The notes under the pieces are model-generated. The model was not told the origin of the DNA. It saw only the letters and a program-made list of their open reading frames with translations, and searched no databases. A stretch of DNA of 64,000 nt, from contig VXMM01000018.1 of the NCBI GenBank assembly GCA_009841105.1, positions 1 through 64,000 on the forward strand, written 5' to 3'. This document shows positions 1 through 64,000 of this stretch, piece after piece. A program made the position numbers and the translations under genes. Positions within the stretch are counted from its first letter, which is position 1. Each line of letters opens with the position of its first letter. The stretch is from Acidimicrobiia bacterium (GTDB lineage: Bacteria > Actinomycetota > Acidimicrobiia > Spongiisociales > Spongiisociaceae).

Positions 1-498
1 CGTGGGCTCGGATATGTGTATATGAGCGGCGGTCACCGTGTTGGTGGCGACGAACACGTCCGACAGCAGGGCCAGCTGCACCGAGGCGAGGCGGATGACC
101 ACCACGTGGGGAGCGGCGATGAGGGCGGCCACCAGGGTGAGAGTGACGGCTGTCCCCACCCGCCGCCGCGGCTTGTGGCGCCACCGCCAGTAGCGGCGGT
201 CCGCGGTCCTGTACGCGTCCACCGCCACCGCGGAGCGGAAGGCCAGAAGAAGCAGGCTGCCCACCATCAGGATCCGGAGCGAGGAGACGTCCACGGTCCA
301 GAGGAGCAGGGTTCTCGTGCCGCGCGCCACGACGTAGCCGAGCGCGAAGACGTAGGCCATCAGGGTCCCGTTGGCGAACAGCAGGGCACGGCGGGTCCTG
401 TGGCCGAAATGGCCCAGGCCGGGCCAGATCGCGGAGAGCGCCGCGGCCACCAGCGGGTCCGGTCCCCGGCGCCGCAGATCCATCCATGCACCGCTCAC
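1..498 (-). CDS. Partial envelope protein, LCP (LytR-CpsA-Psr)-like N-terminal membrane region
   Basis: The 166 visible codons run off the left edge of the window. The start is taken as GTG at 498, with GAGG a few bases upstream; ATG at 540 or 483 are alternatives. The protein begins with a WPGLGHFG stretch and has about three hydrophobic segments separated by a basic loop (RRYWRWRHKPRRR), then enters what looks like the start of an extracellular domain. This layout resembles the multi-helix N-terminus of actinobacterial LCP ligases, which attach glycopolymers to peptidoglycan. The catalytic LCP domain itself lies outside the window, so the family call rests on the N-terminus only and could be wrong. 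Confidence 0.45.
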   Translation of the reverse strand, partial: MSGAWMDLRRRGPDPLVAAALSAIWPGLGHFGHRTRRALLFANGTLMAYVFALGYVVARGTRTLLLWTVDVSSLRILMVGSLLLLAFRSAVAVDAYRTADRRYWRWRHKPRRRVGTAVTLTLVAALIAAPHVVVIRLASVQLALLSDVFVATNTVTAAHIHISEPT

Positions 499-633
499 AG
501 CGACCTCGTCAAGGGAAAAACTTGCTGTCAAGTCTGCCATGTCGCGGTGCGCAGATCGGGTTTATCGCCGAGCCCGAGGGACACCCGGGATCCGGCGGGC
601 CGGGGGAGTGCCAGGGGTAGCCTTGGGCGCTAC

Positions 634-1209
634 ATGAGCTTCGTAGACATCACCATGGCGTTCTACGCGGCCGGCTCGTTGCTGCTTGTCTTCGCGAGGG
701 CAGCGAAGCTGGCGTTCCCCCGGCCGGCGGCCGACCTCATGGGCGCCCTCGGTTTCCCCGCCGGGGTGTGGTTCGCTCGTGTCGCCGGCGGCGCGGAGTT
801 GGCGCTCGGAGTGACCGCGCTGGCGGTCCGCGGGCCGGCGCCCGCCATGGCGTCAGCCGGCGTGTACTTCCTGTTCGCACTGGTCGTGCTGCTGGCGCTC
901 AGTCGGGGTCTCTCCTCCTGCGGATGCTTCGGGCAGGTGGATTCGCCACCCTCACGGATACATGTGGTCGGCAACCTCTTCTTCGCCGCCGTATTCGTGA
1001 TGGCCGCCGGAGCAGGCGACTCGCCACGGGTCTGGCTCGGAACCGCCGTGGATCAGCCAGTCGGCCGCGTCGCGCTGGTGCTCGCCGTCTGCGTGCTGGC
1101 CGGGCTGGTCTTCGTCAGCTTCACAGCGGTACCGGAGTGGCTCCAGGCCCGCTCCGTAGGAAGGAGTCCGGAGACGTTCCGGGTCGAAGCCGCCGGGCTC
1201 CGGCGGTAG
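634..1209 (+). CDS. MauE/DoxX-like integral membrane protein
   Basis: 191 residues with four to five hydrophobic helices. A conserved SCGCFG cysteine motif sits near residue 91 between helices, as is typical of MauE, the membrane protein needed for maturation of the disulfide-rich methylamine dehydrogenase light chain and proposed to move reducing equivalents. ATG at 634 was chosen because the methionine leads straight into the first helix; a longer frame upstream overlaps the divergent gene and looks like a shadow. The next gene encodes a Cys-rich protein related to the methylamine dehydrogenase light chain, so the pair makes sense as a disulfide-maturation unit. The substrate is inferred from that neighbour. 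Confidence 0.7.
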   Translation: MSFVDITMAFYAAGSLLLVFARAAKLAFPRPAADLMGALGFPAGVWFARVAGGAELALGVTALAVRGPAPAMASAGVYFLFALVVLLALSRGLSSCGCFGQVDSPPSRIHVVGNLFFAAVFVMAAGAGDSPRVWLGTAVDQPVGRVALVLAVCVLAGLVFVSFTAVPEWLQARSVGRSPETFRVEAAGLRR

Positions 1210-1232
1210 TCCACCGGCCCCGGGCAACCGCA

Positions 1233-2471
1233 GTGAGTCGCAAACTCGTGATGAGGGTGTCGAGCCTGGTCGATCGCCACACGTCGCGGCGCGGTTTCCT
1301 GCGATCGTTGGTGATGTCCGCGACAGCCATCGCCTTCGCCCCCGCCTACCTCGTCCGGCCCATCGCAGCGGAGGCCGCCATCATCACCTGCCTGGGGCTG
1401 CGGTGTTCCCACTGGTCGGCGTGCTGCGACGGATGGACGGAGTTCTGCTGCAGGCTGACGGGGGAGAACACATGCCCGCCGGGCACGGTGGTGGGCGGCT
1501 GGTGGAAGGTCAACAATTCTTCGTTCTGCTCCTACGACAAGCCGCAGCCCCGCTACTACATCGACTGCAACGTCGCGTGCGTGACCGCCCGCCGGTGCCG
1601 GCCCGGAGGGCTCTGCCGAAGGTCGGAGACCGCGGCCTGGTGCCGGTGCCCGGACGGCTGTGACACGAGAAAAGTCGACTGTGTCCAGTTCCGGTATGGC
1701 CAGTGCAACCAGCACACCTGCGTCGGCCCGATCCGCTGCCGGGTCGTCACCTGCGTGCCGCCCTGGCAGTGGGATCCCACCTGCCGTCGCTGGCCGGCGC
1801 TGACCAGCGAAGCGACCCGTCACCACGACCGGCCCTGCCTCCACGACTGGTTCAACGACGTGCCCCCCAACGCCTTCTACGCCGGGGCGGTGCGGTGGAT
1901 GAGCGACCGGGGGATCGCCTCCGGTGTGACGGACGACCTGTTCGGGCCGGACGAGCCCATCCGGTGGGAGGACTTCGCGACGTTGCTGTGGTTCTACGCG
2001 ACCGGTCCGACCACCGGGCCTTCGAGCCCGCTCGACCAGGCGTACCCGCGCACGGACTATGAGAAGGCCATGGACTGGATGGCCCTTGAGGAGGTGGTGC
2101 CCGGACCGGCGGCGCAGGACCTCGAACCTGCCAAACACGTCACCCGTGCGGAGGTCATTGCCTTCCTGCATCGACTGGCCGCAGTCACGAACACAGCGTC
2201 CCGAGAGGAACCGACCACCGGAGATCTCTATCCCGAAAGGGAGTTGACCACGGAACGGCCGCCGTTCCCCGACGTAGCGGACGGCGCCTGGTACGGGAAG
2301 GCCGTGGACTGGGCGGCCGCCCAAGGGATCGTCTGGTGGTCGCCGCCGGATCCGTTCCACCCCGACCAAGTCGTCACGAGGTCAGAAGCCGCCGTCTACC
2401 TGCACCGCCTCCACGAGCCCTTGACTCCCACCCCGGCACCCCAGCCGGAACCTTCCCAACCATGGCTCTGA
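1233..2471 (+). CDS. Tat-exported Cys-rich protein: MADH-light-chain-like domain plus three SLH repeats
   Basis: 412 residues from GTG 1233 (ATG 1251 is an alternative). The N-terminus has a twin-arginine motif, SRRGFLR at residues 18-24, then a hydrophobic stretch, so export is expected folded and oxidised. Residues about 50-190 are very rich in cysteine and resemble methylamine dehydrogenase light chain, including CPPGT followed by a tryptophan. By eye, the second tryptophan of the TTQ cofactor is replaced (YGQC where the enzyme has a WC pair), so TTQ formation is doubtful. Three S-layer-homology repeats follow at about residues 207, 270 and 344. The upstream MauE-like gene fits disulfide maturation. 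Enzymatic or purely structural role is undecided. Confidence 0.7.
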   Translation: MSRKLVMRVSSLVDRHTSRRGFLRSLVMSATAIAFAPAYLVRPIAAEAAIITCLGLRCSHWSACCDGWTEFCCRLTGENTCPPGTVVGGWWKVNNSSFCSYDKPQPRYYIDCNVACVTARRCRPGGLCRRSETAAWCRCPDGCDTRKVDCVQFRYGQCNQHTCVGPIRCRVVTCVPPWQWDPTCRRWPALTSEATRHHDRPCLHDWFNDVPPNAFYAGAVRWMSDRGIASGVTDDLFGPDEPIRWEDFATLLWFYATGPTTGPSSPLDQAYPRTDYEKAMDWMALEEVVPGPAAQDLEPAKHVTRAEVIAFLHRLAAVTNTASREEPTTGDLYPERELTTERPPFPDVADGAWYGKAVDWAAAQGIVWWSPPDPFHPDQVVTRSEAAVYLHRLHEPLTPTPAPQPEPSQPWL

Positions 2472-2548
2472 GCACCCCGTCGTACGTGCCGCGGCATGTG
2501 TAACATGGCCCTGACGCGTTCGGCGGCGAGTCGATATGTCGTCAAGAG

Positions 2549-2612
2549 GAAGGCGGCCCGCTGGCCCGGTCGAAGGGCTTTGCCACAGGTGGCAACCAGC
2601 GGAACCGCCTTC
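2549..2612 (+). terminator. Compound hairpin, probable terminator
   Basis: An outer stem GAAGGCGG (2549-2556) pairs with CCGCCTTC (2605-2612), continued by CGCTGG with CCAGCG. Inside it is a perfect TTGCCAC-AG-GTGGCAA hairpin at about 2579-2594. A pyrimidine-rich tract (tctcatcttat) follows. It lies 78 bases after the SLH gene, so termination is the simplest reading. Because there are two nested stems, a structured leader for the gene at 2739 is also possible. Confidence 0.5.
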
Positions 2613-2738
2613 TCTCATCTTATCGCCCTGCTGTAATAGGAAAACCTTGGGTTGGATTAACCACAAGAGTCACCGATGAGCGATACCGCCAGCTCTAGCC
2701 GGCCAGCAGTGGTAGAGGGTCCATCGGGAGGATTGGCT

Positions 2739-3053
2739 GTGAGTGTCGTCAAGATCAACGCGATCACCGTGCCGGATGGAAAGGGTGCGGACCTGGAGGC
2801 GCGGTTCGCGGCGCGGGCTCGTGCGGTGGACGGGGTGGAGGGCTTCGAAGGGTTCGAGTTGCTGAGGCCGGTGGATGGCGAGACCCGCTACTTCGTCTAC
2901 ACGAGGTGGAGGTCGGAGGAGGATTTCCAGCGGTGGGTCAGCAGCCGGGAGTTCCGGCGGGGCCACAAGGCATCGAACGCGGGCTCGGACAGCCGGCCGG
3001 TCGGTGTCACTTCCGAGTTGTTGTCGTTCGACGTGGTCGAGCTCGCTACCTGA
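2739..3053 (+). CDS. ABM-domain haem-degrading monooxygenase, MhuD/IsdG-like
   Basis: 104 residues from GTG 2739, which is preceded by GGGAGGA at ideal spacing and gives the family's usual length of about 105; ATG 2676 would add 21 residues unlike the family. The protein is one ferredoxin-like antibiotic-biosynthesis-monooxygenase domain: SVVKINAITVP at the start, GFEGFELLRP in the middle and RYFVYTRWRSEEDF near residue 65. In mycobacteria, MhuD opens haem to mycobilin and frees iron. The conserved histidine position is plausible in the SREFRRGH segment. It converges with the sterol-reductase gene at 15 bases. Confidence 0.75.
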   Translation: MSVVKINAITVPDGKGADLEARFAARARAVDGVEGFEGFELLRPVDGETRYFVYTRWRSEEDFQRWVSSREFRRGHKASNAGSDSRPVGVTSELLSFDVVELAT

Positions 3054-3068
3054 GGGGCGACGGGTTTC

Positions 3069-4208
3069 TCAGTAGATCCAGGGGTAGATCCGGTACTTCA
3101 CCCGTGCCTTGTATTCCGCCCACTTCTCCGGGCCGTACTTCTCTTCGCAGAACTTGTTGTCGTAGCGTTCACGGGTGGTGAACATGATGACGACGAAGAT
3201 GAAGTAGGTCCATGCCCACAGGTTGGTGAAGTGGCCGAACGCCAGGGCCATCCCCAGCGAGATGAACCCCTCACCCCCGTAGTTCATGTGCCGGGCCAAG
3301 CCCCAGAAACCGCTGACCAGGAGTTTGCGGTCGCCGGCCTCGATGTACTCGGGCTCGATGAGGCCGAGGAACTTGCGGTCGGGCCATCGCTTGAACGTGT
3401 ACTTCTGCATGGCGGCGCCACGGGACATGCTCCACCCGAAGAGGAAGCTCACCGACGCTCCGATCAGCCAGACATACCTGCCCGGTCCCGAGAATCCGGG
3501 GTCCGGGTGAACAGCCATCCCCCACAGCGGAATGGTGAACATCCACCCGTAGATCAGGAGCCCGCCCCAGAACATCTTGAATCCCATCCTCTCATGGATG
3601 AGATCGTAGGTATACAGCTGGACACGCTCGAATACGAAGTAATCCACGATGTACCACGTGAAAAACGCGGTATACAGGACAACACCGGGATTGGAGTTGT
3701 CGCCGAAGCGGTCGTAGTGGTAGGCCACAGCTGACCAGCCGTTGAGCACCAACATCGTCCCGCCCACCACATAGAAGTACATCTTGATGTCGATGCGCTG
3801 GTTGAAGAAGGACAGCTCCTGAGCCCGTCCGATCCACAAGGCCAGTAACGGGTTCTTTTCCTCGCCCGGTGGCTGGCTGTACACCGCGATGATGGCGAGG
3901 ATCAGGGTGACTACCGTTCCGCCGGCCACGGCATAGAGGGTGGACCGGTAGAACCAGTCGCGCGGCATCCCGGTCAGCTCGAAGTACCACAGGATCACCA
4001 CGACTATGAAGACCAAGAGACCGTTCAGCCGGTAGCGCCGAGGTTCGCCGGTCTCCGGATTGACTACGTAGCCGGGGACCCAACGTCCCGGCACCACTAG
4101 CTGCAACACGAAGAACCCGGCGAAGGCCGCCAGCGGGGTCAGGAATCCCCAGATAGCCTCGGTCCCGGAAAGCTCGACGAGGTGGCCGATACCGAGCCAT
4201 TCGAACAT
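3069..4208 (-). CDS. ERG4/ERG24-family sterol reductase-like membrane protein
   Basis: 379 residues and about nine to ten membrane helices. The C-terminal signature of the family is clear: LVSGFWGLARHMNYGGE, then DNKFCEEKYG and YRIYPWIY at the end. Eukaryotic members reduce C14 or C24(28) double bonds of sterols with NADPH. The frame is open to GTG 4256, but those 16 codons are transposon DNA. ATG 4208 abuts the 8-base target duplication, and the ancestral ribosome-binding site (GGGGGAAGGA on the minus strand) now lies beyond the far end of the transposon at about 7031-7040. The gene has therefore lost its own leader and may be silenced or driven from the transposon end. The true substrate is unknown. 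Confidence 0.75.
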   Translation of the reverse strand: MFEWLGIGHLVELSGTEAIWGFLTPLAAFAGFFVLQLVVPGRWVPGYVVNPETGEPRRYRLNGLLVFIVVVILWYFELTGMPRDWFYRSTLYAVAGGTVVTLILAIIAVYSQPPGEEKNPLLALWIGRAQELSFFNQRIDIKMYFYVVGGTMLVLNGWSAVAYHYDRFGDNSNPGVVLYTAFFTWYIVDYFVFERVQLYTYDLIHERMGFKMFWGGLLIYGWMFTIPLWGMAVHPDPGFSGPGRYVWLIGASVSFLFGWSMSRGAAMQKYTFKRWPDRKFLGLIEPEYIEAGDRKLLVSGFWGLARHMNYGGEGFISLGMALAFGHFTNLWAWTYFIFVVIMFTTRERYDNKFCEEKYGPEKWAEYKARVKYRIYPWIY

Positions 4209-4216
4209 GATCGAAA
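4209..4216. repeat. 8-bp target-site duplication, left copy
   Basis: GATCGAAA immediately outside the left inverted repeat is repeated exactly at 7023-7030. An 8-bp duplication is the norm for the IS1595 family, and its perfection suggests a fairly recent insertion. Confidence 0.93.
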
Positions 4217-4238
4217 GGGAATTATAGACTTGACTTGA
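4217..4238. repeat. Left terminal inverted repeat of the IS1595 element
   Basis: 22 bp, an exact reverse complement of 7001-7022. Read outward toward the sterol-reductase gene it contains TATAAT (minus strand, 4226-4221), a perfect -10 hexamer that could form a hybrid promoter. Confidence 0.93.
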
Positions 4239-4303
4239 AACGGCCACTACACTCACCCCCGGTATATGCCCAACATGGAAGGAGGTGAGTGCAATGAGCC
4301 GAG

Positions 4304-4522
4304 CTAACGCGGCGCTGATGCGCTGTCGGGCGTAAGGGTGGGAGCCTGGCGGAGGTCGGCCTGATCAACCACCTCCGCCAGAGCCGGTTGCCTCGAAGCG
4401 TAGCGCGGTGAGCGATAGCTGTGGAGGGCTTTCGCGACCTGCTCCGGCGTCGCGTCCCGATAATCCGCTTTCAAACCTTTGCGATACTTGCGGCGCTTCT
4501 TCGGTTTCTTGATATCGGTCAT
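4304..4522 (-). CDS. Small basic passenger protein of the transposon, unknown function
   Basis: 72 residues starting with a lysine/arginine-rich segment (KKPKKRRKYRKGLK). GAAGGAGA precedes the ATG at 4522 with good spacing, and the gene follows the methyltransferase by 12 bases in the same direction, so it is the third gene of the transposon operon. I do not recognise the family. The basic N-terminus could bind DNA or RNA. Its coupling with the modification-restriction gene suggests an accessory role, but that is inference. Confidence 0.55.
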   Translation of the reverse strand: MTDIKKPKKRRKYRKGLKADYRDATPEQVAKALHSYRSPRYASRQPALAEVVDQADLRQAPTLTPDSASAPR

Positions 4523-4534
4523 GTGGTCTCCTTC

Positions 4535-5989
4535 CTAGAACAAGCTGTCTTGTGCCATCTTCCTGCCGGTATATGGGTTGTTCATGGGCGGTAGAGGAGG
4601 GGGGCGGTTATCGAAGTAGTCCGCTATCGACCATCTGTTGAGTCGCCGGTATGGGTAACCGCCAACGTGGATTCGTGCTGGTTGAGCGCGCACGCGACGT
4701 GCGCTTTCGGTATCGAACGGGTCTACGGTGACGTAGCAACCAAGCGCCGCCTTGCGGTGATCGACAACAGAACTGAACGCCCGCAGCCCGTCAATGGGCG
4801 GGTGCTTACTCCCCTTCACCTGCGCTAGCGCCAGTCGGGTGTGCCAGTCGTCAGGCTGGTCGGCCAATCGACCGCGCCCGTCTATGCCACCGTCTGCTAC
4901 TTGCCTTGTGTTGGGCACGAAACCGCGCAACCTGTTCACGGCCCACGTTTCGAACCCGAACGGATCGTCGACGGCCATTCGCCGAGCCGAAAGAAGATCG
5001 TAGGGGATCCCATAAACGGGAATGGTGCGGTCCTCAAGACGTTCTCGGATCACGTCGACAGCAAAGGAGGAGATGTCGATCCCGACCCACCTACGGCCTA
5101 AGGACCGGGCAGCGCTGACGGTGGTGCCGCATCCGCAAAACGGGTCGAGGACGAGATCGCCCCGATTGGTGCAGGTCTCAATGATGCGGCTTAACAGCTT
5201 GACCGGCTTCTGGGTCTCATAGCCCAGGTATTCGATCCGTGACTGGCCAGCGGGCGCTATGTCCGTCCACCAGCTAGGAACCGGCCTGCCCTTAGACTCG
5301 TCTAGATAGGTCCGGCGCCCTTTGAACTCCTTGTATTTCCTGCCGTCTTGGTCCGTCATCGAGAACTTAGCGCGAGCGCTGGCGGTCAGGGGTGTGTACG
5401 GCCGGTGGAAGGTACCCGCCGTCTTGTGGCCGGATTTGCTGTAGTACAGCAGCACATCGTGTTTACGGTGGAACCCCTTGGCCGGGCCTCTGCCTTTGGG
5501 CGGGTAGCACCAGATGATTTCGTTACGGAACCGGCCTGGTCCGAATATCACGTCCAGGACCATCTTGAGTGGATGAGAGGCTGTCGGGTCGCAGTGCAGC
5601 CACAAACTGCCTGTAGGTTTGAGCAACCGGTGGCACTCGGCTAGCCGTTCGGTCATGTATGTCAGATAGGCCAGCATCCCCGATTCTCCGAGTATTCGCC
5701 TCAATCCTCGAATAGCTCGTGCTGTGTCGCCCACCTGTCCATCGAAGCGCTCGTAACGGTCTGCTGCGGCATCGTCCCATACCCACGTGTCAGCAAATGC
5801 TCGATATTGGGCGTCTCCGGCTACCTCTGCCGAGTAGAGCATGTTGTAGTCCTGCTTGGAGTTGAACGGCGGGTCCAGGTAGATGAGGTCAACGGATTCG
5901 GATGCCCATTTACTCATCCACTCCAAGCAGTCTCCGTAGTAGAGGGCGTTATCCGCAGGGACATGGCCGAGCACAAGCGGCCCGCTCAA
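4535..5989 (-). CDS. Transposon-borne DNA methyltransferase fused to Mrr-like restriction nuclease domain
   Basis: 484 residues. The amino-methyltransferase part has the order of a beta-class enzyme: DPPF at 39-42 (motif IV), TQKP at 259-262, then DPFCGCGTT at 282-290 (AdoMet-binding motif I). It should methylate adenine N6 or cytosine N4. Residues about 340-460 form a second domain: FETWAVNRLRGFVPN, then GGIDG (367-371) and QVK (390-392), matching the D-x(n)-QxK active site of Mrr-type PD-(D/E)xK nucleases. The enzyme thus looks like modification and restriction in one chain. Its ATG overlaps the transposase stop by 4 bases (translational coupling). Sequence specificity cannot be read from the sequence. 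Confidence 0.85.
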   Translation of the reverse strand: MSGPLVLGHVPADNALYYGDCLEWMSKWASESVDLIYLDPPFNSKQDYNMLYSAEVAGDAQYRAFADTWVWDDAAADRYERFDGQVGDTARAIRGLRRILGESGMLAYLTYMTERLAECHRLLKPTGSLWLHCDPTASHPLKMVLDVIFGPGRFRNEIIWCYPPKGRGPAKGFHRKHDVLLYYSKSGHKTAGTFHRPYTPLTASARAKFSMTDQDGRKYKEFKGRRTYLDESKGRPVPSWWTDIAPAGQSRIEYLGYETQKPVKLLSRIIETCTNRGDLVLDPFCGCGTTVSAARSLGRRWVGIDISSFAVDVIRERLEDRTIPVYGIPYDLLSARRMAVDDPFGFETWAVNRLRGFVPNTRQVADGGIDGRGRLADQPDDWHTRLALAQVKGSKHPPIDGLRAFSSVVDHRKAALGCYVTVDPFDTESARRVRAQPARIHVGGYPYRRLNRWSIADYFDNRPPPLPPMNNPYTGRKMAQDSLF

Positions 5990-6945
5990 GTGGCGACTCC
6001 GCGTTCACCTGCCACCAGGTCCTGGTACATGAGCCTGCGTCCGACCATCGCGGCGGCTACGTGGATCATCTGGTCGATGGTGTCCATCTCCCGGATGTTG
6101 TGTCGTCCCGCGAACTCCGCAACGTACCGTTGGAGGTGCTTGAAGCTCATCCGGTGATATGTGCCGTGATAGCCCCTCTTGAGCATTGCCCAGAACGATT
6201 CCATCCCGTTCGTGTGAGCCTCGCCCCGCACGTACTCACCGACCGAGTGGGACACTGCTTCCCGATTCGCAAGCCCGTCGTAAGCTGTAGCTCCGTCGGT
6301 GTAGACGGGAGCGTTCGGTACCCGCCGTTCCTCCACGAACCCCTGGAGGGTCGCTGCCTGTGTATTCGGGACAACTCGGGCTACTACCTGACCCGTCTCA
6401 CGGTCACGTGCTCCTACGATGGCGGCTTTACCGACCGGACCTCTCCCGAGGTTCTGCCGCTTGGAAGCGTGCTTGTTCCGTTCCTTACCGCCGATATAGG
6501 TCTCATCAACCTCGATAGGACCGGCCATCTCACCTTCGGGAACCAGACCGGAAAACGCTTCCCGGAGCCTCTGCTGCATGAACCATGCAGTCTTCTGACA
6601 CACACCGATGTCCCTATGGAGCTTCATGGAGGACACGCCCTTGAGGCTAGTCACATCCAGGTAGATCGCGTAGACCCATTTACGGACAGGGAGCGGTGAT
6701 CCGGCCATCACGGTTCCGGTCTTGACCGAGAAGTAACGCTTGCATTCCCGACACCGATACGGCATCGGCTTGCCTGACTTGATCTCGTAGGTGTTGGTGC
6801 TGTCGCAGTGACCGCACGTCCGCTGATCGCCCCAGACCACGGCCTCGAACCACTCTACGGCGGATTCCTCTGTGGGGAACCGCTCCGACAGTTCCATGAG
6901 GGTGATGCCCTTGCGGTGAGCTTTGCCCGGTGCCTTCTGTGTCAT
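5986..6945 (-). CDS. IS1595-family (ISXO2-like) transposase
   Basis: 319 residues. An N-terminal zinc ribbon uses C44/C47 and C65/C68. The catalytic core follows: D147 in VDETYIGG, D217 in YTDGA and N246 in the AHTNGMESFWAMLKRG block, the DDN/E arrangement typical of this family. Helix-turn-helix character is seen between residues 85 and 125. No frameshift or stop interrupts it. Transcription probably starts at a TTGACA/TAGATT promoter that overlaps the right inverted repeat, a common way to link expression to transposase binding. It is the first gene of the element's operon. Confidence 0.93.
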   Translation of the reverse strand: MTQKAPGKAHRKGITLMELSERFPTEESAVEWFEAVVWGDQRTCGHCDSTNTYEIKSGKPMPYRCRECKRYFSVKTGTVMAGSPLPVRKWVYAIYLDVTSLKGVSSMKLHRDIGVCQKTAWFMQQRLREAFSGLVPEGEMAGPIEVDETYIGGKERNKHASKRQNLGRGPVGKAAIVGARDRETGQVVARVVPNTQAATLQGFVEERRVPNAPVYTDGATAYDGLANREAVSHSVGEYVRGEAHTNGMESFWAMLKRGYHGTYHRMSFKHLQRYVAEFAGRHNIREMDTIDQMIHVAAAMVGRRLMYQDLVAGERGVAT

Positions 6946-6975
6946 CTTCTACCCTTTGCCAACGTCTCGCTCTGC

Positions 6976-7004
6976 AATCTACCAGGTCAGAAACACTATG
7001 TCAA
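6976..7004 (-). promoter_or_regulatory. Promoter of the transposase operon
   Basis: On the minus strand TTGACA (7004-6999) and TAGATT (6981-6976) are separated by 17 bases and lie about 30 bases before the transposase ATG. The -35 box is partly inside the right inverted repeat, so transposase bound to the end could repress its own synthesis. Confidence 0.6.
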
Positions 7005-7022
7005 GTCAAGTCTATAATTCCC
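7001..7022. repeat. Right terminal inverted repeat of the IS1595 element
   Basis: 22 bp, an exact reverse complement of 4217-4238. TATAAT at 7013-7018 faces outward on the plus strand. Confidence 0.93.
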
Positions 7023-7030
7023 GATCGAAA
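7023..7030. repeat. 8-bp target-site duplication, right copy
   Basis: GATCGAAA, identical to 4209-4216. Joining the flanks through one copy restores a plausible leader, GGAAGGA then GATTTCGATC-like spacing then ATG, for the sterol-reductase gene. Confidence 0.93.
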
Positions 7031-7176
7031 TCCTTCCCCCAGCGATGTCGTGATTGACGATAGCCCCTGCCAGTTCGCCGGTAGCGGATTCTCCCGTGTT
7101 CAGCGGGTCCTTACGGTGAGGACCCCGTATGTTCTCGAGGCCGAGGTCGTCGGGTTCGATCCGAAGGACTCCGGAG

Positions 7177-8331
7177 TCAGGTGCCCCACTCCTTGATAGC
7201 CGTAGCCAGGCGGGTAACACCTTCCAGGAGGGGTTCGGTGGCGGTGGCCAGTGACAGGCGTACGTAGGCGGTGCTTCCAGGGCCGAACGTGTCGCCGGGG
7301 ACTACCGCCACGCCCCGTTCCAGCACTAGACGGCGGGCGAATTCCAGACCGCTCATGCCGCTGCCGCTGACATCTGCCATGAGGTAGAAGGCGCCGGTGG
7401 GCCGGACGTGGGGGATTCCTTCCTGCCCGAGCCGCTCCACGACCTGGTCACGGCGCCGCCGGTAGGCGTCTCGCATCTCGGCGACCATTCCCTGGGGGCC
7501 GGTGATGGCGGCCACCGCCGCCTTCTGGGCCGGGGCGTTGACGCAGGATGAGATCGGTTCCTGGGTCTTGATCACGCTCTCGGTCAGGGACGGCGGGGCG
7601 ACCAGGTAGCCGACTCGCCAGCCGGTCATCGCGTAGGTTTTGGAGAAGCTGAAGAAGGTCACCACCCGGCCGTCCGGGTCGAGGGGGCCGGCGGACACAT
7701 GGGGGTCGTCGAACCAGATCTCGTCGTACACCTCGTCCGACAGCACCCACAGGTCGTATGCCCGGGCCAGCTCCAGCAACTCCACCAGCGCTTCCCGCGT
7801 CGTGGTGGCGCCGGACGGGTTACCCGGGGAGTTCAGCACCAACACCTTGGTGCGGTCGGTGATGTGGGGCTCAATCCGGGCGGCGTTCGGGATGAAGCCG
7901 TCCTCCGCCGACAGCGGGAACAGTCGGGGGGTGATCCCTTGCAAAGCCATCATCAGGTGGTAGTTGGGCCAGCTGGGATCGCTCAGCAGCACTTCGGAAC
8001 CGGGGTCGGTCACCGCGGCGAGGGTGCTGTACAGACCGACCACCGCCCCCGGCGTCACCACGATCTGGTCGGCCGAAGCTTCGATGCCGTTACGGTCTTG
8101 TACCTTCCCGGCTAGCACCTCTCTCAACTCCGGGATGCCGGCGTTGGGCGTGTACCGGGTGAATCCTTCCATGGCGGCTCGATGGGCGGCCTCGACGACG
8201 TGGTCGGGGGTGGCGAAATTGGGCTCACCGACCTCCAGGTGGATGACATCCTCGACCGTCCAGGCCAACTCCATGATCTCCCGGATTCCTGACCGGCGCA
8301 TCGACTCCACGGCTAGGGACGGCTTGGCCAT
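7177..8331 (-). CDS. PLP-dependent aminotransferase, class I/II (aspartate aminotransferase fold)
   Basis: 384 residues, the usual length for fold-type I aminotransferases. The PLP lysine lies in SFSKTYAMTGWRVGY near residue 235; NSPGNPSG (about 165) and SDEVYDEI (about 198) give the conserved Asn, Asp and Tyr that hold the cofactor. The enzyme should move an amino group between an amino acid and an oxoacid in the cytoplasm; the substrate is not readable. Its start overlaps the end of the acetamidase gene by 19 bases, so it is the third gene of a minus-strand operon with the peptide ATPase and acetamidase. The sterol-reductase gene lay directly downstream before the transposon inserted. Confidence 0.85.
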   Translation of the reverse strand: MAKPSLAVESMRRSGIREIMELAWTVEDVIHLEVGEPNFATPDHVVEAAHRAAMEGFTRYTPNAGIPELREVLAGKVQDRNGIEASADQIVVTPGAVVGLYSTLAAVTDPGSEVLLSDPSWPNYHLMMALQGITPRLFPLSAEDGFIPNAARIEPHITDRTKVLVLNSPGNPSGATTTREALVELLELARAYDLWVLSDEVYDEIWFDDPHVSAGPLDPDGRVVTFFSFSKTYAMTGWRVGYLVAPPSLTESVIKTQEPISSCVNAPAQKAAVAAITGPQGMVAEMRDAYRRRRDQVVERLGQEGIPHVRPTGAFYLMADVSGSGMSGLEFARRLVLERGVAVVPGDTFGPGSTAYVRLSLATATEPLLEGVTRLATAIKEWGT

Positions 8332-9293
8332 GGGGCATCCTCCTCGACGTAGCGGCGTTCGATCTTTGCCAGCGCAGAGTAGACCGGTGGTACCACTTGG
8401 CCCACCCGAACGCTACCGGCCGCGCCCAGCAGCCGGTAGGCCTCGGCCAGTGAGTAGCGGCCCGTGTGACGCATCCGGCGGGCCAGATCATCGTAGGCTG
8501 CCCGGACCAGGTCCTCCAGGTGGCCGGGCCCCGGAGCCACGCTGCCCCATTCGGTGGGCGTGTTCACCTGGGGGAGGCCGCAGAAGCCCGCGTCGGCCGG
8601 GTCGCTCCGACCGAAGCGCAGCGTCACGTCGGCCTGGCATTCGATAGCCGAGCGATGGATCTCTGCATCTCCCTGGGCGAGATGGGCGTCCCCCAGGGAC
8701 ACCATGCCGCCATCCACCCCTGCCGTGAGGACCACGGTGGCGCCCGTCGTCACCTCGGGCAGGTCGACATTGCCCAGGAACTCCACGCCATGCAGGAACG
8801 ACAGCACCGGGCCACCGGCGGGCGCCACCCCCAGCGTGCCCACGAAGGGTCGGTATGGAACCGGCACCGGTCCGCGAGCGGTCGGGATCTCCACCAGGTT
8901 GTCCCTGCGGTGGCAGATGACGGTCTCCGCGGCGAGGGACGGGTGGAGGGTGGGAGTGGTGGTCATGTACCCGAAGCCCGTGACGGGGGCCCCGACCACG
9001 TGTTCGATATGTACCTCGACGCAGTCTCCCGCTCGCACGCCCTCTATGGCGATAGGTCCGGTCACCGGGTTGGCGCCGCCGATGCGGTCCATCACGTCGT
9101 CGAGCGTTTCGTAGACCACCTCGGGTCCGGTGATGGTTCCGCTGTGGGCGTCCTCGGTCTCGACCAGGATCGATTCGCCCGGCGCCACCGTGATGGCCGG
9201 CGCCAGCGAGGCATCGAACTCGAAATGGATGCGATCACGGGCTAGCCGCCGGAGATCGGCGCGCCGAAGTCCTGCCGCATCAGGACCCCTCAG
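8313..9293 (-). CDS. Acetamidase/formamidase family protein
   Basis: About 326 residues. [18 protein letters not shown] near the N-terminus, [23 protein letters not shown], then [10 protein letters not shown] mark the FmdA/AmdA family, which hydrolyses short amides to ammonia and acid. The start is a problem: no ATG, GTG or TTG lies in frame between the end of the upstream gene and the conserved region. I use CTG 9293, which overlaps the upstream TGA as CTGA, like the ATGA/GTGA overlaps elsewhere here. The alternatives GTG 9422 or ATG 9404 overlap the ATPase gene by more than 100 bases. The product call is firm; the start is not. Confidence 0.78.
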
Positions 9294-10354
9294 ATGATGG
9301 CCTTCGCTTCGGCGAAGTGGCAGGCGACCTGGTGACCGGGTGCCTCCTCCTTCAAGAGCGGCTCCTCCGCCCGGCAGATCTCCTTGTCCCTCCCGATCGG
9401 GCATCGGGTGTGGAACCGGCACCCGGACGGTGGGTTGAGAGGGCTCGGCACGTCGCCCTCGAGCAGGATCCGGGAGCGTTCCCGCTGGATCTTCGGGTTG
9501 GGCGTGGGCACTGCCGACAGGAGCGCCTGGGTGTAGGGATGCATGGGCGCGGTGAACAGGCGGTCGGTGCTGGCCTGCTCCACGATCTTGCCCAGGTACA
9601 TGACCGCGGTGTCATCGCAGATGTGACGCACCACGGCCAGGTCGTGGGCGATGAACAGGTAGGTCAGCCCCAGCCGGTCCTGGAGTTCCTCCAAGAGGTT
9701 GAGAACCTGGGCCTGGATGGATACGTCCAAGGCCGACACCGGTTCGTCCAGGATGAGGAATCCCGGATTGAGCGCCAAGGCCCTGGCCACGCCGATCCGC
9801 TGGCGCTGCCCGCCCGAGAACTCGTGGGGATACCGGTCGGCAACGTTGGGGTTCATCCCCACGAGCGAGAGCAACTCGCCCACCCGGTCGCTCCGCTCCT
9901 TCCTGGTGAGGTTGGTGTGGACATGGAGCAACTCGCCGATCGCAGTCCCCACCGACATGCGGGGATTGAGCGAGGCGAAGGGGTCCTGGAAGACGATCTG
10001 CATGTGGCGGCGCAGTTCCCGCAGCTGGCGGCGATCCGCCGCGATGACATCGATCCGCTCGCTGCCTCCGCCGTCGAGCGGGCGGGTGAGCACGACTTCG
10101 CCAGATGTGGGCTCGATGAGGCGCAGGATGCTCCGGGCGGTGGTGGACTTGCCGCATCCGGATTCACCGACCAGTCCCAGGGTGCGCCCGGCGCCGATCT
10201 CGAAGGAGACGCCGGCCACCGCCGACACCTCTCCCTTCTCGCCTCCGAAGACCCCGCCTCCCACCAGAAAGGTCTTCACCAGATCCCGGACCGAGAGAGC
10301 TACGTCTTGGCTGCAGTTGGCGGCGGAGGAGGACACGGAAGGCATCGCGACCAT
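9290..10354 (-). CDS. Oligopeptide/dipeptide ABC transporter ATPase (DppF/OppF type)
   Basis: 354 residues from ATG 10354 (ATG 10345 is close behind). Walker A is GESGCGKST, the ABC signature [10 protein letters not shown] and Walker [12 protein letters not shown]. The C-terminal oligo_HPY region ([11 protein letters not shown]-like, with paired cysteines) is the cysteine-containing tail typical of peptide and nickel importers. It should power uptake through two permeases and a binding protein, but neither these nor the partner ATPase DppD is adjacent: the next gene is divergent. It is therefore an orphan subunit here, co-transcribed with acetamidase and an aminotransferase, perhaps serving permeases elsewhere. 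Confidence 0.88.
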
Positions 10355-10487
10355 TCTATATGTCGCGCCACCGGAGCGCCCGAGGAACGTGCTAACCGTG
10401 CCGGGTCCGCCCACGCGGATAGTATGGAGAGGCATGGACGGTGGGATTGATGCCACCGACCGCCGGCGAGCAGAAAGGCGACACGGG

Positions 10488-11027
10488 ATGGCCGAGGATT
10501 TTCGGGGAAAACTAGGGGGATTGGAAGGCGAGGAGTTCGATGCCTTTCTGGCCGGTAGCTACCTGGCCCGGGTGGCCTGCCTGACGCCCGATGGCGCCCC
10601 GTACGTCATTCCCCTCTGGTACCAGTGGGACGGCAATGCGATGTGGTTCGTGGGTCGCCAGCGTGCAGTGTGGTGCGAGTACATGAAGGCCGACCCGAGG
10701 GTCTCGCTGGTGGTGGACGCGCCCCACAGCGAGCCGGACGAGATGGGCCGGAGCGTCGAGATTCCCAAGGTGATCATGCAGGGCATGGCCGAGATCGTCG
10801 AGGAGCCCAACGTGGGCGGCCAATGGGTGGACGTCGCCAAGGAGATGTCCTACCGGTACCTGGGGCCCAACGGTCCGGAATACCTGACCGGCACCATCAA
10901 CCAGCCCCGCTGGCTGATCAAAGTGGTGCCCTCCGAGGTCATGAGCTGGCAGGGAGTGGGCTGGGCCCGCCGCTACTGGGTCGAGGGCACCGGCGGCGCC
11001 AGCTACAACGAGGCCCACGGCAGGTAA
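10488..11027 (+). CDS. Pyridoxamine 5'-phosphate oxidase-like flavin/F420-binding protein
   Basis: 179 residues from ATG 10488; ATG 10434 (with GGAG at 4-5 bases) is an equally acceptable start. One split-barrel domain: [26 protein letters not shown] then [26 protein letters not shown]. Actinobacteria have many such proteins that use FMN, F420 or haem as cofactor in small-molecule reduction. Family membership is clear; cofactor and substrate are not. It is divergent from the peptide ATPase and converges with a hydrolase gene. Confidence 0.72.
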
Positions 11028-11064
11028 CCCCGCACCCGACCTCTCCTCCTCAGGGTTTCACCTG

Positions 11065-11078
11065 CCGGGCGCGCCCGG
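11065..11078. terminator. Palindrome between convergent genes
   Basis: CCGGGCGCGCCCGG is a perfect 14-base palindrome between the convergent genes ending at 11027 and 11100. It can form a strong hairpin on either strand. No clear T-run follows, so bidirectional termination is an inference. Confidence 0.4.
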
Positions 11079-11099
11079 ACGGGTTGTTGGCAGGCCGGT

Positions 11100-11918
11100 T
11101 CAACCGAGGCGCTTCAACCATCCGAGCGTGAAGTCGTTCCACTCGTCGGCCATCTCGTAGAAGGCGATGTGGCTGGACGCGGGGCCCGTGAACACGTGCA
11201 TGGTCGAGCCGGGGATCCGCTTCTGGACTTCTAGTCCGTAACGGGTGGGCACCTGCCAGTCCACCTCACCCGACGTGATCAGGGTGGGCACCCGGATACG
11301 GTGCAGCCTGTCGAGCGTGTCATGGGTCTTGTCGGCGTGGAAATGCCCCAGCATCCCGTCGCGGCTGGGCGGATGGGGGTTCTCGAAGATGAATCCCTGC
11401 TCGAAGGCGGCCACATCGTCGGGCCGTTCGTTGATGAAGTGGGGGCTGGCCACCCAGAGCAACGCCGTCCGGATGTACATGGCGTAGTCCTCGTGGAGCA
11501 CGGGAAGCTCGTTGGTGTCGATCATCCTGATGAACCACTCGTCCGAGTAGGCCCATGTGCAGTGGAGCTGGACCGAGGACACTTTTGACGGATGGTTGAT
11601 GGTCAGCTCCTGGGCGGTGGCGCTCCCCAGCGAGAGACCGGATACATGGGCCCGCTCGACATCGAGATGGTCGAGCAGGGCGGCGGCGTCATCGCCCAGC
11701 ACCCGCATCGAGTATGTGGTGGGATCCGACGGGCGGGTGGTCTGGCCGGTTCCGCGGGCGTCATAGGTGATCACCGTGTAGTCGTCCCGGTATGCGGCCA
11801 CCTGCCCTGCCCAGGTGGAGTGGTCGGCGGCGGTGCCCATTATCAGCAGTAGCGGTTCGCCGGTGCCCTCCACCTCGTAGTACATGTCGATTCCGGTCGG
11901 TAGGGATGCGAACGGCAC
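11100..11918 (-). CDS. Alpha/beta hydrolase
   Basis: 272 residues from GTG 11918, with GAAGGAG nine bases upstream. The nucleophile elbow is GLSLGS (serine near residue 97), the oxyanion region LLLIMGTAADHSTW, the acid probably the Asp of GEVDWQVP, and the general base the histidine in SSHIAFYE. It is the last gene of a minus-strand run with RidA, a small protein, amidase and alcohol dehydrogenase, so it may hydrolyse an ester, lactone or aminoacrylate-like intermediate of the same pathway. The substrate is unknown. Confidence 0.78.
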   Translation of the reverse strand: MPFASLPTGIDMYYEVEGTGEPLLLIMGTAADHSTWAGQVAAYRDDYTVITYDARGTGQTTRPSDPTTYSMRVLGDDAAALLDHLDVERAHVSGLSLGSATAQELTINHPSKVSSVQLHCTWAYSDEWFIRMIDTNELPVLHEDYAMYIRTALLWVASPHFINERPDDVAAFEQGFIFENPHPPSRDGMLGHFHADKTHDTLDRLHRIRVPTLITSGEVDWQVPTRYGLEVQKRIPGSTMHVFTGPASSHIAFYEMADEWNDFTLGWLKRLG

Positions 11919-11949
11919 TGGATTGGGCTCCTTCTCGGCCGGGGATGGA

Positions 11950-12972
11950 TCAGGCGTCGGTGGGTGCGCCGAGGCCCGTGGACATCATGATCTTGGCATC
12001 GGTGCGGGCCCCCGAGGCCAGGTCCTCGAAAGCCTGGGCCGTGTCCTCGAAGCTCTCCACGCTCCCGATCAGCGGGTCGAGGTCGAGCCGCCCCGAGGCC
12101 AGATGGTCGCGGACCTCTTCGAACACGGCGTCCGGATAGCAGAAGCTTCCCACGATCATCCGCTCGCTCACCACCACGTCGAAAAGCGGGATGCTCACCT
12201 CGGGCTGCCCCAGCCCCACGAAGCAGGCCACTGCCCCCTTCGGGATGGCCTGGATGGTGGCGTAGGCGGTGGCGGTGATCCCCACCGCGTCGAACGAGAC
12301 ATCGAAGGGGCCGGCCTCCTCGACCTGGTCGGGCTCTAGGGCCTTGAAGCCACCGGCCCGGGCGAGCGTCCGGCGGGCGGGTATGGGGTCGGACACGCTG
12401 ACCGAGGCGGCTCCTTCCAGGCGGCAGGTCTGGGCGATGGACTGGCCGATCATCCCTCCTCCCACCACGAGAACGTCCTGGCCGGGCTGGACACGGGCCC
12501 GGCGGGCGGCCTGGAGCGCAACGGCCATGGGCTCCACGCCCGCGCCCCAGAGCATGCCCAGGTCACCCAGCTTCACCACCCGGGTCGCCGGAACCACGAT
12601 GGCGTCGGCGAAAGCGCCCTGGATGTCGGGTGCGACGCCGATCACCCTCAGGACCGGGCAATGGTTCTCGAACCTGTGTCCGCAAGCTCCGTCGCACGGC
12701 AGGCTGGGGTTGAATGTGACCGGGGTGCCGATCCCTAGCCCTTTGACCTCCGGGCCGGTGGCTTCGACCCATCCGCTCGCCTCGTGACCCATGATCATGC
12801 CGGGAAGCCGCCGTCCCGATTCGCCCGTGTAGCCGTGCAGGTCGGATCCGCAGATACCCACGTAGGCCATCCGCAGCCGGACCTCGCCGGGTCCGGGACG
12901 CGGGCGAGGTCGGCGCTCGATGTGGAACTGGTGGGGGCCGTCGAACACCAGCACCCGCATGTCGCCGGTCAC
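11950..12972 (-). CDS. Zinc-dependent alcohol dehydrogenase-like protein (MDR superfamily)
   Basis: 340 residues. GTG 12972 overlaps the amidase stop as GTGA and has GGAG five bases upstream; ATG 12960 is the alternative. GICGSDLHGY and GHEASGWVE give the catalytic zinc Cys and His/Glu; VVGGGMIGQSIAQ is the NAD(P) Rossmann motif near residue 170. The structural-zinc lobe is reduced to three cysteines (PCDGACGHRFENHC), so structural zinc may be missing or atypical. The reaction is probably oxidation of a secondary alcohol or threonine-like substrate, with neighbours suggesting an amide or amine catabolic pathway. Confidence 0.8.
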   Translation of the reverse strand: MTGDMRVLVFDGPHQFHIERRPRPRPGPGEVRLRMAYVGICGSDLHGYTGESGRRLPGMIMGHEASGWVEATGPEVKGLGIGTPVTFNPSLPCDGACGHRFENHCPVLRVIGVAPDIQGAFADAIVVPATRVVKLGDLGMLWGAGVEPMAVALQAARRARVQPGQDVLVVGGGMIGQSIAQTCRLEGAASVSVSDPIPARRTLARAGGFKALEPDQVEEAGPFDVSFDAVGITATAYATIQAIPKGAVACFVGLGQPEVSIPLFDVVVSERMIVGSFCYPDAVFEEVRDHLASGRLDLDPLIGSVESFEDTAQAFEDLASGARTDAKIMMSTGLGAPTDA

Positions 12973-14384
12973 TGGGTCTCCATGCGGACCGGCGGCCGTT
13001 GCTCCGACCAGGTCGTGGTCGCCTCGTACGCGGCGCCGATCCGGAGGACGGTCACCTCGTCGAAAGGCCGCCCTGCGATCTGGAGGCCGATCGGGAGCCC
13101 ATCTCGATCGAACCCGCACGGGACCGTGAGCGCCGGCTGGCCGCTTAGGTTGAAGGGGGCGGTCGTACGCACGTAGGAGGAGGTCACGTCCTCCTCCATC
13201 CCCGCGTAGTCGAACATCTCCTGGTCGGCGAAAGCGGCCGTAGCAGGCAGCGTGGGGGTGACCACCGCGTCCAGGCGGTCCCGGTTGAACGCCTGCCCCA
13301 AGGCTGCGCGGATGATCCGCCGCGCGCCGAGGGCTTTCAGGTAATGCGCCGTGGGCACGATCGCGCCGATGGTGAACAGCTCACGGATGCGCGGCGAGAT
13401 CAGCTCCGGCGACTCGCGGAGCAGGCGACGGTGGTAGGCGGCTGCCTCGCAAGCGACGATGGCGAACTCGGCCGCCATCGTGAAGGTCAACTCCGGGATG
13501 TCTATGGGAACCAAGCCGGCCCCGAGTCCTTCGAGGTGCTCGACCGCATTACGGAAGGCTTGCTCCACGTCCTCCTGCATCGGGGAGAAGGGCGGCGTCG
13601 CCATGACACCGAGCCTCAGTCCGTCCACGCCGCGGCCCAGCTTCTCGGAATAGTCGGGTGGGGGAGAGGGCTCGGTGGGTGGATCGGCCGGATCGTGGCC
13701 CGCCAGCACCTGGAGGGAGGCCGCGCAGTCCTCCACGGTGGCGGCCAGCGGTCCGATGTGGTCCAGCGACCAGGCCAGGGTTTCGACGCCGGCCCGGGAC
13801 ACCCTCCCGAACGTCGGCTTCAGGCCGGCGATCCCGCAGACCGAGGCGGGAATCCGGATCGATCCGCCGGTGTCGCTCCCCAGCGCCATCGGCACCACTC
13901 CGGCGGCCACGGCCGCGCCGGATCCCCCGCTCGACCCTCCCGGCATGCGAGCGGTGTCCCAGGGATTGGCGGCCGGAGGGCTGAATACGCCGCAGGCCAA
14001 CTCATGAGTGGTCGTCTTGCCCACCATCACGGCCCCCGCCTCCCGCAGCCTGGCGACCACCGCGGCGTCCCGGTCGCTGGGCTCGGCGGGATAGGCGGGT
14101 GATCCGCACCGGGTGGGATGGCCGTCCATGTGGATGATGTCCTTGATGGCGACGGGGACGCCCGTCAGGGGCCCGGCGCCGTTTCCCGAGCTCAGGACCC
14201 GGTCGGCGTGCTCGGCGGCCCGTAGCGCTCCGTCCCGGTCCACGATCACGAACGCGTTGAGCCGGCTATTGAGCCGATCGATTGCATCGAGCGCTTGCCG
14301 GGTGACCTCCACGGAGGTGGCAGCGCCCTCCCGGAGTTGCTGCGAGATCGAGGCGATGGAACGGCGTTTCACGGGTCCTGTCAC
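12969..14384 (-). CDS. Amidase-signature hydrolase (GatA/AtzE-like)
   Basis: 471 residues from GTG 14384, which overlaps the stop of the small upstream gene as GTGA. The Ser-cisSer-Lys triad is visible: Lys in PVAIKDII near residue 77, Ser in [12 protein letters not shown] and nucleophile Ser in [13 protein letters not shown]. The C-terminus carries [23 protein letters not shown], normal for the family. It hydrolyses an amide or carbamate bond in the cytoplasm. A real GatA would need GatB and GatC; here the partner is a 65-residue protein, as with AtzG-AtzE, so a catabolic amidase is more likely than tRNA amidation. Confidence 0.85.
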
Positions 14385-14578
14385 CACTTCGGGGAGAAGG
14401 AGGTCGGATTGGCGGCGGGAGCGTCCATCTCGTGCCTCGACAGCAACCGGTCCAGGTCCTGCCCCGCTTCGTCCCATCTGGCCAGCGCTTCGGCGAGCGC
14501 CGCCACGTCGAACGCCGGTCCTGTCAGACCCAGCCTGGATAGGGCTTCGGCGACGGCCTGGGGGGTCGGGTCAGTCAT
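14381..14578 (-). CDS. Small helical protein upstream of amidase, possible AtzG/GatC-like partner
   Basis: 65 residues, mostly helical, with two amphipathic stretches and the ending NPTSFSPKW. It overlaps the RidA gene by 8 bases and the amidase by 4 bases, so the three are coupled. In the cyanuric acid pathway a GatC-like small protein (AtzG) is obligatory for the amidase AtzE; size and position fit, but sequence similarity cannot be judged by eye. A hypothetical protein is the safe call, amidase subunit the favoured inference. Confidence 0.55.
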   Translation of the reverse strand: MTDPTPQAVAEALSRLGLTGPAFDVAALAEALARWDEAGQDLDRLLSRHEMDAPAANPTSFSPKW

Positions 14579-14963
14579 CGGACACCACCGCGATCACGTC
14601 CACTTCCATCTTGAGGCCGGGCAGCCCGAGGGCCGCGGCCTGCATGGCGGTCACCGCTGGAAAGGGCCTCCCGGCGAACATTTCCTCGCGGACCGGGAAC
14701 TCCTCGGCAATCTCCCGGATGTCCTGCATGATGTAGGTGACCTTGACCACGTCGGCGACGGAACTGCCGGCCGCCTCCAGTATGTCCGCGATGTTCCGCC
14801 ACACCTGCCGGGCCTGCTGTTCCACGGTGTCGCCCACGATCTTGCCGTCCCGGTCGAAGGCAACCTGACCGGCCAGGTAGATGGTGTTGCCGGCGCGGAT
14901 GGCGTGGGAGTAGGGCTCCGGAGGATCGCTCCGCGCTTCTACGTCAACAGCTTCGATGCTCAT
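14571..14963 (-). CDS. RidA (YjgF/UK114) family protein
   Basis: 130 residues. PYSHAIRAGNTIYLAGQVAFDRDG and FPAVTAMQAAALGLPGLKMEVDVIAV define the RidA fold, a trimer with active sites at the interfaces. Canonical RidA deaminates enamine/imine intermediates with an arginine just before the last strand. Here that segment (VTAMQAAALGLP) has no arginine, so standard imine deaminase activity is doubtful and the protein may be a RutC-like or other Rid subfamily member. First gene of the operon RidA, small protein, amidase, dehydrogenase, hydrolase; divergent from the FAH gene across 67 bases. Confidence 0.82.
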   Translation of the reverse strand: MSIEAVDVEARSDPPEPYSHAIRAGNTIYLAGQVAFDRDGKIVGDTVEQQARQVWRNIADILEAAGSSVADVVKVTYIMQDIREIAEEFPVREEMFAGRPFPAVTAMQAAALGLPGLKMEVDVIAVVSDD

Positions 14964-15030
14964 GAGAGATCTCCTTCCCGGCTCGTGAGATCATATACAA
15001 TGCCGCCCGACGCTACCGGGAAGGGAGTGA

Positions 15031-15861
15031 ATGCGGATAGCTCGATTCAACGCCGGCGGTTCGGAAGGATGGGGGTTCGTCTGCGGCGAGCGGGTCTGCC
15101 CGGTGACGGACGGCACCGACCTGATGGACGTGCTGGGAGACCAGGAGGCGCTGGCGGCCCTGTGCGAGGCGGCGACTCCGGAGCACTCGGTCTCGGAAGT
15201 GCAACTTCTGGCGCCGGTTCCCAACCCGCCCCAGTTTCTGGGCATAGGCCTCAACTACCGGCTCCATGCCGCGGAAACGGGCGCCGCCATCCCCGAGTCA
15301 CCGATCTCCTTCCCGTTCTTCAACTCCTCGATCATCAACCCGGGCGCCGCCATCCGGTTGCCTCCGTTCACGGACAAGGTGGACTGGGAGGTGGAGCTGG
15401 CGGTGGTGATCGGGAAGGAAGCGTGCTGCGTACCCGAGGAGGACGCGGTCGACCACATTGCCGGCTACACCATCGTCAACGACGTGTCCGCCCGCGACAT
15501 CCAGCTCAGCGAAGGGCAGTGGAGCCGGGCCAAGTCGTTTGACACCTTCAAGCCGATGGGTCCCTGGATCGTCACGACCGACGAGCTGGGCGCCGCCGGC
15601 GATCTTGATGTCAAGCTGTGGGTGAACGAAGAGATCAAGCAGGACGGTGAGACGTCCGATCTGATCTTCAACGTGCCTCAGCTGGTTTCCCACATGTCCC
15701 AGCACCTCACGCTCGGGGTGGGGGCAGTCATCTCGACCGGCACGCCCAGCGGGGTGGGCATGGCTCGCAAGCCTCCCGAGTACCTGCGTCCCGGTGATGA
15801 GGTCACCCTGGAGGTCGAGGGCATCGGACGCCTTTCAAACCCGGTCGAGGCAGCCTGCTAG
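15031..15861 (+). CDS. Fumarylacetoacetate hydrolase (FAH) family protein
   Basis: 276 residues, ATG 15031 with GGAAGGGAG upstream. The metal site is seen in the WEVELAVVIG glutamates (near residue 114) and NDVSARD; GTPSGVGMARKPPEYLRPGD is the C-terminal family signature. Family members cleave C-C bonds of diketo acids, decarboxylate oxaloacetate, or hydrate/isomerise catechol meta-cleavage products, using Mg or Mn. The exact substrate is not readable. It stands divergent from the RidA-amidase operon and is followed by a hydrolase, and belongs to the same catabolic island. Confidence 0.85.
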   Translation: MRIARFNAGGSEGWGFVCGERVCPVTDGTDLMDVLGDQEALAALCEAATPEHSVSEVQLLAPVPNPPQFLGIGLNYRLHAAETGAAIPESPISFPFFNSSIINPGAAIRLPPFTDKVDWEVELAVVIGKEACCVPEEDAVDHIAGYTIVNDVSARDIQLSEGQWSRAKSFDTFKPMGPWIVTTDELGAAGDLDVKLWVNEEIKQDGETSDLIFNVPQLVSHMSQHLTLGVGAVISTGTPSGVGMARKPPEYLRPGDEVTLEVEGIGRLSNPVEAAC

Positions 15862-15929
15862 GAGCGGCGGGCCCGGTTTCGCCGGCTTAGAGTTAGCTGG
15901 CAGGCACGGCGTTCCACGGAGGTGGTCGG

Positions 15930-16745
15930 ATGGCGACGGTAAGGGTCAACGGGGTCGATCTCTGGTACGAGTTCTCGGGCGAGGGCGAGACGGTGGTCCA
16001 GATCGGCGGAGCGGTGAGCGGCCACGAGGGGTACGCCACCATCACCCCCGGCGTCTCGGAGCATTACCGGGTGCTGGACTACGACCATCGCGGCTACGGC
16101 CTCAGCAGCCGGCCCAAGCAGCGCTACACGCTCGAGACGTGGAGTGCAGACCTGGCTGCCCTGATGGACGCCCTGGAGATCGAGAAGGCCCATATCCACG
16201 GCGGATCGATGGGGAGCTTCATCGCCCTGGACTTCGCCGTCCGGTATCCGGAGAAGACCGACAAGCTGTTGATGGGAGCCGGTGCGGTTGCCAAGTGTGA
16301 CGCCATGGGCATCCATATGTTCCGCGTATGGCAGGACGTCGCCTCCGCCTACGGCGCCGTGTCCGAACAACTGGCCAGGGAGCTGCTCACCAAGGCCTTC
16401 GGGAGGAGACTTCTGGACGAGATGGGCGACGAAATCCTGGTGGCGACCCTGGAGGTGCTGGAGCGCAATACCGACACGGACGTGTTCATCGACGCGTGCC
16501 AGGCCATGATCGACACCGACGTCCGGGACGTGGTTCCCAACGTGACCGCGCCCGCCCTGGTGATGTGCGGTCGCCATGACATCCTGACGCCTCTGGACGC
16601 CGGGCCGGGAGGCGCCGGGGCCCGATGGGTGGCGGAGAACCTCCCGAACGGGCGCTTGGAGATATTCGAGCACAGCGGCCACGGCCACTACGTCGAGGAG
16701 ATCGAACGGTCGGTCGAAGTCATCGTCGACTTCCTGGCCTCCTGA
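15930..16745 (+). CDS. Alpha/beta hydrolase
   Basis: 271 residues, ATG 15930 preceded by GGAGGTGG. The nucleophile elbow is GGSMGS near residue 93, the acid Asp in CGRHDILTP and the base His in HSGHGHYVEE. It resembles esterases, lactonases and the 3-oxoadipate enol-lactonase group. It follows the FAH-family gene by 68 bases and probably shares its transcript. The substrate is unknown. Confidence 0.8.
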   Translation: MATVRVNGVDLWYEFSGEGETVVQIGGAVSGHEGYATITPGVSEHYRVLDYDHRGYGLSSRPKQRYTLETWSADLAALMDALEIEKAHIHGGSMGSFIALDFAVRYPEKTDKLLMGAGAVAKCDAMGIHMFRVWQDVASAYGAVSEQLARELLTKAFGRRLLDEMGDEILVATLEVLERNTDTDVFIDACQAMIDTDVRDVVPNVTAPALVMCGRHDILTPLDAGPGGAGARWVAENLPNGRLEIFEHSGHGHYVEEIERSVEVIVDFLAS

Positions 16746-16827
16746 TCCACCCCCGTGGCTGGGTCCCGCGCCCGCGGGTTCGTGGCCGTTATCTCCCACG
16801 TTACCGAAGTCATGGTACGATCTACAT

Positions 16828-17073
16828 ATGGATGGGACACACGCAGTTACGATGGGAGATCGGGGTAGATTGGTGGTACCAGCGGAGGTTCGGGCCCGCC
16901 ACGGGTTCGACCGCGGTACGGTCCTGGTCTTCACGGAGTCGCCGTGGGGCTTGGTGCTGACGAAGCGGGAGGCTCTGTTGGCACAGATCCAGTCTGAGCT
17001 CAAGGGCAGCAACCTGGTCGACGAGCTTCTGACCGACCGCAGGCGGCAAGCCGCCATCGAGGACGACGGGTGA
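16828..17073 (+). CDS. VapB antitoxin, AbrB/SpoVT family
   Basis: 81 residues. VTMGDRGRLVVPAEVRARHGFDRG is the AbrB swapped-hairpin DNA-binding domain; the acidic, helical C-terminus should wrap the toxin. It overlaps the following PIN gene by 4 bases (GTGA). TACGAT lies just upstream of the start (about 16815-16820) and could be a -10 box giving a very short leader. Such antitoxins neutralise the toxin and, with it, repress their own promoter. Confidence 0.8.
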   Translation: MDGTHAVTMGDRGRLVVPAEVRARHGFDRGTVLVFTESPWGLVLTKREALLAQIQSELKGSNLVDELLTDRRRQAAIEDDG

Positions 17074-17444
17074 CGACAGTCCTGGATGCCTCGGCGATCC
17101 TCGCTTTGCTACTAAAGGAACCGGGCGCCCACGTGGTCGAGGCAGCCCTGGAAGGAGACACGAGATGCGGGGCCGCCAACTGGTCTGAGGTTGCGCAGAA
17201 GGTGTCCTCCCTGGATCGAGCCTACTGGGAGCCGGTACGGGCGACCCTGTTACACGGCTACGGGATGCGGATCGAACCGGTCGTGGTCGAAGATGCTGAG
17301 TGGGCTGCCCGCCGCTGGATCAGGGGTGAGGGGCTGTCCCTGGCTGATCGGCTTTGCCTGGCCCTAGGGGAACGACTGGATGCCCAAGTCATTACCGCGG
17401 ATCTTGCATGGGGCGTCGAAGGTCGCGTCAGGCAGATAAGGTGA
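17070..17444 (+). CDS. VapC toxin, PIN-domain ribonuclease
   Basis: 124 residues from GTG 17070. PIN acidic residues are present: Asp in TVLDASAIL, Glu in NWSEVAQK, and Asp residues in SLADRLCLALG and VITADLAW. These bind Mg or Mn for RNA cleavage; related VapCs cut tRNA or the sarcin-ricin loop of 23S rRNA. All the residues are intact, so the toxin should be active. Paired with the AbrB-type antitoxin. Confidence 0.85.
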   Translation: MTTVLDASAILALLLKEPGAHVVEAALEGDTRCGAANWSEVAQKVSSLDRAYWEPVRATLLHGYGMRIEPVVVEDAEWAARRWIRGEGLSLADRLCLALGERLDAQVITADLAWGVEGRVRQIR

Positions 17445-17552
17445 CTTGCGAGGCGGGAGGACTCCTAGCCGCTCCTCCGGTCAGAGCAGGAAGGCGATCG
17501 CGACTAACGGAGGACTTGCCATGTGTTGCGAAGAAACGGCCGCGAGGCGGGC

Positions 17553-18296
17553 ATGAGGCTTGAGGGCAAAGCGGCGGTCGTCACCGGCGCAGGCCAGGGG
17601 ATCGGGGCGGCCATCGCCCGCCTCTTCGCCGCCGAGGGGGCCAGGCTGGTGCTGGCGGACATGAGAAGCGGTCCCGCGACCGGGGTGGTGGACGAGATCA
17701 CGTCCGGCGGCGGGGAGGCCGTGTTCGTGCAGGCGGATGTCACGTCCGACGCCGACTGCAAGCGGATGATCGACACGGCGATTGAAGGCTACGGCACCCT
17801 GGACATCCTGGTCAACAACGCCGGCATCGCCGGGAAGGGGACGGTGACGGAGGTTACCGAGGAGTTCTGGGACCGGGTGATGGCCGTGAACCTCAAGTCG
17901 ATCTTCCTCGCATCCCGCCACGCCGTTCCGCACATGGAGCGGGCCGGGGGCGGTTCCATCGTCTGCATCGCCTCGGTGGCGGGCATGACGGGGGAGATGG
18001 GCCAGGTGGCCTACAACACTTCTAAGCACGGGGTGATCGGCCTGGTGCGGTGCATGGCCTACGACCACGCCGCGGCGGGCATCCGGGTCAACGCCGTGTG
18101 CCCGGGCGCCATCGACACGCCGCTGCTGAGCCCGCTGACCGAGGAGCGCCGTACCAGGCTGGAGGGCATGCACATGATGCGTAGGCTCGGCCGGCCCGAA
18201 GAGATTGCCCGCGCCGTGCTCTACCTGGCCGGGGATGAGTCCTCGTTCATGACGGGCGCCGCACATGTGGTGGACGGCGGGTACACGGCTTTCTAG
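17553..18296 (+). CDS. Short-chain dehydrogenase/reductase (SDR)
   Basis: 247 residues from ATG 17553 (the open frame extends to 17523 without support). Classical SDR: TGAGQGIG near residue 12, NNAG near 88, Ser in CIASVAG, and YNTSK as the catalytic Tyr/Lys. The C-terminal MTGAAHVVDGGYT block is typical of 3-oxoacyl-ACP reductase-like and sugar/sterol dehydrogenases. The acidic residue after the second strand (LVLADM) suggests NAD(H) preference. Substrate unknown. Confidence 0.83.
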   Translation: MRLEGKAAVVTGAGQGIGAAIARLFAAEGARLVLADMRSGPATGVVDEITSGGGEAVFVQADVTSDADCKRMIDTAIEGYGTLDILVNNAGIAGKGTVTEVTEEFWDRVMAVNLKSIFLASRHAVPHMERAGGGSIVCIASVAGMTGEMGQVAYNTSKHGVIGLVRCMAYDHAAAGIRVNAVCPGAIDTPLLSPLTEERRTRLEGMHMMRRLGRPEEIARAVLYLAGDESSFMTGAAHVVDGGYTAF

Positions 18297-18334
18297 GTGC
18301 TTCGTTCAGCGGACCGGACGGAAGGGTTGAACTT

Positions 18335-18567
18335 GTCACACCCCCACCATATGTTGAAGGTCGCCAAGCACCAATGCCGGCCGTGGCTTCGACCGATCGG
18401 TTCGGCCGGCGGATGGGAACATTCAAGGCTTCGTGGAGCGACCAGCCGATCTCCCGGCAACCGGCCGGTATGGCTGACCACGCTCCGAACCAGGACAGGT
18501 GGTGGTGGGGGAGGGCCCGGCGAGCGGAGCACGCTTGCCGCGATTTTCGCGTTCTTTCGCCCACTCG
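18335..18567 (+). repeat. Dispersed intergenic repeat, copy A
   Basis: Shares ends and core blocks with 31064-31266: GTCACACCC near the start, ACCAATG about 35 bases later, and near the end a GGTGGTGG tract, GGGGGAGGGCCC and CGCGATTTTCGCGTTCTT. The centres differ in length and sequence. No protein is encoded. It fills the gap between an SDR gene and a beta-hydroxyacid dehydrogenase gene. It may be a non-autonomous element or a structured RNA family; see findings. Confidence 0.5.
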
Positions 18568-18622
18568 GGACGCGTGAGGTCTTTCTGCCGCCGGCGCTCT
18601 GGAACCCGCAGGAGGTTGCATC

Positions 18623-19579
18623 ATGAAGGTCGGTTTCATCGGTCTGGGCAACGCAGGTTCCAAGCTGTCGAAGAGCCTGCTGAGAAACGGGTTCGAGATG
18701 GTGGTCCGGGACCTGGATCGGGAAGCAGCACAGCCTTTGATCGACGCCGGGGCCGGGTGGGCGGACACCGCTCGGGAGCTGGCGGAAGCCTGCGACCTTG
18801 TCATCACCTGCCTGCCCTCTCCCGCCGCGGTGCGGTCGGTTATGGAAGGCCCTGACGGGGTGTTGGAGGGTCTGGGCGACGGCAAGATGTGGCTCGAGAT
18901 GAGCACTACCGACGAGGCCGAGGTACGGCGTCTCGGGGAGCTAGTAGTGGGCAGGGGCGCCCGTCCGATGGACGGGCCGGTGTCGGGCGGATGCCACCGG
19001 GCGGCCACCGGCAACATCTCCATCTTCGTGGGCGCCGACCGGGAGGACTTCGAGCGGGCCCTGCCGGTGCTCACCACCATGGGCCGCCGGATACTCCACG
19101 TCGGGGGACTCGGGTCGGCCTCGGTCCTCAAGGTGGTGACCAACTACCTTGCCTCTGTGCACCTGGTGGCTCTGGGCGAGGCGTTGATGGTGGCCCGCCG
19201 GTCTGGAATGGATCTGAACACCACCTACGAGGCGATCCGGATAAGTTCGGGCAACTCGTTCGTCCACGAGACCGAATCCCAGGTCATCCTCAACGGGAGT
19301 TACAACATCAACTTCACGATGGACCTGGTCGTGAAGGACATGTCGCTGTTCCAGCAGTTGGCCGACGGGCAGGGCACCCCGCTGGAGATATCCCCTCTGG
19401 TGCTGGACATCTTCCGCCGGGGCGAGCAGGTCTACGGGTCCCGAGCATGGTCATCCGGAATAGTCCGGTTCCTGGAGGACGCCTGCGGCGTCGACCTGAG
19501 AGCCCCTGGCTTTCCCGAGGAAATAGTCGACACCGAGCCCGAACAGCCCGGTTACGAGGTTGTGCCCTCCATCACCTGA
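18623..19579 (+). CDS. Beta-hydroxyacid dehydrogenase (3-hydroxyisobutyrate dehydrogenase family)
   Basis: 318 residues, ATG 18623 with GCAGGAGG upstream. VGFIGLGNAGSKLSKSL is the NAD(P) motif, DGPVSGGCHRAATGN the substrate loop and KVVTNYL carries the catalytic lysine near residue 171. The reaction is reversible oxidation of a 3-hydroxyacid such as 3-hydroxyisobutyrate, tartronate semialdehyde or a related compound. The substrate loop has GGCHRA where most family members have GGVxGA, so substrate use may differ. Preceded by repeat copy A. Confidence 0.85.
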   Translation: MKVGFIGLGNAGSKLSKSLLRNGFEMVVRDLDREAAQPLIDAGAGWADTARELAEACDLVITCLPSPAAVRSVMEGPDGVLEGLGDGKMWLEMSTTDEAEVRRLGELVVGRGARPMDGPVSGGCHRAATGNISIFVGADREDFERALPVLTTMGRRILHVGGLGSASVLKVVTNYLASVHLVALGEALMVARRSGMDLNTTYEAIRISSGNSFVHETESQVILNGSYNINFTMDLVVKDMSLFQQLADGQGTPLEISPLVLDIFRRGEQVYGSRAWSSGIVRFLEDACGVDLRAPGFPEEIVDTEPEQPGYEVVPSIT

Positions 19580-19619
19580 TGATTCCGTTTACCCGAAAGC
19601 ATCCCGAGTTCGTACACAA

Positions 19620-20339
19620 TCAACAAAGAGACGTCGTCTCACACCACCACCTCCAGTAGTCAGCCACAACCGTTACGAGCCACCAGACCACCAACCCACA
19701 GACCGCCACCACCACGTACCAACAGCCCAACGGCACCCGCCGTTCCCGCTTCGCCGGCCCCGCAGGCTCCGGCTTCACCTCTTTTCGTCCCGGCCCGACT
19801 GCATTCGGCTGCTTCACCGACTCAACCGGCTTCGGCTCACCCGCCACATACTCCCGCACCCTGTCGGTATAGGGCCACGCCTCGCGCCACAACGCCCCGA
19901 CCTCCGAAACTCTCCACTCCCGATCCGCTCCCCGAGCTTCCACAACCGCCTCCCAGTTATGAAACAGACCTGCACCCGTCAGGTTCGCCGACCCGACCAG
20001 AGCAACCGGCCCCCCTTCGGTTTCGATCATCCACACCTTCAGATGCGCTTCGCGAGCGACCGGATTCTTCCGGTACCAGTTCTTAACCTCCACATCCCAC
20101 CGATCCAGGAACGCAGCCGCCACCCGCCGATCCTCATCAGATGCCTGGGCGAACCTTTGCCGTTGACAGTTCCCGATCACCAACCGCACCGGCCGCTCTC
20201 TCGTCCGCCTAGCCAGCCAGGCCAGCCCTCGCACACTCGCGAAACCAACCGCCACCGTCAGCCGACCAGTCGGATACTCCTTCAGAAACGCTTCTTAACG
20301 CTCCGCTGTCCCATCAGTATCAGTAAGCGCACTCGACAT
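19620..20339 (-). pseudogene. Phospholipase D-like nuclease with C-terminal membrane helix, interrupted by in-frame stop
   Basis: The reading frame begins at ATG 20339, meets TAA (20297-20295) after 14 codons, then continues in the same frame as EAFLKEYPTGRLTVAVGF and onward. The continuation before the next start (GTG 20255) looks like genuine family sequence, so the stop is probably a point mutation in a once longer gene. A protein of 211 residues could still start at GTG 20255. It has one HxK motif (HLKVWMIE, then GSANLT), typical of the PLD superfamily, and a single C-terminal helix rich in W and V. PLD pairs usually need two HKD motifs, so it would dimerise. Confidence 0.65.
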
Positions 20340-20518
20340 GACCGCCACCTTCGCCAACCTTCCCGTTCGATCCGAGGCTACCCCGGGCCGCATGCTCCCA
20401 AACCACACCCGAACCACGAAGCCTGGAGTCTGGCCGGCCATCCCGGCGAGGCTGGCTCGGCGCCGCGTCCCCGACCTGCAGTCGGAGACTCGGAGCACGC
20501 AGGGGTGGGCTACCCTGC

Positions 20519-22444
20519 TTGGTCTTGCAACCTGCCGACCTCGCACTCATCACTTCGGTGTCCGACCCGCAGTTTCACCCCGACGGTGAACGGATCGCCT
20601 TCGTCGTAACCTCGACGGATCTCAAAGAGGACCTGTACAGGTCGTCCATATGGCTATGGGACGGGGAGGCTCGGCAGCTGACCTACGGGTCCTCCGACTC
20701 CTCGCCGAGATGGTCGCCCGACGGCGGGACCCTGGCCTTCGTCAGGAAGGGTGGGGAAGAGAAGGACCCGACCCAGCTGGCGATCATGCCCGCCGACGGG
20801 GGGGAAGCCCGGGTGATCACCGAGTTCGAGCTCGGCGCTCGGGCGCCGGCGTGGTCGCCCGACGGCGGCTCGATCCTTGTCGTGGCCACCGAATGGCACG
20901 GCGAGTGGGCCGGACTCGATGAGGACGAGCGGTCACGGAAGCCCCGGCGGATCACCGGTTTCGATGTGCGGGTGGATGACCAGGGTTGGCGCCACGACCG
21001 CCGCACATATGCCTACCTGGTGGACCCTCGCGGCGAGACTCCTCCTCGACGCGTGGGCTGTTCCGACGAGCACGAGTCCGAGCCCGCTTGGTCCCCGGAC
21101 GGCGCCAGGGTGGCCATGGTGACCAGCCGGGACAACCCGAGGTCTCTCGAGCGTGGCGCGGAGGTGATCGAGGTCGAATTGGACGGCGGTCGCGAGACAT
21201 TGCGGGCCCGGCGTTCCGGCTACTTCTCGGTCGACTACGACCCGGCGGGCAATCTGTACGGGATCGGCGACCCATCCCCGGCCTACCCCTACGTCTGTTC
21301 CCTGTGGCGACTCGACGAGGCTCCCACCGACATCACCGGACATCTCGACCGGAGCCTCAACGACCTGCTGACGTCCGGCGCTCTGGAGAAGCCCATCTGG
21401 CTGGAGAGTGGTTTCATGGCCGGGATGTCGGACCGAGGGCGAGCTTCCGTGATCGCTTTCGACCCGGTCGGAGACGTGCGGACGGTGCTGGGCGGCGACA
21501 GGTTCATCACCGGACTCTCGAGGGCGGCATCCGGGAGGTTGGCCTTCACCGCCACCGACCCCACCTGCCCGGGCGAACTCTACGAGTTGACCGCCGACGG
21601 CGAGGAACGGCGCCTGACCGACTTCAACCAGGAGATCCGTGGCTCGGGGGCGCTGGTCCGACCGGAGTCCTTCCAGGTCGAGAGCGCTCCGGGGGTCGAA
21701 GTGGACGCCTGGTTATTCATGCCCGATGGCGACGGTCCGTTCCCGGTGCTACTCAACATCCACGGAGGCCCGGCGTCAGAGTACGGGTTCTATTTCTTCG
21801 ACGAGTTCCAGGTCTATGTCTCGGCCGGCTACGCGGTGGTGGCCTGCAACCCGCGCGGTTCGGAAGGACGCGGTCATGACTGGCTCCGGGCGGTCACGGG
21901 CGACGGCTGGGGCAGGGTGGACGTGGAGGACATCACGGCCGTCGTCGACCATGCCCTGGCCAGTGAGGCCCGGCTCGATCGCAACCGTGTCGGGATCATG
22001 GGGGGCTCATACGGAGGCTTCCTCACGGCGTGGACCATCGCTCGCGACCACCGGTACCGCTCAGCGGTGGTCGAGCGTGCCCTGATCGACTGGGAGTCGT
22101 TCGGCGGCACGTCCGACATCAACCGTGACTTCGCCGGGCTTTACCTGCACCCCGCTACCGCCGAGGATCACGACGCCCTGTGGGAAGCCGGCCCGCTTGC
22201 CACAGCCGGTCGGGTTGAGACTCCCACCCTCATCATCCACTCGGAGGACGACCTGCGTTGTCCGATCGGTCAGGCCGAGCAGTTCTTCACGGCCCTGCTC
22301 CGGAAGGGAGTCGAGGTGGAGATGATCCGCTTCCCCGACGAGGGACACGAGTTGAGCCGCAGCGGAGCACCCCGCCACCGCGTGGAGCGTTTCGAGCACA
22401 TCCTCGCCTGGCACGACCGCCATCTGGGGTTGGGATCCGAGTGA
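20519..22444 (+). CDS. S9 family (prolyl oligopeptidase/acylaminoacyl) peptidase
   Basis: 641 residues from TTG 20519 (TTG 20525 is possible). The N-terminal half is a WD40-like propeller with repeated WSPDG motifs (near residues 66, 115, 190); the C-terminal half is an alpha/beta hydrolase with Ser in GGSYGG, Asp in HSEDDLRCP and His in DEGHELS. It cleaves short peptides or removes acylated N-terminal residues in the cytoplasm; no signal peptide is visible. Its stop overlaps the start of the GrdC-like gene (GTGA), so the two are translated together. Confidence 0.88.
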   Translation: MVLQPADLALITSVSDPQFHPDGERIAFVVTSTDLKEDLYRSSIWLWDGEARQLTYGSSDSSPRWSPDGGTLAFVRKGGEEKDPTQLAIMPADGGEARVITEFELGARAPAWSPDGGSILVVATEWHGEWAGLDEDERSRKPRRITGFDVRVDDQGWRHDRRTYAYLVDPRGETPPRRVGCSDEHESEPAWSPDGARVAMVTSRDNPRSLERGAEVIEVELDGGRETLRARRSGYFSVDYDPAGNLYGIGDPSPAYPYVCSLWRLDEAPTDITGHLDRSLNDLLTSGALEKPIWLESGFMAGMSDRGRASVIAFDPVGDVRTVLGGDRFITGLSRAASGRLAFTATDPTCPGELYELTADGEERRLTDFNQEIRGSGALVRPESFQVESAPGVEVDAWLFMPDGDGPFPVLLNIHGGPASEYGFYFFDEFQVYVSAGYAVVACNPRGSEGRGHDWLRAVTGDGWGRVDVEDITAVVDHALASEARLDRNRVGIMGGSYGGFLTAWTIARDHRYRSAVVERALIDWESFGGTSDINRDFAGLYLHPATAEDHDALWEAGPLATAGRVETPTLIIHSEDDLRCPIGQAEQFFTALLRKGVEVEMIRFPDEGHELSRSGAPRHRVERFEHILAWHDRHLGLGSE

Positions 22445-23889
22445 ACCCGTTGGGCCCGACACCCGCCATCCTCCACGCCTCCTACGTCCTTGCCCATGCT
22501 CCCGATCTGGTCCGGTACGGGTCGAAGCCGGTGCGCGAGATCGGCAGGGACCCGTCGCTGCTGCCCCAGGTGACGGGGTCCCTTCGTCCCTGGGACGAAG
22601 TGGTCGCCTACCCGCCCAACCAGGTGTTCATCGGCAATCTCGTACCGGATGACCTGGCGTCCATCCCTCGTCCCTGGTACGAGAACAGGATCGACCCGGC
22701 AGGTTCTGAAGGCCCGTTCGGCCGCATGGTCACCCAGCCTGCGCTCTACGGGCTCATGAAGCTATGCGATGACTTCGATCTATTGGCCATCGACGGGGAA
22801 CTGGCCGATCAGGCCGGCGCCGACCTGGCGGACTTCGATCATCGGCGAGGTCGCATCACGGGAGTCGATCCGGCCGAGTTGAGGGCCATGGCGGAGGCGA
22901 GCAACGGCCTTGATCTCCACCAGGACGGGCGGCGGGCCGGTTTCATCCGCACCGTTCACGATCAGGACGAGTCGCTGTCCGCCTCGGTGCTGCTCGAGAA
23001 CCTGGTCTGCAAGGCGACAGCCGTCCTGGCCGTCTCCGACCTCCTCAGGCGCGCTCGCCTCGCCGCAGGTGAGATCGACTACCTGCTCAACTGCGGCGAG
23101 GAGGCGGTGGGGGACCGGTACCAGCGGGGCGGGGGCAGCCTGTCGAAAGCGGTCGGCGAGGTGGTCGGTTGCGTGAACGCCACCGGATCGGACGTCAAGG
23201 CGTTCTGCTCGGCGCCGGTGCACGCGCTGATCGCGGCCGGCGCGATGGTGGCGGCGGGTGTCCACAGGTACGTGGTGGTGCTGGGCGGGGGTTCGCAGGC
23301 CAAGCTCGGCATGAAGTTCGGCGCTCACCTGCGCAGCGGGGTGCCGGTCATGGAGGACTGCCTGGCTTCCATGGCCTTCCTGGTCGGTCCCACCGGCGCT
23401 GACGGCGATGGCATGGGGCTGCGGCTCGACTTGGCCGGGAAGCATCCGATCGGGGCCGGCTCCTCCCCGAAGGCGGTTTACGAGGCGCTGGTGGTGGAGC
23501 CGCTGGTGAGGGCTGGGCTCCGCATGACCGACATCGACAGGTATGCGGTGGAGATGCACAATCCGGAGATCACCGAACCCGGCGGGAGCGGAGATGTGCC
23601 GAAAACGAACTACCGGACTCTGGCTGCGATGGCGGTGCTACGGCGCGAGATCGAGAGAGGTGACATGGACCGCTTCGTGGCCGAACGGGGCATGCCCGGG
23701 TTCGCTCCGACCCAGGGGCACATTCCGGCCGGGGTTCCCTACCTCGGACACGCCTTGGAAGCGATGCGACACGGCAGCCTCGACCGGGCCATGATCGTCG
23801 CCAAGGGGAGCCTGTTCCTGGGAAGGATGACGCAGTTGGTCGACGGGGTTTCCTTCGTCGTCGAGCGGCCGGGAAGCCGCCCCTCCTAG
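22441..23889 (+). CDS. grdC: Glycine/sarcosine/betaine reductase component C beta subunit homologue (GrdC-like)
   Basis: 482 residues from GTG 22441, 4 bases inside the previous gene. The FabH-like thiolase fold ends with blocks diagnostic for GrdC: VEMHNPEITEPGGSGDVPK, MPGFAPTQGHIPAGVP and AKGSLFLGRMTQLVDG. In clostridia, component C takes the carboxymethyl-selenoether from the selenoprotein and releases acetyl phosphate. Conserved Cys residues lie in NCGEEAVGD and AFCSAPVHAL. The alpha subunit GrdD and component B are not in the window; grdA follows 109 bases downstream, which supports a joint function. Whether the full reaction occurs in this organism is open. Confidence 0.85.
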   Translation: MNPLGPTPAILHASYVLAHAPDLVRYGSKPVREIGRDPSLLPQVTGSLRPWDEVVAYPPNQVFIGNLVPDDLASIPRPWYENRIDPAGSEGPFGRMVTQPALYGLMKLCDDFDLLAIDGELADQAGADLADFDHRRGRITGVDPAELRAMAEASNGLDLHQDGRRAGFIRTVHDQDESLSASVLLENLVCKATAVLAVSDLLRRARLAAGEIDYLLNCGEEAVGDRYQRGGGSLSKAVGEVVGCVNATGSDVKAFCSAPVHALIAAGAMVAAGVHRYVVVLGGGSQAKLGMKFGAHLRSGVPVMEDCLASMAFLVGPTGADGDGMGLRLDLAGKHPIGAGSSPKAVYEALVVEPLVRAGLRMTDIDRYAVEMHNPEITEPGGSGDVPKTNYRTLAAMAVLRREIERGDMDRFVAERGMPGFAPTQGHIPAGVPYLGHALEAMRHGSLDRAMIVAKGSLFLGRMTQLVDGVSFVVERPGSRPS

Positions 23890-23998
23890 AGGTGGATGGG
23901 TAGGGCGATAGACTCTCGAGGACCCGCCGCGATCACGTCGTCAGCGAGTGCGTGACCCCCCGGTGGTATGACCGTAGGAATAGACGAGAGGAGCGCGC

Positions 23999-24451
23999 AT
24001 GGATCTGAAGGGCAGGAGGGTGGTGGCCATCGGTGAGCGGGAAGGCGTCACCGGGCCCAGCCTCAAGCTCCTGGCCGAGTCGGCCGGGGCCGACGTGGTG
24101 TTCAGCGTCACTCAGTGCTTCGTCTGAACGGCTGGGGGCGCGATGGACCTGGAGGACCAGGCGAACGTAAATCGCCTGGCCGAGACCTCCGGCACCGACG
24201 ACATGGTCGTGCTGCTGGGGCAACCGGACGCCAACAGCGCCGGTCTCTTCGCCGAGACGGTGACCCGAGGCGATCCGACCTGGGCGGGTCCATTGGCCGG
24301 AGTCCCGTTGGGACTTCCCGTATATCACGTACTGGAGCCGGAGATAAAGGAGCAGATGGACGGCGATCTGTACGACGAGCACGTAGGTCTGATGGAGCTT
24401 TCAGCCGATGTGGACGAGATCATCAAGTGGGTAGCCGTCTGCAGGGATTGA
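23999..24451 (+). CDS. grdA: Selenoprotein A of glycine/sarcosine/betaine reductase (GrdA), UGA decoded as Sec
   Basis: One continuous frame of 150 residues if TGA at 24125-24127 is read as selenocysteine (residue 43). Upstream: VVAIGEREGVTGP and QCFV; directly after the TGA: TAGGAMDLEDQ; then GDPTWAGPLAGVPLGLPVYHV and EPEIKEQM. This matches GrdA throughout, including the CxxU redox motif (C40, U43) in CFVUTAxGAMDLE. The ATG has AGAGGAG upstream at good spacing. GrdA carries the carboxymethyl group as a selenoether between components B and C and is re-reduced by thioredoxin. A standard gene caller would split it or start at ATG 24143. It requires SelA, SelB, SelD and tRNA-Sec elsewhere in the genome. 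Confidence 0.92.
24148..24161 (+). promoter_or_regulatory. Candidate bacterial SECIS hairpin of grdA
   Basis: CCTGG-AGGA-CCAGG is a perfect 5-bp stem with a 4-base loop containing G residues. It begins 20 bases after the UGA, inside the coding region where bacterial SECIS elements sit. A flanking extension could not be confirmed by eye. Confidence 0.5.
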
Positions 24452-24642
24452 TCGTGGCGTGGCTGCGTCACCCGTCTCCGATGAACAGGGGCATCCCCTG
24501 ACCTCCCAACCCGTGCCGCGCGATGCGGGGAACTGGTGCAGGGGAAGCTCGTTCCGGGCAGGAAGCGCTCCGGCAGGCTCGCTCAGGCGTTAGGTTGGGC
24601 ACTGCCTATTCCATTGTCACAGGATGACGGTGTGGTGTCCTC
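24452..24642. other. Intergenic region after grdA
   Basis: 191 bases searched for tRNA-Sec or further grd sequence. No cloverleaf with a UCA anticodon and no coding region was recognised. Confidence 0.4.
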
Positions 24643-25002
24643 ATGACTACTAAGACACGATATTACAACTCTACCGGACGAGACTACCTGGCCAAGGCCC
24701 AGCGCTACCTGGCGGAGGACGACCTGCTGCAAGCATCCGAGAAGGGCTGGGGCGCCGCCGCCCAGATGGTCAAGTGCGTCGCCGATGCCCGTGGATGGTC
24801 CCACGAAGGGCACCGCCAGTTGTGGAGCGCGGTCACCCGTCTGGTCGAGGAGACCGGAGATCAGGAAATGCAGACCGCCTTCGGGCTGGCAGGAGCGCTC
24901 CACACCAACTTCTACGAAGGCTGGTTACCCCGCGAGGTCGTCGAGAACTACCTCACTCAGGTCGAGGAACTGGTGTCGAAGTTGGAGGCCCTCCCCTCTT
25001 AG
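24643..25002 (+). CDS. PaREP1/HEPN-like small helical protein
   Basis: 119 residues. YLAKAQRYLAEDDLLQASEKGWGAAAQMVKCVADARGW resembles the PaREP1 and HEPN groups, in which a helical bundle senses or binds RNA/nucleotides; the AxEKxWGAA block is the conserved centre. A canonical HEPN RxxxxH is not obvious: H occurs in WSHEGHRQLW without the right arginine spacing. No nucleotidyltransferase partner is adjacent, so a toxin-antitoxin role is not supported. Function unknown. Confidence 0.6.
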   Translation: MTTKTRYYNSTGRDYLAKAQRYLAEDDLLQASEKGWGAAAQMVKCVADARGWSHEGHRQLWSAVTRLVEETGDQEMQTAFGLAGALHTNFYEGWLPREVVENYLTQVEELVSKLEALPS

Positions 25003-25173
25003 CCGGCGGCCGTCCGAACTCCGGAAAGCACCTCCGATGGGACCGTCGGGTCCCTGGCGCACGTCCGAACTTGTACCGAAGCAACGCAAAATGAATAGGT
25101 AGCCGTCACGTCTCGACTGTTTTCAACGGCGTGGTGTGCGAAGGGCCTAAAAGTTCCACAGCGGAGCCTGTCA

Positions 25174-25196
25174 ACCTGAGGTGAGTGCTCTCAGGT
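25174..25196 (-). terminator. Hairpin downstream of the amidohydrolase gene
   Basis: On the minus strand ACCTGAG and CTCAGGT form a 7-bp stem with a 9-base loop, followed by TTG, 15 bases past the amidohydrolase stop. Moderate terminator candidate. Confidence 0.45.
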
Positions 25197-25210
25197 CCCT
25201 CGCCCGGCCG

Positions 25211-26614
25211 CTATTGACGCCACGGGGTTAGGAGACCGTGGAGGTCCGCCCGGTCTATCAGGTCCTCGGCGCGCGCCTGCGCCTCCCTCATTACCTTTTC
25301 CTCGTCGACCATCGTGCAGCGGCCGTTCTCCAGGGCCAGGTTGCCGTCGATGATGGAGTGGACCACGTCCGAACCCCGGGCGCAGTAGGTGAGGGCGGAG
25401 ACGGTCCGGTGCCAGGGAGTGAGGTGGGGGCTCTTCATGTTCACGACGATGATGTCGGCCAGCCTTCCGGGGGCTATCACACCCGCATCGATGTTGGCGT
25501 AGCGGGCGCCCTCCCTCGTCGCCATTTCCAGCGCCTCCTCGCCGTTGCTGATGGTCGGCTCCAGGGTGTGGACCCGCTGGAGGAGGATGGCCTGTTTCAT
25601 GACCTCGAACATGTCCTGGCGGTGGTTGCAGCAGGGTCCGTCGGTTCCGAGGGCGATCGGCGCACCGGAATCACGCAGCTCCCGGAGCCGCATCACACCC
25701 AGCGCGATGTACTGGTGGGAGATCGGGCAGTAGGCGATACCCGTATCGGTTTCCCCCACATGGTCGATCTCGGCGTCGTCGAGGTAGATCCCGTGTGCGA
25801 TGGTCGCCTCCGGCCCGAGCAGTCCCTCCTGGTACAGCCACTCGACCGGTCGGATCCCGTACTCCTCCAGGTAGGTGGGCGGGTCCTCTAGGCGTTCCGA
25901 GCAATGGGTATGCCAGCCGACGCCGGCCTCCCGAGCCAGAGCCACGCTCCGCCGCACTAGGTCCTGGTCGTTGTAGATGATGTTGAGGGGCGCCGGCCAG
26001 ACCTCCACCCGCCCACCGGCCGGATACCGCTCCATCGCGGTGGCGGTGATCTCGATCTCCTCGTCGTTGGAGTAGGAGAACAGCTCGCCGGCCAGGTTGA
26101 ATCGTCGAGCTATGTCGGTGGCCTCGCCGGTGATCCCGCGGGCCACCGCACCTCGCAACCCCACCTCGTGTATGGCGCCGGCCACCGCCAGGGTGCTGTC
26201 GAGATCGGACGGCGCGTAGTGGTTGTCGACCACCGTGGTGGTGCCGGCCTTGAGGGCTTCCACCGCTCCCAGCTTGGCGCCGATCCGGCCCTCCTCCAGG
26301 TTGATGGAGATCGAGAACGGCCACATGAAGTCGGTCAGCCAGGTCCACAGCGGCATCCCCTCGCCCAGCCCGCGGGCGAGACCCTGGAACAGGTGGTTGT
26401 GAGTGTCGATCAAACCCGGCATGACGGCATGCCCGGAGCAATCGATGGTGCGTCCTGCCCGGTAGCCGGCCAGATCATCATCTGTGCCGACGGCCACGAT
26501 CCGGTTGCCCGACACCGCCACCGCTCCCGGCTCGATCACCCGGCGCTCGTCATCGACGGTCACGACCGACCCTCCGGTCAGAAGGAGGTCGCACTCTCGG
26601 CTTGTGTCGTTCAT
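25211..26614 (-). CDS. Metal-dependent amidohydrolase (aminohydrolase, SsnA/MtaD/AtzA-like)
   Basis: 467 residues, ATG 26614 with GGGGAGG upstream. PGLIDTHNHLFQGLARG near residue 70 gives the HxH metal ligands; further ligands are the His in GVGWHTHCSE, the His in ATIAHGIYLDD and the Asp in LGTDGPCCNHRQD. This group deaminates or dechlorinates nitrogen rings (guanine, S-adenosylhomocysteine, triazines). It is complete. It heads a run of three amidohydrolase genes on the minus strand, although the two others belong to a different family. Substrate not assignable. Confidence 0.85.
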   Translation of the reverse strand: MNDTSRECDLLLTGGSVVTVDDERRVIEPGAVAVSGNRIVAVGTDDDLAGYRAGRTIDCSGHAVMPGLIDTHNHLFQGLARGLGEGMPLWTWLTDFMWPFSISINLEEGRIGAKLGAVEALKAGTTTVVDNHYAPSDLDSTLAVAGAIHEVGLRGAVARGITGEATDIARRFNLAGELFSYSNDEEIEITATAMERYPAGGRVEVWPAPLNIIYNDQDLVRRSVALAREAGVGWHTHCSERLEDPPTYLEEYGIRPVEWLYQEGLLGPEATIAHGIYLDDAEIDHVGETDTGIAYCPISHQYIALGVMRLRELRDSGAPIALGTDGPCCNHRQDMFEVMKQAILLQRVHTLEPTISNGEEALEMATREGARYANIDAGVIAPGRLADIIVVNMKSPHLTPWHRTVSALTYCARGSDVVHSIIDGNLALENGRCTMVDEEKVMREAQARAEDLIDRADLHGLLTPWRQ

Positions 26615-26630
26615 CTGACGAAACCTCCCC

Positions 26631-27542
26631 TTATTCGGCTGAGCGGTCCGGGATCTTCAGGAGTCGGGAGGCGGTGCCGCCCATGATGGCTTCCATCTCC
26701 TCCTCCGCCAGATCGGGACCGCCGACCTCGGCGGCCACCCGGTTGACGGCGCGGAAGATGTCGGATGCCACCCCGCCGGGACCTGACTTCTGCTTGTCGT
26801 TGTTGTCGGACCCGTAGAGCGCCCGGTCCAGCGCGCCGAGGCCCCTGAGTTTGTTCAGTACCCGGTACAGATCGCGGGGGTCTCCTCCCGCGTAGTAGGC
26901 CAGGTCGGCGTAGAAGTTTGGGTGCCGGGCCACCACCGCGATGCCCTCGTCCACATAGGGAAAGGCCAGGTAGACGACCACCTTGAGTTCCCGGTAGCGG
27001 ATCCCGAGCTCGTCGAGGAGGACCGGACGGGCGTGGGGCATCGGAGCGTTGATGATCGGGGTGAAGCCGGTGTGGGTGTGGATCGGAAGGTCTAGCTCAA
27101 TGCACTTCTCGTACACCGGCGCCAGTCGGGGGTCGGCGGGGTCGTGATGGTGGTAGGTGGGCAGCAGCTTCATCATGCGGAACCCATACTCGGTGACGCA
27201 CCGCTCGATCTCCTCGGTGGCCTCCCGCACGTCGCGGAGCGGGTCCACGCACGCCACGCCGTACAGGCGTCCCGGATGGGCGGCGCACTGGGCGGCGGTG
27301 TAGTCGTTGGGCACGTGCACCTCGTGCTCGTTCGGAAAGCTCGGATGGAAGGTGGTACGGCGCAGGTCCGATCCGTGCGCCAGCCCAACATCGATTCCGG
27401 CCCGGTCCAGAAGGTCCACCAGAGCCGCCCCGTCGGTCCACTGGTACTCCGCCCCGTAGGGCCTGTACAGTTCCTCCATCCACCAGACGGGAGCGTGGCT
27501 GGGTGTCTCGGTGAGGTACAGCAGCACGTCGACCGTGGGCAT
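26631..27542 (-). CDS. Amidohydrolase-2 family paralogue lacking the N-terminal HxH metal motif
   Basis: 303 residues from ATG 27542, 4 bases after the upstream paralogue. It aligns with that paralogue nearly end to end (HAPVWWMEELYRPYG, DLRRTTFHPSFPNEHEVHVPNDYTA, NKLRGLGALDRALYGSDNNDK). Where the paralogue has the metal ligands DCHLHLTE, this protein has VDVLLYLTE, so the HxH pair is gone. Later His and Asp residues (HTHTG, GSDNNDK) remain. It is either a catalytically changed or dead copy, or works as a heteromer with its neighbour. The long frame upstream of ATG 27542 is a shadow. Confidence 0.8.
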   Translation of the reverse strand: MPTVDVLLYLTETPSHAPVWWMEELYRPYGAEYQWTDGAALVDLLDRAGIDVGLAHGSDLRRTTFHPSFPNEHEVHVPNDYTAAQCAAHPGRLYGVACVDPLRDVREATEEIERCVTEYGFRMMKLLPTYHHHDPADPRLAPVYEKCIELDLPIHTHTGFTPIINAPMPHARPVLLDELGIRYRELKVVVYLAFPYVDEGIAVVARHPNFYADLAYYAGGDPRDLYRVLNKLRGLGALDRALYGSDNNDKQKSGPGGVASDIFRAVNRVAAEVGGPDLAEEEMEAIMGGTASRLLKIPDRSAE

Positions 27543-27546
27543 GGGC

Positions 27547-28446
27547 TCAGTCCAGCTTGTACAGGCGGCGGGCGTTTCCTCCCACGATGCCCTCGATGTT
27601 CGCGGCGGAGAAGGGTTCCCGGCCGGTGCGCTCGGCCACCTCGTTGAGTGCGCCCAGAAGGTGGGTCCCGATCTGCTGGCCGCCGCCGGTCCGGTCCTTG
27701 TCGTTGTTGTCAGAGCCGTACAGGACCCGGTCGAGCGCGCCCAGACCCCGGAGTTTGTCGAGGGCATCAAAGAGTGGCCCCGGCCCGGCGCCCATGAAGT
27801 AGGCGATGTCGGCGTGGAAGTTGGGGTGGCGGGCCACCACCGCGATGCCCTCGTCCACGTAGGGGAAGTTGACAACGACCAGCACGCGGAGGTCGCGGTA
27901 CCGGATGCCGATCGCGTCCAGCCGTTCTGGGTTTCCGTACCTGAGCGCAGCGGTGATGGTCGGCGAGTAACCGGTGTTCACGTGGGCGACGATGTCGAGT
28001 TCCAGGCAGCTCTCCAGCATGGGCGCCACAGCCGGATCGTCGATGTAGTAGTTCTGGTAGGTGGGTAGGAACTTCGAGGACTTGAAACCGAGTTCCTCCG
28101 CGCAGCGCCGTTGCTCGACTACCCCGGCCCGCACGTCCCGCAGCGGATCGATGTTGGCCACGCCGATCAGCCGGTCGGGGAAGAGGGCCACCTGTTCTGC
28201 CGTGTAGTCGTTGGGTACGTACAGGTTGCGCTGGTCGGGGAAGTCGGGATGGTAGGTGGTACGGCGTATGTCGGAGCCCTGCACCATCCCCAGATCGACC
28301 CCGGCTCGGTCGAGGATGCCGACGATCGCCGCCCCGTCCGTCCAGATGTACCCACCGCCGTACGGCCGGTAGAGCTCCTCCATCCACCAGATCGGCGCCT
28401 GCTCCTCGGACTCGGTCAGATGGAGGTGGCAGTCCACCGTCACCAT
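27547..28446 (-). CDS. Amidohydrolase-2 (TIM-barrel metal-dependent hydrolase)
   Basis: 299 residues from ATG 28446, preceded by GGGAGG. VDCHLHLTESEEQAPIWWMEELYRPYG gives the HxH metal motif directly at the N-terminus; HVNTGYSP and LYGSDNNDKDR supply further ligands. The amidohydrolase-2 family includes decarboxylases of aromatic acids (ACMSD, gamma-resorcylate decarboxylase) and lactone hydrolases such as 2-pyrone-4,6-dicarboxylate hydrolase. It pairs with a downstream degenerate paralogue. The substrate is unknown. Confidence 0.83.
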   Translation of the reverse strand: MVTVDCHLHLTESEEQAPIWWMEELYRPYGGGYIWTDGAAIVGILDRAGVDLGMVQGSDIRRTTYHPDFPDQRNLYVPNDYTAEQVALFPDRLIGVANIDPLRDVRAGVVEQRRCAEELGFKSSKFLPTYQNYYIDDPAVAPMLESCLELDIVAHVNTGYSPTITAALRYGNPERLDAIGIRYRDLRVLVVVNFPYVDEGIAVVARHPNFHADIAYFMGAGPGPLFDALDKLRGLGALDRVLYGSDNNDKDRTGGGQQIGTHLLGALNEVAERTGREPFSAANIEGIVGGNARRLYKLD

Positions 28447-28551
28447 GAGATCGTACCTCCCCACCAGGCTGTCGCAGATGTGGCCGCGCCGTAGCGTATC
28501 AAGCTGCCCTATAGATGCGACAATTGCGGGCGCGGATCAGGACCGAGGTCG

Positions 28552-29688
28552 ATGACGTACGTGAGTAGCAGAGCCCGGACCTCCGGCACCACGGTGAGGG
28601 CTGCGGTGTGGAAGGCCCCCCGATCACCGGTCAGCATCGAAGATGTGTGGTTGGCCGATCCGGCATCCGGCGAGGTGGGCGTCAGGGTCGCGGCCGCAGC
28701 GGTCTGCGGGAGCGACCTCGCCTACATGGACGGCCATTGGGAGGCTCCGAGTCCTGCGGTCCTGGGTCATGAGGCGGCGGGAATAGTCGAACGGCTCGGT
28801 CCCGGAGTGACGGATCTGGCGGTGGGTGATCGCGTGGTCGTGACGTTGATCAGGAGTTGCGGATCATGCCGTCGTTGCGTCGCAGGGGCGCCGGTGGGCT
28901 GCTCGGGCCGGTTCGCGCTGGACGGTTCCAGCCCGTTGCGCAGCGCACGCGGGTCCGAGATCTGGCAGGGCCTGGGGGTGGCGGCGTTCGCCGAGGCGGC
29001 AACCGTTCACCGATCCCAGGTGGTCCGGGTCGGTCCCGCTATCGACCTCGACGTGGCGGCGCTGCTCTCCTGCGGAGTGCTGACGGGGGTCGGAGCGGTC
29101 CGCAACACCGCTCGGGTCGATCCGGAATCGTTCGTCGTGGTACTCGGCGCCGGCGGGGTCGGGCTCAATGTGGTGCAAGGCGCCCGGCTGGCCGGTGCGG
29201 CCGAGGTAATCGCCGTCGATCCGGATCCGCGCCGGCTTGCTGCGGCCCTCCGGCTTGGCGCTAGCGCCACGGTCGCAGCCGGTGAAGAGGTACGGGATGA
29301 GGTCCGGGCGGTGACGAACGGCGAAATGGCGGACTACGTGTTCGTGGCCACGTCGGCGGTATCGGCAATCGAGACGGGATTCGACCTGCTGGCGAGGATG
29401 GGAACGCTGGTCCTGGTGGGTATGCCTCCAAGCGGGGCCAGGGTTAGCCTGGACCCCGTGACGGTGGCCAGTGCAGGCCAGCGGATACTCGGCTCGAAGA
29501 TGGGGTCCGGCCGACCGGCCCGGGATATTCCTGCGCTGGTCGACCTCTACGGGGAGGGCCGCCTGGAGTTGGATGGCCTCATCACGGCCCGCTACACGCT
29601 CGCGGAGATCGAGGAGGCCCTCGAGTCGGCTCGCAGGGGCGACGCCCTGCGTAGCGTCATCATCATGGAGGAGAGCCTGGTCGCATGA
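28552..29688 (+). CDS. Zinc-dependent alcohol dehydrogenase (MDR superfamily)
   Basis: 378 residues. Catalytic zinc ligands: Cys in AVCGSDLAYM and His in GHEAAGIVE. The structural zinc lobe is complete (SCGSCRRCVAGAPVGC). VVLGAGGVGLNVVQGARLAGA is the NAD motif, and the Asp after the second strand (IAVDPD) favours NAD. It oxidises alcohols or reduces aldehydes. It overlaps the enolase-superfamily gene by 4 bases (ATGA), so dehydrogenation and dehydration of the same polyol or sugar acid is likely. Confidence 0.87.
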   Translation: MTYVSSRARTSGTTVRAAVWKAPRSPVSIEDVWLADPASGEVGVRVAAAAVCGSDLAYMDGHWEAPSPAVLGHEAAGIVERLGPGVTDLAVGDRVVVTLIRSCGSCRRCVAGAPVGCSGRFALDGSSPLRSARGSEIWQGLGVAAFAEAATVHRSQVVRVGPAIDLDVAALLSCGVLTGVGAVRNTARVDPESFVVVLGAGGVGLNVVQGARLAGAAEVIAVDPDPRRLAAALRLGASATVAAGEEVRDEVRAVTNGEMADYVFVATSAVSAIETGFDLLARMGTLVLVGMPPSGARVSLDPVTVASAGQRILGSKMGSGRPARDIPALVDLYGEGRLELDGLITARYTLAEIEEALESARRGDALRSVIIMEESLVA

Positions 29689-30905
29689 GGATCGTCGACG
29701 TCGAGACCTTCGCGGTGGCCAACCCGCGACCGGATCTCGGCGGCCCCTACTTTGTTTTCGTGAAGCTCACCAGTGATGACGGGATTGTCGGGTACGGCGA
29801 GCACTACGGGGCTACCTTCCCGCCGCCCGTGGTGGAGGCCATGCTGGAGGACCTTGCCGGGGCGCTGCTGATCGGTCGGGACCCGTTCCTGATCGAGCGT
29901 TTCTGCCGGAGCGCCTACGGACGGGGGTTCACTGCTCGACCCGACGTCACCCTGGGCGGCGCGATCAGCGCGCTGGAGATGGCCTGCTGGGACATCATCG
30001 GCAAGGCCGTAGACAAGCCCGTACATGCGTTGCTCGGTGGCCGGGTTACGGATGCGGTGCGTTCCTACACGTACATATACGACGAACCAGGTGTCGAGGG
30101 CGATGCTGTGTATCGCGATCCCGAGCTGGCGGCCCGCCGGGCGGCCGAGTATGTGGCGAAGGGTTTCACAGCTCTCAAGTTCGATCCGGCCGGCCCCTAC
30201 TCCTCCATGGGCGGGTACCAGCCGCTCCTCGAGCGGATCGAGCTCTCTGTGCGTTTCTGCTCGGCCATCCGCGAGGCGGTCGGGACGGACGCCGACATCC
30301 TGTTCGGCACCCACGGGCAGTTCACGCCCGGAGGGGCGATCCGGTTGGCGGTGAGGCTGGAGCCCTACGATCCACTGTGGTTCGAGGAGCCGGTTCCGCC
30401 GGACGATGTCGAGGGGATGGCCAAGGTACGCCGGCACACCTCCATACCCATAGCCGCCGGGGAGCGGCTCACCGGCAAGGCGGAGTTCGCCCGCCTCCTC
30501 GGGGCGTCGGCGGTCGACATCGTCCAGCCCGATCTGGGACGTTGCGGCGGGCTCCTGGAAGGCAAGAAGATCGCTGCCATGGCGGAGGTTCACGGCGCTC
30601 AGATCGCGCCTCATTGCTATTCAGGACCGATCGTGGGCGCTGCCAACCTGCAGCTGGCCGCCTGCTCTCCCAACTTCCTGATCCTGGAGGCTATCGAGGA
30701 CTGGGGCGGGTTCCATGCCGAGCTTCTCAAGACCCCGCTGCGCTTCGAGAACGGATGCACCGTCGTCCCGACGGCTCCCGGCTTGGGAGTGGAGCTTGAC
30801 GAGGATGTCCTGGCCGCCCACCGCTACGAGGGCGACGGGCTCCACATCGAGATGGTCGACGACCCGGTCGACCACAACGATCCCCGCTGGGCAGGTCGCG
30901 GATAA
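29685..30905 (+). CDS. Enolase-superfamily dehydratase/racemase (mandelate racemase/muconate lactonizing group)
   Basis: 406 residues, coupled to the dehydrogenase by ATGA. The capping domain (GIVGYGEHYG) is followed by the barrel with KFDPAG (Lys near 165), metal ligands in WFEEPVPPDD and AGERLTGK, and a general base His in IAPHCYSGPI. The first metal-ligand strand reads LFGTHGQF rather than the usual Asp-x-Asn/His, a deviation to verify. This arrangement is typical of sugar-acid dehydratases such as galactonate or mannonate dehydratase. The substrate is undetermined. Confidence 0.85.
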   Translation: MRIVDVETFAVANPRPDLGGPYFVFVKLTSDDGIVGYGEHYGATFPPPVVEAMLEDLAGALLIGRDPFLIERFCRSAYGRGFTARPDVTLGGAISALEMACWDIIGKAVDKPVHALLGGRVTDAVRSYTYIYDEPGVEGDAVYRDPELAARRAAEYVAKGFTALKFDPAGPYSSMGGYQPLLERIELSVRFCSAIREAVGTDADILFGTHGQFTPGGAIRLAVRLEPYDPLWFEEPVPPDDVEGMAKVRRHTSIPIAAGERLTGKAEFARLLGASAVDIVQPDLGRCGGLLEGKKIAAMAEVHGAQIAPHCYSGPIVGAANLQLAACSPNFLILEAIEDWGGFHAELLKTPLRFENGCTVVPTAPGLGVELDEDVLAAHRYEGDGLHIEMVDDPVDHNDPRWAGRG

Positions 30906-31063
30906 GACACGGTCATGAGGGCGATTGGGCAGGTCGGCCTCTGATCCGGACCACCCGTGAGCCGCTCCACACGGGGACTTCGAACTCCCCCGTACCGCAT
31001 CCCCTACGGAACTGGCAGCTTCTAACCGGGCCCCGTTGGATCAGCCGTGTCGCGTCCCAGGAA
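30906..31063. other. Noncoding stretch before repeat copy B
   Basis: No coding region with support, tRNA or terminator was recognised in these 158 bases; repeat copy B follows, making a 372-base gap before the next gene. Confidence 0.4.
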
Positions 31064-31266
31064 CGTGTCACACCCATGCTCTATGGTGTTAGATAACCGC
31101 AAATACCAATGACCGGTTCGGACGTCGGCCGGATCATTTGACGGTCAGACCGTCGAGCAGCCCCGCCCGGGGAAGGACGGAACGCGCTCGACACCAAGGT
31201 GGTGGCGGCAGGGGGAGGGCCCAGCGGGCGAAGCCCGCGTGGTCGCGATTTTCGCGTTCTTCCGCG
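31064..31266 (+). repeat. Dispersed intergenic repeat, copy B
   Basis: The second copy of the repeat at 18335-18567: GTGTCACACCC, TATGGTG, ACCAATG, then GGTGGTGG, GGGGGAGGGCCC and TCGCGATTTTCGCGTTCTT. The shared blocks appear in the same order and orientation, with a divergent centre. It ends 12 bases before the stop of the convergent alcohol dehydrogenase gene. Confidence 0.5.
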
Positions 31267-31277
31267 GGCTCAGGACA

Positions 31278-32369
31278 CTAGAAGACGATCAGCCCGCGGG
31301 CTTGTTCTCCGGCTGCGAGGGCTCGGAAGGCTTCGTCGGCCTGGTCCAGGTCGTATCGCCGGGTGATCAGATCTCCGATCCTCAACCTGCCTGCCATCGC
31401 CAGTTCGACCATCCTCGGGAACTCCACAGCGGGATTGCTGCTGCCGTAGTTGGAGCCCAGGATCCGGTGCTCTCCCTGGATGAGCTGCATGGGGTTCACG
31501 CCGAAGGCCTCGTCAACGCCGGTAAGGCCGATCACCACCTCGACTCCTCGCGGTGCCAGGATGCCGAGACCCTGCTCCATGGCCGCGGTGCTTCCGACCG
31601 CCACGATGCACGCGTCCACTCCGTGACCGGTCAGCCCCATGACCCGGTCGACAAGGTCCTCCTTCGCGGAGTTGACGGTGTGGGTCGCGCCGAACTCCCG
31701 GGCATAGTCCAGCTTGGAGTCGATGACGTCGACACCGATGATCGGGTCGGCGCCGGCAAGGGCGGCGGCCTGGACAGCGTTGAGGCCGATACCACCGCAT
31801 CCCAGGATCGCCACGCCCTGGCCTGCTCGGACGCGGGCGGTGTTGACCACCGCTCCGAAGCCGGTGGTGACCGAGCATCCGATCAGCGCTGCCAGGTCGA
31901 GCGGGAAGTCCTTCCGGATCCTCACGGCCGCGTCTTCGGGCACTACGGTGTAGGAGCCGTACGTGGCCGGACCGTAGTGGTAGACATCGGTTCCCCGGTA
32001 TCGGAATCGGGTTGTTCCATCTGCCATCCGGCCGAACTGCGCCTTGTTCAGGCAGAGGGCGGGATAGCCCCGATGGCACGGTCGGCAGGTCAGGCAGCTG
32101 GGCGCCCAGGAGAGGACCACGTGGTCCCCCGGTGACAGCGTGCGACATCCCGGACCGACCGCGTCGACGATGCCGGAGCCTTCGTCACCGAGCACGATCG
32201 GGGTGGGCGCACCGTAATGGGTACCGTCTGCGGTGAGCAGGCAACTGTGGCACACCCCGCTGGCGGTCATCTTGACCCGTACCTCACCGGATCGGGGATC
32301 GTCGAGATCCAACTCGAGGATCTGCATGGGCGTGCGGGCCTTCATCAGGACAGGTGCCGTTATGAGCAT
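31278..32369 (-). CDS. Zinc-type alcohol dehydrogenase, class III/NDMA-dependent-like
   Basis: 363 residues. ASGVCHSCLLTADG holds the first catalytic cysteine and SCLTCRPCHRGYPALC the full structural-zinc lobe. The second catalytic zinc position reads LGDEGSGIV, with Asp in place of the common His, which may alter metal binding or be compensated by the next Glu. ILGCGGIGLNAVQAAALAGA is the NAD motif. Actinobacterial relatives use tightly bound NAD and an artificial or mycofactocin-linked acceptor; no mycofactocin genes are visible here. Likely substrate: a primary alcohol or aldehyde. Confidence 0.82.
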   Translation of the reverse strand: MLITAPVLMKARTPMQILELDLDDPRSGEVRVKMTASGVCHSCLLTADGTHYGAPTPIVLGDEGSGIVDAVGPGCRTLSPGDHVVLSWAPSCLTCRPCHRGYPALCLNKAQFGRMADGTTRFRYRGTDVYHYGPATYGSYTVVPEDAAVRIRKDFPLDLAALIGCSVTTGFGAVVNTARVRAGQGVAILGCGGIGLNAVQAAALAGADPIIGVDVIDSKLDYAREFGATHTVNSAKEDLVDRVMGLTGHGVDACIVAVGSTAAMEQGLGILAPRGVEVVIGLTGVDEAFGVNPMQLIQGEHRILGSNYGSSNPAVEFPRMVELAMAGRLRIGDLITRRYDLDQADEAFRALAAGEQARGLIVF

Positions 32370-32557
32370 GTTCTCGCTTCTCAGATGGTGCCGGGGAATC
32401 GTGCCCGGCTGCGGTCGGAGGTGGAACGCGATCGGGATCGGCGCGGATTGTCAGGGATGGATGGTTGCCTCCGGCATGGTACCCGGCCTCGGTGTGGTTC
32501 AAGCTGCAGAGGGTGACGGTCACGAAGGTAGTGCCGGATGCCGGGTACAGTCCTTTC

Positions 32558-34009
32558 ATGTCAGTTCGGGATCGTCACCGCCGGAAGGCTGCTGGTAGCG
32601 GCGGGGTGCGGTCCCGGTTCCTCTACTGCCTGATCCTCCTCGTCATCCTGCTGGCAGTTGCGTGCAGCTTGGGTGGAGAGGATGAGGCGGCCCCGGCGGC
32701 CACCGTGGCCGCCGCCGCTGCGGACGCATCCGTGGAGGTCACCACCACGGCGATGATGTCACGGTCGGTAGAGGACCTCGCCGAGGCGGAAGAGGCAGCA
32801 GCGGATGGGGAGTCAGCGCTCGATTCATCGGTGACCGCCGGACTACCTGCGACCACACCGGCCGACCTCGGGCGTGATGTCATCTATCGGGGAACCCTCT
32901 CGGTACGGGCGTCGGATGTCGATGCGGCCGCACGTGAGGCCGTCAGCATCGTGCAAAGACTGGGGGGATTCGTCTTCGGGCAGCAGGTCAGCAGTAGCCC
33001 CGAGCCCGAGTCCCACCTGACTTTCAAGGTCATGCCTGCTGACTTCTTGCCGGTTCTTGAAAGTCTGTCCGGAGTGGGCGAGCTCATCGCCAAGCAGATC
33101 ACAGCCGACGACGTGACCGAGCGGATCGTCGATTTCAGGAGCCGGATAGCCACCGCGGAGGCGAGCGTGCTGCGCCTCAGGGACCTGTTGCAGGAGGCGC
33201 CCGACCTCGAGAACGTGGCGTTGGTCGAGCGGGAGCTCGTCCAGAGGGAGACCGATCTGGAGACCCTGCGCGGGCGCCTGCGAACCCTGACCGATGCGGT
33301 CAGCCTGGCCACCATCGAGATGGCCATCCTCCAACTCCATGAACCCGTTCCCGACACCGGCATCGACGTGAACGCGTGGGTTTCCGACTCCGACGAGGAC
33401 CCCTGCCTGGGCAGCGAGGCGCTCGTAGCTTCCCCAGATGACGACGCCTACTTCTGCGTCCAGGTGGAGAACACCGGAGAGGTCGCCCTCACCGACGTGG
33501 AGGTGTCCTCGGGCGCTCTCCGGCTACGTCCCCAGGACCAGCGGTCGTTCCAGCTGGTGACGGGAAGCTTCGACAGGATCGAGCCGGGTGAGTTGCTCAG
33601 CGCCGTATTGCACGTGGAAATCCGCGAAGGCCGGATCGCCGGCCGGGTTGCTACCAGGGGCGGCATCGAGGTCGTTTTCGAGGTCTCCGGCACCCCGGTT
33701 CCCGATGACGGCGTCCCGCTGGACACGGTGACCGGAGCCTCGTTCACCTGGGTCGCGGTGGACGAGGAGGAGGGGCCGCCCTCCTTCATCGGGGCTGTGC
33801 AGACCGGTTACCGCGGAGTGGTCCGGGTCCTTGGCTACATCGTGGCCACCATCGGCCTGCTGCTGCCCTTCATCCCGGTCCTGGTTGCGATAGGCGCCCT
33901 CTACTGGTGGATCAGGCGTTGGATACGCAGTCGCCGATCCGATCGGTCGATCCCCGCGGACTCGACCCCGGCCCGTCCGCAGCACCCACCGGACGCCCCG
34001 AACGGCTAG
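32558..34009 (+). CDS. DUF4349-domain lipoprotein/membrane protein
   Basis: 483 residues from ATG 32558. A basic N-terminus and hydrophobic stretch end in LLAVACSLGG, a good lipobox, so lipid anchoring is likely. The central domain (VIYRGTLSVRASDVDAAAREAV, then GGFVFGQQ and ITADDVTERIVDFRSRI) is the DUF4349 module with a coiled coil near residues 200-260 (ERELVQRETDLETLRGRL). A conserved-repeat segment with DVEVSSGALRL follows, then a transmembrane helix (VLGYIVATIGLLLPFIPVLV) and a basic Pro-rich tail. Role unknown, probably at the envelope. It is divergent from the dehydrogenase. Confidence 0.75.
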   Translation: MSVRDRHRRKAAGSGGVRSRFLYCLILLVILLAVACSLGGEDEAAPAATVAAAAADASVEVTTTAMMSRSVEDLAEAEEAAADGESALDSSVTAGLPATTPADLGRDVIYRGTLSVRASDVDAAAREAVSIVQRLGGFVFGQQVSSSPEPESHLTFKVMPADFLPVLESLSGVGELIAKQITADDVTERIVDFRSRIATAEASVLRLRDLLQEAPDLENVALVERELVQRETDLETLRGRLRTLTDAVSLATIEMAILQLHEPVPDTGIDVNAWVSDSDEDPCLGSEALVASPDDDAYFCVQVENTGEVALTDVEVSSGALRLRPQDQRSFQLVTGSFDRIEPGELLSAVLHVEIREGRIAGRVATRGGIEVVFEVSGTPVPDDGVPLDTVTGASFTWVAVDEEEGPPSFIGAVQTGYRGVVRVLGYIVATIGLLLPFIPVLVAIGALYWWIRRWIRSRRSDRSIPADSTPARPQHPPDAPNG

Positions 34010-34352
34010 CCCGGAGGCGTCGGGTCACCCGCTGCGCCGGTTCAAAGTGACCGGCCCAGTGCGCGGTTCATGAGGTCACTGCCGCGCCGCTGCCAGTGAC
34101 TGATCGAGCCATTCGTAGAACACGATGGCGGCCGGTCAGTAGCTCGGGGTTTCGGGTTCTCCCAGATCCCGGCGAATGGACCGCATTACTAGCTTTCCTC
34201 CACGGAAGTGTCCAGAGGCCTGATCGGCTGCCGTTTCTCGATGAGGCTCATGGTTCCCATAAGCTGTAGCTTCACGCAAACCAGCACCATAGTTTCACAC
34301 CACCATCCGGAGCCGTACCGGCACCGAATGGAGCTGACCGGAAGGAGTGTCG
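34010..34352. other. Intergenic region before dapD
   Basis: 343 bases with no supported gene on either strand. The last bases hold the dapD ribosome-binding site GGAAGGAG (34340-34347). No riboswitch was recognised. Confidence 0.4.
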
Positions 34353-35177
34353 ATGACCATGACAACCACGGATCTCGAAAGGGTCATCGCCGCGGCTGCG
34401 GAGCATCCGAGCGCGATGGAGGACCACGAGGTGTCAGCGGTCGAGCAGACCGTTGAGTTGCTGGACAGGGGGGAGATCCGGCTGGCGGAGAAGGTGGACG
34501 GCGACTGGATCGTCCATGGCTGGATCCAGCAGGCCATCAACCTCTACTTCCGGGTGCCGGAGATGGAAACCCTGCATGCCGGGCCGCTCGAGTTCTATGA
34601 CAAGATACCCCTGAAGCACGACTACCAGGGCCGGGGCAACCGGGTGGTGGCCGGAGGTATTGCCCGTTACGGGAGCCACCTCGAGCCCGGAGTGGTGATG
34701 ATGCCCAGCTTCGTCAACATCGGCGCCTACGTCGGCACCGGCACGATGGTGGACACCTGGGCGACCGTCGGCAGCGGCGCCCAGATCGGCCGCCGGGTGC
34801 ACCTGGCCGGTGGGGTGGGCATCGGCGGCGTGCTGGAGCCCCCCGGAGCGCGCCCGGTCATCGTCGAAGACGACGCCTTCATCGGGTCCCGCTGCATCGT
34901 CGTGGAGGGAGTGATCGTCCGGGAGGGCGCGGTACTGGCGGCCCAGAACTCGATCACCGCCTCGACCCACATCGTTGATGCGACCCAGGATCCCGCCGTC
35001 ACCTATAAGGGAGAGGTCCCGGCGGGTGCGATCGTCATCCCCGGGAGCCGGAGCCGCGAGTTCCCCGGCGGGACCTACGAGGTCAACTGCGCGTTGATCA
35101 TCGGTCGCCGGACCGGCACTCATGACGACAAGCTGGCGCTCATGGACGCGGCCCGCGATTTTGGCTTCGCTCTGTAG
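34353..35177 (+). CDS. dapD: 2,3,4,5-tetrahydropyridine-2,6-dicarboxylate N-succinyltransferase
   Basis: 274 residues. ATG 34353 was chosen because GGAAGGAG ends 5 bases before it; the GTG at 34347 lies inside that site. The N-terminal helical domain is followed by a left-handed beta-helix of hexapeptide repeats (GAYVGTGTMVDTWATVGS, HLAGGVGIGGVLEPP) and the C-terminal GGTYEVNCALIIGRR. DapD uses succinyl-CoA in the succinylase branch of lysine and diaminopimelate synthesis, so cell-wall cross-linking with DAP is expected. No other dap gene is adjacent. Confidence 0.93.
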   Translation: MTMTTTDLERVIAAAAEHPSAMEDHEVSAVEQTVELLDRGEIRLAEKVDGDWIVHGWIQQAINLYFRVPEMETLHAGPLEFYDKIPLKHDYQGRGNRVVAGGIARYGSHLEPGVVMMPSFVNIGAYVGTGTMVDTWATVGSGAQIGRRVHLAGGVGIGGVLEPPGARPVIVEDDAFIGSRCIVVEGVIVREGAVLAAQNSITASTHIVDATQDPAVTYKGEVPAGAIVIPGSRSREFPGGTYEVNCALIIGRRTGTHDDKLALMDAARDFGFAL

Positions 35178-35315
35178 CCGCGTCGTACGCTGGAGGCGGC
35201 AGGGGTCTTGAGGTAGATCCGTTAAACCGGTAGCTGAGAAGGTTGCCGAACGTTCGGCTCTGAGCCACCGGTTACCCGTCAACCGGCTTGTGAATGCCGA
35301 CTCCGGGGAGCAGTT

Positions 35316-35666
35316 TCAAGTGTTGGGGGCTCCTTGACTCCGACAGGGGCAGCCGCCGCCGTCGTCTGACGGGTCTGCCTTCATGACGGTGAAGCCCTCG
35401 CCCTGGGGTGTCTGCACGTAGTCGATCGCCACGCCCGCCACGGCTTCGCGGGTCTCGTTCGCCACGGCCATCTTCACCCCGTGGGCCTCGAACACTTCGA
35501 AGTCGCTCCCCGCTTCGGACATGAAGGCCAAGCCGTACATGGTCCGGCAGCCGCCCTGCCCGGCGGGAAATACGTGCAGGTAGGCCCTTTCCGGCGCTCC
35601 CTCGCTCAACGCGATCACTTTCTCCGCTGCGGCCGGTGCCAGATCGATAAGCATCGTGTCGCTCAT
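35316..35666 (-). CDS. HesB/IscA/ErpA-type iron-sulfur assembly protein
   Basis: 116 residues from ATG 35666 (AGGGACACGA upstream); the longer frame has no support. The A-type carrier fold is visible: LAPAAAEKVIAL, then GGCRTMYGL with the first Cys. The C-terminal cluster motif reads GGGCPC instead of the usual CGC, with both cysteines kept. It should carry Fe-S clusters to target enzymes; the Fe-S-rich respiratory genes later in the window are possible clients. It lies between dapD and the ribonucleotide reductase gene. Confidence 0.8.
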   Translation of the reverse strand: MSDTMLIDLAPAAAEKVIALSEGAPERAYLHVFPAGQGGCRTMYGLAFMSEAGSDFEVFEAHGVKMAVANETREAVAGVAIDYVQTPQGEGFTVMKADPSDDGGGCPCRSQGAPNT

Positions 35667-35861
35667 TTCGTGTCCCTTCCGTCCTCGGCGGCTTCGCCGG
35701 ACCGTGCTCGTGTATCGGGAGTGGCTGTCACATGGATCAACGGCTTGGCCGACCATCGAACCGATATGCGATGTCGGGCTTCGCTCTTCGAACTGTAGCG
35801 TCCAGGTCAAGGGCCGAGGGCTCCCGCAGGTACCGGCCTCCGGTGACGCGAAGAATCAGGG

Positions 35862-38800
35862 CTAGCTGCAGCCGGTGGTGTCTCCGCAGGTCAGGCAGAC
35901 GTAGCAGGCGCCGTTGCGGACGGTCATGTGACCGCAGGAGGAGCACACCGGGGCGTCTCCCATCAGGCCTCCGATCATCTGGCCGGCACTCGCAAGGGCG
36001 ACTTCCTCCGCGCTCGCGGTTGCCGCGCCAGATCCGTTGCCGGCCCCCACCGGCACCAGGTTGAGGGGCAGTGGCTGGACGGGGTCGGGCTGCTTGGAGT
36101 CCACGAACCGGGCCGCGGCGGCTTGCGCCTCGATGTCCTGTTCCTTGAGCGCCTCGGACAGCTCCATCTGGCGGCCGGCCTCGGCGGCGAGTCCCTTCGG
36201 GGGTTCCGGGAGGTCGCTGCTCGACCGATCGGGAGGCACTTGGGCCAACTCGTCCCGATGCAGGTATTCGACGCCGAGCGCCCGGAACACGTAGTCAACG
36301 ATCGAGTTGGCCATCTTGATGTTCGGATGCTTCTCCACGATGCCGCGGGGCTCGAACGTCTGGTACACGAAGGTGTCCACGTACTCCTCCAGCGGCACGC
36401 CGTACTGGAGTCCCTTGCTCACCGCGATCGCGAAGCTGGCAAGTACGCCCCGGAGCGTGGCGCCCTCCTTGGCCAGGTCGATGAATATCTCGCCGAGCGT
36501 TCCGTCGTCGTACTCCCCGCTGCGGAGGAACACCTTGTGGCCGCCGACCCGAGCCTCCTGGGTCCACCCTGTCCGGCGGGCCGGTAGCAGGAAGCGGGGA
36601 CGTGGCTGCCGGGCGTAGGCCTGGGTGGGTGAGGTGCCGGCAGGCCAGACTCCCCACGCCATCGCGGACTCGGCCTGGAGTGCTTCGGTGACTTCCTCGC
36701 TCTCCTCCTCGGACACGCCGTCGTCCGAAGATGCGGACAGCGGCTGCGAAGCCTTGGAGCCGTCGCGGTAGAGGGCCACTGCCTTCACGCCCAACTCCCA
36801 GGACATCATGTAGGCATCGGCCACATCCTCGACGGTTACCTCGTTGGGCATGTTGATCGTCTTGGAGATGGCGCCCGAGATGAAGGGCTGGGCGGCGGCC
36901 ATCATCTTGATGTGGCCCGTGTGGTGGATGAACCGCTCCCCGTACTTGCCGTTGCGGTTGGCGCAGTCGAACACCGCCAGGTGCTCGGCACGCAGGTGCG
37001 GTGCTTCCTCGATGGTCTGGCGGCCGCAGATGAAGTCGTTGGCCTCCCGGATCTGCTTCTTGCTGAAGCCGAGCGCCGGCAGCAACCTGAACTCGAACGT
37101 TCCGTACTCCTCCTCGGTGAAGCCGAGCCGTTCCAAGGTGTCGGCGCCCAGCGTGAAGACGTTGAAGGCGTTCTCCAGTTCGAAGGCGCCGGGAAGGGCC
37201 TTCCCGACCCTGGCCAGGTCCTCGGAGGTAAAGCCCCGCGCCGCCAGGCTGCGGCTGTTGACGTGCGGAGCGCCCTCGAGCGATGAGGTACCCACCACAT
37301 AGGCCAGGATGTCGAGTATCTGTTGCCGGTCATAACCGAGACGCCGTAGCGACGGGGCGATCGACTGGTTGGCGATCTTGAAGTACCCCCCGCCGGCCAG
37401 CTTCTTGAACTTCACGAGGGCGAAGTCCGGTTCCACGCCGGTGGTGTCGCAGTCCATTACCAAGCCGATGGTTCCGGTTGGCGCGAGCACGCTTGCCTGG
37501 GCGTTGCGGTAGCCGTGCTGCTCGCCCAACTCCAGGGCCCGGTCCCAGGCCTGGCGGGCCGCGTCCAGCAGGTCGGCCGGGCAGTGTGCCGGGTCGATGG
37601 TGCTGACCGTGGTGCCGATACCTTCGAAGCCGGTCTCGTCATAGGCCGCCCGACGATGGTTCCGCATCACCCGCAACATGTGTTCGCGGTTCTTCTCGAA
37701 CCCGGGGAAGGGGCCCCGCGCCTTGGCCATGTCGGCGGAGGTGGCGTAAGCCTCGCCGGTGAGGATGGCGGTCAGCGCGCCGGCGATCGCCCGGCCCTCG
37801 TCCGAGTCGTAGGGGATTCCGGAGCGCATCAGGAGGCTGCCGAGGTTGGCGTAACCGAGGCCGAGCGTGCGGAAGTCGTAGGAGCCCTGGGCGATGGCCT
37901 TGGATGGGAAGTGGGCCATGGTCACCGAGATCTCCAGGACGATCGTCCACAGGCGGATCGCGTGGAGGTATCCGTCGATGTCGAACCGGCCGGTTGCGTC
38001 GTCCAGGAAGGCGCCGAGGTTGATGCTGGCCAGGTTGCAAGCCGTGTCGTCCAGGAACATGTACTCCGAACAGGGATTGGACGCCCGGATCTCGCCATCC
38101 GCCGGGCAGGTGTGCCACTCGTTGATGGTGGTGTGGTACTGGATACCCGGATCGGCACAGGCCCAGGCGGCGTCCGCGATCTGTTCCCACAGGTCTCTTG
38201 CCCGGACCGTCTTGCTGACGTCGCCCTCCACCCGATTGATCAGTTCCCAGTCGCCGTCCTCGGCGACCGCCTTGATGAAGCGGTCGTCAACCCGCACCGA
38301 GTTGTTGGAGTTCTGGCCCGACACGGTCATGTAGGCCTCGCCGTTGAAGTCGGCCGGGAACCCACCGTGCTCGATCAGCAGGCGGGCTTTCATCTCCTCG
38401 TCTCGCTTCCAGGCGATGAACTCCTCGATGTCGGGGTGATCGGTGTCGAGGATGACCATCTTGGCGGCCCGTCGGGTGGTGCCACCGGACTTGATCGCCC
38501 CCGCCGCCCGGTCTCCGATCTTGAGGAACGACATGAGTCCCGAGCTCTTTCCGCCACCGGCCAGTGGCTCGCCCTCGGCCCTGAGGTTGGAGAAGTTGGA
38601 TCCGGTGCCGGATCCCATCTTGAAGAGGCGGGCTTCCCGGACCCACAGGTCCATGATCCCGCCATCGTTGACCAGGTCGTCGGCCACCGACTGGATGAAG
38701 CAGGCGTGGGGCGCCGGCCTGGAATAGGCGTCGGGGGAGGGGAGTGCCTCGCCGGTCTGCTCATCCACGTACCAGAACCCCTGCGGCGTACCGGTGATGC

Positions 38801-39269
38801 CGTACTTGTGCTTCAAGCCGGTGTTGAACCACTGCGGGCTGTTGGGCGCGGCCATCTGGTTGGCGAGCATGTACTTGAGTTCGTCCTCGAAGGTCTGGGC
38901 GTCGGCGCCGCTGTCGAAGTAGACGTAGCCCTCACCCCAATGTCTCCAAGTCTCGGCGAGCCGGTTGAAGACATCCTTGGCGGAGCCCTCCGTCCCGAGA
39001 ACGGGATTGCCTTCTGAATCCAGCACCGGATCGCCATTGGCGTCGAGCCGGGGCACGCCGGCCTTTCGGAAGTACTTCGAGACGATGATGTCGGTGGCTA
39101 CCTGCGACCAGGAGGTCGGAACCTCGGCGTCAGCCATCTCGAAGACCACCGAGCCGTCCGGATTGACGATCCGCGACTCGCGGTGGGTCCAGGCGATGTC
39201 ATCGTACGGGTCGCGGCCTTCGGTTGTGAACAGACGCTGCATCCGAAGCCCGTCTCCCCGTCCCGCCAT
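35862..39269 (-). CDS. nrdJ: Vitamin B12-dependent (class II) ribonucleotide reductase
   Basis: 1,135 residues from ATG 39269, 6 bases after GGAGG (ATG 39272 is one codon earlier). Landmarks: NSPQWFNTGLKHKYGITG, SGTGSNFSNLR-like segment (MGSGTGSNFSNLRAEGE), NPCSEYMFLDDTACNLASINL with the active-site Cys region, PTGTIGLVMDCDTTGVEP, and the C-terminal zinc-ribbon CSSCGHMTVRNGACYVCLTCG. It reduces all four ribonucleotides using adenosylcobalamin. The large size (class II long form with TSCPD region GGHKVFLRSGEYDDG near 930) matches actinobacterial NrdJ. It stands alone; no cobalamin riboswitch was seen in its leader. Confidence 0.93.
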   Translation of the reverse strand: MAGRGDGLRMQRLFTTEGRDPYDDIAWTHRESRIVNPDGSVVFEMADAEVPTSWSQVATDIIVSKYFRKAGVPRLDANGDPVLDSEGNPVLGTEGSAKDVFNRLAETWRHWGEGYVYFDSGADAQTFEDELKYMLANQMAAPNSPQWFNTGLKHKYGITGTPQGFWYVDEQTGEALPSPDAYSRPAPHACFIQSVADDLVNDGGIMDLWVREARLFKMGSGTGSNFSNLRAEGEPLAGGGKSSGLMSFLKIGDRAAGAIKSGGTTRRAAKMVILDTDHPDIEEFIAWKRDEEMKARLLIEHGGFPADFNGEAYMTVSGQNSNNSVRVDDRFIKAVAEDGDWELINRVEGDVSKTVRARDLWEQIADAAWACADPGIQYHTTINEWHTCPADGEIRASNPCSEYMFLDDTACNLASINLGAFLDDATGRFDIDGYLHAIRLWTIVLEISVTMAHFPSKAIAQGSYDFRTLGLGYANLGSLLMRSGIPYDSDEGRAIAGALTAILTGEAYATSADMAKARGPFPGFEKNREHMLRVMRNHRRAAYDETGFEGIGTTVSTIDPAHCPADLLDAARQAWDRALELGEQHGYRNAQASVLAPTGTIGLVMDCDTTGVEPDFALVKFKKLAGGGYFKIANQSIAPSLRRLGYDRQQILDILAYVVGTSSLEGAPHVNSRSLAARGFTSEDLARVGKALPGAFELENAFNVFTLGADTLERLGFTEEEYGTFEFRLLPALGFSKKQIREANDFICGRQTIEEAPHLRAEHLAVFDCANRNGKYGERFIHHTGHIKMMAAAQPFISGAISKTINMPNEVTVEDVADAYMMSWELGVKAVALYRDGSKASQPLSASSDDGVSEEESEEVTEALQAESAMAWGVWPAGTSPTQAYARQPRPRFLLPARRTGWTQEARVGGHKVFLRSGEYDDGTLGEIFIDLAKEGATLRGVLASFAIAVSKGLQYGVPLEEYVDTFVYQTFEPRGIVEKHPNIKMANSIVDYVFRALGVEYLHRDELAQVPPDRSSSDLPEPPKGLAAEAGRQMELSEALKEQDIEAQAAAARFVDSKQPDPVQPLPLNLVPVGAGNGSGAATASAEEVALASAGQMIGGLMGDAPVCSSCGHMTVRNGACYVCLTCGDTTGCS

Positions 39270-39272
39270 CAT

Positions 39273-39685
39273 CGCCCTCCTTTTCGATGAGAGTACGGGC
39301 GCCTGCCGGGAGCCCCCACTCTTCGCTTGCCACACGCTGATACGCCTGATTACCGGTTCGTAAACCGGCTCCCGATCATGGCGGTCGGGTCAGTCAAGCC
39401 CGAGACCGGGCATATCAGTGTAATACCATGGCTGTAATTATTCAACTGGTTTCTGTGCCGTCGCCGACCCTGAGGCCAGAAAAACCTCGAGCCGTGATGC
39501 GTTTTCGCTTACCTTTTCTCCTTCGCCGGCGCCCCGCGCGATGAAATCGCGCCGGTGGGTGGGAAGTGCGATCCAGGCAGCGCGGAGCATCGTGGCACGG
39601 TCCGGACCGACGGGGAAGAGGGGAAGAGAGGCACGCGGCCGGGGAAGTCGGCTCCACCATACAGGCTCTACGGGCCGCCGCCTGT
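39273..39685. other. Intergenic region between nrdJ and an SDR gene
   Basis: 413 bases. An inverted repeat CCGGTT-CGTA-AACCGG lies at 39353-39368, about 85 bases before the nrdJ start, and could be an operator or hairpin in the leader. No B12-box-like sequence and no NrdR-box pair were recognised. No gene is supported. Confidence 0.45.
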
Positions 39686-40489
39686 CTACCCGTCCATCCG
39701 TTTTTTCTCGCTCTGGATGTGGGTTCGCGGGTAGAGGGTCTCGGTATGGCCATCCACCGAGATGACCTGGCCGCTGATTCGCTTTCCTCGTGCTGAGGCT
39801 AGAAAGACCACCATGTCGGCTATCTCTTCCGGATCGACGAAGGTTCCCATCGAGGTGCCCTCTGCATAGAGCGAACGTATCTCCTCCCTTGACAGACCCT
39901 CCGCCTCGGCGTGGGCTGCGATCACCCGATCCATGCGTTCTCCCGTGATGGCGCCGGGAGCGACGGCGTTCACCCGGATGCCGTGGCGTCCGAGTTCCAT
40001 AGCCAGGGTCTTGGTCAGACCGATCACGCCGAACTTGGCGGCCACGTACGGCGCTCGGAACGGCATGCCCAGAAACCCTGCGGTGGACGAGATGTTGACG
40101 ATGACGCCCGATTGCTGCCGCTTCATGGCAGGGATGACCTGCCGGGCGCAGTTGAACTGGCTGTCAAGGCCCACCGCCAGGCACCGGCGCCACTCACCCG
40201 GGGTGATTTCCTCGAGAGGCTTGGTGGGTCCGGCTATCCCCGCATTGTTGACCAGCACGTCGATCCCGGAGGCGGTGATCGGATCCAGCCAGGCCGCCAC
40301 GGCGTCCGGATCCGTCACGTCCACCGGGGCGCACTCCACTGCGGACGGCAGGTTGGCCATCGCCCGTTCATCGACGTCGCACACGAAGACGGTGGCGCCC
40401 TCGCCGACCAGCGCCCGGGCAATCGCGAGGCCGAGCCCGCCGGCGCCGGCGGTCACCACGGCTCGCTGTCCGTCGAGGCGCGTGTCCAT
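39686..40489 (-). CDS. Short-chain dehydrogenase/reductase (SDR)
   Basis: 267 residues. The cofactor motif is TAGAGGLG, a slight change from the classical TGxxxGIG; NNAG near 85, Ser in NISSTAG, and YVAAK as the Tyr-Lys pair. VVFLASARGKRISGQVISVDGHT is the usual C-terminal block. The Asp after strand 2 (FVCDVDE) indicates NAD. The end carries an extra basic tail (RTHIQSEKKRMDG). Likely a 3-oxoacyl-ACP reductase-like or polyol dehydrogenase; substrate unknown. Divergent from the HisA-like fusion. Confidence 0.83.
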   Translation of the reverse strand: MDTRLDGQRAVVTAGAGGLGLAIARALVGEGATVFVCDVDERAMANLPSAVECAPVDVTDPDAVAAWLDPITASGIDVLVNNAGIAGPTKPLEEITPGEWRRCLAVGLDSQFNCARQVIPAMKRQQSGVIVNISSTAGFLGMPFRAPYVAAKFGVIGLTKTLAMELGRHGIRVNAVAPGAITGERMDRVIAAHAEAEGLSREEIRSLYAEGTSMGTFVDPEEIADMVVFLASARGKRISGQVISVDGHTETLYPRTHIQSEKKRMDG

Positions 40490-40585
40490 GCCTGGAGGTT
40501 ATCGAGCGCCGCTTGCCCCGGCTTGCTGGATTGCTGCCCTCGGACGCCGGTCCATTCGGGGCATCGACCCGATACAATCCGCGCC

Positions 40586-41713
40586 ATGGACCTCTACGCC
40601 CGCGTCAACATTCTCGAAGGCCGGGCGGTCCGTCTCGGTAGGGGCAGCCTCGACGACGTTATCTCCCTCGACGCCGACCCGATCAACCGGGCCAGGGGCT
40701 GGGCTGACATGGGTGTGGACTGCCTCCTGGTGGTCGATCTCGACGCGGCCGCCTACCGCTCCTACCGGAATCGCCCCCTGATCGACCGGATGCTGAGCAC
40801 CCTCGATGTGCCGATCGTGGTGGCGGGCGGGATCCGCTCCGAGCGGGAGGCCGCCCGGCTTATCAAGCAGGGCGCCTGGAAGGTGATGATGGGCACGGCC
40901 GCCATCGAGACGCCCACCATGGTCTGGGACCTGTGCCGTGACTTCCCCGGCCGGATGATGGTGTCGCTCGATGTCCTCGGCAACGAGGAGTTGGTCACCG
41001 AGGGGTGGACCTCCGATTCCGGCCGGTTCATGGAAGAGGTGATGCTGGAGATGGCTTCGTGCGGGGTGAGCGGCTTTTTCGTGACCGACGCCCGCCGCGA
41101 TGTCCTCTCGGAACGTCCCAATCTCGACATCCTCCGGACGGCTCTGGAGTACATCGACGAGCCGGTGGTCGCCTCAGGCGGTGTGCGGAACCTGGACGAC
41201 CTCCGCGCGCTGACCTCGATCGAGGTCGACGGGCGCAGCCTCGCCGGAGTGGTCGTAGGCCGGGAGGTCACCGAAGGGCGGTTCACCGTCGGCCAGGCCA
41301 AGGCGGTTCTCGGCGGGCCCGGAGCACCGCCCACCCGCGTGCTCCAGCTCCGGGTCGTGCTTCCCTGCAGTGACCTGGGCCGGAGCGTCGACTTCTACCA
41401 GGGCACACTCGGTTTCGCTCGCATCGACACGGCGGGATCCGGAGGACACGAGGAGGCCCGCTCGGGAGCCCTGCTGGACGTGGGTGCTGACTCCGTGCTT
41501 GAGCTGGTGCCCGAGGACGGCCCCGGGCAGGTCCGGCATCACAGCCGGCTGGTTTTCGTGGTGGATGACGCGGAAGCCCACCGGGATCGGGTGGAAGGCC
41601 TCGGCCACACCACCGGTCCGGCGCCGGCCGGATCGCCCCGAGCCTTCGAAGTCGAGGCCCCGGACGGTGTTACCGTGATCATCTCCGAACCTCTCGGGGT
41701 ACGTACTCCGTAG
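40586..41713 (+). CDS. HisA-like TIM barrel fused to a glyoxalase/VOC domain
   Basis: 375 residues from ATG 40586. Residues 1-245 form a HisA/PriA-type barrel: LEGRAVRLGRGSLDDV, LLVVDLDAA, PIVVAGGIRSEREAARL, EPVVASGGV. The first catalytic Asp of HisA (PAID) is replaced: the strand reads YARVNILEG. The Asp in MVSLDVLGN on a later strand is kept. Residues 260-375 are a VOC domain (RVVLPCSDLGRSVDFYQGTLGF, then VLELVPEDG and FEVEAPDGVTVIIS). No other his genes are near. It may be a repurposed sugar-phosphate isomerase. The fusion is not one I know. Confidence 0.75.
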   Translation: MDLYARVNILEGRAVRLGRGSLDDVISLDADPINRARGWADMGVDCLLVVDLDAAAYRSYRNRPLIDRMLSTLDVPIVVAGGIRSEREAARLIKQGAWKVMMGTAAIETPTMVWDLCRDFPGRMMVSLDVLGNEELVTEGWTSDSGRFMEEVMLEMASCGVSGFFVTDARRDVLSERPNLDILRTALEYIDEPVVASGGVRNLDDLRALTSIEVDGRSLAGVVVGREVTEGRFTVGQAKAVLGGPGAPPTRVLQLRVVLPCSDLGRSVDFYQGTLGFARIDTAGSGGHEEARSGALLDVGADSVLELVPEDGPGQVRHHSRLVFVVDDAEAHRDRVEGLGHTTGPAPAGSPRAFEVEAPDGVTVIISEPLGVRTP

Positions 41714-41864
41714 GAACTGCATTCAGAAAGGTGCTGAAGAGACGGGGATGGGTTGGCCAGCGATGCCTCTACGTGGGGTTTCGTTGCGTACGATCAGGCC
41801 AACTGGACGTTTTTCAGTACCCTCTTAGCAAACATATCGCCTGCTGAACAGAGGAGGGTCGTTG

Positions 41865-42656
41865 GTGAAGATCGGCTCGGGAAGGCTCCGGCTACTGGTG
41901 CTGTCGATGGTCGCCGCCCTGCTACTGACCGCGTGCGAGCTCCGCATCTTCGCCGATCTGGTGGTCGAGGCGGACGAAAGCGGTACGTTCACGGTCGAGC
42001 TGTCCATGGACGATGCCCTGGCCTCCCTGGCGGGTGCCGAACTCGGTGACGGTCTGGCGCTTGGAGAGGAGCTGGTTCCGGACGGATGGAGCACCACGGC
42101 CGTATCCGAGGACGGATACGAAGGAATCCGCTCCACCGCCTCCTTCGAGTCGTTGGCCGGTTTGCGAGAAGTCCTGTCGGACCTGATGTCAACGGGGGGA
42201 CAATCCACCGATCTGGGGTTGCTGGATTTCCTGGCCGCCGGCCTGCCCACCCGGGAGGGTGACACTTACCGGTTCAGTCTGGCCATCCCGGCCGGCGTCG
42301 AGGGAATGCTGGGCGAGGGCTTGGCGGAGAGTCCCGTGCCGCTGGACATAGCCATGCTCGACCAGGTGTTCGACATTCGCATCAGCGTGATGCTGCCCGG
42401 CGAGATCATTTCTCACAATGCCGACCTGCACACCGGGAACCTCCTCGTCTGGAACCTCTCCCTCGCCGACCCCGGCCGAACGCTCGAGGCTGAGTCGCGG
42501 CTTCAGTCGTCAGGCGGGGCGATCGTCTGGGTTCCGGTGGCGGCGGCCCTGGTCATCGTGATCGTCCTGGTCGTAATGGTCCGCTCCCGGCGGAGCCGAG
42601 CGGGGCCGGCCGATCCGGGTGTCGAACAGCCGGACGGGCGTGCGGCGGTGAAGTGA
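41865..42656 (+). CDS. LppM-like lipoprotein with C-terminal membrane helix
   Basis: 263 residues from GTG 41865, six bases after GAGGAGGG (TTG 41862 is the adjacent alternative). Signal peptide with lipobox LLLTACELR. The exported domain is an LppM/DUF3153 type (VVEADESGTFTVELSMDDAL, ...GYEGIRSTASFESLAGL). A transmembrane helix near 225 (IVWVPVAAALVIVIVLVVMV) and a basic tail follow. In mycobacteria LppM affects envelope handling of lipids, but the exact role here is unknown. Confidence 0.72.
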   Translation: MKIGSGRLRLLVLSMVAALLLTACELRIFADLVVEADESGTFTVELSMDDALASLAGAELGDGLALGEELVPDGWSTTAVSEDGYEGIRSTASFESLAGLREVLSDLMSTGGQSTDLGLLDFLAAGLPTREGDTYRFSLAIPAGVEGMLGEGLAESPVPLDIAMLDQVFDIRISVMLPGEIISHNADLHTGNLLVWNLSLADPGRTLEAESRLQSSGGAIVWVPVAAALVIVIVLVVMVRSRRSRAGPADPGVEQPDGRAAVK

Positions 42657-42687
42657 TGATGCGGAGGTCCGTTACCGGGGGCCGACC

Positions 42688-44127
42688 ATGAGGTTCGTAG
42701 AAGGGCTGGTGGTGGACCGCGAGTTCACCTATTCGGACGTGTTTCTCGTGCCCTCCTTCTCAGACATCTCGTCCCGGATGGATGTCGACCTCACGCCACC
42801 GGACGGTGCCGGTATCAACATCCCGGTGGTGGTGGCCAACATGACGGCGATCTCCGGCCGGCGGATGGCCGAGACGGTGGCCCGTCGCGGGGGCCTGGCC
42901 GTGTTCCCCCAGGACGTGGAGCTAGAAGCCATTGCCGACATGGTGTCCGCCGTGAAGAGAGCGGACCCCGTGCTGGACACCGCCATCACGCTTACCCCTC
43001 ACGACAACGTCAACACGGCGAGGGCCCTCATCAACAAGCGGTCCCATGGGGCGGTCATCGTGGTGGATGGACAGGGCCGTCCGGTGGGGATCTTCACCGA
43101 GGGCGACCAGGAGGGCGCCGACCCGTTCACCCACCTGTCGGAGGTGATGTCGGACGAGCCGATTGTCCTTCCCGCCTGGCTGGATCCCGAAGCCATGTTC
43201 GAGGAGTTGGCCGAGCGCCGGGTTCCCCTAGCGCCGGTGGTGGATGAGTCGGGGATACTGGTCGGCGTCATCACCCGTCCGGGCGCCTTGCGGGCCACCG
43301 TATACGAGCCGGCGACCGACGACCAGGGTCGGCTGCTGGTGGCTGCCGCGGTCGGAATCAGCGGAGATGCCGGCGCCCAGGCCGCCGGATTGTCGGAGAT
43401 CGGAGTGGACGTCGTCGTGGTCGACACCGCCCACGGTCACCAGGCCCGGATGCTCGAGGCGTTGAAGGAAGTCCGGGCCTTGGTGGGTGACCGTCCGATC
43501 GTGGCCGGCAACGTGGTCACAGCCCGGGCCGTCACCGACCTCATCGACGCCGGCGCCGACATCGTCAAGGTCGGGGTGGGGCCGGGCGCCATGTGCACCA
43601 CGCGGATGATGACCGGCGTGGGGCGTCCCCAGTTCTCGGCGGTCGTGGAGTGCGCCGCCGCGGCCCGGTCCCGCGGACGCCAAGTGTGGGCCGACGGAGG
43701 GGTGCGTAACCCGAGGGACGTGGCCCTGGCGCTGGCTGCCGGCGCGTCGGCGGTGATGGTCGGTTCGTGGTTCGCAGGTACCTACGAGTCCGCCGCCCCC
43801 ACCCTGTTGGACGTGGAGGGCAACGTCTACAAGGAGAACTACGGCATGGCTTCTCGCCAGGCCGTGAAGCGGCGCACGGCCAAGGACACCGCCTACCAGC
43901 GGGGCCTCAAGACCATGTTCGAGGAGGGCATCTCCGAAGGCCGCATGTATCTCAGTTCCGAGGCCCCCGGCGTGGAGGACCTGCTCGATCGGATCACCGC
44001 CGGGGTGAGATCGTCCTTCACCTACGCGGGCGCCCGAACGATCGACGAGTTTCACGGGCGGGCGGTGATCGGGGTCCAGTCCTCGGCCGGCTATTCCGAG
44101 GGTCAGCCGCTTCACGACGGGTGGTGA
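42688..44127 (+). CDS. guaB1: GuaB1-type IMP dehydrogenase-like protein (probable GMP reductase)
   Basis: 479 residues, ATG 42688. The barrel carries VVDTAHGHQARMLEAL, VGVGPGAMCTTRMMTGVG with the catalytic cysteine, and VWADGGVRNPRDVALALAAGASAVMVG. Two CBS motifs lie between about 95 and 215 (PVGIFTEGDQEG, LVGVITRPGALRAT). Actinobacterial GuaB1 proteins of this layout act as GMP reductases (GMP to IMP) rather than IMP dehydrogenases. CBS domains may sense purine nucleotides. It follows the LppM-like gene by 31 bases. Confidence 0.88.
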   Translation: MRFVEGLVVDREFTYSDVFLVPSFSDISSRMDVDLTPPDGAGINIPVVVANMTAISGRRMAETVARRGGLAVFPQDVELEAIADMVSAVKRADPVLDTAITLTPHDNVNTARALINKRSHGAVIVVDGQGRPVGIFTEGDQEGADPFTHLSEVMSDEPIVLPAWLDPEAMFEELAERRVPLAPVVDESGILVGVITRPGALRATVYEPATDDQGRLLVAAAVGISGDAGAQAAGLSEIGVDVVVVDTAHGHQARMLEALKEVRALVGDRPIVAGNVVTARAVTDLIDAGADIVKVGVGPGAMCTTRMMTGVGRPQFSAVVECAAAARSRGRQVWADGGVRNPRDVALALAAGASAVMVGSWFAGTYESAAPTLLDVEGNVYKENYGMASRQAVKRRTAKDTAYQRGLKTMFEEGISEGRMYLSSEAPGVEDLLDRITAGVRSSFTYAGARTIDEFHGRAVIGVQSSAGYSEGQPLHDGW

Positions 44128-44184
44128 TCAGTGGCCAGTGAGTGGCCGGGTGGCTTGTAGTGGTCAGCGGCCACTGGCCACTGA
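44128..44184. repeat. 13-bp perfect inverted repeat built from GGCCACT-type heptamers
   Basis: TCAGTGGCCAGTG (44128-44140) is the reverse complement of 44172-44184. The 31-base loop contains further AGTGGCC/GTGGTCAG units. It directly follows the guaB1 stop. It can form a long hairpin, but no T-run follows. Confidence 0.7.
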
Positions 44185-44241
44185 CCATTGACCGCTGGAT
44201 TGGCGCGGGAGCGGCGCCGATTGCGAGTAGCCTCAGTATCG

Positions 44242-45231
44242 ATGGCACGGGTAAGGCTGTTCGCGAACCTGCGCGAGATCGCTGGTAGCTCGCAGGTGGA
44301 CATCGAGGGTGACACTGTCGGTGCGGTAGTGGCTGCCCTGGGGGACCGGTTCGGACCGGAGTTCCGGCGGCACCTGCAGACTGCCCGCCTGTGGAAGAAC
44401 GGGAACGAAGGCTCTTTCGAGGACTCGGTGAAGGACGACGATGAGTTGGCGGTCATTCCTCCGGTTTCGGGCGGCGCCGTAGCGGGAGCCGGTGCCGGGG
44501 GTCTGGACGGGTTGTTGCTGGCCGGTCTGATGCTGGTGCTGATCGTGGCCAACACCCTGGAGGTGGCCATTGTTGTGGCGATCTGGGTTGGCGTGGTGGC
44601 GCTCTGGGTGGTCGACCTGGTCAACTCCTCATCCGACAGCGACTTCGGTCTGCATCCCCAGCCCATCCTCGCCTCCATCCTCGTGTCCATGGCCATCGCC
44701 AACACGCTCGGAGTGATCGGCCTCGGGATCGGGGTGGCTGTCTCGATGGTCCTGGTGATGGGATGGGCGGTGGTGAGGCCTTCGGCCCGTGACCTGACCT
44801 CCATCGGCGCTTCGGCGCTCGGCGCGGTAATAGCGTCCCTGGCAGTGGCGTCACTCCTGTTGGCCCGGTCGGTCGCCGACGGCGGGGACCGTCAGGTCGC
44901 CGGGTTGTTGATCGTGATCGCTCTGGGCGCTCTGGTCGGGCGGTGGACCGAGGCAAGCCGGTCACGCATGTTCGATCCCTACCTGGTCGGACCGGTCCTA
45001 ATGATCGTGGCGGCAGTGGCGGTGGCCTACCTTTCCGGGTTCGACCTGCTGGCCTGGTTCTTCATCGGGCTGGTCCTGGCCTTCGCAACGATCGCAGGCC
45101 GTGGTATCGGCCTCGCTTTCCGTACGGGCGCGATCCGCCTGACGGCCAGACCGGACGGTCTTCTGGCGGCGCTGGACGGTCCGATGCTGGCTGTGGCGGT
45201 ATTCATGCCCATGATGAGCGTGATCGGGTGA
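44242..45231 (+). CDS. MoaD/ThiS-like ubiquitin-fold domain fused to a multi-spanning membrane domain
   Basis: 329 residues, ATG 44242. Residues 1-77 form a beta-grasp domain of the MoaD/ThiS type: VRLFANLREIAGSSQVDIEG, then DDELAVIPPVSGG. The double glycine at about 76-77 is where free MoaD ends and is thiocarboxylated; here AVAGAGAGG and about nine to ten hydrophobic helices follow. The membrane part resembles no family I can name with certainty (weakly CDP-alcohol/cytidylyltransferase-like by texture). Either the domain is a permanent tether or the GG is cleaved. Repeats flank the gene on both sides. Function unknown. Confidence 0.7.
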   Translation: MARVRLFANLREIAGSSQVDIEGDTVGAVVAALGDRFGPEFRRHLQTARLWKNGNEGSFEDSVKDDDELAVIPPVSGGAVAGAGAGGLDGLLLAGLMLVLIVANTLEVAIVVAIWVGVVALWVVDLVNSSSDSDFGLHPQPILASILVSMAIANTLGVIGLGIGVAVSMVLVMGWAVVRPSARDLTSIGASALGAVIASLAVASLLLARSVADGGDRQVAGLLIVIALGALVGRWTEASRSRMFDPYLVGPVLMIVAAVAVAYLSGFDLLAWFFIGLVLAFATIAGRGIGLAFRTGAIRLTARPDGLLAALDGPMLAVAVFMPMMSVIG

Positions 45232-45402
45232 GGACGTCGGCGGCATACCGCGCACGCCAGGCTGTTCTTGACCGACTCCGTGATGTCGCTGACGCGGCGT
45301 GTGAGTAGTGGCCAGCATGCGCCCCGGAGGTGATCAAGTTCCGTTAAGCCCTGCGGTTGGGTTGTCCGTCTTCCCGCGTTACAACATCTACCGACTACCG
45401 AT

Positions 45403-45420
45403 CACTGACCACTGACCACT
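45403..45420. repeat. CACTGAC heptamer repeat
   Basis: CACTGAC CACTGAC CACT, two and a half copies just upstream of the M23 peptidase gene. The unit also occurs at 44128-44184, on the other side of the MoaD-fusion gene. Confidence 0.6.
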
Positions 45421-45433
45421 AGCCTCAAATGCC

Positions 45434-46543
45434 ATGTCCAAGCACATCCGGCGCGTCGTGTTCCTGGTCGCGCCCGCACTGGCTGTCGCAGTTCTCGCGC
45501 CTATCCCGTCGGTAGCCGTGACACAGGCGGAAGTGGAGGAGGCTTGTGGCGAGTACCAGGATGCGGTGGACATCCTTGACGCGGCCGTCGCAGAACGGAA
45601 CGAGGCGCAAGCCCTGGTAGCGCGGCTCTATGCGGACCGGGACGTCATAACCGGCCGGGTTGCCCGGCTCCAAGACCAGATCGCCGAACGCTACGAGGAA
45701 CTCGAAACGCTGCGCGCGGCTGTGGTGGATTGGGCGGTCGAGTCCTACATGACCGCCGAGACCGAGATCAGCGGCATCGTGCTCCGGACGAGTTCTCTGG
45801 ACAAGCTGGTCACCGGCCAGGAGTTCATCAACGCCATAACGACCGAGCGGGTGGCGGCAGTGGACCGGTGGCAGGTGATACTGGCGCAGACGGAGGTCAT
45901 GGAGGAGCAACTCGTGGAGGAGGAGATCGAGCTGCTCCTATTGGAGATCAGGGCCGAACAGCAGGCCGGGATACTGGCTGCGGCGACGGATGAGGCTCTT
46001 TACGCCTCGCGGCAACTGGAGGGAGAATGCAGCCGCCTCTACCGGCAACGCCAGGCCGAGTTGGCGCGGGCCCGGGCCCTCGAGGCAGCTCGGCGGGCGG
46101 GCCCGGCGGCCGGGGTAGGACCCGGGTTGACACCCGGTTTCATCTGCCCGCTCGATCCGGCCGCCACCTCGTTCATCAACGACTGGGGGTTCCCGCGGTC
46201 GGGAGGGAGAACCCACCGTGGTAACGATCTGTTCGCCCCCAGGGGTCAGCCCATCTATGCGGTGGCCGACGGCACGGTGCTGCTGACACAAGGAGGACGG
46301 GGCGGTATCGCGCTGTGGCTGGCGTCCGGCTACGGGGTCGACTATTACTACGCACACCTCGAGGGTTATGGCTCGGGGGTCGCCTCGGGGACCCGGGTCA
46401 GCAAGGGCCAGGTGGTCGGCTACAACGGCAATACCGGCAACGCCCGCACCACGCCCCCACACCTGCATTTCCAGCTCCATCCCAATGGACGGACCTCGGC
46501 GCCGGTCAATCCCTATCCGACGCTGGTGCGAGCCTGTTTATGA
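45434..46543 (+). CDS. Secreted M23 (LytM) peptidase with N-terminal coiled coil
   Basis: 369 residues. A signal peptide (RRVVFLVAPALAVAVLAPIPSVAV) precedes a long coiled coil (about 30-215, with repeated ERxEAQxLxxRL-like heptads). The C-terminal LytM domain has zinc ligands in RTHRGNDLFA (His, Asp) and PHLHFQLHPNG (His-x-His). It resembles EnvC/NlpD-type proteins, which cut peptidoglycan or activate amidases at division. All the ligands are present, so it should be active in the envelope. Confidence 0.85.
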   Translation: MSKHIRRVVFLVAPALAVAVLAPIPSVAVTQAEVEEACGEYQDAVDILDAAVAERNEAQALVARLYADRDVITGRVARLQDQIAERYEELETLRAAVVDWAVESYMTAETEISGIVLRTSSLDKLVTGQEFINAITTERVAAVDRWQVILAQTEVMEEQLVEEEIELLLLEIRAEQQAGILAAATDEALYASRQLEGECSRLYRQRQAELARARALEAARRAGPAAGVGPGLTPGFICPLDPAATSFINDWGFPRSGGRTHRGNDLFAPRGQPIYAVADGTVLLTQGGRGGIALWLASGYGVDYYYAHLEGYGSGVASGTRVSKGQVVGYNGNTGNARTTPPHLHFQLHPNGRTSAPVNPYPTLVRACL

Positions 46544-46712
46544 GGGGGAGGAAGAACGTCCGGTTGGCGCGGAACTGCCAACGAACCTCCGGGTCGAGGC
46601 ATCGCGTGCCGCCCCGCTTTCCTCGGCACTCTGGTGCGAGGCGCGGCTGTTACGGCGTGATGATCTGCCCCATTCCGTTCGGCGTCCTCCAGTTCGATCC
46701 GGGTATCCGTTG

Positions 46713-47609
46713 ATGTTCGATACCAGCACCTCCGGGCATCGTACGGCGGCGGAGCGGGTGGGCCCGTTCGCCACGCGAGACTTTCTCGCCACCGTCTGGC
46801 GGCATACGGCCGCGCCCGGTCAAGTGCCTCTCATCCTGTCGGACGAGCGTGGGGAGGTGGCTCTGGTCGAAGAGGGTGATCACCTCGGGCTTCTGGGCCA
46901 TGAGGACCTGGTTGACTACCGATCCCCGCTCGGCGACGCGGTCGACCTGCTGGTCGAGCACTTCGGAACGTTGGGTCGGCGCCGTTCCTTCCGGTTCGAT
47001 TCCCTTCCGTCCGGTGCCGCCGCCGTCATCACCGAAGCCCTGGACCGGGTGGGTTTCGGCTATCGCGTGGCCACCCATGCCGAGGCCGCCGTGGTTGACC
47101 TCCCGGCCACGTTCGACGAGTACCTGATCGGCATCGGCAAGAAGCAACGTCACGAGGCCCGCCGCAAGCGCCGCCGGTTCGTCGGGGAGATGGGCGGGTT
47201 GAGCCTGGAGACCTTCGAGGAGCCGGGCCCGGTCCTGGACGACTTCTTCCGGCTCCATCGCCGCTCGGCGGGCCGTAAGGGCCGGTTCATGACCGAACCG
47301 ATGGAGGAACTGTTCACGGACCTCCTCCGTGCCGACGGCTGGCGTCTGGATGCCCTGTACGGAGATGACAACCTGCCCGCAGCAGTGGTGATCGCGTACT
47401 CGGACGCCGACGGCTACTACCTGTACAACTCCGCCTACGATCCCGATCTTCGTCACGTGTCTCCCGGCGTGGTGCTCCTCACCGAGTTGATCGGCGCCAC
47501 CATCGCGGGGGGCGGCGAGGTGTTCGACTTCCTCAAGGGATCGGAGTCCTACAAGTACCGCATGGGGGCACGGGCGCGCCCGCTGCTCGTGGTGGAGGGC
47601 GGCACATGA
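46713..47609 (+). CDS. GNAT-fold acyltransferase (BioF2/FemAB-like)
   Basis: 298 residues, ATG 46713. LIGIGKKQRHEARRKRRRF near 150, FFRLHRRSAGRKGRFM and FDFLKGSESYKYRMGAR near the C-terminus are the typical acetyltransferase_6 (BioF2-like) motifs. Family members transfer acyl or aminoacyl groups during envelope polysaccharide or peptidoglycan modification. It overlaps the MshA gene by 4 bases (ATGA), so the two are coupled. Acceptor unknown. Confidence 0.75.
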   Translation: MFDTSTSGHRTAAERVGPFATRDFLATVWRHTAAPGQVPLILSDERGEVALVEEGDHLGLLGHEDLVDYRSPLGDAVDLLVEHFGTLGRRRSFRFDSLPSGAAAVITEALDRVGFGYRVATHAEAAVVDLPATFDEYLIGIGKKQRHEARRKRRRFVGEMGGLSLETFEEPGPVLDDFFRLHRRSAGRKGRFMTEPMEELFTDLLRADGWRLDALYGDDNLPAAVVIAYSDADGYYLYNSAYDPDLRHVSPGVVLLTELIGATIAGGGEVFDFLKGSESYKYRMGARARPLLVVEGGT

Positions 47610-48841
47610 TCCGCAAGGTGGTATTCCTGTCGATGCACACCTCCCCCTTGGATCGTCCCGGTGTGGGTGACGCCGGTGGCATGAACGTCTATGTCGATGA
47701 ACTGGCTGCCTCGCTCGCCCGGCGGGGTATCGAGGTGACGGTGTTCACACGGCGGACCGATCCGAGCCGAGCGAGGGTGATCGGCACGCCGGCCGGGTAC
47801 GACGTGATCCATGTCGAGGCCGGGCCGATGGCGCCTCTACCGATTCCCCAGCTCGGCGATTGGGTGGGGGAGTTCGCTCGGCAGGTTACCGAGGACGTCC
47901 TCGATGGTGGCGAGGGCAGGCGGGAGACCGACATCCTCCACAGCCATTACTGGCTGTCCGGATGGACGGGGCTCTTCGTCAAGCAGGTTACGGGCCTCCC
48001 GCTTGCCAACTCGTTCCATACGTTGGGCCGGGTCAAGGACGCCACCCGTCGACCGGGCCAACCGAGCGAGCCCTTGTACCGCATTGCTGCCGAGCGGGAG
48101 GTGATCACCGGGTCCGACTGCATTATCGCTTCCACCGAGCACGAGTCGCTGGAGTTGATCGAGCGTTACGGCGCCGATCCCAGCCGGGTGTGCGTTAACC
48201 CGCCGGGCATCGATCTGAACTTGTTCAGGCCCGGTGATCGCCGGGAGGCTAGGAAGCGGCTGGGCCTCGATGACGTGCCGACCGTGCTCTTCGTGGGGCG
48301 CATCCAGGCGCTGAAGGGCTTGGACGTGGCGGTGGCGGCCTTCGGCATGTTGCGCGACCGCCTCCCGGATGCTCGGATGATGGTGGTGGGAGGGCCGAGC
48401 GGTCCCTCCGGTGTCGAGGAGGAACTCGAGATCCGGCAGCTCGCCGCCCGCCTCGGACTGGACGGGAAGCTGATCTGGTGCGGGGTCCAGCCGCATCGCC
48501 GCCTTCCGATCTACTACCGGGCCGCCGATGTGCTCATCGTGCCGTCAAGGAGCGAGTCCTTCGGGTTGGTGGCAGCGGAAGCGCAGGGGGTGGGCCTGCC
48601 GGTGGTGGCCGCTGACGTGGGCGGTCTGAGGTACGTGGTCGAGGACGGGGTGTCGGGGTTCCTGGTCGACGGATGGGATCCACCCGACTACACCAAGGCC
48701 CTGTTGAGGGTCCTCGACGGGTCGGCTTACCGCCGCGAATTGATCCGGGGCGCCTTGGCGGCGGGTCGTCGCTTCGGCTGGGAAGTGGCTACGGAGCGGC
48801 TCCTGGAACTCTATGCGGGGATCACCAATGGGTCGCGATGA
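47606..48841 (+). CDS. mshA: D-inositol-3-phosphate glycosyltransferase, MshA-like
   Basis: 411 residues. GVGDAGGMNVYVDELAASLARRG near residue 20 is the MshA signature that holds the phosphate of inositol phosphate; HSHYWLSGW follows, then FVGRIQALKGLDVAVAA and the EX7E region PSRSESFGLVAAEAQG. GT4 family, GT-B fold. MshA uses UDP-GlcNAc to start mycothiol synthesis, the low-molecular-weight thiol of actinobacteria. Other GT4 retaining transferases share part of this, but the GGMNVY segment makes MshA the best call. Overlaps both neighbours. Confidence 0.82.
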   Translation: MIRKVVFLSMHTSPLDRPGVGDAGGMNVYVDELAASLARRGIEVTVFTRRTDPSRARVIGTPAGYDVIHVEAGPMAPLPIPQLGDWVGEFARQVTEDVLDGGEGRRETDILHSHYWLSGWTGLFVKQVTGLPLANSFHTLGRVKDATRRPGQPSEPLYRIAAEREVITGSDCIIASTEHESLELIERYGADPSRVCVNPPGIDLNLFRPGDRREARKRLGLDDVPTVLFVGRIQALKGLDVAVAAFGMLRDRLPDARMMVVGGPSGPSGVEEELEIRQLAARLGLDGKLIWCGVQPHRRLPIYYRAADVLIVPSRSESFGLVAAEAQGVGLPVVAADVGGLRYVVEDGVSGFLVDGWDPPDYTKALLRVLDGSAYRRELIRGALAAGRRFGWEVATERLLELYAGITNGSR

Positions 48842-49250
48842 ACTTACCGAGCGGCTGGGCGCCGTTTTCCGGTCGTGGGTGGAGGATCCCGGATCGGACG
48901 TGGTGGCCACCGAACTCGTGGAGGGCCGATGGGCGGTCCGGATGGCTCAGCAGACTCGCGACTTCACCACGGTATGGGTCGAGCCCGGCGACCGTACGGT
49001 CGGGTTCGAGGCGTACGTTCTCCCTTCGCCTCCCAGGCGGCTGGAAGAGGTCTACCGGTTGCTGTTGGTGCGCAACTATCGAGCCTGGCGGGTCCACTTC
49101 GCCGTCGATCATGGTGGTGGGATCTACCTGCGGGGCCGGACCGAGGCCGAGCGCGCCGATGAGGAGGTTCTCCAGTACGTCTTCGCAGAGATCTACGAAC
49201 TGGTGGATCTCACGTTCCGCCTCCTGGTAAGGACGGGATTCGGGCGCTGA
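48828..49250 (+). CDS. YbjN-domain protein
   Basis: 140 residues from ATG 48828, overlapping the mshA end by 14 bases. The fold (VEGRWAVRMAQQTRDFTTVWVEPGDRTVGF, then LLLVRNYRAWRVHFAVDHGGGIYLRG and VLQYVFAEIYELVDLTFR) is that of YbjN/type III secretion chaperone-like proteins, often next to mshA in actinobacteria. It is likely a cytoplasmic adaptor; the exact role is not known. Confidence 0.7.
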   Translation: MGRDELTERLGAVFRSWVEDPGSDVVATELVEGRWAVRMAQQTRDFTTVWVEPGDRTVGFEAYVLPSPPRRLEEVYRLLLVRNYRAWRVHFAVDHGGGIYLRGRTEAERADEEVLQYVFAEIYELVDLTFRLLVRTGFGR

Positions 49251-49346
49251 CGCGGGGCGCCGCGCGTCATGGCCCGGAGCGGCAGAGCGCGAAAATTTTC
49301 GGGGAGGGTCTTGTTCACATGCCCTGTGAGCAACCCCTGGGGATTG

Positions 49347-49355
49347 TGTGGATAA
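49347..49355 (-). promoter_or_regulatory. Perfect DnaA box
   Basis: TGTGGATAA is the reverse complement of the consensus DnaA box TTATCCACA. It lies in an intergenic gap. A cluster, as expected for an origin, is not seen, so a titration or regulatory site is more likely. Confidence 0.45.
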
Positions 49356-49381
49356 GGCCTGGATAGAGGCCCTTCCATCTA

Positions 49382-49411
49382 TTGCTTAAGATGTAGTGGA
49401 GATGTTATAAT
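49382..49411 (+). promoter_or_regulatory. Strong sigma70-type promoter
   Basis: TTGCTT (49382-49387), an 18-base spacer and TATAAT (49406-49411) in an unusually AT-rich patch. No gene follows on the plus strand before the convergent gene ending at 49572, which suggests that the transcript is noncoding. Confidence 0.55.
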
Positions 49412-49417
49412 AAATCA

Positions 49418-49540
49418 ACAGATGGGTTGATTCGCCAGACGGTAGGCCGTAAGGTTCTGTTCAGAAGGCCCGAGGTGCTGGCGCCGAGCGAATCCGTCAG
49501 GGGAAGTGCGGTGGAATTCGGTAAAGGTTCCTCGGGCTTT
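49418..49540 (+). ncRNA. Candidate small structured RNA
   Basis: About 120 bases starting near the expected start of the 49382 promoter. AAGGCCCGAGG (49465-49475) pairs with CCTCGGGCTTT (49530-49540) over 11 bp with one G-U; a TTCT/AGAA hairpin precedes it. The final CGGGCTTT could also act as a terminator. The sequence is not RNase P, tmRNA or SRP RNA as far as can be seen; some blocks (GGGGAAGTGCGGTGGAATTC) resemble a cobalamin-riboswitch core but the B12 box is missing. Proposed only. Confidence 0.35.
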
Positions 49541-49571
49541 CGTTGTGTCCGGAGTCGGCCGGCCGGGTCGA

Positions 49572-50453
49572 TTACCCGAGGCCGAACATCAACTCGTTGA
49601 GGCGGACCGAGGCGGTGCGGAAGGTCTTGGGATCGAGACGGACCGACCCGATCTGTAGTCCGGCCATGCCCTGGTTCCCGGAGGTGATGACCCGCAGTAC
49701 GTCGTCGTACTCGAGCATCCCCAGGCACAAGCACCGCCCTTGCCGGTCGTGGACCCCGACGATCATCCGGTGGAGGCGGACCAGGTCGAAGCCGGCGGGG
49801 AGGCTGGGCGCGAACACGGTGGGCAACACGCGCCAGCGCTGGAGGGGTGCCGGGAAGGCTGCGGCGAACCGAGCGGCGCGCATGTCCATACGCTCCTCGG
49901 GGCTCATCGGGAGGCTGCCCCGGTTGGCAGGTACGGTGATCACGTTGGTAGAAAGGAACCGCCGCAGGAGGCCCACCAGGGGTTCCAACTCACCACCCCG
50001 CTGGACGGCCCATACAGTGTCGGGACGAACCAACTCCGCCTTGTGATACTTGAGGCGCTGGCCCACCACCCCGGAGACGGTCCCGCTGGTGTCGATGACG
50101 ATCAGGTCCGCCTCCGCCCGGGCGGTTTCCACCAGCGAAGCCACCCCGGCCACCTGCTGGAGGATGAACCGATCCGGCCTGATGCTTCCCACGAACCGCA
50201 GATCGTCGGCTTGGGCCAAGTGGTCAGCGTCGGCGGGAGAGCGGAGCCACTTCAGGCCGACGCATGTGGGCGGGCCCACGGTGGTGCAAGCCAGGTCGCT
50301 GTCGATGTAGGCGACGGTCCTTCCCGCCTGGAGGGCGTTGTCGACCAGCGTGCGAGCCAGGGTCGTCTTCCCCGAGTCGGGCGCCCCGATGATCATCACC
50401 ACCCCCTCGGCCGAGGACAGCAGTTCGGTGTCGCCGAGCGCCGGATCACCCAT
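49572..50453 (-). CDS. Clp1/Grc3-like P-loop kinase or NTPase
   Basis: 293 residues. Walker A is GAPDSGKTT near residue 23, followed by YIDSDLACTTVGPPTCVGL and LIVIDTSGTVSGVVGQRLK, the pattern of the Clp1/NOL9/Grc3 polynucleotide 5'-kinase P-loop domain (PF16575 type). Eukaryotic members phosphorylate RNA 5' ends. The C-terminal part (PAPLQRWRVLPTVFAPSLP, then GRCLCLGMLEYDDVLRV) corresponds to the appended beta-barrel of such kinases. Bacterial homologues are little studied. It could be an RNA or DNA 5'-kinase or a sensor NTPase. Confidence 0.7.
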   Translation of the reverse strand: MGDPALGDTELLSSAEGVVMIIGAPDSGKTTLARTLVDNALQAGRTVAYIDSDLACTTVGPPTCVGLKWLRSPADADHLAQADDLRFVGSIRPDRFILQQVAGVASLVETARAEADLIVIDTSGTVSGVVGQRLKYHKAELVRPDTVWAVQRGGELEPLVGLLRRFLSTNVITVPANRGSLPMSPEERMDMRAARFAAAFPAPLQRWRVLPTVFAPSLPAGFDLVRLHRMIVGVHDRQGRCLCLGMLEYDDVLRVITSGNQGMAGLQIGSVRLDPKTFRTASVRLNELMFGLG

Positions 50454-50559
50454 GTCCTAATGCTAAACCGCGCCCCGGACCCGCCCCGAGGTCACTGGTC
50501 ACCCTCCACCGGCCGCCTTCCAGAGTCCCTTGGAACCAACCATCTAGGCTCTGGCTGAC

Positions 50560-51381
50560 GTGGTTCCGAGCTTCCCGCTTCCGATTACCTTCCTGTCCGA
50601 CTTCGGCCGTAAGGACGAGTTTGTCGGCGTGGTCCACGGGGTGATCGCCACACTGGCTCCCCGGTGCCGCGTGATCGACCTGAACCACTGGATCCCGGCC
50701 GGCGACGTCCGGGCCGGCGCTCTGACTCTGTTGCGGGCCATCCAATACATGCCGGCCGGCGTGGTGCTGGCGGTGGTGGATCCTGGTGTGGGCAGTGACC
50801 GCCGGGCTCTGGTGCTAGAGACCGGCTGGGGCTATCTCGTGGGTCCGGACAACGGAATTCTCTCCCCGGCCGCGGCCTTTCTCGGAGGAGTAACAGAGGC
50901 ATACGCGATCGAGAACCCGGACGTGATGCTTCCGGCACGAGGCCGGACGTTCGAAGGAAGGGACCGGTTCGCCCCAGCGGCGGCCATGCTCGCAGCCGGA
51001 GAGGCGCGGCCGGACGAGATGGGGCCACAACTGGATCCGCAGGTACTGAAGCCGTTATTGCTGCCCCTGTCCGAGGTGACGGAGGACGGACGGGTGGAGG
51101 GTCGGGCGTGGTGGGTGGACACCTACGGCAACGTCCAGACCAACATCACGCCCGAGGACCTGGAGGAGGCGGGCATGAGGCCGGGCGAGCGGGTGGTCGT
51201 GAGGGTGGGCCTGATGAACTACCGCGTGCCGTGGGTGGGAACGTTCGCCGATGTTCGGGAAGGGAGGCCGCTTCTCCACATCGATTCGGCCGGGCTGATG
51301 GCGCTGGCCGTGCGGGGCGGGCGGGCCGACGACCACTTCACGCTTGCCGTTGACTCGTCGGTCGTGATTTCTAGTTGCTAG
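50560..51381 (+). CDS. SAM hydroxide adenosyltransferase (DUF62, SAM hydrolase)
   Basis: 273 residues from GTG 50560. ITFLSDFGRKDEFVGVVHGVI gives the first conserved Asp; VDPGVGSDRRAL, GPDNGILSPAA and the C-terminal VDTYGNVQTNI follow. Family enzymes split S-adenosylmethionine to adenosine and methionine with water, or act as fluorinases in rare cases; the 21-residue fluorinase-specific loop is not evident. The C-terminus keeps the small beta domain. Role: SAM turnover in the cytoplasm. Confidence 0.85.
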   Translation: MVPSFPLPITFLSDFGRKDEFVGVVHGVIATLAPRCRVIDLNHWIPAGDVRAGALTLLRAIQYMPAGVVLAVVDPGVGSDRRALVLETGWGYLVGPDNGILSPAAAFLGGVTEAYAIENPDVMLPARGRTFEGRDRFAPAAAMLAAGEARPDEMGPQLDPQVLKPLLLPLSEVTEDGRVEGRAWWVDTYGNVQTNITPEDLEEAGMRPGERVVVRVGLMNYRVPWVGTFADVREGRPLLHIDSAGLMALAVRGGRADDHFTLAVDSSVVISSC

Positions 51382-51406
51382 TTATTGGTTCCTAGTTGCT
51401 AGTTGG
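51371..51406. repeat. CTAGTTG heptamer repeat
   Basis: CTAGTTG units at 51371, 51378 (variant), 51392 and 51399 in a 36-base stretch that begins in the last codons of the SAM hydrolase gene (ctagttgctag spans its stop). AT-rich against the background. Confidence 0.7.
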
Positions 51407-51481
51407 ATTGGATTACACTAACCAGTCCGGTGGAGACTCCATCTCGAGGCTGTGGTCGATCTGTGATAGCATAATGAAAGC

Positions 51482-51712
51482 ATGGTGCACGTCCTGATAC
51501 GGAATCTGCCCGTAGAGACGCATGCCGAGCTACGGCATCGGGCCGAGCGTGAGGGCAAATCGCTTCAGCAGTACCTCGTGTCCGAGTTGAAGCGGCTCGC
51601 GGCGCGCCCCACGCTCGACGATGTCCTCAACAGGGTGGAAACCCTTGCGGGTGGTCGCGTCGGCGCTAGACAGTCGGTGGAGGATCTGGCCGAGGACCGC
51701 TGGCAGCGTTGA
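51482..51712 (+). CDS. FitA/VapB-type ribbon-helix-helix antitoxin
   Basis: 76 residues. HVLIRNLPVETHAELRHRAEREGKSLQQYLVSEL is a ribbon-helix-helix domain of the FitA group; the C-terminus (LDDVLNRVETLAG...) binds the toxin. A CATAAT box (51470-51475) close to the start suggests a short-leader transcript. TTGA overlap with the toxin gene. Confidence 0.8.
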   Translation: MVHVLIRNLPVETHAELRHRAEREGKSLQQYLVSELKRLAARPTLDDVLNRVETLAGGRVGARQSVEDLAEDRWQR

Positions 51713-52107
51713 TCGTCCTCGACGCCTCCGTGCTCGCCAATGCGGTCGGTGACGACGGCAGCGACGGCGCCGACGCCCGGCGAGAACTGCGTCACGCCGG
51801 CGACGCCGCCATACCGGACCTGGCCTATGCCGAAGTCGTTTCAGTCCTCAGGAAGCGCTGGCTGGCCGGTGACCTCACACTCGAGCGATTCGCGGACGCC
51901 GTGGAGGCACTCGCCGATTTGCCGCTCGCGCAGTACTCCATGGTCTCGTTGCTTCCCCGGATCTTCGAGTTGCGAGCCAATCTGACGCCTTACTACGCCG
52001 TCTACGTGGCGCTGGCGGAAGCACTCGAGTGTCCACTCCTCACCAACGACAGAGCGCTGGCCGGCGCACCTGGCCCGCAGTGCGAGATCCGTGTGGTAAC
52101 GGTGTGA
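51709..52107 (+). CDS. VapC/FitB-type PIN-domain toxin
   Basis: 132 residues from TTG 51709. IVLDASVLANAV (Asp), DLAYAEVVSVLRKR (Glu) and LEcPLLTNDRALAG (Asp) are the PIN acidic residues; LTPYYAVYVALAEAL holds the expected YDA-like segment changed to YYAVY, so one Asp may be lost. It should cleave RNA with Mg. Second VapBC pair of the window, unrelated in antitoxin type to that at 16828. Confidence 0.8.
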   Translation: MIVLDASVLANAVGDDGSDGADARRELRHAGDAAIPDLAYAEVVSVLRKRWLAGDLTLERFADAVEALADLPLAQYSMVSLLPRIFELRANLTPYYAVYVALAEALECPLLTNDRALAGAPGPQCEIRVVTV

Positions 52108-52222
52108 ACTGCCACAGATCCGGATCGTCCTCGGCGAACTGAGTGCTTGGGCAAAGACGTTCTCGGACACCTGCTTGATCTCGGCCGGAGCCTCCGGCGG
52201 TCCGCTTGCGAACTGTCCGAGG

Positions 52223-52437
52223 TCAGCGCCAGTCGTTCTCGGTAACCACGATCTCGCCTACCTCGGTCTCGTCGATGTCGAGCGCGAGGGCGATGAGGTC
52301 TCGCGCCATCTCGCGTACTTCCTCGAACGTCCTGGCTTGGGTGTAGTTGGCGTCTAGCCCTGCTACCCGGGCCACCCACCACTCACCCTCGTGAAAAGCC
52401 TCGACACGGAAGTGGTGGTCGTGGTGGCTGATGTCAT
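52223..52437 (-). pseudogene. HicB-like antitoxin, start out of frame
   Basis: The body reads FRVEAFHEGEWWVARVAGLD, then TQARTFEEVREMARDLIALALDIDETEVGEIVV, clearly HicB-like, and ends at TGA 52225-52223. The natural ATG (52437, overlapping the toxin stop as ATGA) is in another frame and hits a stop after about 23 codons; 52437 to 52223 is 215 bases, one short of a multiple of three. A one-base loss in the CCACCACGACCACCAC tract would explain this. Alternatively a non-AUG start is used. Not in conventional gene-caller range as drawn. Confidence 0.6.
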
Positions 52438-52610
52438 CGCAGAGTGCTCCTAGCCCTCTTCATTATGCTCGCGGCCACACCTTCACTGATCTTGCGGTGT
52501 CTAGGAATGTACAGCCTCTCGCCGCCCAGACTCCATACGTCATGTTTGCCTTCCCGGAGGAAGACCAACTCGGTACCGGCTTCGTTGGCGACTTCTCGGA
52601 GATGATTCAT
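52434..52610 (-). CDS. hicA: HicA-like mRNA interferase toxin
   Basis: 58 residues from ATG 52610. NHLREVANEAG, FLREGKHDVW with the catalytic His of the GxH motif, and YIPRHRKISEGVAASIMKRA match HicA throughout; the dsRBD-like fold is the whole protein. It overlaps the following antitoxin gene by 4 bases (ATGA). HicA degrades mRNA when freed from HicB. The neighbouring HicB appears frameshifted, so an active HicA would be a hazard unless regulation or sequence is different from what is shown. Confidence 0.8.
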   Translation of the reverse strand: MNHLREVANEAGTELVFLREGKHDVWSLGGERLYIPRHRKISEGVAASIMKRARSTLR

Positions 52611-52768
52611 CAGATCACGCTTCTTAACCTCGGTTCAACGTACCGAATGTCTGTGCTGATTGTAACTGGTGTGATGGCGTGGCATCTGCTCGTGAGGCAA
52701 GCTTCGAAGCCCGTATAGCCGCATAGTTGGCTGGCAACGGTAATTACCGTAACCCTCCTGGCTCTCTT

Positions 52769-52861
52769 CTACAGGCCGAGCAACTGGACTGCGAACACGA
52801 TCCCGGCCACGCCGATCAAGGCCAGCAGGATCAGCAACGTGATGGCGGTTCCGGACCTCAC
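52769..52861 (-). CDS. 30-residue single-span membrane peptide of the cbb3-like cluster
   Basis: GTG 52861 overlaps the stop of the cytochrome c gene (GTGA) and the frame ends with TAG at 52771-52769. After a short MRSGT start, the rest is one hydrophobic helix (AITLLILLALIGVAGIVF...). Position and size recall small accessory subunits (CcoQ, CcoH-like) of cbb3 oxidases. Too short for standard calling; the translational overlap is the main support. Confidence 0.6.
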   Translation of the reverse strand: MRSGTAITLLILLALIGVAGIVFAVQLLGL

Positions 52862-53811
52862 GGTACCTCGGGTTCGGCGAATCCGCAGTCGAACACCGCT
52901 TCCTCGACGTCCTGTCCCCCCAGAACCACGCGTTCGTAGAACACCACGGTGGCGATCTCCTGGGGCGTCAGGGTGTCATTGAAGGAGGGCATGACCCCGC
53001 CCGAACCCACCGTGGTACCGGCGTCACCGTAGGTGTTCCGGCCCGCGCCGAGGAAGCCGTCCGTTCCGAGCGAGACCCACTCGATGTGGTCGGTGCACAT
53101 CGAGAAGGTGTCCAGCAGCGTGCCTGCCAGGGCTGGACCGGAGCCGCCCTCGCCGCTTGCTCCGTGGCACGAGCTACAGCTGGAGGGCGCCGCGTACAGG
53201 GCGCTGCCCTCGCCGACCAGCGCGCGGACATCCACGCCTCCGGCTGCGCCGCCCGCCTTATAGACGGAGCCGTCGCAGTTCTCGACCAGGCCGGTAAGGC
53301 GGTCGACGGAGAGTTGGCCGCCCGCGCCGCAGTTGGCGCCACCCGCGAAGGCGATCAGATACGTGAGGCCGATGAGCGGGACAGCGAAGAACAGCACGGT
53401 CAGCCAGCGGGGCAGCGAGGCGGCAACCCGCTCGGTGAGGCCGGCGGTGGCGCCGGTGACAACCGCCTCGAACCGATGGGCCTCGGCGAGGGTCACCTGC
53501 TCGGGCGCAGCAGGGCTTCCGACCGCGGTGGCCGCCATCTCAGGAGCGGGTACCACTGGAGCGCTGACCGGCTCGGGAGCTTCAGGTGAGGCAGGGGGGG
53601 CCGGGGTGGCAGCCGGTGCCGGTTCCTCGCTGGGCGGAGCGGTGGTAGCCGGCGCCGGGGCGCCGGACGGAGGCGCCGTTCCGCCTGCCCACGCCGCCAG
53701 GACCTCCTCCGGACTTATGCCGTCGGCCTCGGCACGCGCGATGGCCGATCGTTCCACCAGATGCTCGGGGGCATCCATCGCGGCGGCCGCGGCGGCGATG
53801 AGCTCGTTCAC
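52858..53811 (-). CDS. Monohaem cytochrome c, CcoP-like, with N-terminal docking-like module
   Basis: 317 residues from GTG 53811. Residues 1-45 are a helical module (IAAAAAAMDAPEHLVERSAIARAEADGISPEEVLAAW) also found in two other respiratory proteins here, followed by about 70 residues rich in Pro and Ala. A transmembrane helix (WLTVLFFAVPLIGLTYLIAFA) lies near residue 145, then a cytochrome c domain with CSSCH. The distal Met is probably in VMPSFND. Located between the CcoO-like gene and the 30-residue peptide gene in the same operon. Confidence 0.8.
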   Translation of the reverse strand: MNELIAAAAAAMDAPEHLVERSAIARAEADGISPEEVLAAWAGGTAPPSGAPAPATTAPPSEEPAPAATPAPPASPEAPEPVSAPVVPAPEMAATAVGSPAAPEQVTLAEAHRFEAVVTGATAGLTERVAASLPRWLTVLFFAVPLIGLTYLIAFAGGANCGAGGQLSVDRLTGLVENCDGSVYKAGGAAGGVDVRALVGEGSALYAAPSSCSSCHGASGEGGSGPALAGTLLDTFSMCTDHIEWVSLGTDGFLGAGRNTYGDAGTTVGSGGVMPSFNDTLTPQEIATVVFYERVVLGGQDVEEAVFDCGFAEPEVP

Positions 53812-53848
53812 TGTGCGGTATCCCGGAAGCCGGCCTGAGGCGCCATGG

Positions 53849-54664
53849 CTACTTCAGCTCCGACAGATAGGTGGCGAGAGCAGTGAGGTCATGATCGGAA
53901 AGATGCGCGTACGACGGATGGTTCCCGGACGTGAGCACGCTATCAGGGGTTGACAGCAGGATGATCAGATCGTCTGCGGTCACCGTCCCTGCGTCGCCCC
54001 CGTAGGCGGTCCGGTTACCCACATGGGCCAGGTCGGGGCCGATTCGCTGTACACCGAAGGTGGCAGTGTCCAGTGAATCGGCCCAGCTCTCGGTCACGGG
54101 TCCGAGACCGACGTCGGCGAGGACCGGTCTCACCAACTGGGTGTGGCAGTAGCCGCACCCCTGTTTCGAGTAGACGGCCCGGCCCTGGTGGCCGAGGGCG
54201 GACAGGGGGGCGTCTGGAACCACGTGCCGGGAGTCTCCTCCGGTGTTGTAGGGGCCGACCAGCGCGATGACGAGCCCGACCACGAACAAGCCCGCCATCA
54301 TGATCCACGTCCGCAACGGATGTAGCTTCACGCCCGTTAGGCGGGGCGTGGCCTTGCTGAGCGCCGGTGGCGCAGCTGGGGGCGCCGGTGAAGGGGATGC
54401 CGGGGCCGGAGCCACTGCCACGGCGGCGGGCGCCGGCTCGGGTGCGAGCGCCGCCGGAGGGGCCTCTGGGGTACCGGACGCGGCCGGCGGCGTCCGGGGC
54501 TCGGGAGCTGCTGTGGGCGCGGGGAGCGGAGCGCCCCCGCCCCATGCCGCCAGCACTGCCTCGTAGGTGGTCCCGTCAGCCTCGGCGCGGGCCAGGGCTG
54601 CTCGCTCCACCAGGTGTTCGGGTGCCCCGAGCGCGGCCGCCGCGGCGGCGAGCTGGTCACTCAT
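53849..54664 (-). CDS. Monohaem cytochrome c, CcoO-like, with N-terminal docking-like module
   Basis: 271 residues; ATG 54664 overlaps the upstream CcoN-like gene by 8 bases. Residues 1-42 repeat the helical module (LAAAAAALGAPEHLVERAALARAEADGTTYEAVLAAW), then a Pro/Ala-rich linker to about 105. After one transmembrane helix (TWIMMAGLFVVGLVIALVG) comes GRAVYSKQGCGYCHTQLVRP, a haem-binding site typical of CcoO, and RIGPDLAHVGNRTAYGG. It should relay electrons in the cbb3-like complex. Confidence 0.82.
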   Translation of the reverse strand: MSDQLAAAAAALGAPEHLVERAALARAEADGTTYEAVLAAWGGGAPLPAPTAAPEPRTPPAASGTPEAPPAALAPEPAPAAVAVAPAPASPSPAPPAAPPALSKATPRLTGVKLHPLRTWIMMAGLFVVGLVIALVGPYNTGGDSRHVVPDAPLSALGHQGRAVYSKQGCGYCHTQLVRPVLADVGLGPVTESWADSLDTATFGVQRIGPDLAHVGNRTAYGGDAGTVTADDLIILLSTPDSVLTSGNHPSYAHLSDHDLTALATYLSELK

Positions 54665-56105
54665 CGTCTCGGGACTCCACCGGCACCAACATCTCGACCG
54701 GACGGGCACTACCCGAAACGTAGGTTCCCAGGGCCGCCCATACCATCAGGGCGATCCCGACCAGTGCGACGACCGAGGCCAGAGCTCCCACCGTGAACAT
54801 CACGTCCACGTCGGCGAGGGTGTCCGAGAAACCCGTCCCCGCATTGAGCCGCGAGCCCGAAGCGTTAGCCCAGTTCCAGGTGATTCCCGACACCAGGCCT
54901 GCGATCAAGAACGCCGCGGCCGTGATGCCGCCGCCCCAGGTCAGGAGACGGAGCCCCCGCTCGGCCGTCTCCTCGCTGGCGAGGTCCCGTCCCGTGGTCC
55001 GTGGGAAGGCATGGAATATGAATGCCACACCGAGCGCGGGTATGGCGACCAGAGTCGAGCCGATCATCAAGCCTTCGTGCCACGTGGTCAGACCCAGCAC
55101 GGCGGCGACCGACCGGAAGCCGGAGATGCCAGTGAGGATCGTGACCAGGGTGTAGGCCGTCGCTCCGACCATCAGGTACCGGATCACCACGTTCCGGCGG
55201 GCGTTTTCCCAGTCCCCCGACAGCGTCTGGCCGAGGTTGGTCATAACCGCCAGCGCGGCGATCATGAGCCCCATCGCCGCGGCCGCCGCCACAGTCTCCG
55301 TCCAGTCCGGGGCGGGACCGCCGAGGAACCTGGTCGGCGTGGACAGCAGGGCTGTGCCGGCCAGGGTCCAGAACCCGGCCCGGGCGAGGGGTCCGGAGAA
55401 CAGCGGCCGGCCGCTCTCCTTGACCAGCACGTAGTAGGCGCTCCCGAGGGCGGCGGCCGGGAAGGCCAGCCAGAGCATCCCGTTGGCCACCAGGCCGGTC
55501 TGCAGGAACGGGCCGACACCTTCTAGGCCGGGGATGCTGCCCGTGATATGCAAGGCCGGGTACCACCAGACCGCCCCGAGGACATAGAGGGTGGAAACGA
55601 AGACCCCATCCTCGGTGCGGTGGCGGAGCATGGAGGTGACCAGGACGGGGGGTAGGAGCAGCAGGGCGGCGAGCGGCCAATCGATAAGTGGGGGGAACTC
55701 GGCGAGTTCGGGTCCGGACGGGCCCCGGAATAACACCGCCAGCACGCCAAGCGTCACAAGACCGGCATAAGCGAGGCCGCCGAGCAGCGCCGTCGGCTGG
55801 CGGGGCATCCGGGCGCCGACCAAGCGGGGGATCAGGAAGTAGGCCATGGCCTGGGTGAGGGTTCCGCCGAACCCGTAGATCAGCATCAACATGGCGGCGG
55901 GCCGGAGGCGCCCGTATGCCAGGAACTCGCTATCGGCGAATAGGGTGGGGATCGCCAGCTTGATGAGCATCAGCACCAGCAATCCGGCGCCGGCCAACAG
56001 CAACAGGCAGGTTACGGCCATGAGACCGGACGCCGCCCACTCCTGGCGGTCAGCCTGGAAGGGATCGAGCGAGCCCTGGTCCGTCGTGGAATCGTCCTGT
56101 GTCAA
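54657..56105 (-). CDS. CcoN-like haem-copper oxidase subunit I homologue lacking most metal ligands
   Basis: 482 residues with about 12 helices; GRLRPAAMLMLIYGFGGTL, GSAYYVLVKESGRPLFS and HAFPRTTGR show it belongs to the cbb3 (C-type) family. In CcoN the second-helix haem ligand sits in RPLHxNA; here the segment is RPAAMLM. The CuB histidines (GHNAVGF and PHHLHY regions) read ANGMLWLAF and TPTRFLGG, and in the IGHVHSG segment only one His (TTWHEGL) may remain. So oxygen reduction is unlikely. It is coupled with CcoO- and CcoP-like cytochromes and probably acts as a membrane scaffold or haem-free partner. Confidence 0.8.
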   Translation of the reverse strand: MTQDDSTTDQGSLDPFQADRQEWAASGLMAVTCLLLLAGAGLLVLMLIKLAIPTLFADSEFLAYGRLRPAAMLMLIYGFGGTLTQAMAYFLIPRLVGARMPRQPTALLGGLAYAGLVTLGVLAVLFRGPSGPELAEFPPLIDWPLAALLLLPPVLVTSMLRHRTEDGVFVSTLYVLGAVWWYPALHITGSIPGLEGVGPFLQTGLVANGMLWLAFPAAALGSAYYVLVKESGRPLFSGPLARAGFWTLAGTALLSTPTRFLGGPAPDWTETVAAAAAMGLMIAALAVMTNLGQTLSGDWENARRNVVIRYLMVGATAYTLVTILTGISGFRSVAAVLGLTTWHEGLMIGSTLVAIPALGVAFIFHAFPRTTGRDLASEETAERGLRLLTWGGGITAAAFLIAGLVSGITWNWANASGSRLNAGTGFSDTLADVDVMFTVGALASVVALVGIALMVWAALGTYVSGSARPVEMLVPVESRDDE

Positions 56106-56388
56106 CCCGATACCCCTCGCGACCTCATCGCTGCCTGACCGGCATAGGTTAAACGCTGCGTGGAGGGGGCTTGGTCGCCCCTTCGTTCGATGCGCAAAGG
56201 CTCCTCGTAGTGTCGTCGCGAGGCCCGTTCCGCTGTGGCGTGCGGTTTAGGGAGAGCCGGCCTTTCTGCCACAATGGGGGCGGCCCGATTCGGCAGAGCC
56301 CGCTGCCGCGCCATCCGGCGGATCAGAGGTGGCGGGAGCGGTGTCGGGCCGGCCGCGGGTCGAGACGATACGGAGGCGAACTACCGAG
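56106..56388. promoter_or_regulatory. Divergent promoter region of the two respiratory clusters
   Basis: 283 bases between the CcoN-like gene (minus) and the b6f-like cluster (plus). Both operons must start here. No clear Rex-type TTGTGA...TCACAA pair was recognised, although Rex is encoded at the end of the cluster. Confidence 0.45.
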
Positions 56389-57162
56389 ATGGTGCAACGG
56401 ATGCTCCGGCAGATGAGCGGCACGCAGCGTGCACTCGCCGGCTGGGGGCTGTTCATCGTGGGTCTCTTCACCCTGGTGCTGGGCATTTGGTTCAACCATT
56501 ACGCCAACTTCCCATCCGTTGAGACGGTGACCATCGCCACAGAGAGCGCCGCGGGGCTGGGCGCCGGTGACTCGGTCATGTACAACCGCCAGGCGCGTAC
56601 CGTGGCCGCTACCCCGGTCATCAACCCCGACCTGCCGCAGACCCCGGTGGATCTCGAGGTCCGGGTGGACTACTTCGGGTGGGTACCGCGGGATTGCTTG
56701 ATCTCGGGGAGCGACTGGTGCCTTCCGTGGTTCGCTTTGGGCCACCTGGTGGCGTTCGGCGGGAGCCAGCTGATGTTGCTCGGTATCGCCGTTGCCGTGC
56801 TCCTCGGACGTAGGATGACCTGGTCGTTGGCTGCGCTGGCGGCCTTCCTAGCCATGATGGAGTTGGTGATCCTGCTGGGTACGGTGGCATCCGAGTGGCT
56901 CAACCTGGCCCAGGGGCCTCTCAACTGGACCGAGCAGAACGACGCGTTCACCATCTGGGCGCCCCTCGTGCTGGGGAACAACGTCGGAATCAGCTGGGGC
57001 GCCATCAAGGACTTCATCTCCATCAACTACAACATGGGGGCGCTGACCTTTATCATCCTGTTCGCCCGCTGGATACAGAGCTTCGGCGGGCCGATGCCGC
57101 AAGCGCGCACCGCCGAAGCGGTCTCACCCTACGGACGCCCGCTGGTAAAGGGAGCCGAGTAG
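56389..57162 (+). CDS. Integral membrane protein of the quinol reductase cluster, unknown family
   Basis: 257 residues from ATG 56389 (CGGAGG upstream; GTG 56329 would add 20). About five helices with a periplasmic loop after the first (GLGAGDSVMYNRQARTV..., DYFGWVPRDCLISGSDWC with two cysteines), and the remaining ones at 120-240. It directly abuts the ferredoxin gene, being the first gene of the cluster. It may anchor the ferredoxin to the cytochrome complex or bind quinone. No family recognised. Confidence 0.6.
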   Translation: MVQRMLRQMSGTQRALAGWGLFIVGLFTLVLGIWFNHYANFPSVETVTIATESAAGLGAGDSVMYNRQARTVAATPVINPDLPQTPVDLEVRVDYFGWVPRDCLISGSDWCLPWFALGHLVAFGGSQLMLLGIAVAVLLGRRMTWSLAALAAFLAMMELVILLGTVASEWLNLAQGPLNWTEQNDAFTIWAPLVLGNNVGISWGAIKDFISINYNMGALTFIILFARWIQSFGGPMPQARTAEAVSPYGRPLVKGAE

Positions 57163-57618
57163 ATGGCGAAGTCTGAAGTCTGGTTCGAGACCCCGCCCTT
57201 CCGTGACGACTACCAGTTGGTCATGGTCGATACGGACTACGTCCAGGCGCAGGTGCGTCCCAAGCAGTTTCTCCATATCAACCAGTCTGAGTGCATCCTC
57301 TGCGAGGGATGCGTCGACATATGCCCCTGGAAGTGCATCCACTACCTCTCGCTGGATGCTATCGACGAGGCCTACGACGTGGATCACCCGTCCGATAGCG
57401 CTGACAACCTGGGCTTCTTCGTGGTCGACGAGTACGAGTGCACCCGTTGCGCGCTCTGCATCGATCGCTGTCCCACCAACGTCATTTCCCTCGGTAAGTT
57501 CGAGGGTTCGGTGTCGGACACGGCCATGAACGCCGGTCTGGTCGAGCGTGCCCCGTGGGACCTCGACACCGGCGCCCGCGACTTCAAGAACGGGTACACC
57601 TACGGAATGCGTTGGTAG
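57163..57618 (+). CDS. 2[4Fe-4S] ferredoxin-type protein
   Basis: 151 residues. Two full CxxCxxCxxxCP motifs: [15 protein letters not shown] near residue 45 and [12 protein letters not shown] near 93, with an insert of about 30 residues between them, as in NuoI-like proteins. ATG directly follows the previous stop. In a quinol:cytochrome c reductase cluster this would allow low-potential electrons to enter or leave the complex, an arrangement not found in standard bc1 operons. Confidence 0.85.
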
Positions 57619-57634
57619 AGCGGAGGAAGAGCGG

Positions 57635-58405
57635 ATGTTGAACGGCGGTTTGAAGGTCAGGGAGCGGGTCGGCGAGGCGGCCGACGCCTTCCGGGCAAGC
57701 CCCTTCTGGGAGTCGATGTTCCGTCCCGGATCGCCCTTCAAGCGGGGCTACAGCGACAGCCCCCGCAACCGGTCCTACGTGATCATGAACAACGTTCTCT
57801 ACCACCTGCATCCCGTCAAGGTGAAGCGCCATGCCGTGCGGCTCTCCTACACCTTGTGCCTGGGCGGGCTGAGCTTCTTCCTCTTCATCCTGCTGACCAT
57901 CACCGGCATATTCCTGATGTTCTACTATCGGCCCACCGCCCCGGCCGCCTACATCGATGTCGAGGCTCTCTCCACCTCGGTCGCCTTCGGCTCGCTAGTG
58001 CGGAACCTGCACCGTTGGGGCGCGCACCTCATGGTGCTGACCGTGTTCCTCCACATGTCCCGGGTCTTCTATCACGGCGCCTACAAGCCGCCCAGGGAGT
58101 TCAACTGGGTCGTTGGGGTGGTTCTGCTGCTCCTCACCCTGCTGCTCTCCTTCACCGGATACCTGCTGCCCTGGGATCAGTTGGCGCTGTGGGCGGTGAC
58201 GGTGGGAACCAACATGGCGGGCTTCACACCCATGTTCGGAAACCAGGTGAAGTTCGCCCTGTTGGGGGGTATCGAAGTTACCGGCAACACGCTGCTGCGC
58301 TTCTACGTGTTGCACGTCCTGTTCCTACCGTTCGTGATAGTCATCTTCATGGCGGTGCACTTCTGGAGGGTGCGCAAGGACGGCGGCATATCGGGACCGC
58401 TGTAA
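57635..58405 (+). CDS. Cytochrome b N-terminal half (b6-type)
   Basis: 256 residues from ATG 57635 (GGAGGAAGAG upstream). Four helices with two haem-binding pairs: His in LHRW and FLHMSR, 13 residues apart, and His in VLHVLF and AVHFWR, 14 apart, the spacing of b6-type proteins rather than bc1. A basic N-terminus and amphipathic helix precede. It oxidises (mena)quinol at the Qp site with the Rieske protein and passes electrons through the two b haems. Split from its C-terminal half, as in b6f complexes. Confidence 0.9.
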
Positions 58406-58415
58406 GGATGGTTCG

Positions 58416-58544
58416 ATGACTGTTGGTGTGGCCCGTCACGCGCCGTCCAGGCAATTCCCGGCCGAACACCGACCTGCATGGGTCTCCTTGACCGCCATCC
58501 CGGCCATGAGTCCTACCGCGAGCCTGCTCGGGAAGGAAGGCTGA
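58416..58544 (+). CDS. Possible 42-residue ORF between the cytochrome b halves
   Basis: ATG 58416 to TGA 58544, with AAGG upstream. The product is not hydrophobic and has no recognisable motif (ending SLLGKEG). It fills most of the only sizeable gap in the operon. It could be a small subunit or noise; low support. Confidence 0.2.
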   Translation: MTVGVARHAPSRQFPAEHRPAWVSLTAIPAMSPTASLLGKEG

Positions 58545-58551
58545 GGCGCCG

Positions 58552-59442
58552 ATGGCTCAGATACCAGATCATCTACTCCGACGCTCGGCCGAGGCGAAGG
58601 CCAAGGCGCTCGGCATCCCGGTCGAGCAGGTCCTGGCCGAGATGCGAGGCGAGACGCCGCCCCCTCCAGCGCCCACGTCTCCTCCTCCTTCATCCCAGGC
58701 GCCCGCGCCGCCGCCTCCGGCCCCTGCCGCCGTTCCGCCACCCCCGGCTCCGCCCGAGGCCCCGGTGTCCCCACCGCCATCCGAAGGAGCGATAGGGGTC
58801 GCGGCGGAGACTCCTGAGGTGACGCCAGCCACCGTTCCTCCACCGGTATCGGACAACGGCGGGGGAGCGACGCAGGTCACGCTCCGGCCGGTGGCGCCAC
58901 CCGAAGAGGTTCCGGAAGGGGTTCGGCCGCAGCGTCTCCTCACCGTCGTCAAAGCCAAGGCCATCCAGCAGGTCAAGGCGACGCCCACTGACAAGGTCAA
59001 CACCTGGCCCCACCTGATGATCGCCGAGTTCTCCGCTCTGATGGTGATCACGGCGGTACTGATCGTCCTGTCGGTGATCCTCCAGGCGCCGTTGCTGGAG
59101 TTGGCCAACTTCAACGCCACACCCAACCCCTCCAAGGCGCCCTGGTACTTCCTAGGCTTGCAGGAACTGCTGTCCTATTACGACCCCCAGGTCGCCGGCG
59201 TGATCATCCCGACCATCACCGGTCTGTTGGGCTTCATGGCGATTCCGTATGTGGACCGCAACCCCTCCACCAAGCCCTCCGACCGCAAGTTCGCCATTAT
59301 GTTGTTCACCCTGTTCCTCACTGGCTCGGCCACCTTGACGTTGCTGGGAACCCTGTTCAGGGGCCCCGGCTTCAACTTCACCTATCCATGGGCGGACGGG
59401 ATCTGGTTCGACGACCTCAAGGACTGGGTGCACTTCGAATGA
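58552..59442 (+). CDS. Cytochrome b C-terminal half (subunit IV-like) with N-terminal docking-like module
   Basis: 296 residues. Residues 1-35 (IPDHLLRRSAEAKAKALGIPVEQVLAEMRG) resemble the module of the two cbb3-like cytochromes, then about 85 residues of Pro-rich linker. After residue 150 come three helices with NPSKAPWYFLGLQELL, corresponding to the subunit IV quinol-site region where PEWY is replaced by a P-W-Y variant (KAPWY). It completes the quinol-oxidising site with the N-terminal half. Its ATGA overlap with the Rieske gene supports coupling. Confidence 0.85.
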   Translation: MAQIPDHLLRRSAEAKAKALGIPVEQVLAEMRGETPPPPAPTSPPPSSQAPAPPPPAPAAVPPPPAPPEAPVSPPPSEGAIGVAAETPEVTPATVPPPVSDNGGGATQVTLRPVAPPEEVPEGVRPQRLLTVVKAKAIQQVKATPTDKVNTWPHLMIAEFSALMVITAVLIVLSVILQAPLLELANFNATPNPSKAPWYFLGLQELLSYYDPQVAGVIIPTITGLLGFMAIPYVDRNPSTKPSDRKFAIMLFTLFLTGSATLTLLGTLFRGPGFNFTYPWADGIWFDDLKDWVHFE

Positions 59443-60356
59443 CCACCGTCCAGATCCTGATCGTCGCCCTCTCCGCCATCGTCCTCGCGGGTGTCCTGGG
59501 TGCTTTCGTCATCGCCTACCGCCGCAGCGAATCACCCGGCCGGCCCGCCCGATCGTGGAGATCCGGCCTGTCGCGCGAGACGCGCAAGGCCGACCGGTCG
59601 GCCCTGGCCGCTCCGGTGGTGGTCCGGCCCGCCGAGACCCTTGCCGACGAGGCGGCGGAGGTTGCGGCGACGGCGGCGATGGCCCCGGAGGAGGGCATGG
59701 AGGAGGAGTCCGAGGAACCGGTTGCGGCCATGCAGGCTGTCGAAGTGATGCGGGTGGAGGAGCTTTCCCCCCAGGAGGCAGGCGTCAACCGGCGCCAGTT
59801 CTTCACCAGGGCACTCGGGGCCACCTTCGGCGCCTTCGTGGGTCTTAACGGGATCTCATACCTGGCCTTCCTCTGGCCTCGCCTGTCGGGTGGGTTCGGG
59901 TCCGACATCGACGTGGGAGCCATTGCCGACCTCCAGACCGAGGTGGTTCTCAACGACGGCTCCATCTTGCCCAAGTTCGTGCCCGAGGCTCGCGCCTACA
60001 TAGTGCCCTTTGCCGAGTCGGACATCTCCCGCTCCCAGTTCGAGGGTTCGGGGGTGGTGGCCGGTGGATTGACCGCCCTGTTCCAGCGCTGCGTGCACCT
60101 CGGTTGCCGCGTGCCTTGGTGCGACGCCTCCCAGGGTTTCGAGTGCCCCTGCCATGGCTCGAAGTACAACTACGTGGGGGAGTACGAGGCGGGTCCCGCC
60201 CCCCGCAACCTGGATCGGTTCGCGGTCGAGATCCAGAACGGCCGTCTCATCGTGAAGACCGGCACCATCATCCAGTCGGCCCGGGCGATCGCCAAGACCG
60301 TGCAATACCCCCAGGGCCCTTCCTGTATAGCCCTGAACTCCCCCACGGCGGTATAG
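59439..60356 (+). CDS. Rieske [2Fe-2S] protein
   Basis: 305 residues. An N-terminal helix (ILIVALSAIVLAGVLGAFVIAY), a long acidic/Ala-rich linker (about 50-115), a second helix region with twin-Arg-like NRRQFFTRALG, then the Rieske domain with CVHLGC and CPCHGSKY binding the cluster by two Cys and two His. The NRRQFF segment suggests Tat insertion. It accepts the first electron from quinol at the Qp site and passes it to the dihaem cytochrome c encoded next. Confidence 0.9.
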   Translation: MTTVQILIVALSAIVLAGVLGAFVIAYRRSESPGRPARSWRSGLSRETRKADRSALAAPVVVRPAETLADEAAEVAATAAMAPEEGMEEESEEPVAAMQAVEVMRVEELSPQEAGVNRRQFFTRALGATFGAFVGLNGISYLAFLWPRLSGGFGSDIDVGAIADLQTEVVLNDGSILPKFVPEARAYIVPFAESDISRSQFEGSGVVAGGLTALFQRCVHLGCRVPWCDASQGFECPCHGSKYNYVGEYEAGPAPRNLDRFAVEIQNGRLIVKTGTIIQSARAIAKTVQYPQGPSCIALNSPTAV

Positions 60357-60359
60357 CAG

Positions 60360-61808
60360 GTGTCAACCCTCGTCGTCACGGTAGTTGCGCTGGGAGCGAT
60401 CGCCTGGTTCGCCTACCTGGTGGGATCAGGGTCGCGCCGCGACCGCCAGGACCCGGTGCCCGCCAACCTGTCCGTTTCCCAGACCGACGATGAGTTGGAG
60501 ACCAGGAGGCTCGATCGAGCCCTGGTGGGTGCAGTGGTGACCGCCGGGTTTCTCACCCTCGCCATGCCCATCTACTACCTCACCGAACTGGACCGCCAAG
60601 AGGGGTTCGTGGACGAGTTCTACCAAGCTTCTCTGGTCCGTGGCCACGAGGTGTGGCTGGAGTTCGGCTGCGGCGACTGTCACGGCGCCAACCTGGCGGG
60701 CGGGGTGGCTTCCTTCCTGGAGGAGCGTTCCCAGGTGAACGTGGCCGGCTGGGCGACGCCTGCGCTGGACGACCTGTTCTACCGGTATGACAGGGACGAG
60801 GCGGAGTTCTGGATCACCTACGGCCGGGCCAACACGCCTATGCCGCCCTGGGGTCTCGATGGTGGCGGCCCGCTCAACAGCCAGCAGATCGAGGATCTCC
60901 TCAACTACATCGAGTCGCATCAGGTCGACCAGACCGCGGCCCTGCTCAAGGTTGAGGGTCTGGTGGCAGGCGCCTTGAGCAGGCGGGGAGGCGCCGCCGA
61001 TGTGGTGGACACCCAGATCGTCGAGCAGGAGCAGCTGATCGAGACGATCCGCACCTCCGGGACCTCCTCGGCGGCCCTCGGCGATATAGCGGAGCGAGCC
61101 CGGTACTTGCTGGACGGAGCGGCAGACGGTATCGACACCGACGGCGACGGCCTGTCTGACGTCACCGAGACCGGCCTGACCGCCATCTTCGCCGAGGCAC
61201 ACGCTGCCGGATACCTGGCCACGGCGGTCACGCTCGACCCGCGCAACGCCGAGACACTGATCGGGATCGGCGACGCCACCTCGGCGGCCACCTCTGTCGG
61301 CGACCTCGAATCGGGCGCGACCTCCCTGACCATCACCTTCCAGAACCAGGACGTCCTGGGAGAGCAGGCCCGGTTCGGCCTCGGCTTCCTCCAGGACGCG
61401 GCCCGACGGGCCCACTGGGAGGTGGGTGTCCAAGCGGTGGCCGATGCCTCCTTCGGAGGGGACGCCGACGCGGCGGATCGCGCGGTGAACCTCTACAACG
61501 CTTACTGTGCCCGCTGCCACACGGCCGGCTACTCGGCCGGTCCCGCCTTCCAGCAGCCCCAGGGCTCCGGGGCGCTGGGACCGTCGCTGCGGGGTGGTCG
61601 CGCGCTCACCCAGTTCCTGACCGCCGATGACATGTACGAGTTCATCGCGGTAGGGTCGACCTCCGGTCAGGGCTACGGGGTCAACGGCGTGGGCTCGGGC
61701 CGGATGCCCGGTTTCGGCATGGTGCTGTCCGCGGAGGACCTCGATCTCATCGTCCGGTACCTGAGGGGGGCGACCCTGGACGGATCCGAGTATCTGGAGG
61801 CCGGCTGA
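60360..61808 (+). CDS. Dihaem cytochrome c of the quinol reductase complex
   Basis: 482 residues from GTG 60360. N-terminal helix, then a second helix near 60 (VGAVVTAGFLTLAMPIYYL), haem site CGDCH near 101 and a second haem site CARCH near 383. Between them is DTDGDGLSDVTETG, a calcium-binding type-3-like repeat. The distal ligands are probably in TPMPPWGLD and RMPGFGMVLS. It takes electrons from the Rieske protein, replacing cytochrome c1/QcrC. The long domain between the haems has no recognised enzyme motif. Confidence 0.87.
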   Translation: MSTLVVTVVALGAIAWFAYLVGSGSRRDRQDPVPANLSVSQTDDELETRRLDRALVGAVVTAGFLTLAMPIYYLTELDRQEGFVDEFYQASLVRGHEVWLEFGCGDCHGANLAGGVASFLEERSQVNVAGWATPALDDLFYRYDRDEAEFWITYGRANTPMPPWGLDGGGPLNSQQIEDLLNYIESHQVDQTAALLKVEGLVAGALSRRGGAADVVDTQIVEQEQLIETIRTSGTSSAALGDIAERARYLLDGAADGIDTDGDGLSDVTETGLTAIFAEAHAAGYLATAVTLDPRNAETLIGIGDATSAATSVGDLESGATSLTITFQNQDVLGEQARFGLGFLQDAARRAHWEVGVQAVADASFGGDADAADRAVNLYNAYCARCHTAGYSAGPAFQQPQGSGALGPSLRGGRALTQFLTADDMYEFIAVGSTSGQGYGVNGVGSGRMPGFGMVLSAEDLDLIVRYLRGATLDGSEYLEAG

Positions 61809-61809
61809 C

Positions 61810-62163
61810 ATGCGCGAACTCTTCAGAGCGCTGCTCTCACAGAACTTGCTGTTCACAGGGATCGTGCTGACCATCGCGGCGGTGCTCGTGTTCTTCGGGA
61901 GCGTCTACCTCCTGCAGTACACGAACCTGGGCAAGCGTCTCGCCATCCTGGTCTCGGGCGCCGGGATCTTCGGTTGGACGACGATCAATTCGATCCTGTT
62001 CGTCCTCTACGCCCCCCGCGGGCCTCGCCCTGTCGACTTCGAAGGGCTTAACGCCTTCGAGATACGGATCATCCCCGGAGCCTTCGCAGCCGCCTCCGCC
62101 ATCCTTTTCGCCATGTTTATGGTGGCGCTCCACCGCTACGAACGTGACCAGGAGCGCGAATAG
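61810..62163 (+). CDS. Small three-helix membrane protein at the end of the quinol reductase operon
   Basis: 117 residues starting one base after the dihaem cytochrome stop. Three hydrophobic helices (LLFTGIVLTIAAVLVFFGSVYLL, LAILVSGAGIFGWTTINSILFVLY, FAAASAILFAMFMVALHRY) and charged ends. Likely a structural subunit or assembly factor of the complex. No family recognised. Confidence 0.65.
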   Translation: MRELFRALLSQNLLFTGIVLTIAAVLVFFGSVYLLQYTNLGKRLAILVSGAGIFGWTTINSILFVLYAPRGPRPVDFEGLNAFEIRIIPGAFAAASAILFAMFMVALHRYERDQERE

Positions 62164-62179
62164 AAGGGGCGTTCCCGCC

Positions 62180-62794
62180 TCAGGTCATGTAATAGCCGAG
62201 GATCTGGAGTTCGGTAGCAAGGTCCACCTGTCTCAGATGGATGTCATCGGGTACCTGGAGGACAGTGGGGGCGAAGTTCAGGATGGAGGGCACCCCGGCC
62301 TCGACCAGCATGGTCGCCACCTGCTGAGCGGCCCCCGCCGGGGTGGCGATGATCCCGACTGAGATATGCGTGGTCCGGGCATCGTCGGGTAGCCGGGAGA
62401 TGTCGCGAACCTCCACCCCACCCAGGTGGGTCCCGATCTTCGTGGGAGCGGCGTCGTAGAGGCCGACGATGCGAAAGCCCCGGTTACCGAAACCGGTGTA
62501 GTTGGCCAGCGCAGAACCCAGGTTGCCGATGCCCACCACCGCCACCGGCCGATCCGCGGTCAGCCCGAGGGCATGGCGGATCTGGTCATTGAGTTCCTTG
62601 ACCCGGTAGCCGACCCCGCGGATCCCGAAGGTCCCGAGGTAGGAAATGTCCCGCCGGACCCCGGCCGCGGTCAGATTGCTCAGGCGGGCCAACTCGCGGG
62701 AGGAGATGGTCGACTGCGATGGGGGTAGCCGCTCTATGCATCGCAGGTAGCGCGGCAGGCGCTCGACCGTGGCCGACGGAAGGTCCGACTTCAT
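62180..62794 (-). CDS. rex: Redox-sensing transcriptional repressor Rex
   Basis: 204 residues from ATG 62794; the longer frame to 62932 overlaps the S41 gene start. Winged helix (TISSRELARLSNLTAAGVRRDISYLG) then the Rossmann domain with VVGIGNLGSALANY and the swapped C-terminal helix. Rex senses the NADH/NAD ratio and represses respiratory and fermentative genes when NADH is low. Convergent with the quinol reductase operon, which is a natural target. Confidence 0.9.
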   Translation of the reverse strand: MKSDLPSATVERLPRYLRCIERLPPSQSTISSRELARLSNLTAAGVRRDISYLGTFGIRGVGYRVKELNDQIRHALGLTADRPVAVVGIGNLGSALANYTGFGNRGFRIVGLYDAAPTKIGTHLGGVEVRDISRLPDDARTTHISVGIIATPAGAAQQVATMLVEAGVPSILNFAPTVLQVPDDIHLRQVDLATELQILGYYMT

Positions 62795-62913
62795 CGGCGA
62801 GAGGTTAACGGCGTCAGGGAGGGCCGAATCCGCCCCGACTTCTTGCCGTGGGCAAGACAGTTGCAGCTCGAGGCGGTACCGAGGTACCACCCGGAGAGGA
62901 CTATCGTCGGCGT

Positions 62914-64000
62914 GTGTCGACCCGGTACCCATCGGTGACGAAGCCAGCCGGAGTTGCCTGGAAGCGCTCCGGGACCCGTCTCGTCATCGCCGTGATCGCT
63001 CTGTCCCTGCTAGTTCCCGCACCACTTGCAGCATCCGTGGAGCCCGAGGGGCATCTGTCGCGGACCGCCCAGACCGATGGCGCACACGGAGCCGAGGCAG
63101 TCCCGGCAGGCCGGGTGACCTGCGAAGAGGCGCCGACGGTCTTCGAGGTGCTTTGCATCGTGTACCGCCTGATCAGCGCAAACTATGTGGACGCGGTAGA
63201 CGATCAGGAACTCGCCTCGGCGGCCACCGAACGGGTGAGAGAGGCCGGCCTCGCCGAACGGACCGATGGAGAGCCACCGGCATGCCCGTTGCCTTCTTCC
63301 GAGTTCGAGGAGCTGTGCCAGGTGATCGACCGGGCACAGGACACCGCCGCGGCGGTCGGGGAGGCGGTCCGGGGGATGGCCGGGTCGCTCGACCGCAACT
63401 CCCGCTACCTGACCGCCGCGCAGTACAACCGGTTCCGGACGAACCTCGAGAACCGGGGCACCAGCGGTCTGGGTGTCGCGTTCGCTCTGGTGGAGTACGG
63501 CCGGCCCTGCCTGACGGTGACGGCCACCTGCCGACCGGTGGTTGCCGAGGTGTATGCGGGAAGCCCGGCGGAAGGGGCCGGTCTCATGGTGGGCGACGAA
63601 CTCCTGGAATTGGGGGATCGGTTCCCGGCCGAACTCGGTTGCGCGGACGTGTCCCGCCTTGACCGGTTCGCGGCGGGTGAGGATGTGTCGATCACGGTCC
63701 GGCGGGACGTGATCCTGAGCGGGACGATCAGGGCGGCGCGGCTGGCCATACCGGTGGCCAGGGGAATGGTCGTGGACGGCAACATCGGCTATCTCAGCCT
63801 CGACGTCTTCAGTTCCACGGCGGACGGCGCGGTGGCAGAGGTGCTGCGCGAGTTGACCCACCCGCCTATCAGCGGCCTCGTGCTGGACTTGCGCGGCAAC
63901 CCTGGCGGGTACATCGACTCGGCGGTGGGCACCGCAGGCGCCTTCCTACCGGACCTGGCGACGATCGTTCACCTATTGAGCAGGGACAGCTTGGAGACCG
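62914..64000 (+). CDS. S41-family (C-terminal processing) peptidase, 5' part
   Basis: 362 residues are visible, starting at GTG 62914 and running off the window. After a signal-like helix (RLVIAVIALSLLVPAPLAAS) come an N-terminal segment with LDRNSRYLTAAQYN, a PDZ domain (GTSGLGVAFALVEYG, then VYAGSPAEGAGLMVGDELLEL) and the start of the catalytic domain (GNIGYLSLDVFSS, LVLDLRGNPGGYIDSAVG). Ser and Lys of the dyad lie beyond the edge. Exported protease of the Ctp type; divergent from rex. Confidence 0.8.
   Translation, partial: MSTRYPSVTKPAGVAWKRSGTRLVIAVIALSLLVPAPLAASVEPEGHLSRTAQTDGAHGAEAVPAGRVTCEEAPTVFEVLCIVYRLISANYVDAVDDQELASAATERVREAGLAERTDGEPPACPLPSSEFEELCQVIDRAQDTAAAVGEAVRGMAGSLDRNSRYLTAAQYNRFRTNLENRGTSGLGVAFALVEYGRPCLTVTATCRPVVAEVYAGSPAEGAGLMVGDELLELGDRFPAELGCADVSRLDRFAAGEDVSITVRRDVILSGTIRAARLAIPVARGMVVDGNIGYLSLDVFSSTADGAVAEVLRELTHPPISGLVLDLRGNPGGYIDSAVGTAGAFLPDLATIVHLLSRDSLET

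Follow-up and report, generated by a model that had tools for sequence, protein, structure and literature searches.

A grdC–grdA locus in a relative of sponge-associated Actinobacteria belongs to a reductase system without GrdD, in which GrdC may pass the acetyl group to coenzyme A

The window analysed here, a 64,000-nucleotide stretch of an Acidimicrobiia genome, carries grdC (22441–23889) and grdA (23999–24451) on the forward strand, separated by 109 bases. GrdC, the component C beta subunit and a KAS III/thiolase-like acyl carrier, was assigned to the broad glycine/sarcosine/betaine reductase family by NCBIfam model NF040746 (587.6 bits, cut-off 450). The product of grdA, selenoprotein A of the same family with its CFVU motif, has 150 amino acids when translated through one TGA; the assignment was supported by the alignment, by Pfam PF04723 (190.6 bits, with a match spanning the TGA) and by NF040748 (199.2 bits, cut-off 130). 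These scores and coordinates confirm the sequence-only reading, which had proposed GrdC, 109 bases upstream, and a selenoprotein GrdA in an actinobacterium. The start codon of grdC is a GTG, which overlaps by four bases with the stop of an S9 peptidase gene (20519–22444, forward strand; PF00326). This peptidase was considered as a partner of the system and rejected, since the neighbourhood is not conserved: of eight further genus members examined, just one has it adjoining grdC. It probably stands outside the system, its adjacency being incidental. Rfam models gave no match within the 64-kb window.

The TGA of grdA is located at 24125–24127 on the forward strand, in the context TQCFV-U-TAGGAMDLEDQ, and corresponds to residue 43. 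It is almost certainly a selenocysteine codon, because SelA, SelB, tRNA-Sec (SelC) and a Sec-type SelD, the complete set for selenocysteine incorporation, were all found in the genome; the genes for SelA and SelB lie side by side on contig C13. The same codon is present in the GrdA of relatives, and U occupies this position in all 86 full-length copies from the loci compared, some of which share genomes. Starting 20 nt after the TGA, as the sequence-only reading had noted together with the CFVU context, a candidate bacterial SECIS hairpin (24148–24161, forward strand) with a 5-bp stem (CCUGG/CCAGG) and an AGGA loop was recovered. Pairing is retained in 98.7% of the cells of an alignment of 15 distinct relatives, none of which shows a compensatory double change in its stem, so that conservation supports the predicted hairpin and covariation does not. 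If the locus were misread or a remnant in decay, the TGA would be a true stop and the downstream reading frame would not be made as part of GrdA. That the components occupy two or more loci and that the genome is a draft would suit such a remnant, but it is hardly credible in view of the complete Sec machinery and of the exactly one in-frame TGA, with the protein downstream of it, that was kept in 25 of 25 GrdA genes from 395 genomes of the class searched. Moreover, protein identity to close relatives is 94 to 98% across the TGA, and the same genome contains two other genes with a TGA, those for GrdB and SelD, both from established selenoprotein families.

No genes for GrdB, GrdD or GrdE lie close to grdC–grdA, and the sequence-only reading had supposed that the missing subunits might be encoded elsewhere. 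This holds for component B: GrdE and a Sec-containing GrdB (Sec347; TIGR01918, 417 bits, cut-off 65.45), the two subunits expected of the broad family, are encoded in trans on contig C51 behind a BKACE-type gene. It does not hold for GrdD. The other suggestion, of a different job for the pair, need not be invoked for components A and C, as A, B and C all exist; it survives in so far as the substrate of component B is probably not glycine. This latter view relies on the published GrdB motif (PMC9751293), which is absent from the GrdB described here and present in the Acetoanaerobium, Photobacterium and L153 controls.

The published GrdF motif is likewise absent from this GrdB, and its scores are far below the cut-offs of the models for glycine reductase sensu stricto (TIGR01917, 393.7 versus 602.2 bits), sarcosine reductase (NF040794, GrdF, 417.5 versus 800) and betaine reductase (NF040795, GrdH, 370.4 versus 775). 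GrdE gave 238.6 bits with the GrdG-family model (cut-off 780); GrdF and GrdG are, by a small margin, the top-scoring NCBIfam models for component B. In addition, GrdB forms a long branch with support of 100/100, and the gene order BKACE–GrdE–GrdB is kept within family f1. It is fairly likely that the substrate of component B in this genus is neither glycine nor sarcosine nor betaine, but a different compound, which the BKACE-type enzyme and an amidohydrolase of the cluster would make or use. Against this, motifs and cut-offs were built on other phyla, so that a glycine-acting enzyme could fall outside them. A route from carnitine to betaine by BKACE and carnitine dehydrogenase was rejected, as the dehydrogenase-like gene fits a generic 3-hydroxyacyl-CoA dehydrogenase (174 bits) better than carnitine 3-dehydrogenase (116 bits, cut-off 592); no such gene was found near GrdB in relatives. 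The Sec motif of GrdB reads UGTGTRSG, with the last Cys replaced by Ser. UxxG instead of UxxC was dismissed as a mark of the lineage, as the GrdD-linked protein of D. piger also has UGTG. A partial GrdB match on contig C38, considered as a second component B, belongs to a separate PrdB-like selenoprotein with the motif VPVUPVCHQS.

GrdD, the component C alpha subunit, was not recovered from the genome, a draft of 69 contigs that is 97.5% complete: the only match to NF040747 was PlsX with 23.8 bits (cut-off 350). GrdD likewise stayed below the cut-off in all 24 further GrdA-bearing genomes of the class. Among 40 GrdA-bearing genomes reached via the named loci, a match above the cut-off was confined to the four controls whose grdD adjoins grdC (458 to 559 bits); the 36 others, which represent several phyla, gave none. 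No conserved replacement gene was found beside grdC, where only grdA, grdB, grdE, thioredoxin and trxB recur. Of the 25 genomes with GrdA in the class, 10 have neither acetate kinase nor phosphotransacetylase, and one of these 10 is a single contig; without the two enzymes, these bacteria could hardly use acetyl phosphate by this route. Grd systems have been described as soluble substrate-level phosphorylation via acetyl phosphate (PMC13188914). No description of a Grd system lacking GrdD was found in the literature searched, most subscription papers being outside its reach. What is new here is the absence of GrdD, judged from genome sequences, from the system in this genome and its relatives.

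The GrdC proteins of both groups differ as well. Six residues (K29, R32, R226, Y227, K253 and K292) are fixed in 52 of 52 sequences from GrdD-less systems, and this signature is absent from all eight GrdD-linked GrdC sequences, four of which were found after the signature had been defined. In two trees, GrdD-linked GrdC occupies one side of a branch (support 100/99 and 1.0). As these sequences form a single clade, the signature could be an inherited marking instead of a functional one. The AlphaFold2 model of GrdC (pLDDT 90.9) has a thiolase-superfamily fold (VIA Z about 22), and its structural matches include CoA-bound members of this superfamily. Cys256 and His427 are the proposed active site; R226 and Y227 fall in a low-confidence loop of the model. 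No viral contigs carrying grdC relatives were found.

In the classical complex, acetyl phosphate is released by GrdD. In the reading favoured here, the window holds components A and C of a selenium-dependent reductase, a common core on which component B, encoded elsewhere in the genome, acts in trans. Following the mechanism of the family, GrdE and GrdB would bind an X-CH2-COO− substrate and the GrdB selenol would expel X, the carboxymethyl group would be transferred to Sec43 of GrdA, thioredoxin would re-reduce GrdA, and the acetyl group would then be bound to Cys256 of GrdC in a thioester linkage. Without GrdD, GrdC itself would most likely transfer the acetyl group to coenzyme A, yielding acetyl-CoA. 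We propose this acceptor because GrdD is missing, because its fold is shared with acyl-CoA enzymes and because GrdC has basic residues that GrdD-linked GrdC lacks; a product other than acetyl phosphate is suggested by the loss of the subunit that makes it, in relatives as well. On balance, we favour such a GrdD-less variant of glycine/sarcosine/betaine reductase, in which a shared A/C core is served by component B in trans and GrdC hands acetyl to CoA. The question of the component B substrate is compatible with this explanation. Acetate kinase is present in this genome and in most of its genus, which counts against acetyl-CoA, as acetyl phosphate would not be useless to this bacterium.

The presence of this kinase would also suit an ordinary glycine-type reductase in which GrdD is replaced by an unrecognised protein or by housekeeping PlsX, which belongs to the GrdD superfamily as a phosphate acyltransferase, and acetyl phosphate yields ATP via acetate kinase. 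PlsX is the sole GrdD-like protein in the genome, but its gene adjoins rnc, the usual housekeeping site, and one genome with a true GrdD (that of locus L148) likewise has a second match at the level of PlsX. As no second conserved gene was found alongside grdC, GrdC itself deviates at six fixed sites, and neither acetate kinase nor phosphotransacetylase occurs in ten GrdA-bearing relatives, we regard such a replacement as unlikely. Similarly improbable is that acetyl-GrdC is simply hydrolysed to acetate, the system serving to remove or scavenge amines or to detoxify, with no energy kept from the acetyl bond. The lack of GrdD would agree with hydrolysis, as would an acetate-CoA ligase-like gene observed downstream of the GrdD-less cluster of Desulfofundulus (L139). 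However, the thioester would be wasted, and the fixed basic residues suggest an anionic partner and not water.

Compared with Stickland glycine reductase of the Acetoanaerobium type (GrdE/GrdB, GrdA, GrdC/GrdD), the CFVU GrdA, Sec-GrdB, GrdE and a GrdC with the proposed Cys and His are retained, whereas GrdD is missing, the six GrdC sites differ, and component B is sited apart, lacks the glycine-type GrdB motif and carries the altered Sec motif. A separate component B on one common A/C core is shared with sarcosine (GrdG/GrdF) and betaine (GrdI/GrdH) reductases, although the GrdF and GrdG scores and the missing GrdF motif set our system apart from sarcosine reductase. In Cloacibacillus, the genes for a specialised component B of fluoroacetate reductase (farACEB) are located separately from grdA and grdC, into whose products this component feeds (PMC10838667). 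The arrangement here is similar, but the FarE match reached only 127.4 bits (cut-off 675), and inspection of the listed open reading frames beside GrdE/GrdB revealed no radical SAM or antiporter gene, with farACEB as the comparison. Members of the family outside classical Stickland fermenters, as in the present case, have been reported as glycine reductases from serpentinite-hosted bacteria (PMC9751293); there, presence was defined by GrdB and GrdE, acetyl phosphate and acetate kinase were taken as the route, and the main text mentions neither GrdD nor GrdC.

Taking both aspects together, it is conceivable, at somewhat less than even chances, that a widespread GrdD-less Grd branch makes acetyl-CoA directly via GrdC and that the A/C core of this sponge-associated genus serves a component B with a novel, BKACE-linked substrate. 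If so, a large GrdD-less set, marked by fixed GrdC residues of its own, would make the energy-conserving step of Grd systems optional, and many annotated glycine reductases would do something else. GrdC K29/K292 versus T29/N292 would offer a simple sequence test for the type of system, and purified GrdC alone an entry to the long-standing problem of acetyl release from GrdA. The host bacterium is related to sponge-associated Actinobacteria, and the locus points to a previously unknown selenoenzyme for C–X bond cleavage in bacteria akin to sponge symbionts.

The genome carrying the window (a 3.05 Mb draft in 69 contigs, 97.5% complete; the window is C68:1-64000) encodes a GrdD-less selenium reductase whose parts are split over the genome, a variant within the known Grd family. 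In the window, grdC (22441-23889, plus strand; NF040746, 587.6 bits versus a cut-off of 450) is followed after 109 bases by grdA (23999-24451, plus strand). The latter scores above the cut-off of its NCBIfam equivalog and matches PF04723 with 190.6 bits across an in-frame TGA at 24125. A hairpin, CCUGG-AGGA-CCAGG, starts 20 bases 3′ of this TGA and is kept in relatives, with 98.7% of cells paired; double changes in the stem were not seen among the relatives compared. Re-derivation on the window returned the same coordinates and distances for both genes, TGA and hairpin as the sequence-only reading.

That reading had taken the TGA for a selenocysteine codon, which almost certainly holds because the Sec machinery is present and every GrdA copy holds TGA or U. 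The genes selA and selB adjoin each other on contig C13, tRNA-Sec lies on C14 (Rfam, 77 versus 47 bits; ARAGORN agrees) and SelD has an in-frame TGA of its own in the context GGGUASK. GrdA is present in 25 of 395 genomes of the class with exactly one TGA in every copy, and U occupies the CFVU position in 86/86 full-length copies from fetched loci (genomes partly repeated).

Profile searches for GrdD in the window's genome gave PlsX beside rnc as the sole match (23.8 bits versus 350), and the same search found none in the 24 GrdA-bearing relatives of the class. We tested a second set of 40 GrdA-bearing genomes reached via named loci (Desulfofundulus, Dethiobacter, Binatia, Chloroflexota, Acidobacteriota, Acidimicrobiia and others), including four positive controls with grdD adjoining grdC (L138, L148, L149 and L180). 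GrdD matches of 458 to 559 bits occurred in exactly these four and in none of the remaining 36. As the two sets share some genomes, the GrdD-less total is close to 59 distinct genomes, a sample in which classical clostridial systems are under-represented because the pattern used to find GrdA was biased towards [VA]T[QE]CFVU sequences. Among the neighbours of grdC across distant loci, no substitute for grdD was found; only grdA, grdB, grdE, thioredoxin and thioredoxin reductase recurred.

The suggestion that the missing subunits lie elsewhere thus held for GrdE and GrdB, encoded on contig C51 (L006:14405-17114; GrdB with Sec347), and failed for GrdD. In the genus mate G172, both loci share one contig, about 52 kb apart. 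Within the class, component B comes in two kinds. The first belongs to a single grdE-grdB-grdC-grdA cluster in most families; the second, in the family including the window's genus, lies behind a BKACE (DUF849) gene, apart from grdC-grdA. Genomes G270 and G367 have both kinds, and in the window's genus the second alone was found. Second-kind GrdB forms a long-branched clade (support 100/100) and is the only GrdB among those compared with the motif UGTGTRSG. In profile searches the second-kind component B stayed below every cut-off for glycine, sarcosine and betaine specificity, and its GrdB showed neither the published GrdB nor the GrdF motif (PMC9751293); control proteins from Acetoanaerobium and Photobacterium carry the GrdB motif. 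Several component Bs feeding one common A/C core are established in the Grd family (PMC10838667). A Blastocatellia locus (L144) has two tandem GrdB/GrdE pairs downstream of a single, GrdD-less grdC-grdA and is a naturally occurring example of one core shared by two component Bs.

On C51, the order ABM-domain protein, TrzN-like amidohydrolase, BKACE, GrdE, GrdB (L006:11167-17114) is conserved in the genus and may determine what component B acts on. The amidohydrolase has a relative in the window (25211-26614, minus strand). Amidohydro_2 paralogues recur next to both grd loci (window 26631-27875 and 27547-28464, both minus strand; L006:1034-1906, 1910-3358 and 17453-18355), which suggests an expanded hydrolase family, possibly tied to grd metabolism.

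Absence of GrdD coincides with fixed differences in GrdC. Residues K29, R32, R226, Y227, K253 and K292 were fixed in 52/52 distinct GrdD-less GrdC and initially in 0/4 GrdD-linked ones, which form one clade in the GrdC tree (support 100/99). In a separate set of plasmid records, searched once the signature had been defined (copies from Photobacterium, Acetoanaerobium and Enterococcus), all four GrdC examined adjoin grdD and lack this signature, giving 52/52 versus 0/8; a branch with support 1.0 sets these eight apart from the rest. Since the signature reflects one evolutionary split, its descent and function are inseparable by sequence alone. Site 253 is K in GrdD-less and R in GrdD-linked GrdC, and the net gain of basic residues is therefore four, not five. 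The predicted GrdC structure (pLDDT 90.9) has a modelled thiolase/KAS III fold; its structural matches, which include acyl-CoA enzymes, align over about 280 residues (VIA Z about 22, rmsd 3.6-5). Cys256 and His427, invariant among the GrdC compared, are proposed as candidate active-site residues from their position in the KAS III-like sequence.

Following the family mechanism, component B, here probably working in trans, would form a carboxymethyl selenoether that is passed to GrdA. Reduction of GrdA, presumably by thioredoxin, would leave an acetyl group on component C, possibly held as a thioester on Cys256. In the classical system GrdD carries the final step, releasing acetyl phosphate, as reported from work on Eubacterium acidaminophilum. 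Acetyl phosphate is the product of the classical system (PMC13188914). With GrdD absent, coenzyme A would be the simplest molecule to take over an acetyl group held as a thioester by a KAS III-like protein, and the extra basic residues of GrdC are compatible with an anionic partner. Acetate kinase and phosphotransacetylase are both missing in 10 of the 25 genomes that carry GrdA in this class, including the single-contig G022, which we count towards CoA as the most likely acceptor; the window's own genome has acetate kinase. The sequence-only interpretation of the pair is borne out in part, its observation of a TGA-containing grdA adjoining grdC in full.

Contig C38 (L003:1072-1989, minus strand) carries another selenoprotein gene, a member of the PrdB/GrdB superfamily (motif VPVUPVCHQS, about 300 aa). 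It scores 152.7 bits to PrdB versus a cut-off of 300, and no obvious PrdA was seen accompanying it. Similar genes occur in relatives, including a TGA-containing match in G137, of the same genus and lacking GrdA. The genus presumably originates from sponges, as we take from relatives' record names (e.g. RHO1_bin_64, SB0664_bin_25) and the projects behind them, not from the window's own record. Close to grdA, the window encodes a protein of the PaREP1 family (PF05942; 24643-24999, plus strand), named from archaea, whose members also lie near grdB or grdA in the relatives' loci L091, L110 and L111. A CLP1_P match (102.6 bits; 49575-50453, minus strand), the P-loop domain of a eukaryotic and archaeal RNA end-processing factor, was found within this bacterial genome. 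Finally, cultured Desulfofundulus thermobenzoicus DSM 14055 (L139) is a practical test organism for the GrdD-less system: its genes grdE-grdB-grdC-trx-grdA-GntR-trxB form a compact cluster that lacks grdD, a transporter lies upstream of it, and downstream follows an acetate-CoA ligase-like gene.

Follow-up and report, generated by a model that had tools for sequence, protein, structure and literature searches.

A CcoN-like protein without haem or copper ligands is encoded beside a b6-type complex III operon in Acidimicrobiia

Few respiratory proteins have been studied as much as subunit I of the haem-copper oxidases, which is usually recognised via its invariant histidines. The 64,000-nucleotide stretch of Acidimicrobiia DNA analysed here (the window) encodes a protein, hereafter N, that a preliminary description had read as a cbb3-type subunit I with five of its six ligand histidines replaced. 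Does such a protein still reduce oxygen, and if it does not, for what is it kept? The gene for N lies between those of two c-type cytochrome partners, O and P, and a divergent operon encoding a complex III (Table 1).

Table 1. Positions in the window of the genes for N, its partners, the neighbouring complex III and a convergent regulator
Feature	Position	Strand	Basis
P, membrane-anchored mono-haem c protein	52858..53811	-	PF13442, 33.3 bits
O, CcoO/FixO-like mono-haem c protein	53849..54664	-	PF02433, 45.2 bits; alignment to 6xkw_o
N, CcoN-like subunit without any haem/CuB ligand, 482 aa	54657..56105	-	PF00115, phmmer, hhalign
M277, membrane protein of no known family, first operon gene	56329..57162	+	conserved in order and class
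Ferredoxin-like protein, two 4Fe-4S motifs	57163..57618	+	PF00037, two stretches
Cytochrome b6-type subunit	57635..58405	+	PF00033, 161.9 bits; start inferred from aligned extent in relatives
Subunit IV-like C-terminal half of cytochrome b	58552..59442	+	PF00032, 30.7 bits
Rieske iron-sulfur protein, CxH...CxxH present	59439..60356	+	PF00355, 30.8 bits; start inferred
Di-haem cytochrome c of complex III	60360..61808	+	PF13442/PF00034
M117, small membrane protein	61810..62163	+	conserved in place among relatives
Rex-like redox-sensing repressor, convergent	62180..62932	-	PF06971 and PF02629

By its sequence, N is a full-length homologue of CcoN. The open reading frame, which opens with a TTG start codon, matches PF00115 with 81.2 bits over residues 29–420 (cut-off 34.8) and so belongs to the haem-copper oxidase superfamily fold. 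The sole PDB matches of N found by phmmer are cbb3 CcoN chains (E down to 3e-20), and profile–profile comparison with a set of C-type subunits by hhalign gives E = 2.1e-63 across 425 columns. N shares with CcoN the many-helix membrane hydrophobic profile and the GRLRP, PDW, FPRTTGR and W motifs, and its partners are CcoO-like and CcoP-like; the fold and the motifs reported in the preliminary description are thereby confirmed. Against the curated ccoN model TIGR00780, N scores 123 bits (E = 1.6e-35), far under the equivalog cut-off of 583. AlphaFold2 runs with only six near-identical sequences as input gave a pLDDT of 34 for N and 46 for M277, and no usable fold.

The major difference from CcoN is that N lacks all six haem and CuB ligands together with the active-site tyrosine. 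The ligand histidines of CcoN align with A71 and I348 (low-spin haem b), L346 (haem b3), and N208, T258, and R259 (CuB) in N. These columns are concordant across the phmmer alignments to solved CcoN, a MAFFT alignment of 58 relatives, and the 425-column hhalign alignment; ligand loss as first described is therefore correct, but the count rises from five to six. N contains only four histidines (162, 186, 343, and 365), none of them conserved in the N family, which rules out the possibility, raised at the outset as the refuting case, that the six ligands occur in shifted positions. The tyrosine column of the YIWAGPHH motif, which we take to be that of the cross-link tyrosine of CcoN, is alanine in N and A, G, W, or S in the family. 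The N family alignment has no column in which His, Cys, or Met is conserved, making a substitute haem site unlikely and suggesting that N binds no haem and probably carries no redox centre. N could alternatively hold a haem or another cofactor via non-histidine ligands and retain a redox or proton-moving role, and the preserved fold with its many buried aromatic and charged residues would agree with this. Nevertheless, with zero conserved His, Cys, or Met, with ligand positions that vary freely (A/G/S/F, L/I/V/T), and with the cross-link tyrosine column lost, such a cofactor is improbable.

Relatives of N occur in 113 of the 138 genomes of the order, and the full ligand set is kept in none of the 58 aligned from it. 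Among 37 ligandless tree representatives, histidine occupies a single one of 222 ligand-position cells (in L054). A search beyond the order with a profile built from 30 ligandless relatives recovered further ligandless sequences in family f12 of the same class, which comprises streamlined marine-type genomes of ∼1.1 Mb, in two further families of this class, and in five genomes that belong to other classes of the phylum. The window lineage, sister to f12, probably corresponds to order UBA5794, neighbour of Actinomarinales (PMC12008989). Columns invariant across nine ligand-bearing C-type sequences were then scored in the ligandless set: 0.4% of cells in the seven invariant histidine columns keep the residue, against 48% in the 51 other invariant columns, indicating that the catalytic residues of N were lost selectively. 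The scaffold residues PDW, FW, YY, GRLRP, W, and G are retained in the family. The alignments make ligand loss a trait of a large, old family and no local accident.

The dN/dS ratio of N, measured against five close relatives, is 0.14–0.22, indicative of purifying selection, and the frame is intact in most genomes of the order. The weak score against curated ccoN might be read as the mark of a decaying or misread gene. This reading is exceedingly improbable in view of the open frames, the dN/dS ratio, the conserved neighbours, and the presence of the gene in streamlined 1.1 Mb genomes; the frames and the ratio refute pseudogene status. N does evolve faster than cytochrome b6, for which dN/dS is 0.01–0.06.

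A second complete oxidase, which the preliminary description had proposed to look for, is encoded on another contig of the window genome. It is a caa3 set comprising COX1 (517 bits), COX2 with a fused cytochrome c, and COX3, and caa3 COX1 is also present in the N-bearing genomes checked. Neither N nor its family has a haem or CuB ligand, and the genome has its own complete caa3 oxidase; the sequences thus give good support to the earlier suggestion that oxygen is no longer reduced by N. A third COX1-like protein, found in genome G138 (L152), turned out to be no relative of N.

The ligand-bearing C-type proteins nearest to N come from the same phylum (L139–L142 and L144–L146); all read HHHHHH at the ligand positions and branch with cbb3 CcoN (support 97/91). 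They resemble N in having FixO-type c partners and a similar subunit I score against the N profile, but differ in their complete ligand set, their own branch, partners with two to five c-haems, and surroundings that, as far as read, have no adjacent b6 complex III. They could be oxygen or NO reductases. Their FixO is fused to one or four more cytochrome c domains, giving two to five CxxCH motifs. Monophyly of the ligandless N sequences (p-AU 0.48) is compatible with the data, yet this value is no positive demonstration of it.

The partners of N had been described as keeping their haem sites, which holds in part. O, whose start codon as read from the sequence overlaps the N stop codon, retains the haem motif GCGYCHTQLVRPV (CxxCH = CGYCH), but alignment to 6xkw_o shows the axial methionine of CcoO-type haem replaced by histidine (NHPSY). 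P resembles CcoP in the C-terminal domain only; VMPSF is present, but P has one CxxCH whereas CcoP has two c-haem domains, which sets it outside CcoP proper, and its match to PF14715 (FixP_N) is 18.6 bits, under the cut-off of 24.9. Across loci L003–L036 and L131–L134, the axial residue of O is histidine in the window lineage and f12, methionine in families f4, f5, and f7, and glutamine in L020–L022. The glutamine in some relatives suggests that the haem of O may itself be in the process of degeneration. N and O form one fused protein in f4, f5, f7, and genome G142 (most genomes read).

The operon diverging from N across a gap of 224 bases runs M277, ferredoxin-like protein (two 4Fe-4S), cytochrome b6, subunit IV, Rieske protein, di-haem cytochrome c, and M117. 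The combination of cytochrome b, subunit IV, Rieske protein, and cytochrome c in a single operon identifies a complex III of the b6f/bc type. Its cytochrome b is b6-type, matching b6 in the PDB with E = 3e-47 versus 2e-21 for mycobacterial QcrB, and is the sole PF00033 protein found in the window genome, which is 97.5% complete. M277, a constant member of this operon with the motifs SEWLNLAQGPLxW and LVLGNxVxISWGAIKD, gave no match in a Pfam search. The Rex-like gene is the convergent neighbour of the cluster in most of the order. A search of the divergent N/M277 promoter for the Rex operator TTGTGA-N6-TCACAA found none beyond chance, and a sigma-70 promoter scan of the cluster found nothing.

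The gene order P-O-N followed by the divergent M277-Fd-b6-IV-Rieske-cc-M117 recurs throughout the order and in f12. Co-occurrence was tabulated by hand for the 110 genomes of the order whose completeness reaches 80%; b6 was scored as present at E < 1e-90, and a weak match in G051 was left out. N and b6 are both present in 86 genomes and both absent from 16; four have N only and four b6 only (Fisher p = 3e-12). In all eight discordant genomes, contigs end at the cluster. Several of the genomes that have neither (G047, G049, and G050) also lack any COX1. Genomes of other classes likewise have N-O near the ferredoxin, b6, subunit IV, and Rieske genes (L135 and L137). Most of the class encodes this complex III but neither N nor O, and in many cases a diverged P persists next to M277. 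A sister order (G158 and others) has this complex III and P while N and O are absent, which means that N is dispensable for complex III itself. The most economical history would start from an ancestral set of N-O-P and complex III, with N and O lost later in some lineages. The neighbourhood and co-inheritance signal fits a physical subunit and an assembly factor alike.

With all ligands lost and the gene adjoining those of the sole complex III, N is probably a scaffold for electron carriers and no oxidase. The probable lack of a redox centre makes a scaffold in or beside complex III likelier, with electron transfer via O and P only. We thus propose, with a probability of roughly 0.55, a role for N as a haem-free membrane scaffold and for N-O-P as an accessory module of the b6-type complex III. 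N would be a non-catalytic, haem-free C-type haem-copper oxidase fold kept to hold the c-haems of P and O over the membrane. Menaquinol would be oxidised by cytochrome b6, subunit IV, and the Rieske protein, from which electrons would pass to the di-haem c subunit, then reach the c-haems in P and O, and exit to the Cu(A)/cytochrome c domain of caa3, whose genes lie elsewhere. We infer that N-O-P assembles physically with complex III and that electrons flow through it in this direction; the module may possibly bridge to caa3. Weighing against this scaffold proposal are the divergent arrangement of the N-O-P and complex III genes, which are not co-transcribed, the faster evolution of N relative to cytochrome b6, the sister order that has this complex III but no N or O, and the glutamine at the axial position of the O haem in some relatives.

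The same divergent arrangement favours a free-standing N-O-P complex for electron relay or for the assembly of c-type cytochromes, its adjacency to complex III reflecting co-regulation only. In other classes N-O-P indeed lies by genes for ResB/ResC and CcmF (cytochrome c maturation) and for complex I. A free-standing complex sits poorly with the near-perfect co-inheritance with b6 complex III in the order, with the persistence of P next to M277 even after N and O are lost, and with the N-terminal extensions common to P and subunit IV, and we consider it unlikely.

Docking of a CcoN-like subunit on a complex III has a structural counterpart in the engineered bc1-cbb3 supercomplex of R. capsulatus, where the interface to cytochrome b consists of TMH8/9 of CcoN and a helix of CcoP (PMC7876108). 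By analogy with these contacts, docking of N-O-P on complex III is plausible. The R. capsulatus assembly differs in that its CcoN is an active oxidase while N is ligand-free, and in that the complex III here is b6-type and has an extra ferredoxin-like subunit.

A duplicated oxidase core subunit that, like N, has lost its haem ligands is CydA' of the CydAA' bd-type complexes, whose fold is unrelated to that of N. The two cases also differ in that for N the whole partner set would have switched its association to complex III.

The proposed role within complex III can be compared with one in which N chiefly links complex III to caa3 within a III/IV supercomplex and O and P act as the wired cytochromes, a functional analogue of the actinobacterial bcc-aa3 organisation. 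In genome G147, N (L130:8593-10737) has an added C-terminal cupredoxin domain and lies directly upstream of the caa3 genes (COX2-cytochrome c, COX1, and COX3), facing the complex III operon; this arrangement is the only direct hint of a link between N and complex IV. The presence of caa3 COX1 in the N-bearing genomes checked and of a b6-type complex III in place of QcrCAB would also fit. As caa3 is on a separate contig in the window genome and the linkage occurs at one locus only of those read in detail, bridging as the chief role of N stays a tentative reading, although it is somewhat more credible than a free-standing complex.

On a broader level, we see about an even chance of a single ancient conversion in which the core subunit of a haem-copper oxidase became a structural subunit, free of haem, of a b6-type complex III or III/IV supercomplex that belongs to the ordinary respiratory chain of a large actinobacterial lineage. 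A large family under selection, with fold kept and ligands gone, would mean that the haem-copper oxidase fold is reusable as a scaffold. It also means that a 'ccoN' annotation in these genomes is no proof of cbb3 respiration. No earlier report of a ligand-lacking CcoN or of such a complex III in Acidimicrobiia was found in the open-access literature searched, and the locus offers what looks like an undescribed complex III architecture of abundant uncultured marine and sponge-associated bacteria.

The N-terminal extension of subunit IV resembles the N-termini of O and P. The cytoplasmic motif PEHLxERSxxARA... is common to these three proteins and to an unassigned membrane protein near caa3 genes (L149:2721-3977). 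In the distant genome G455, P and subunit IV have another type of extension, which is alike between the two; in distant genomes the extensions of P and subunit IV change together.
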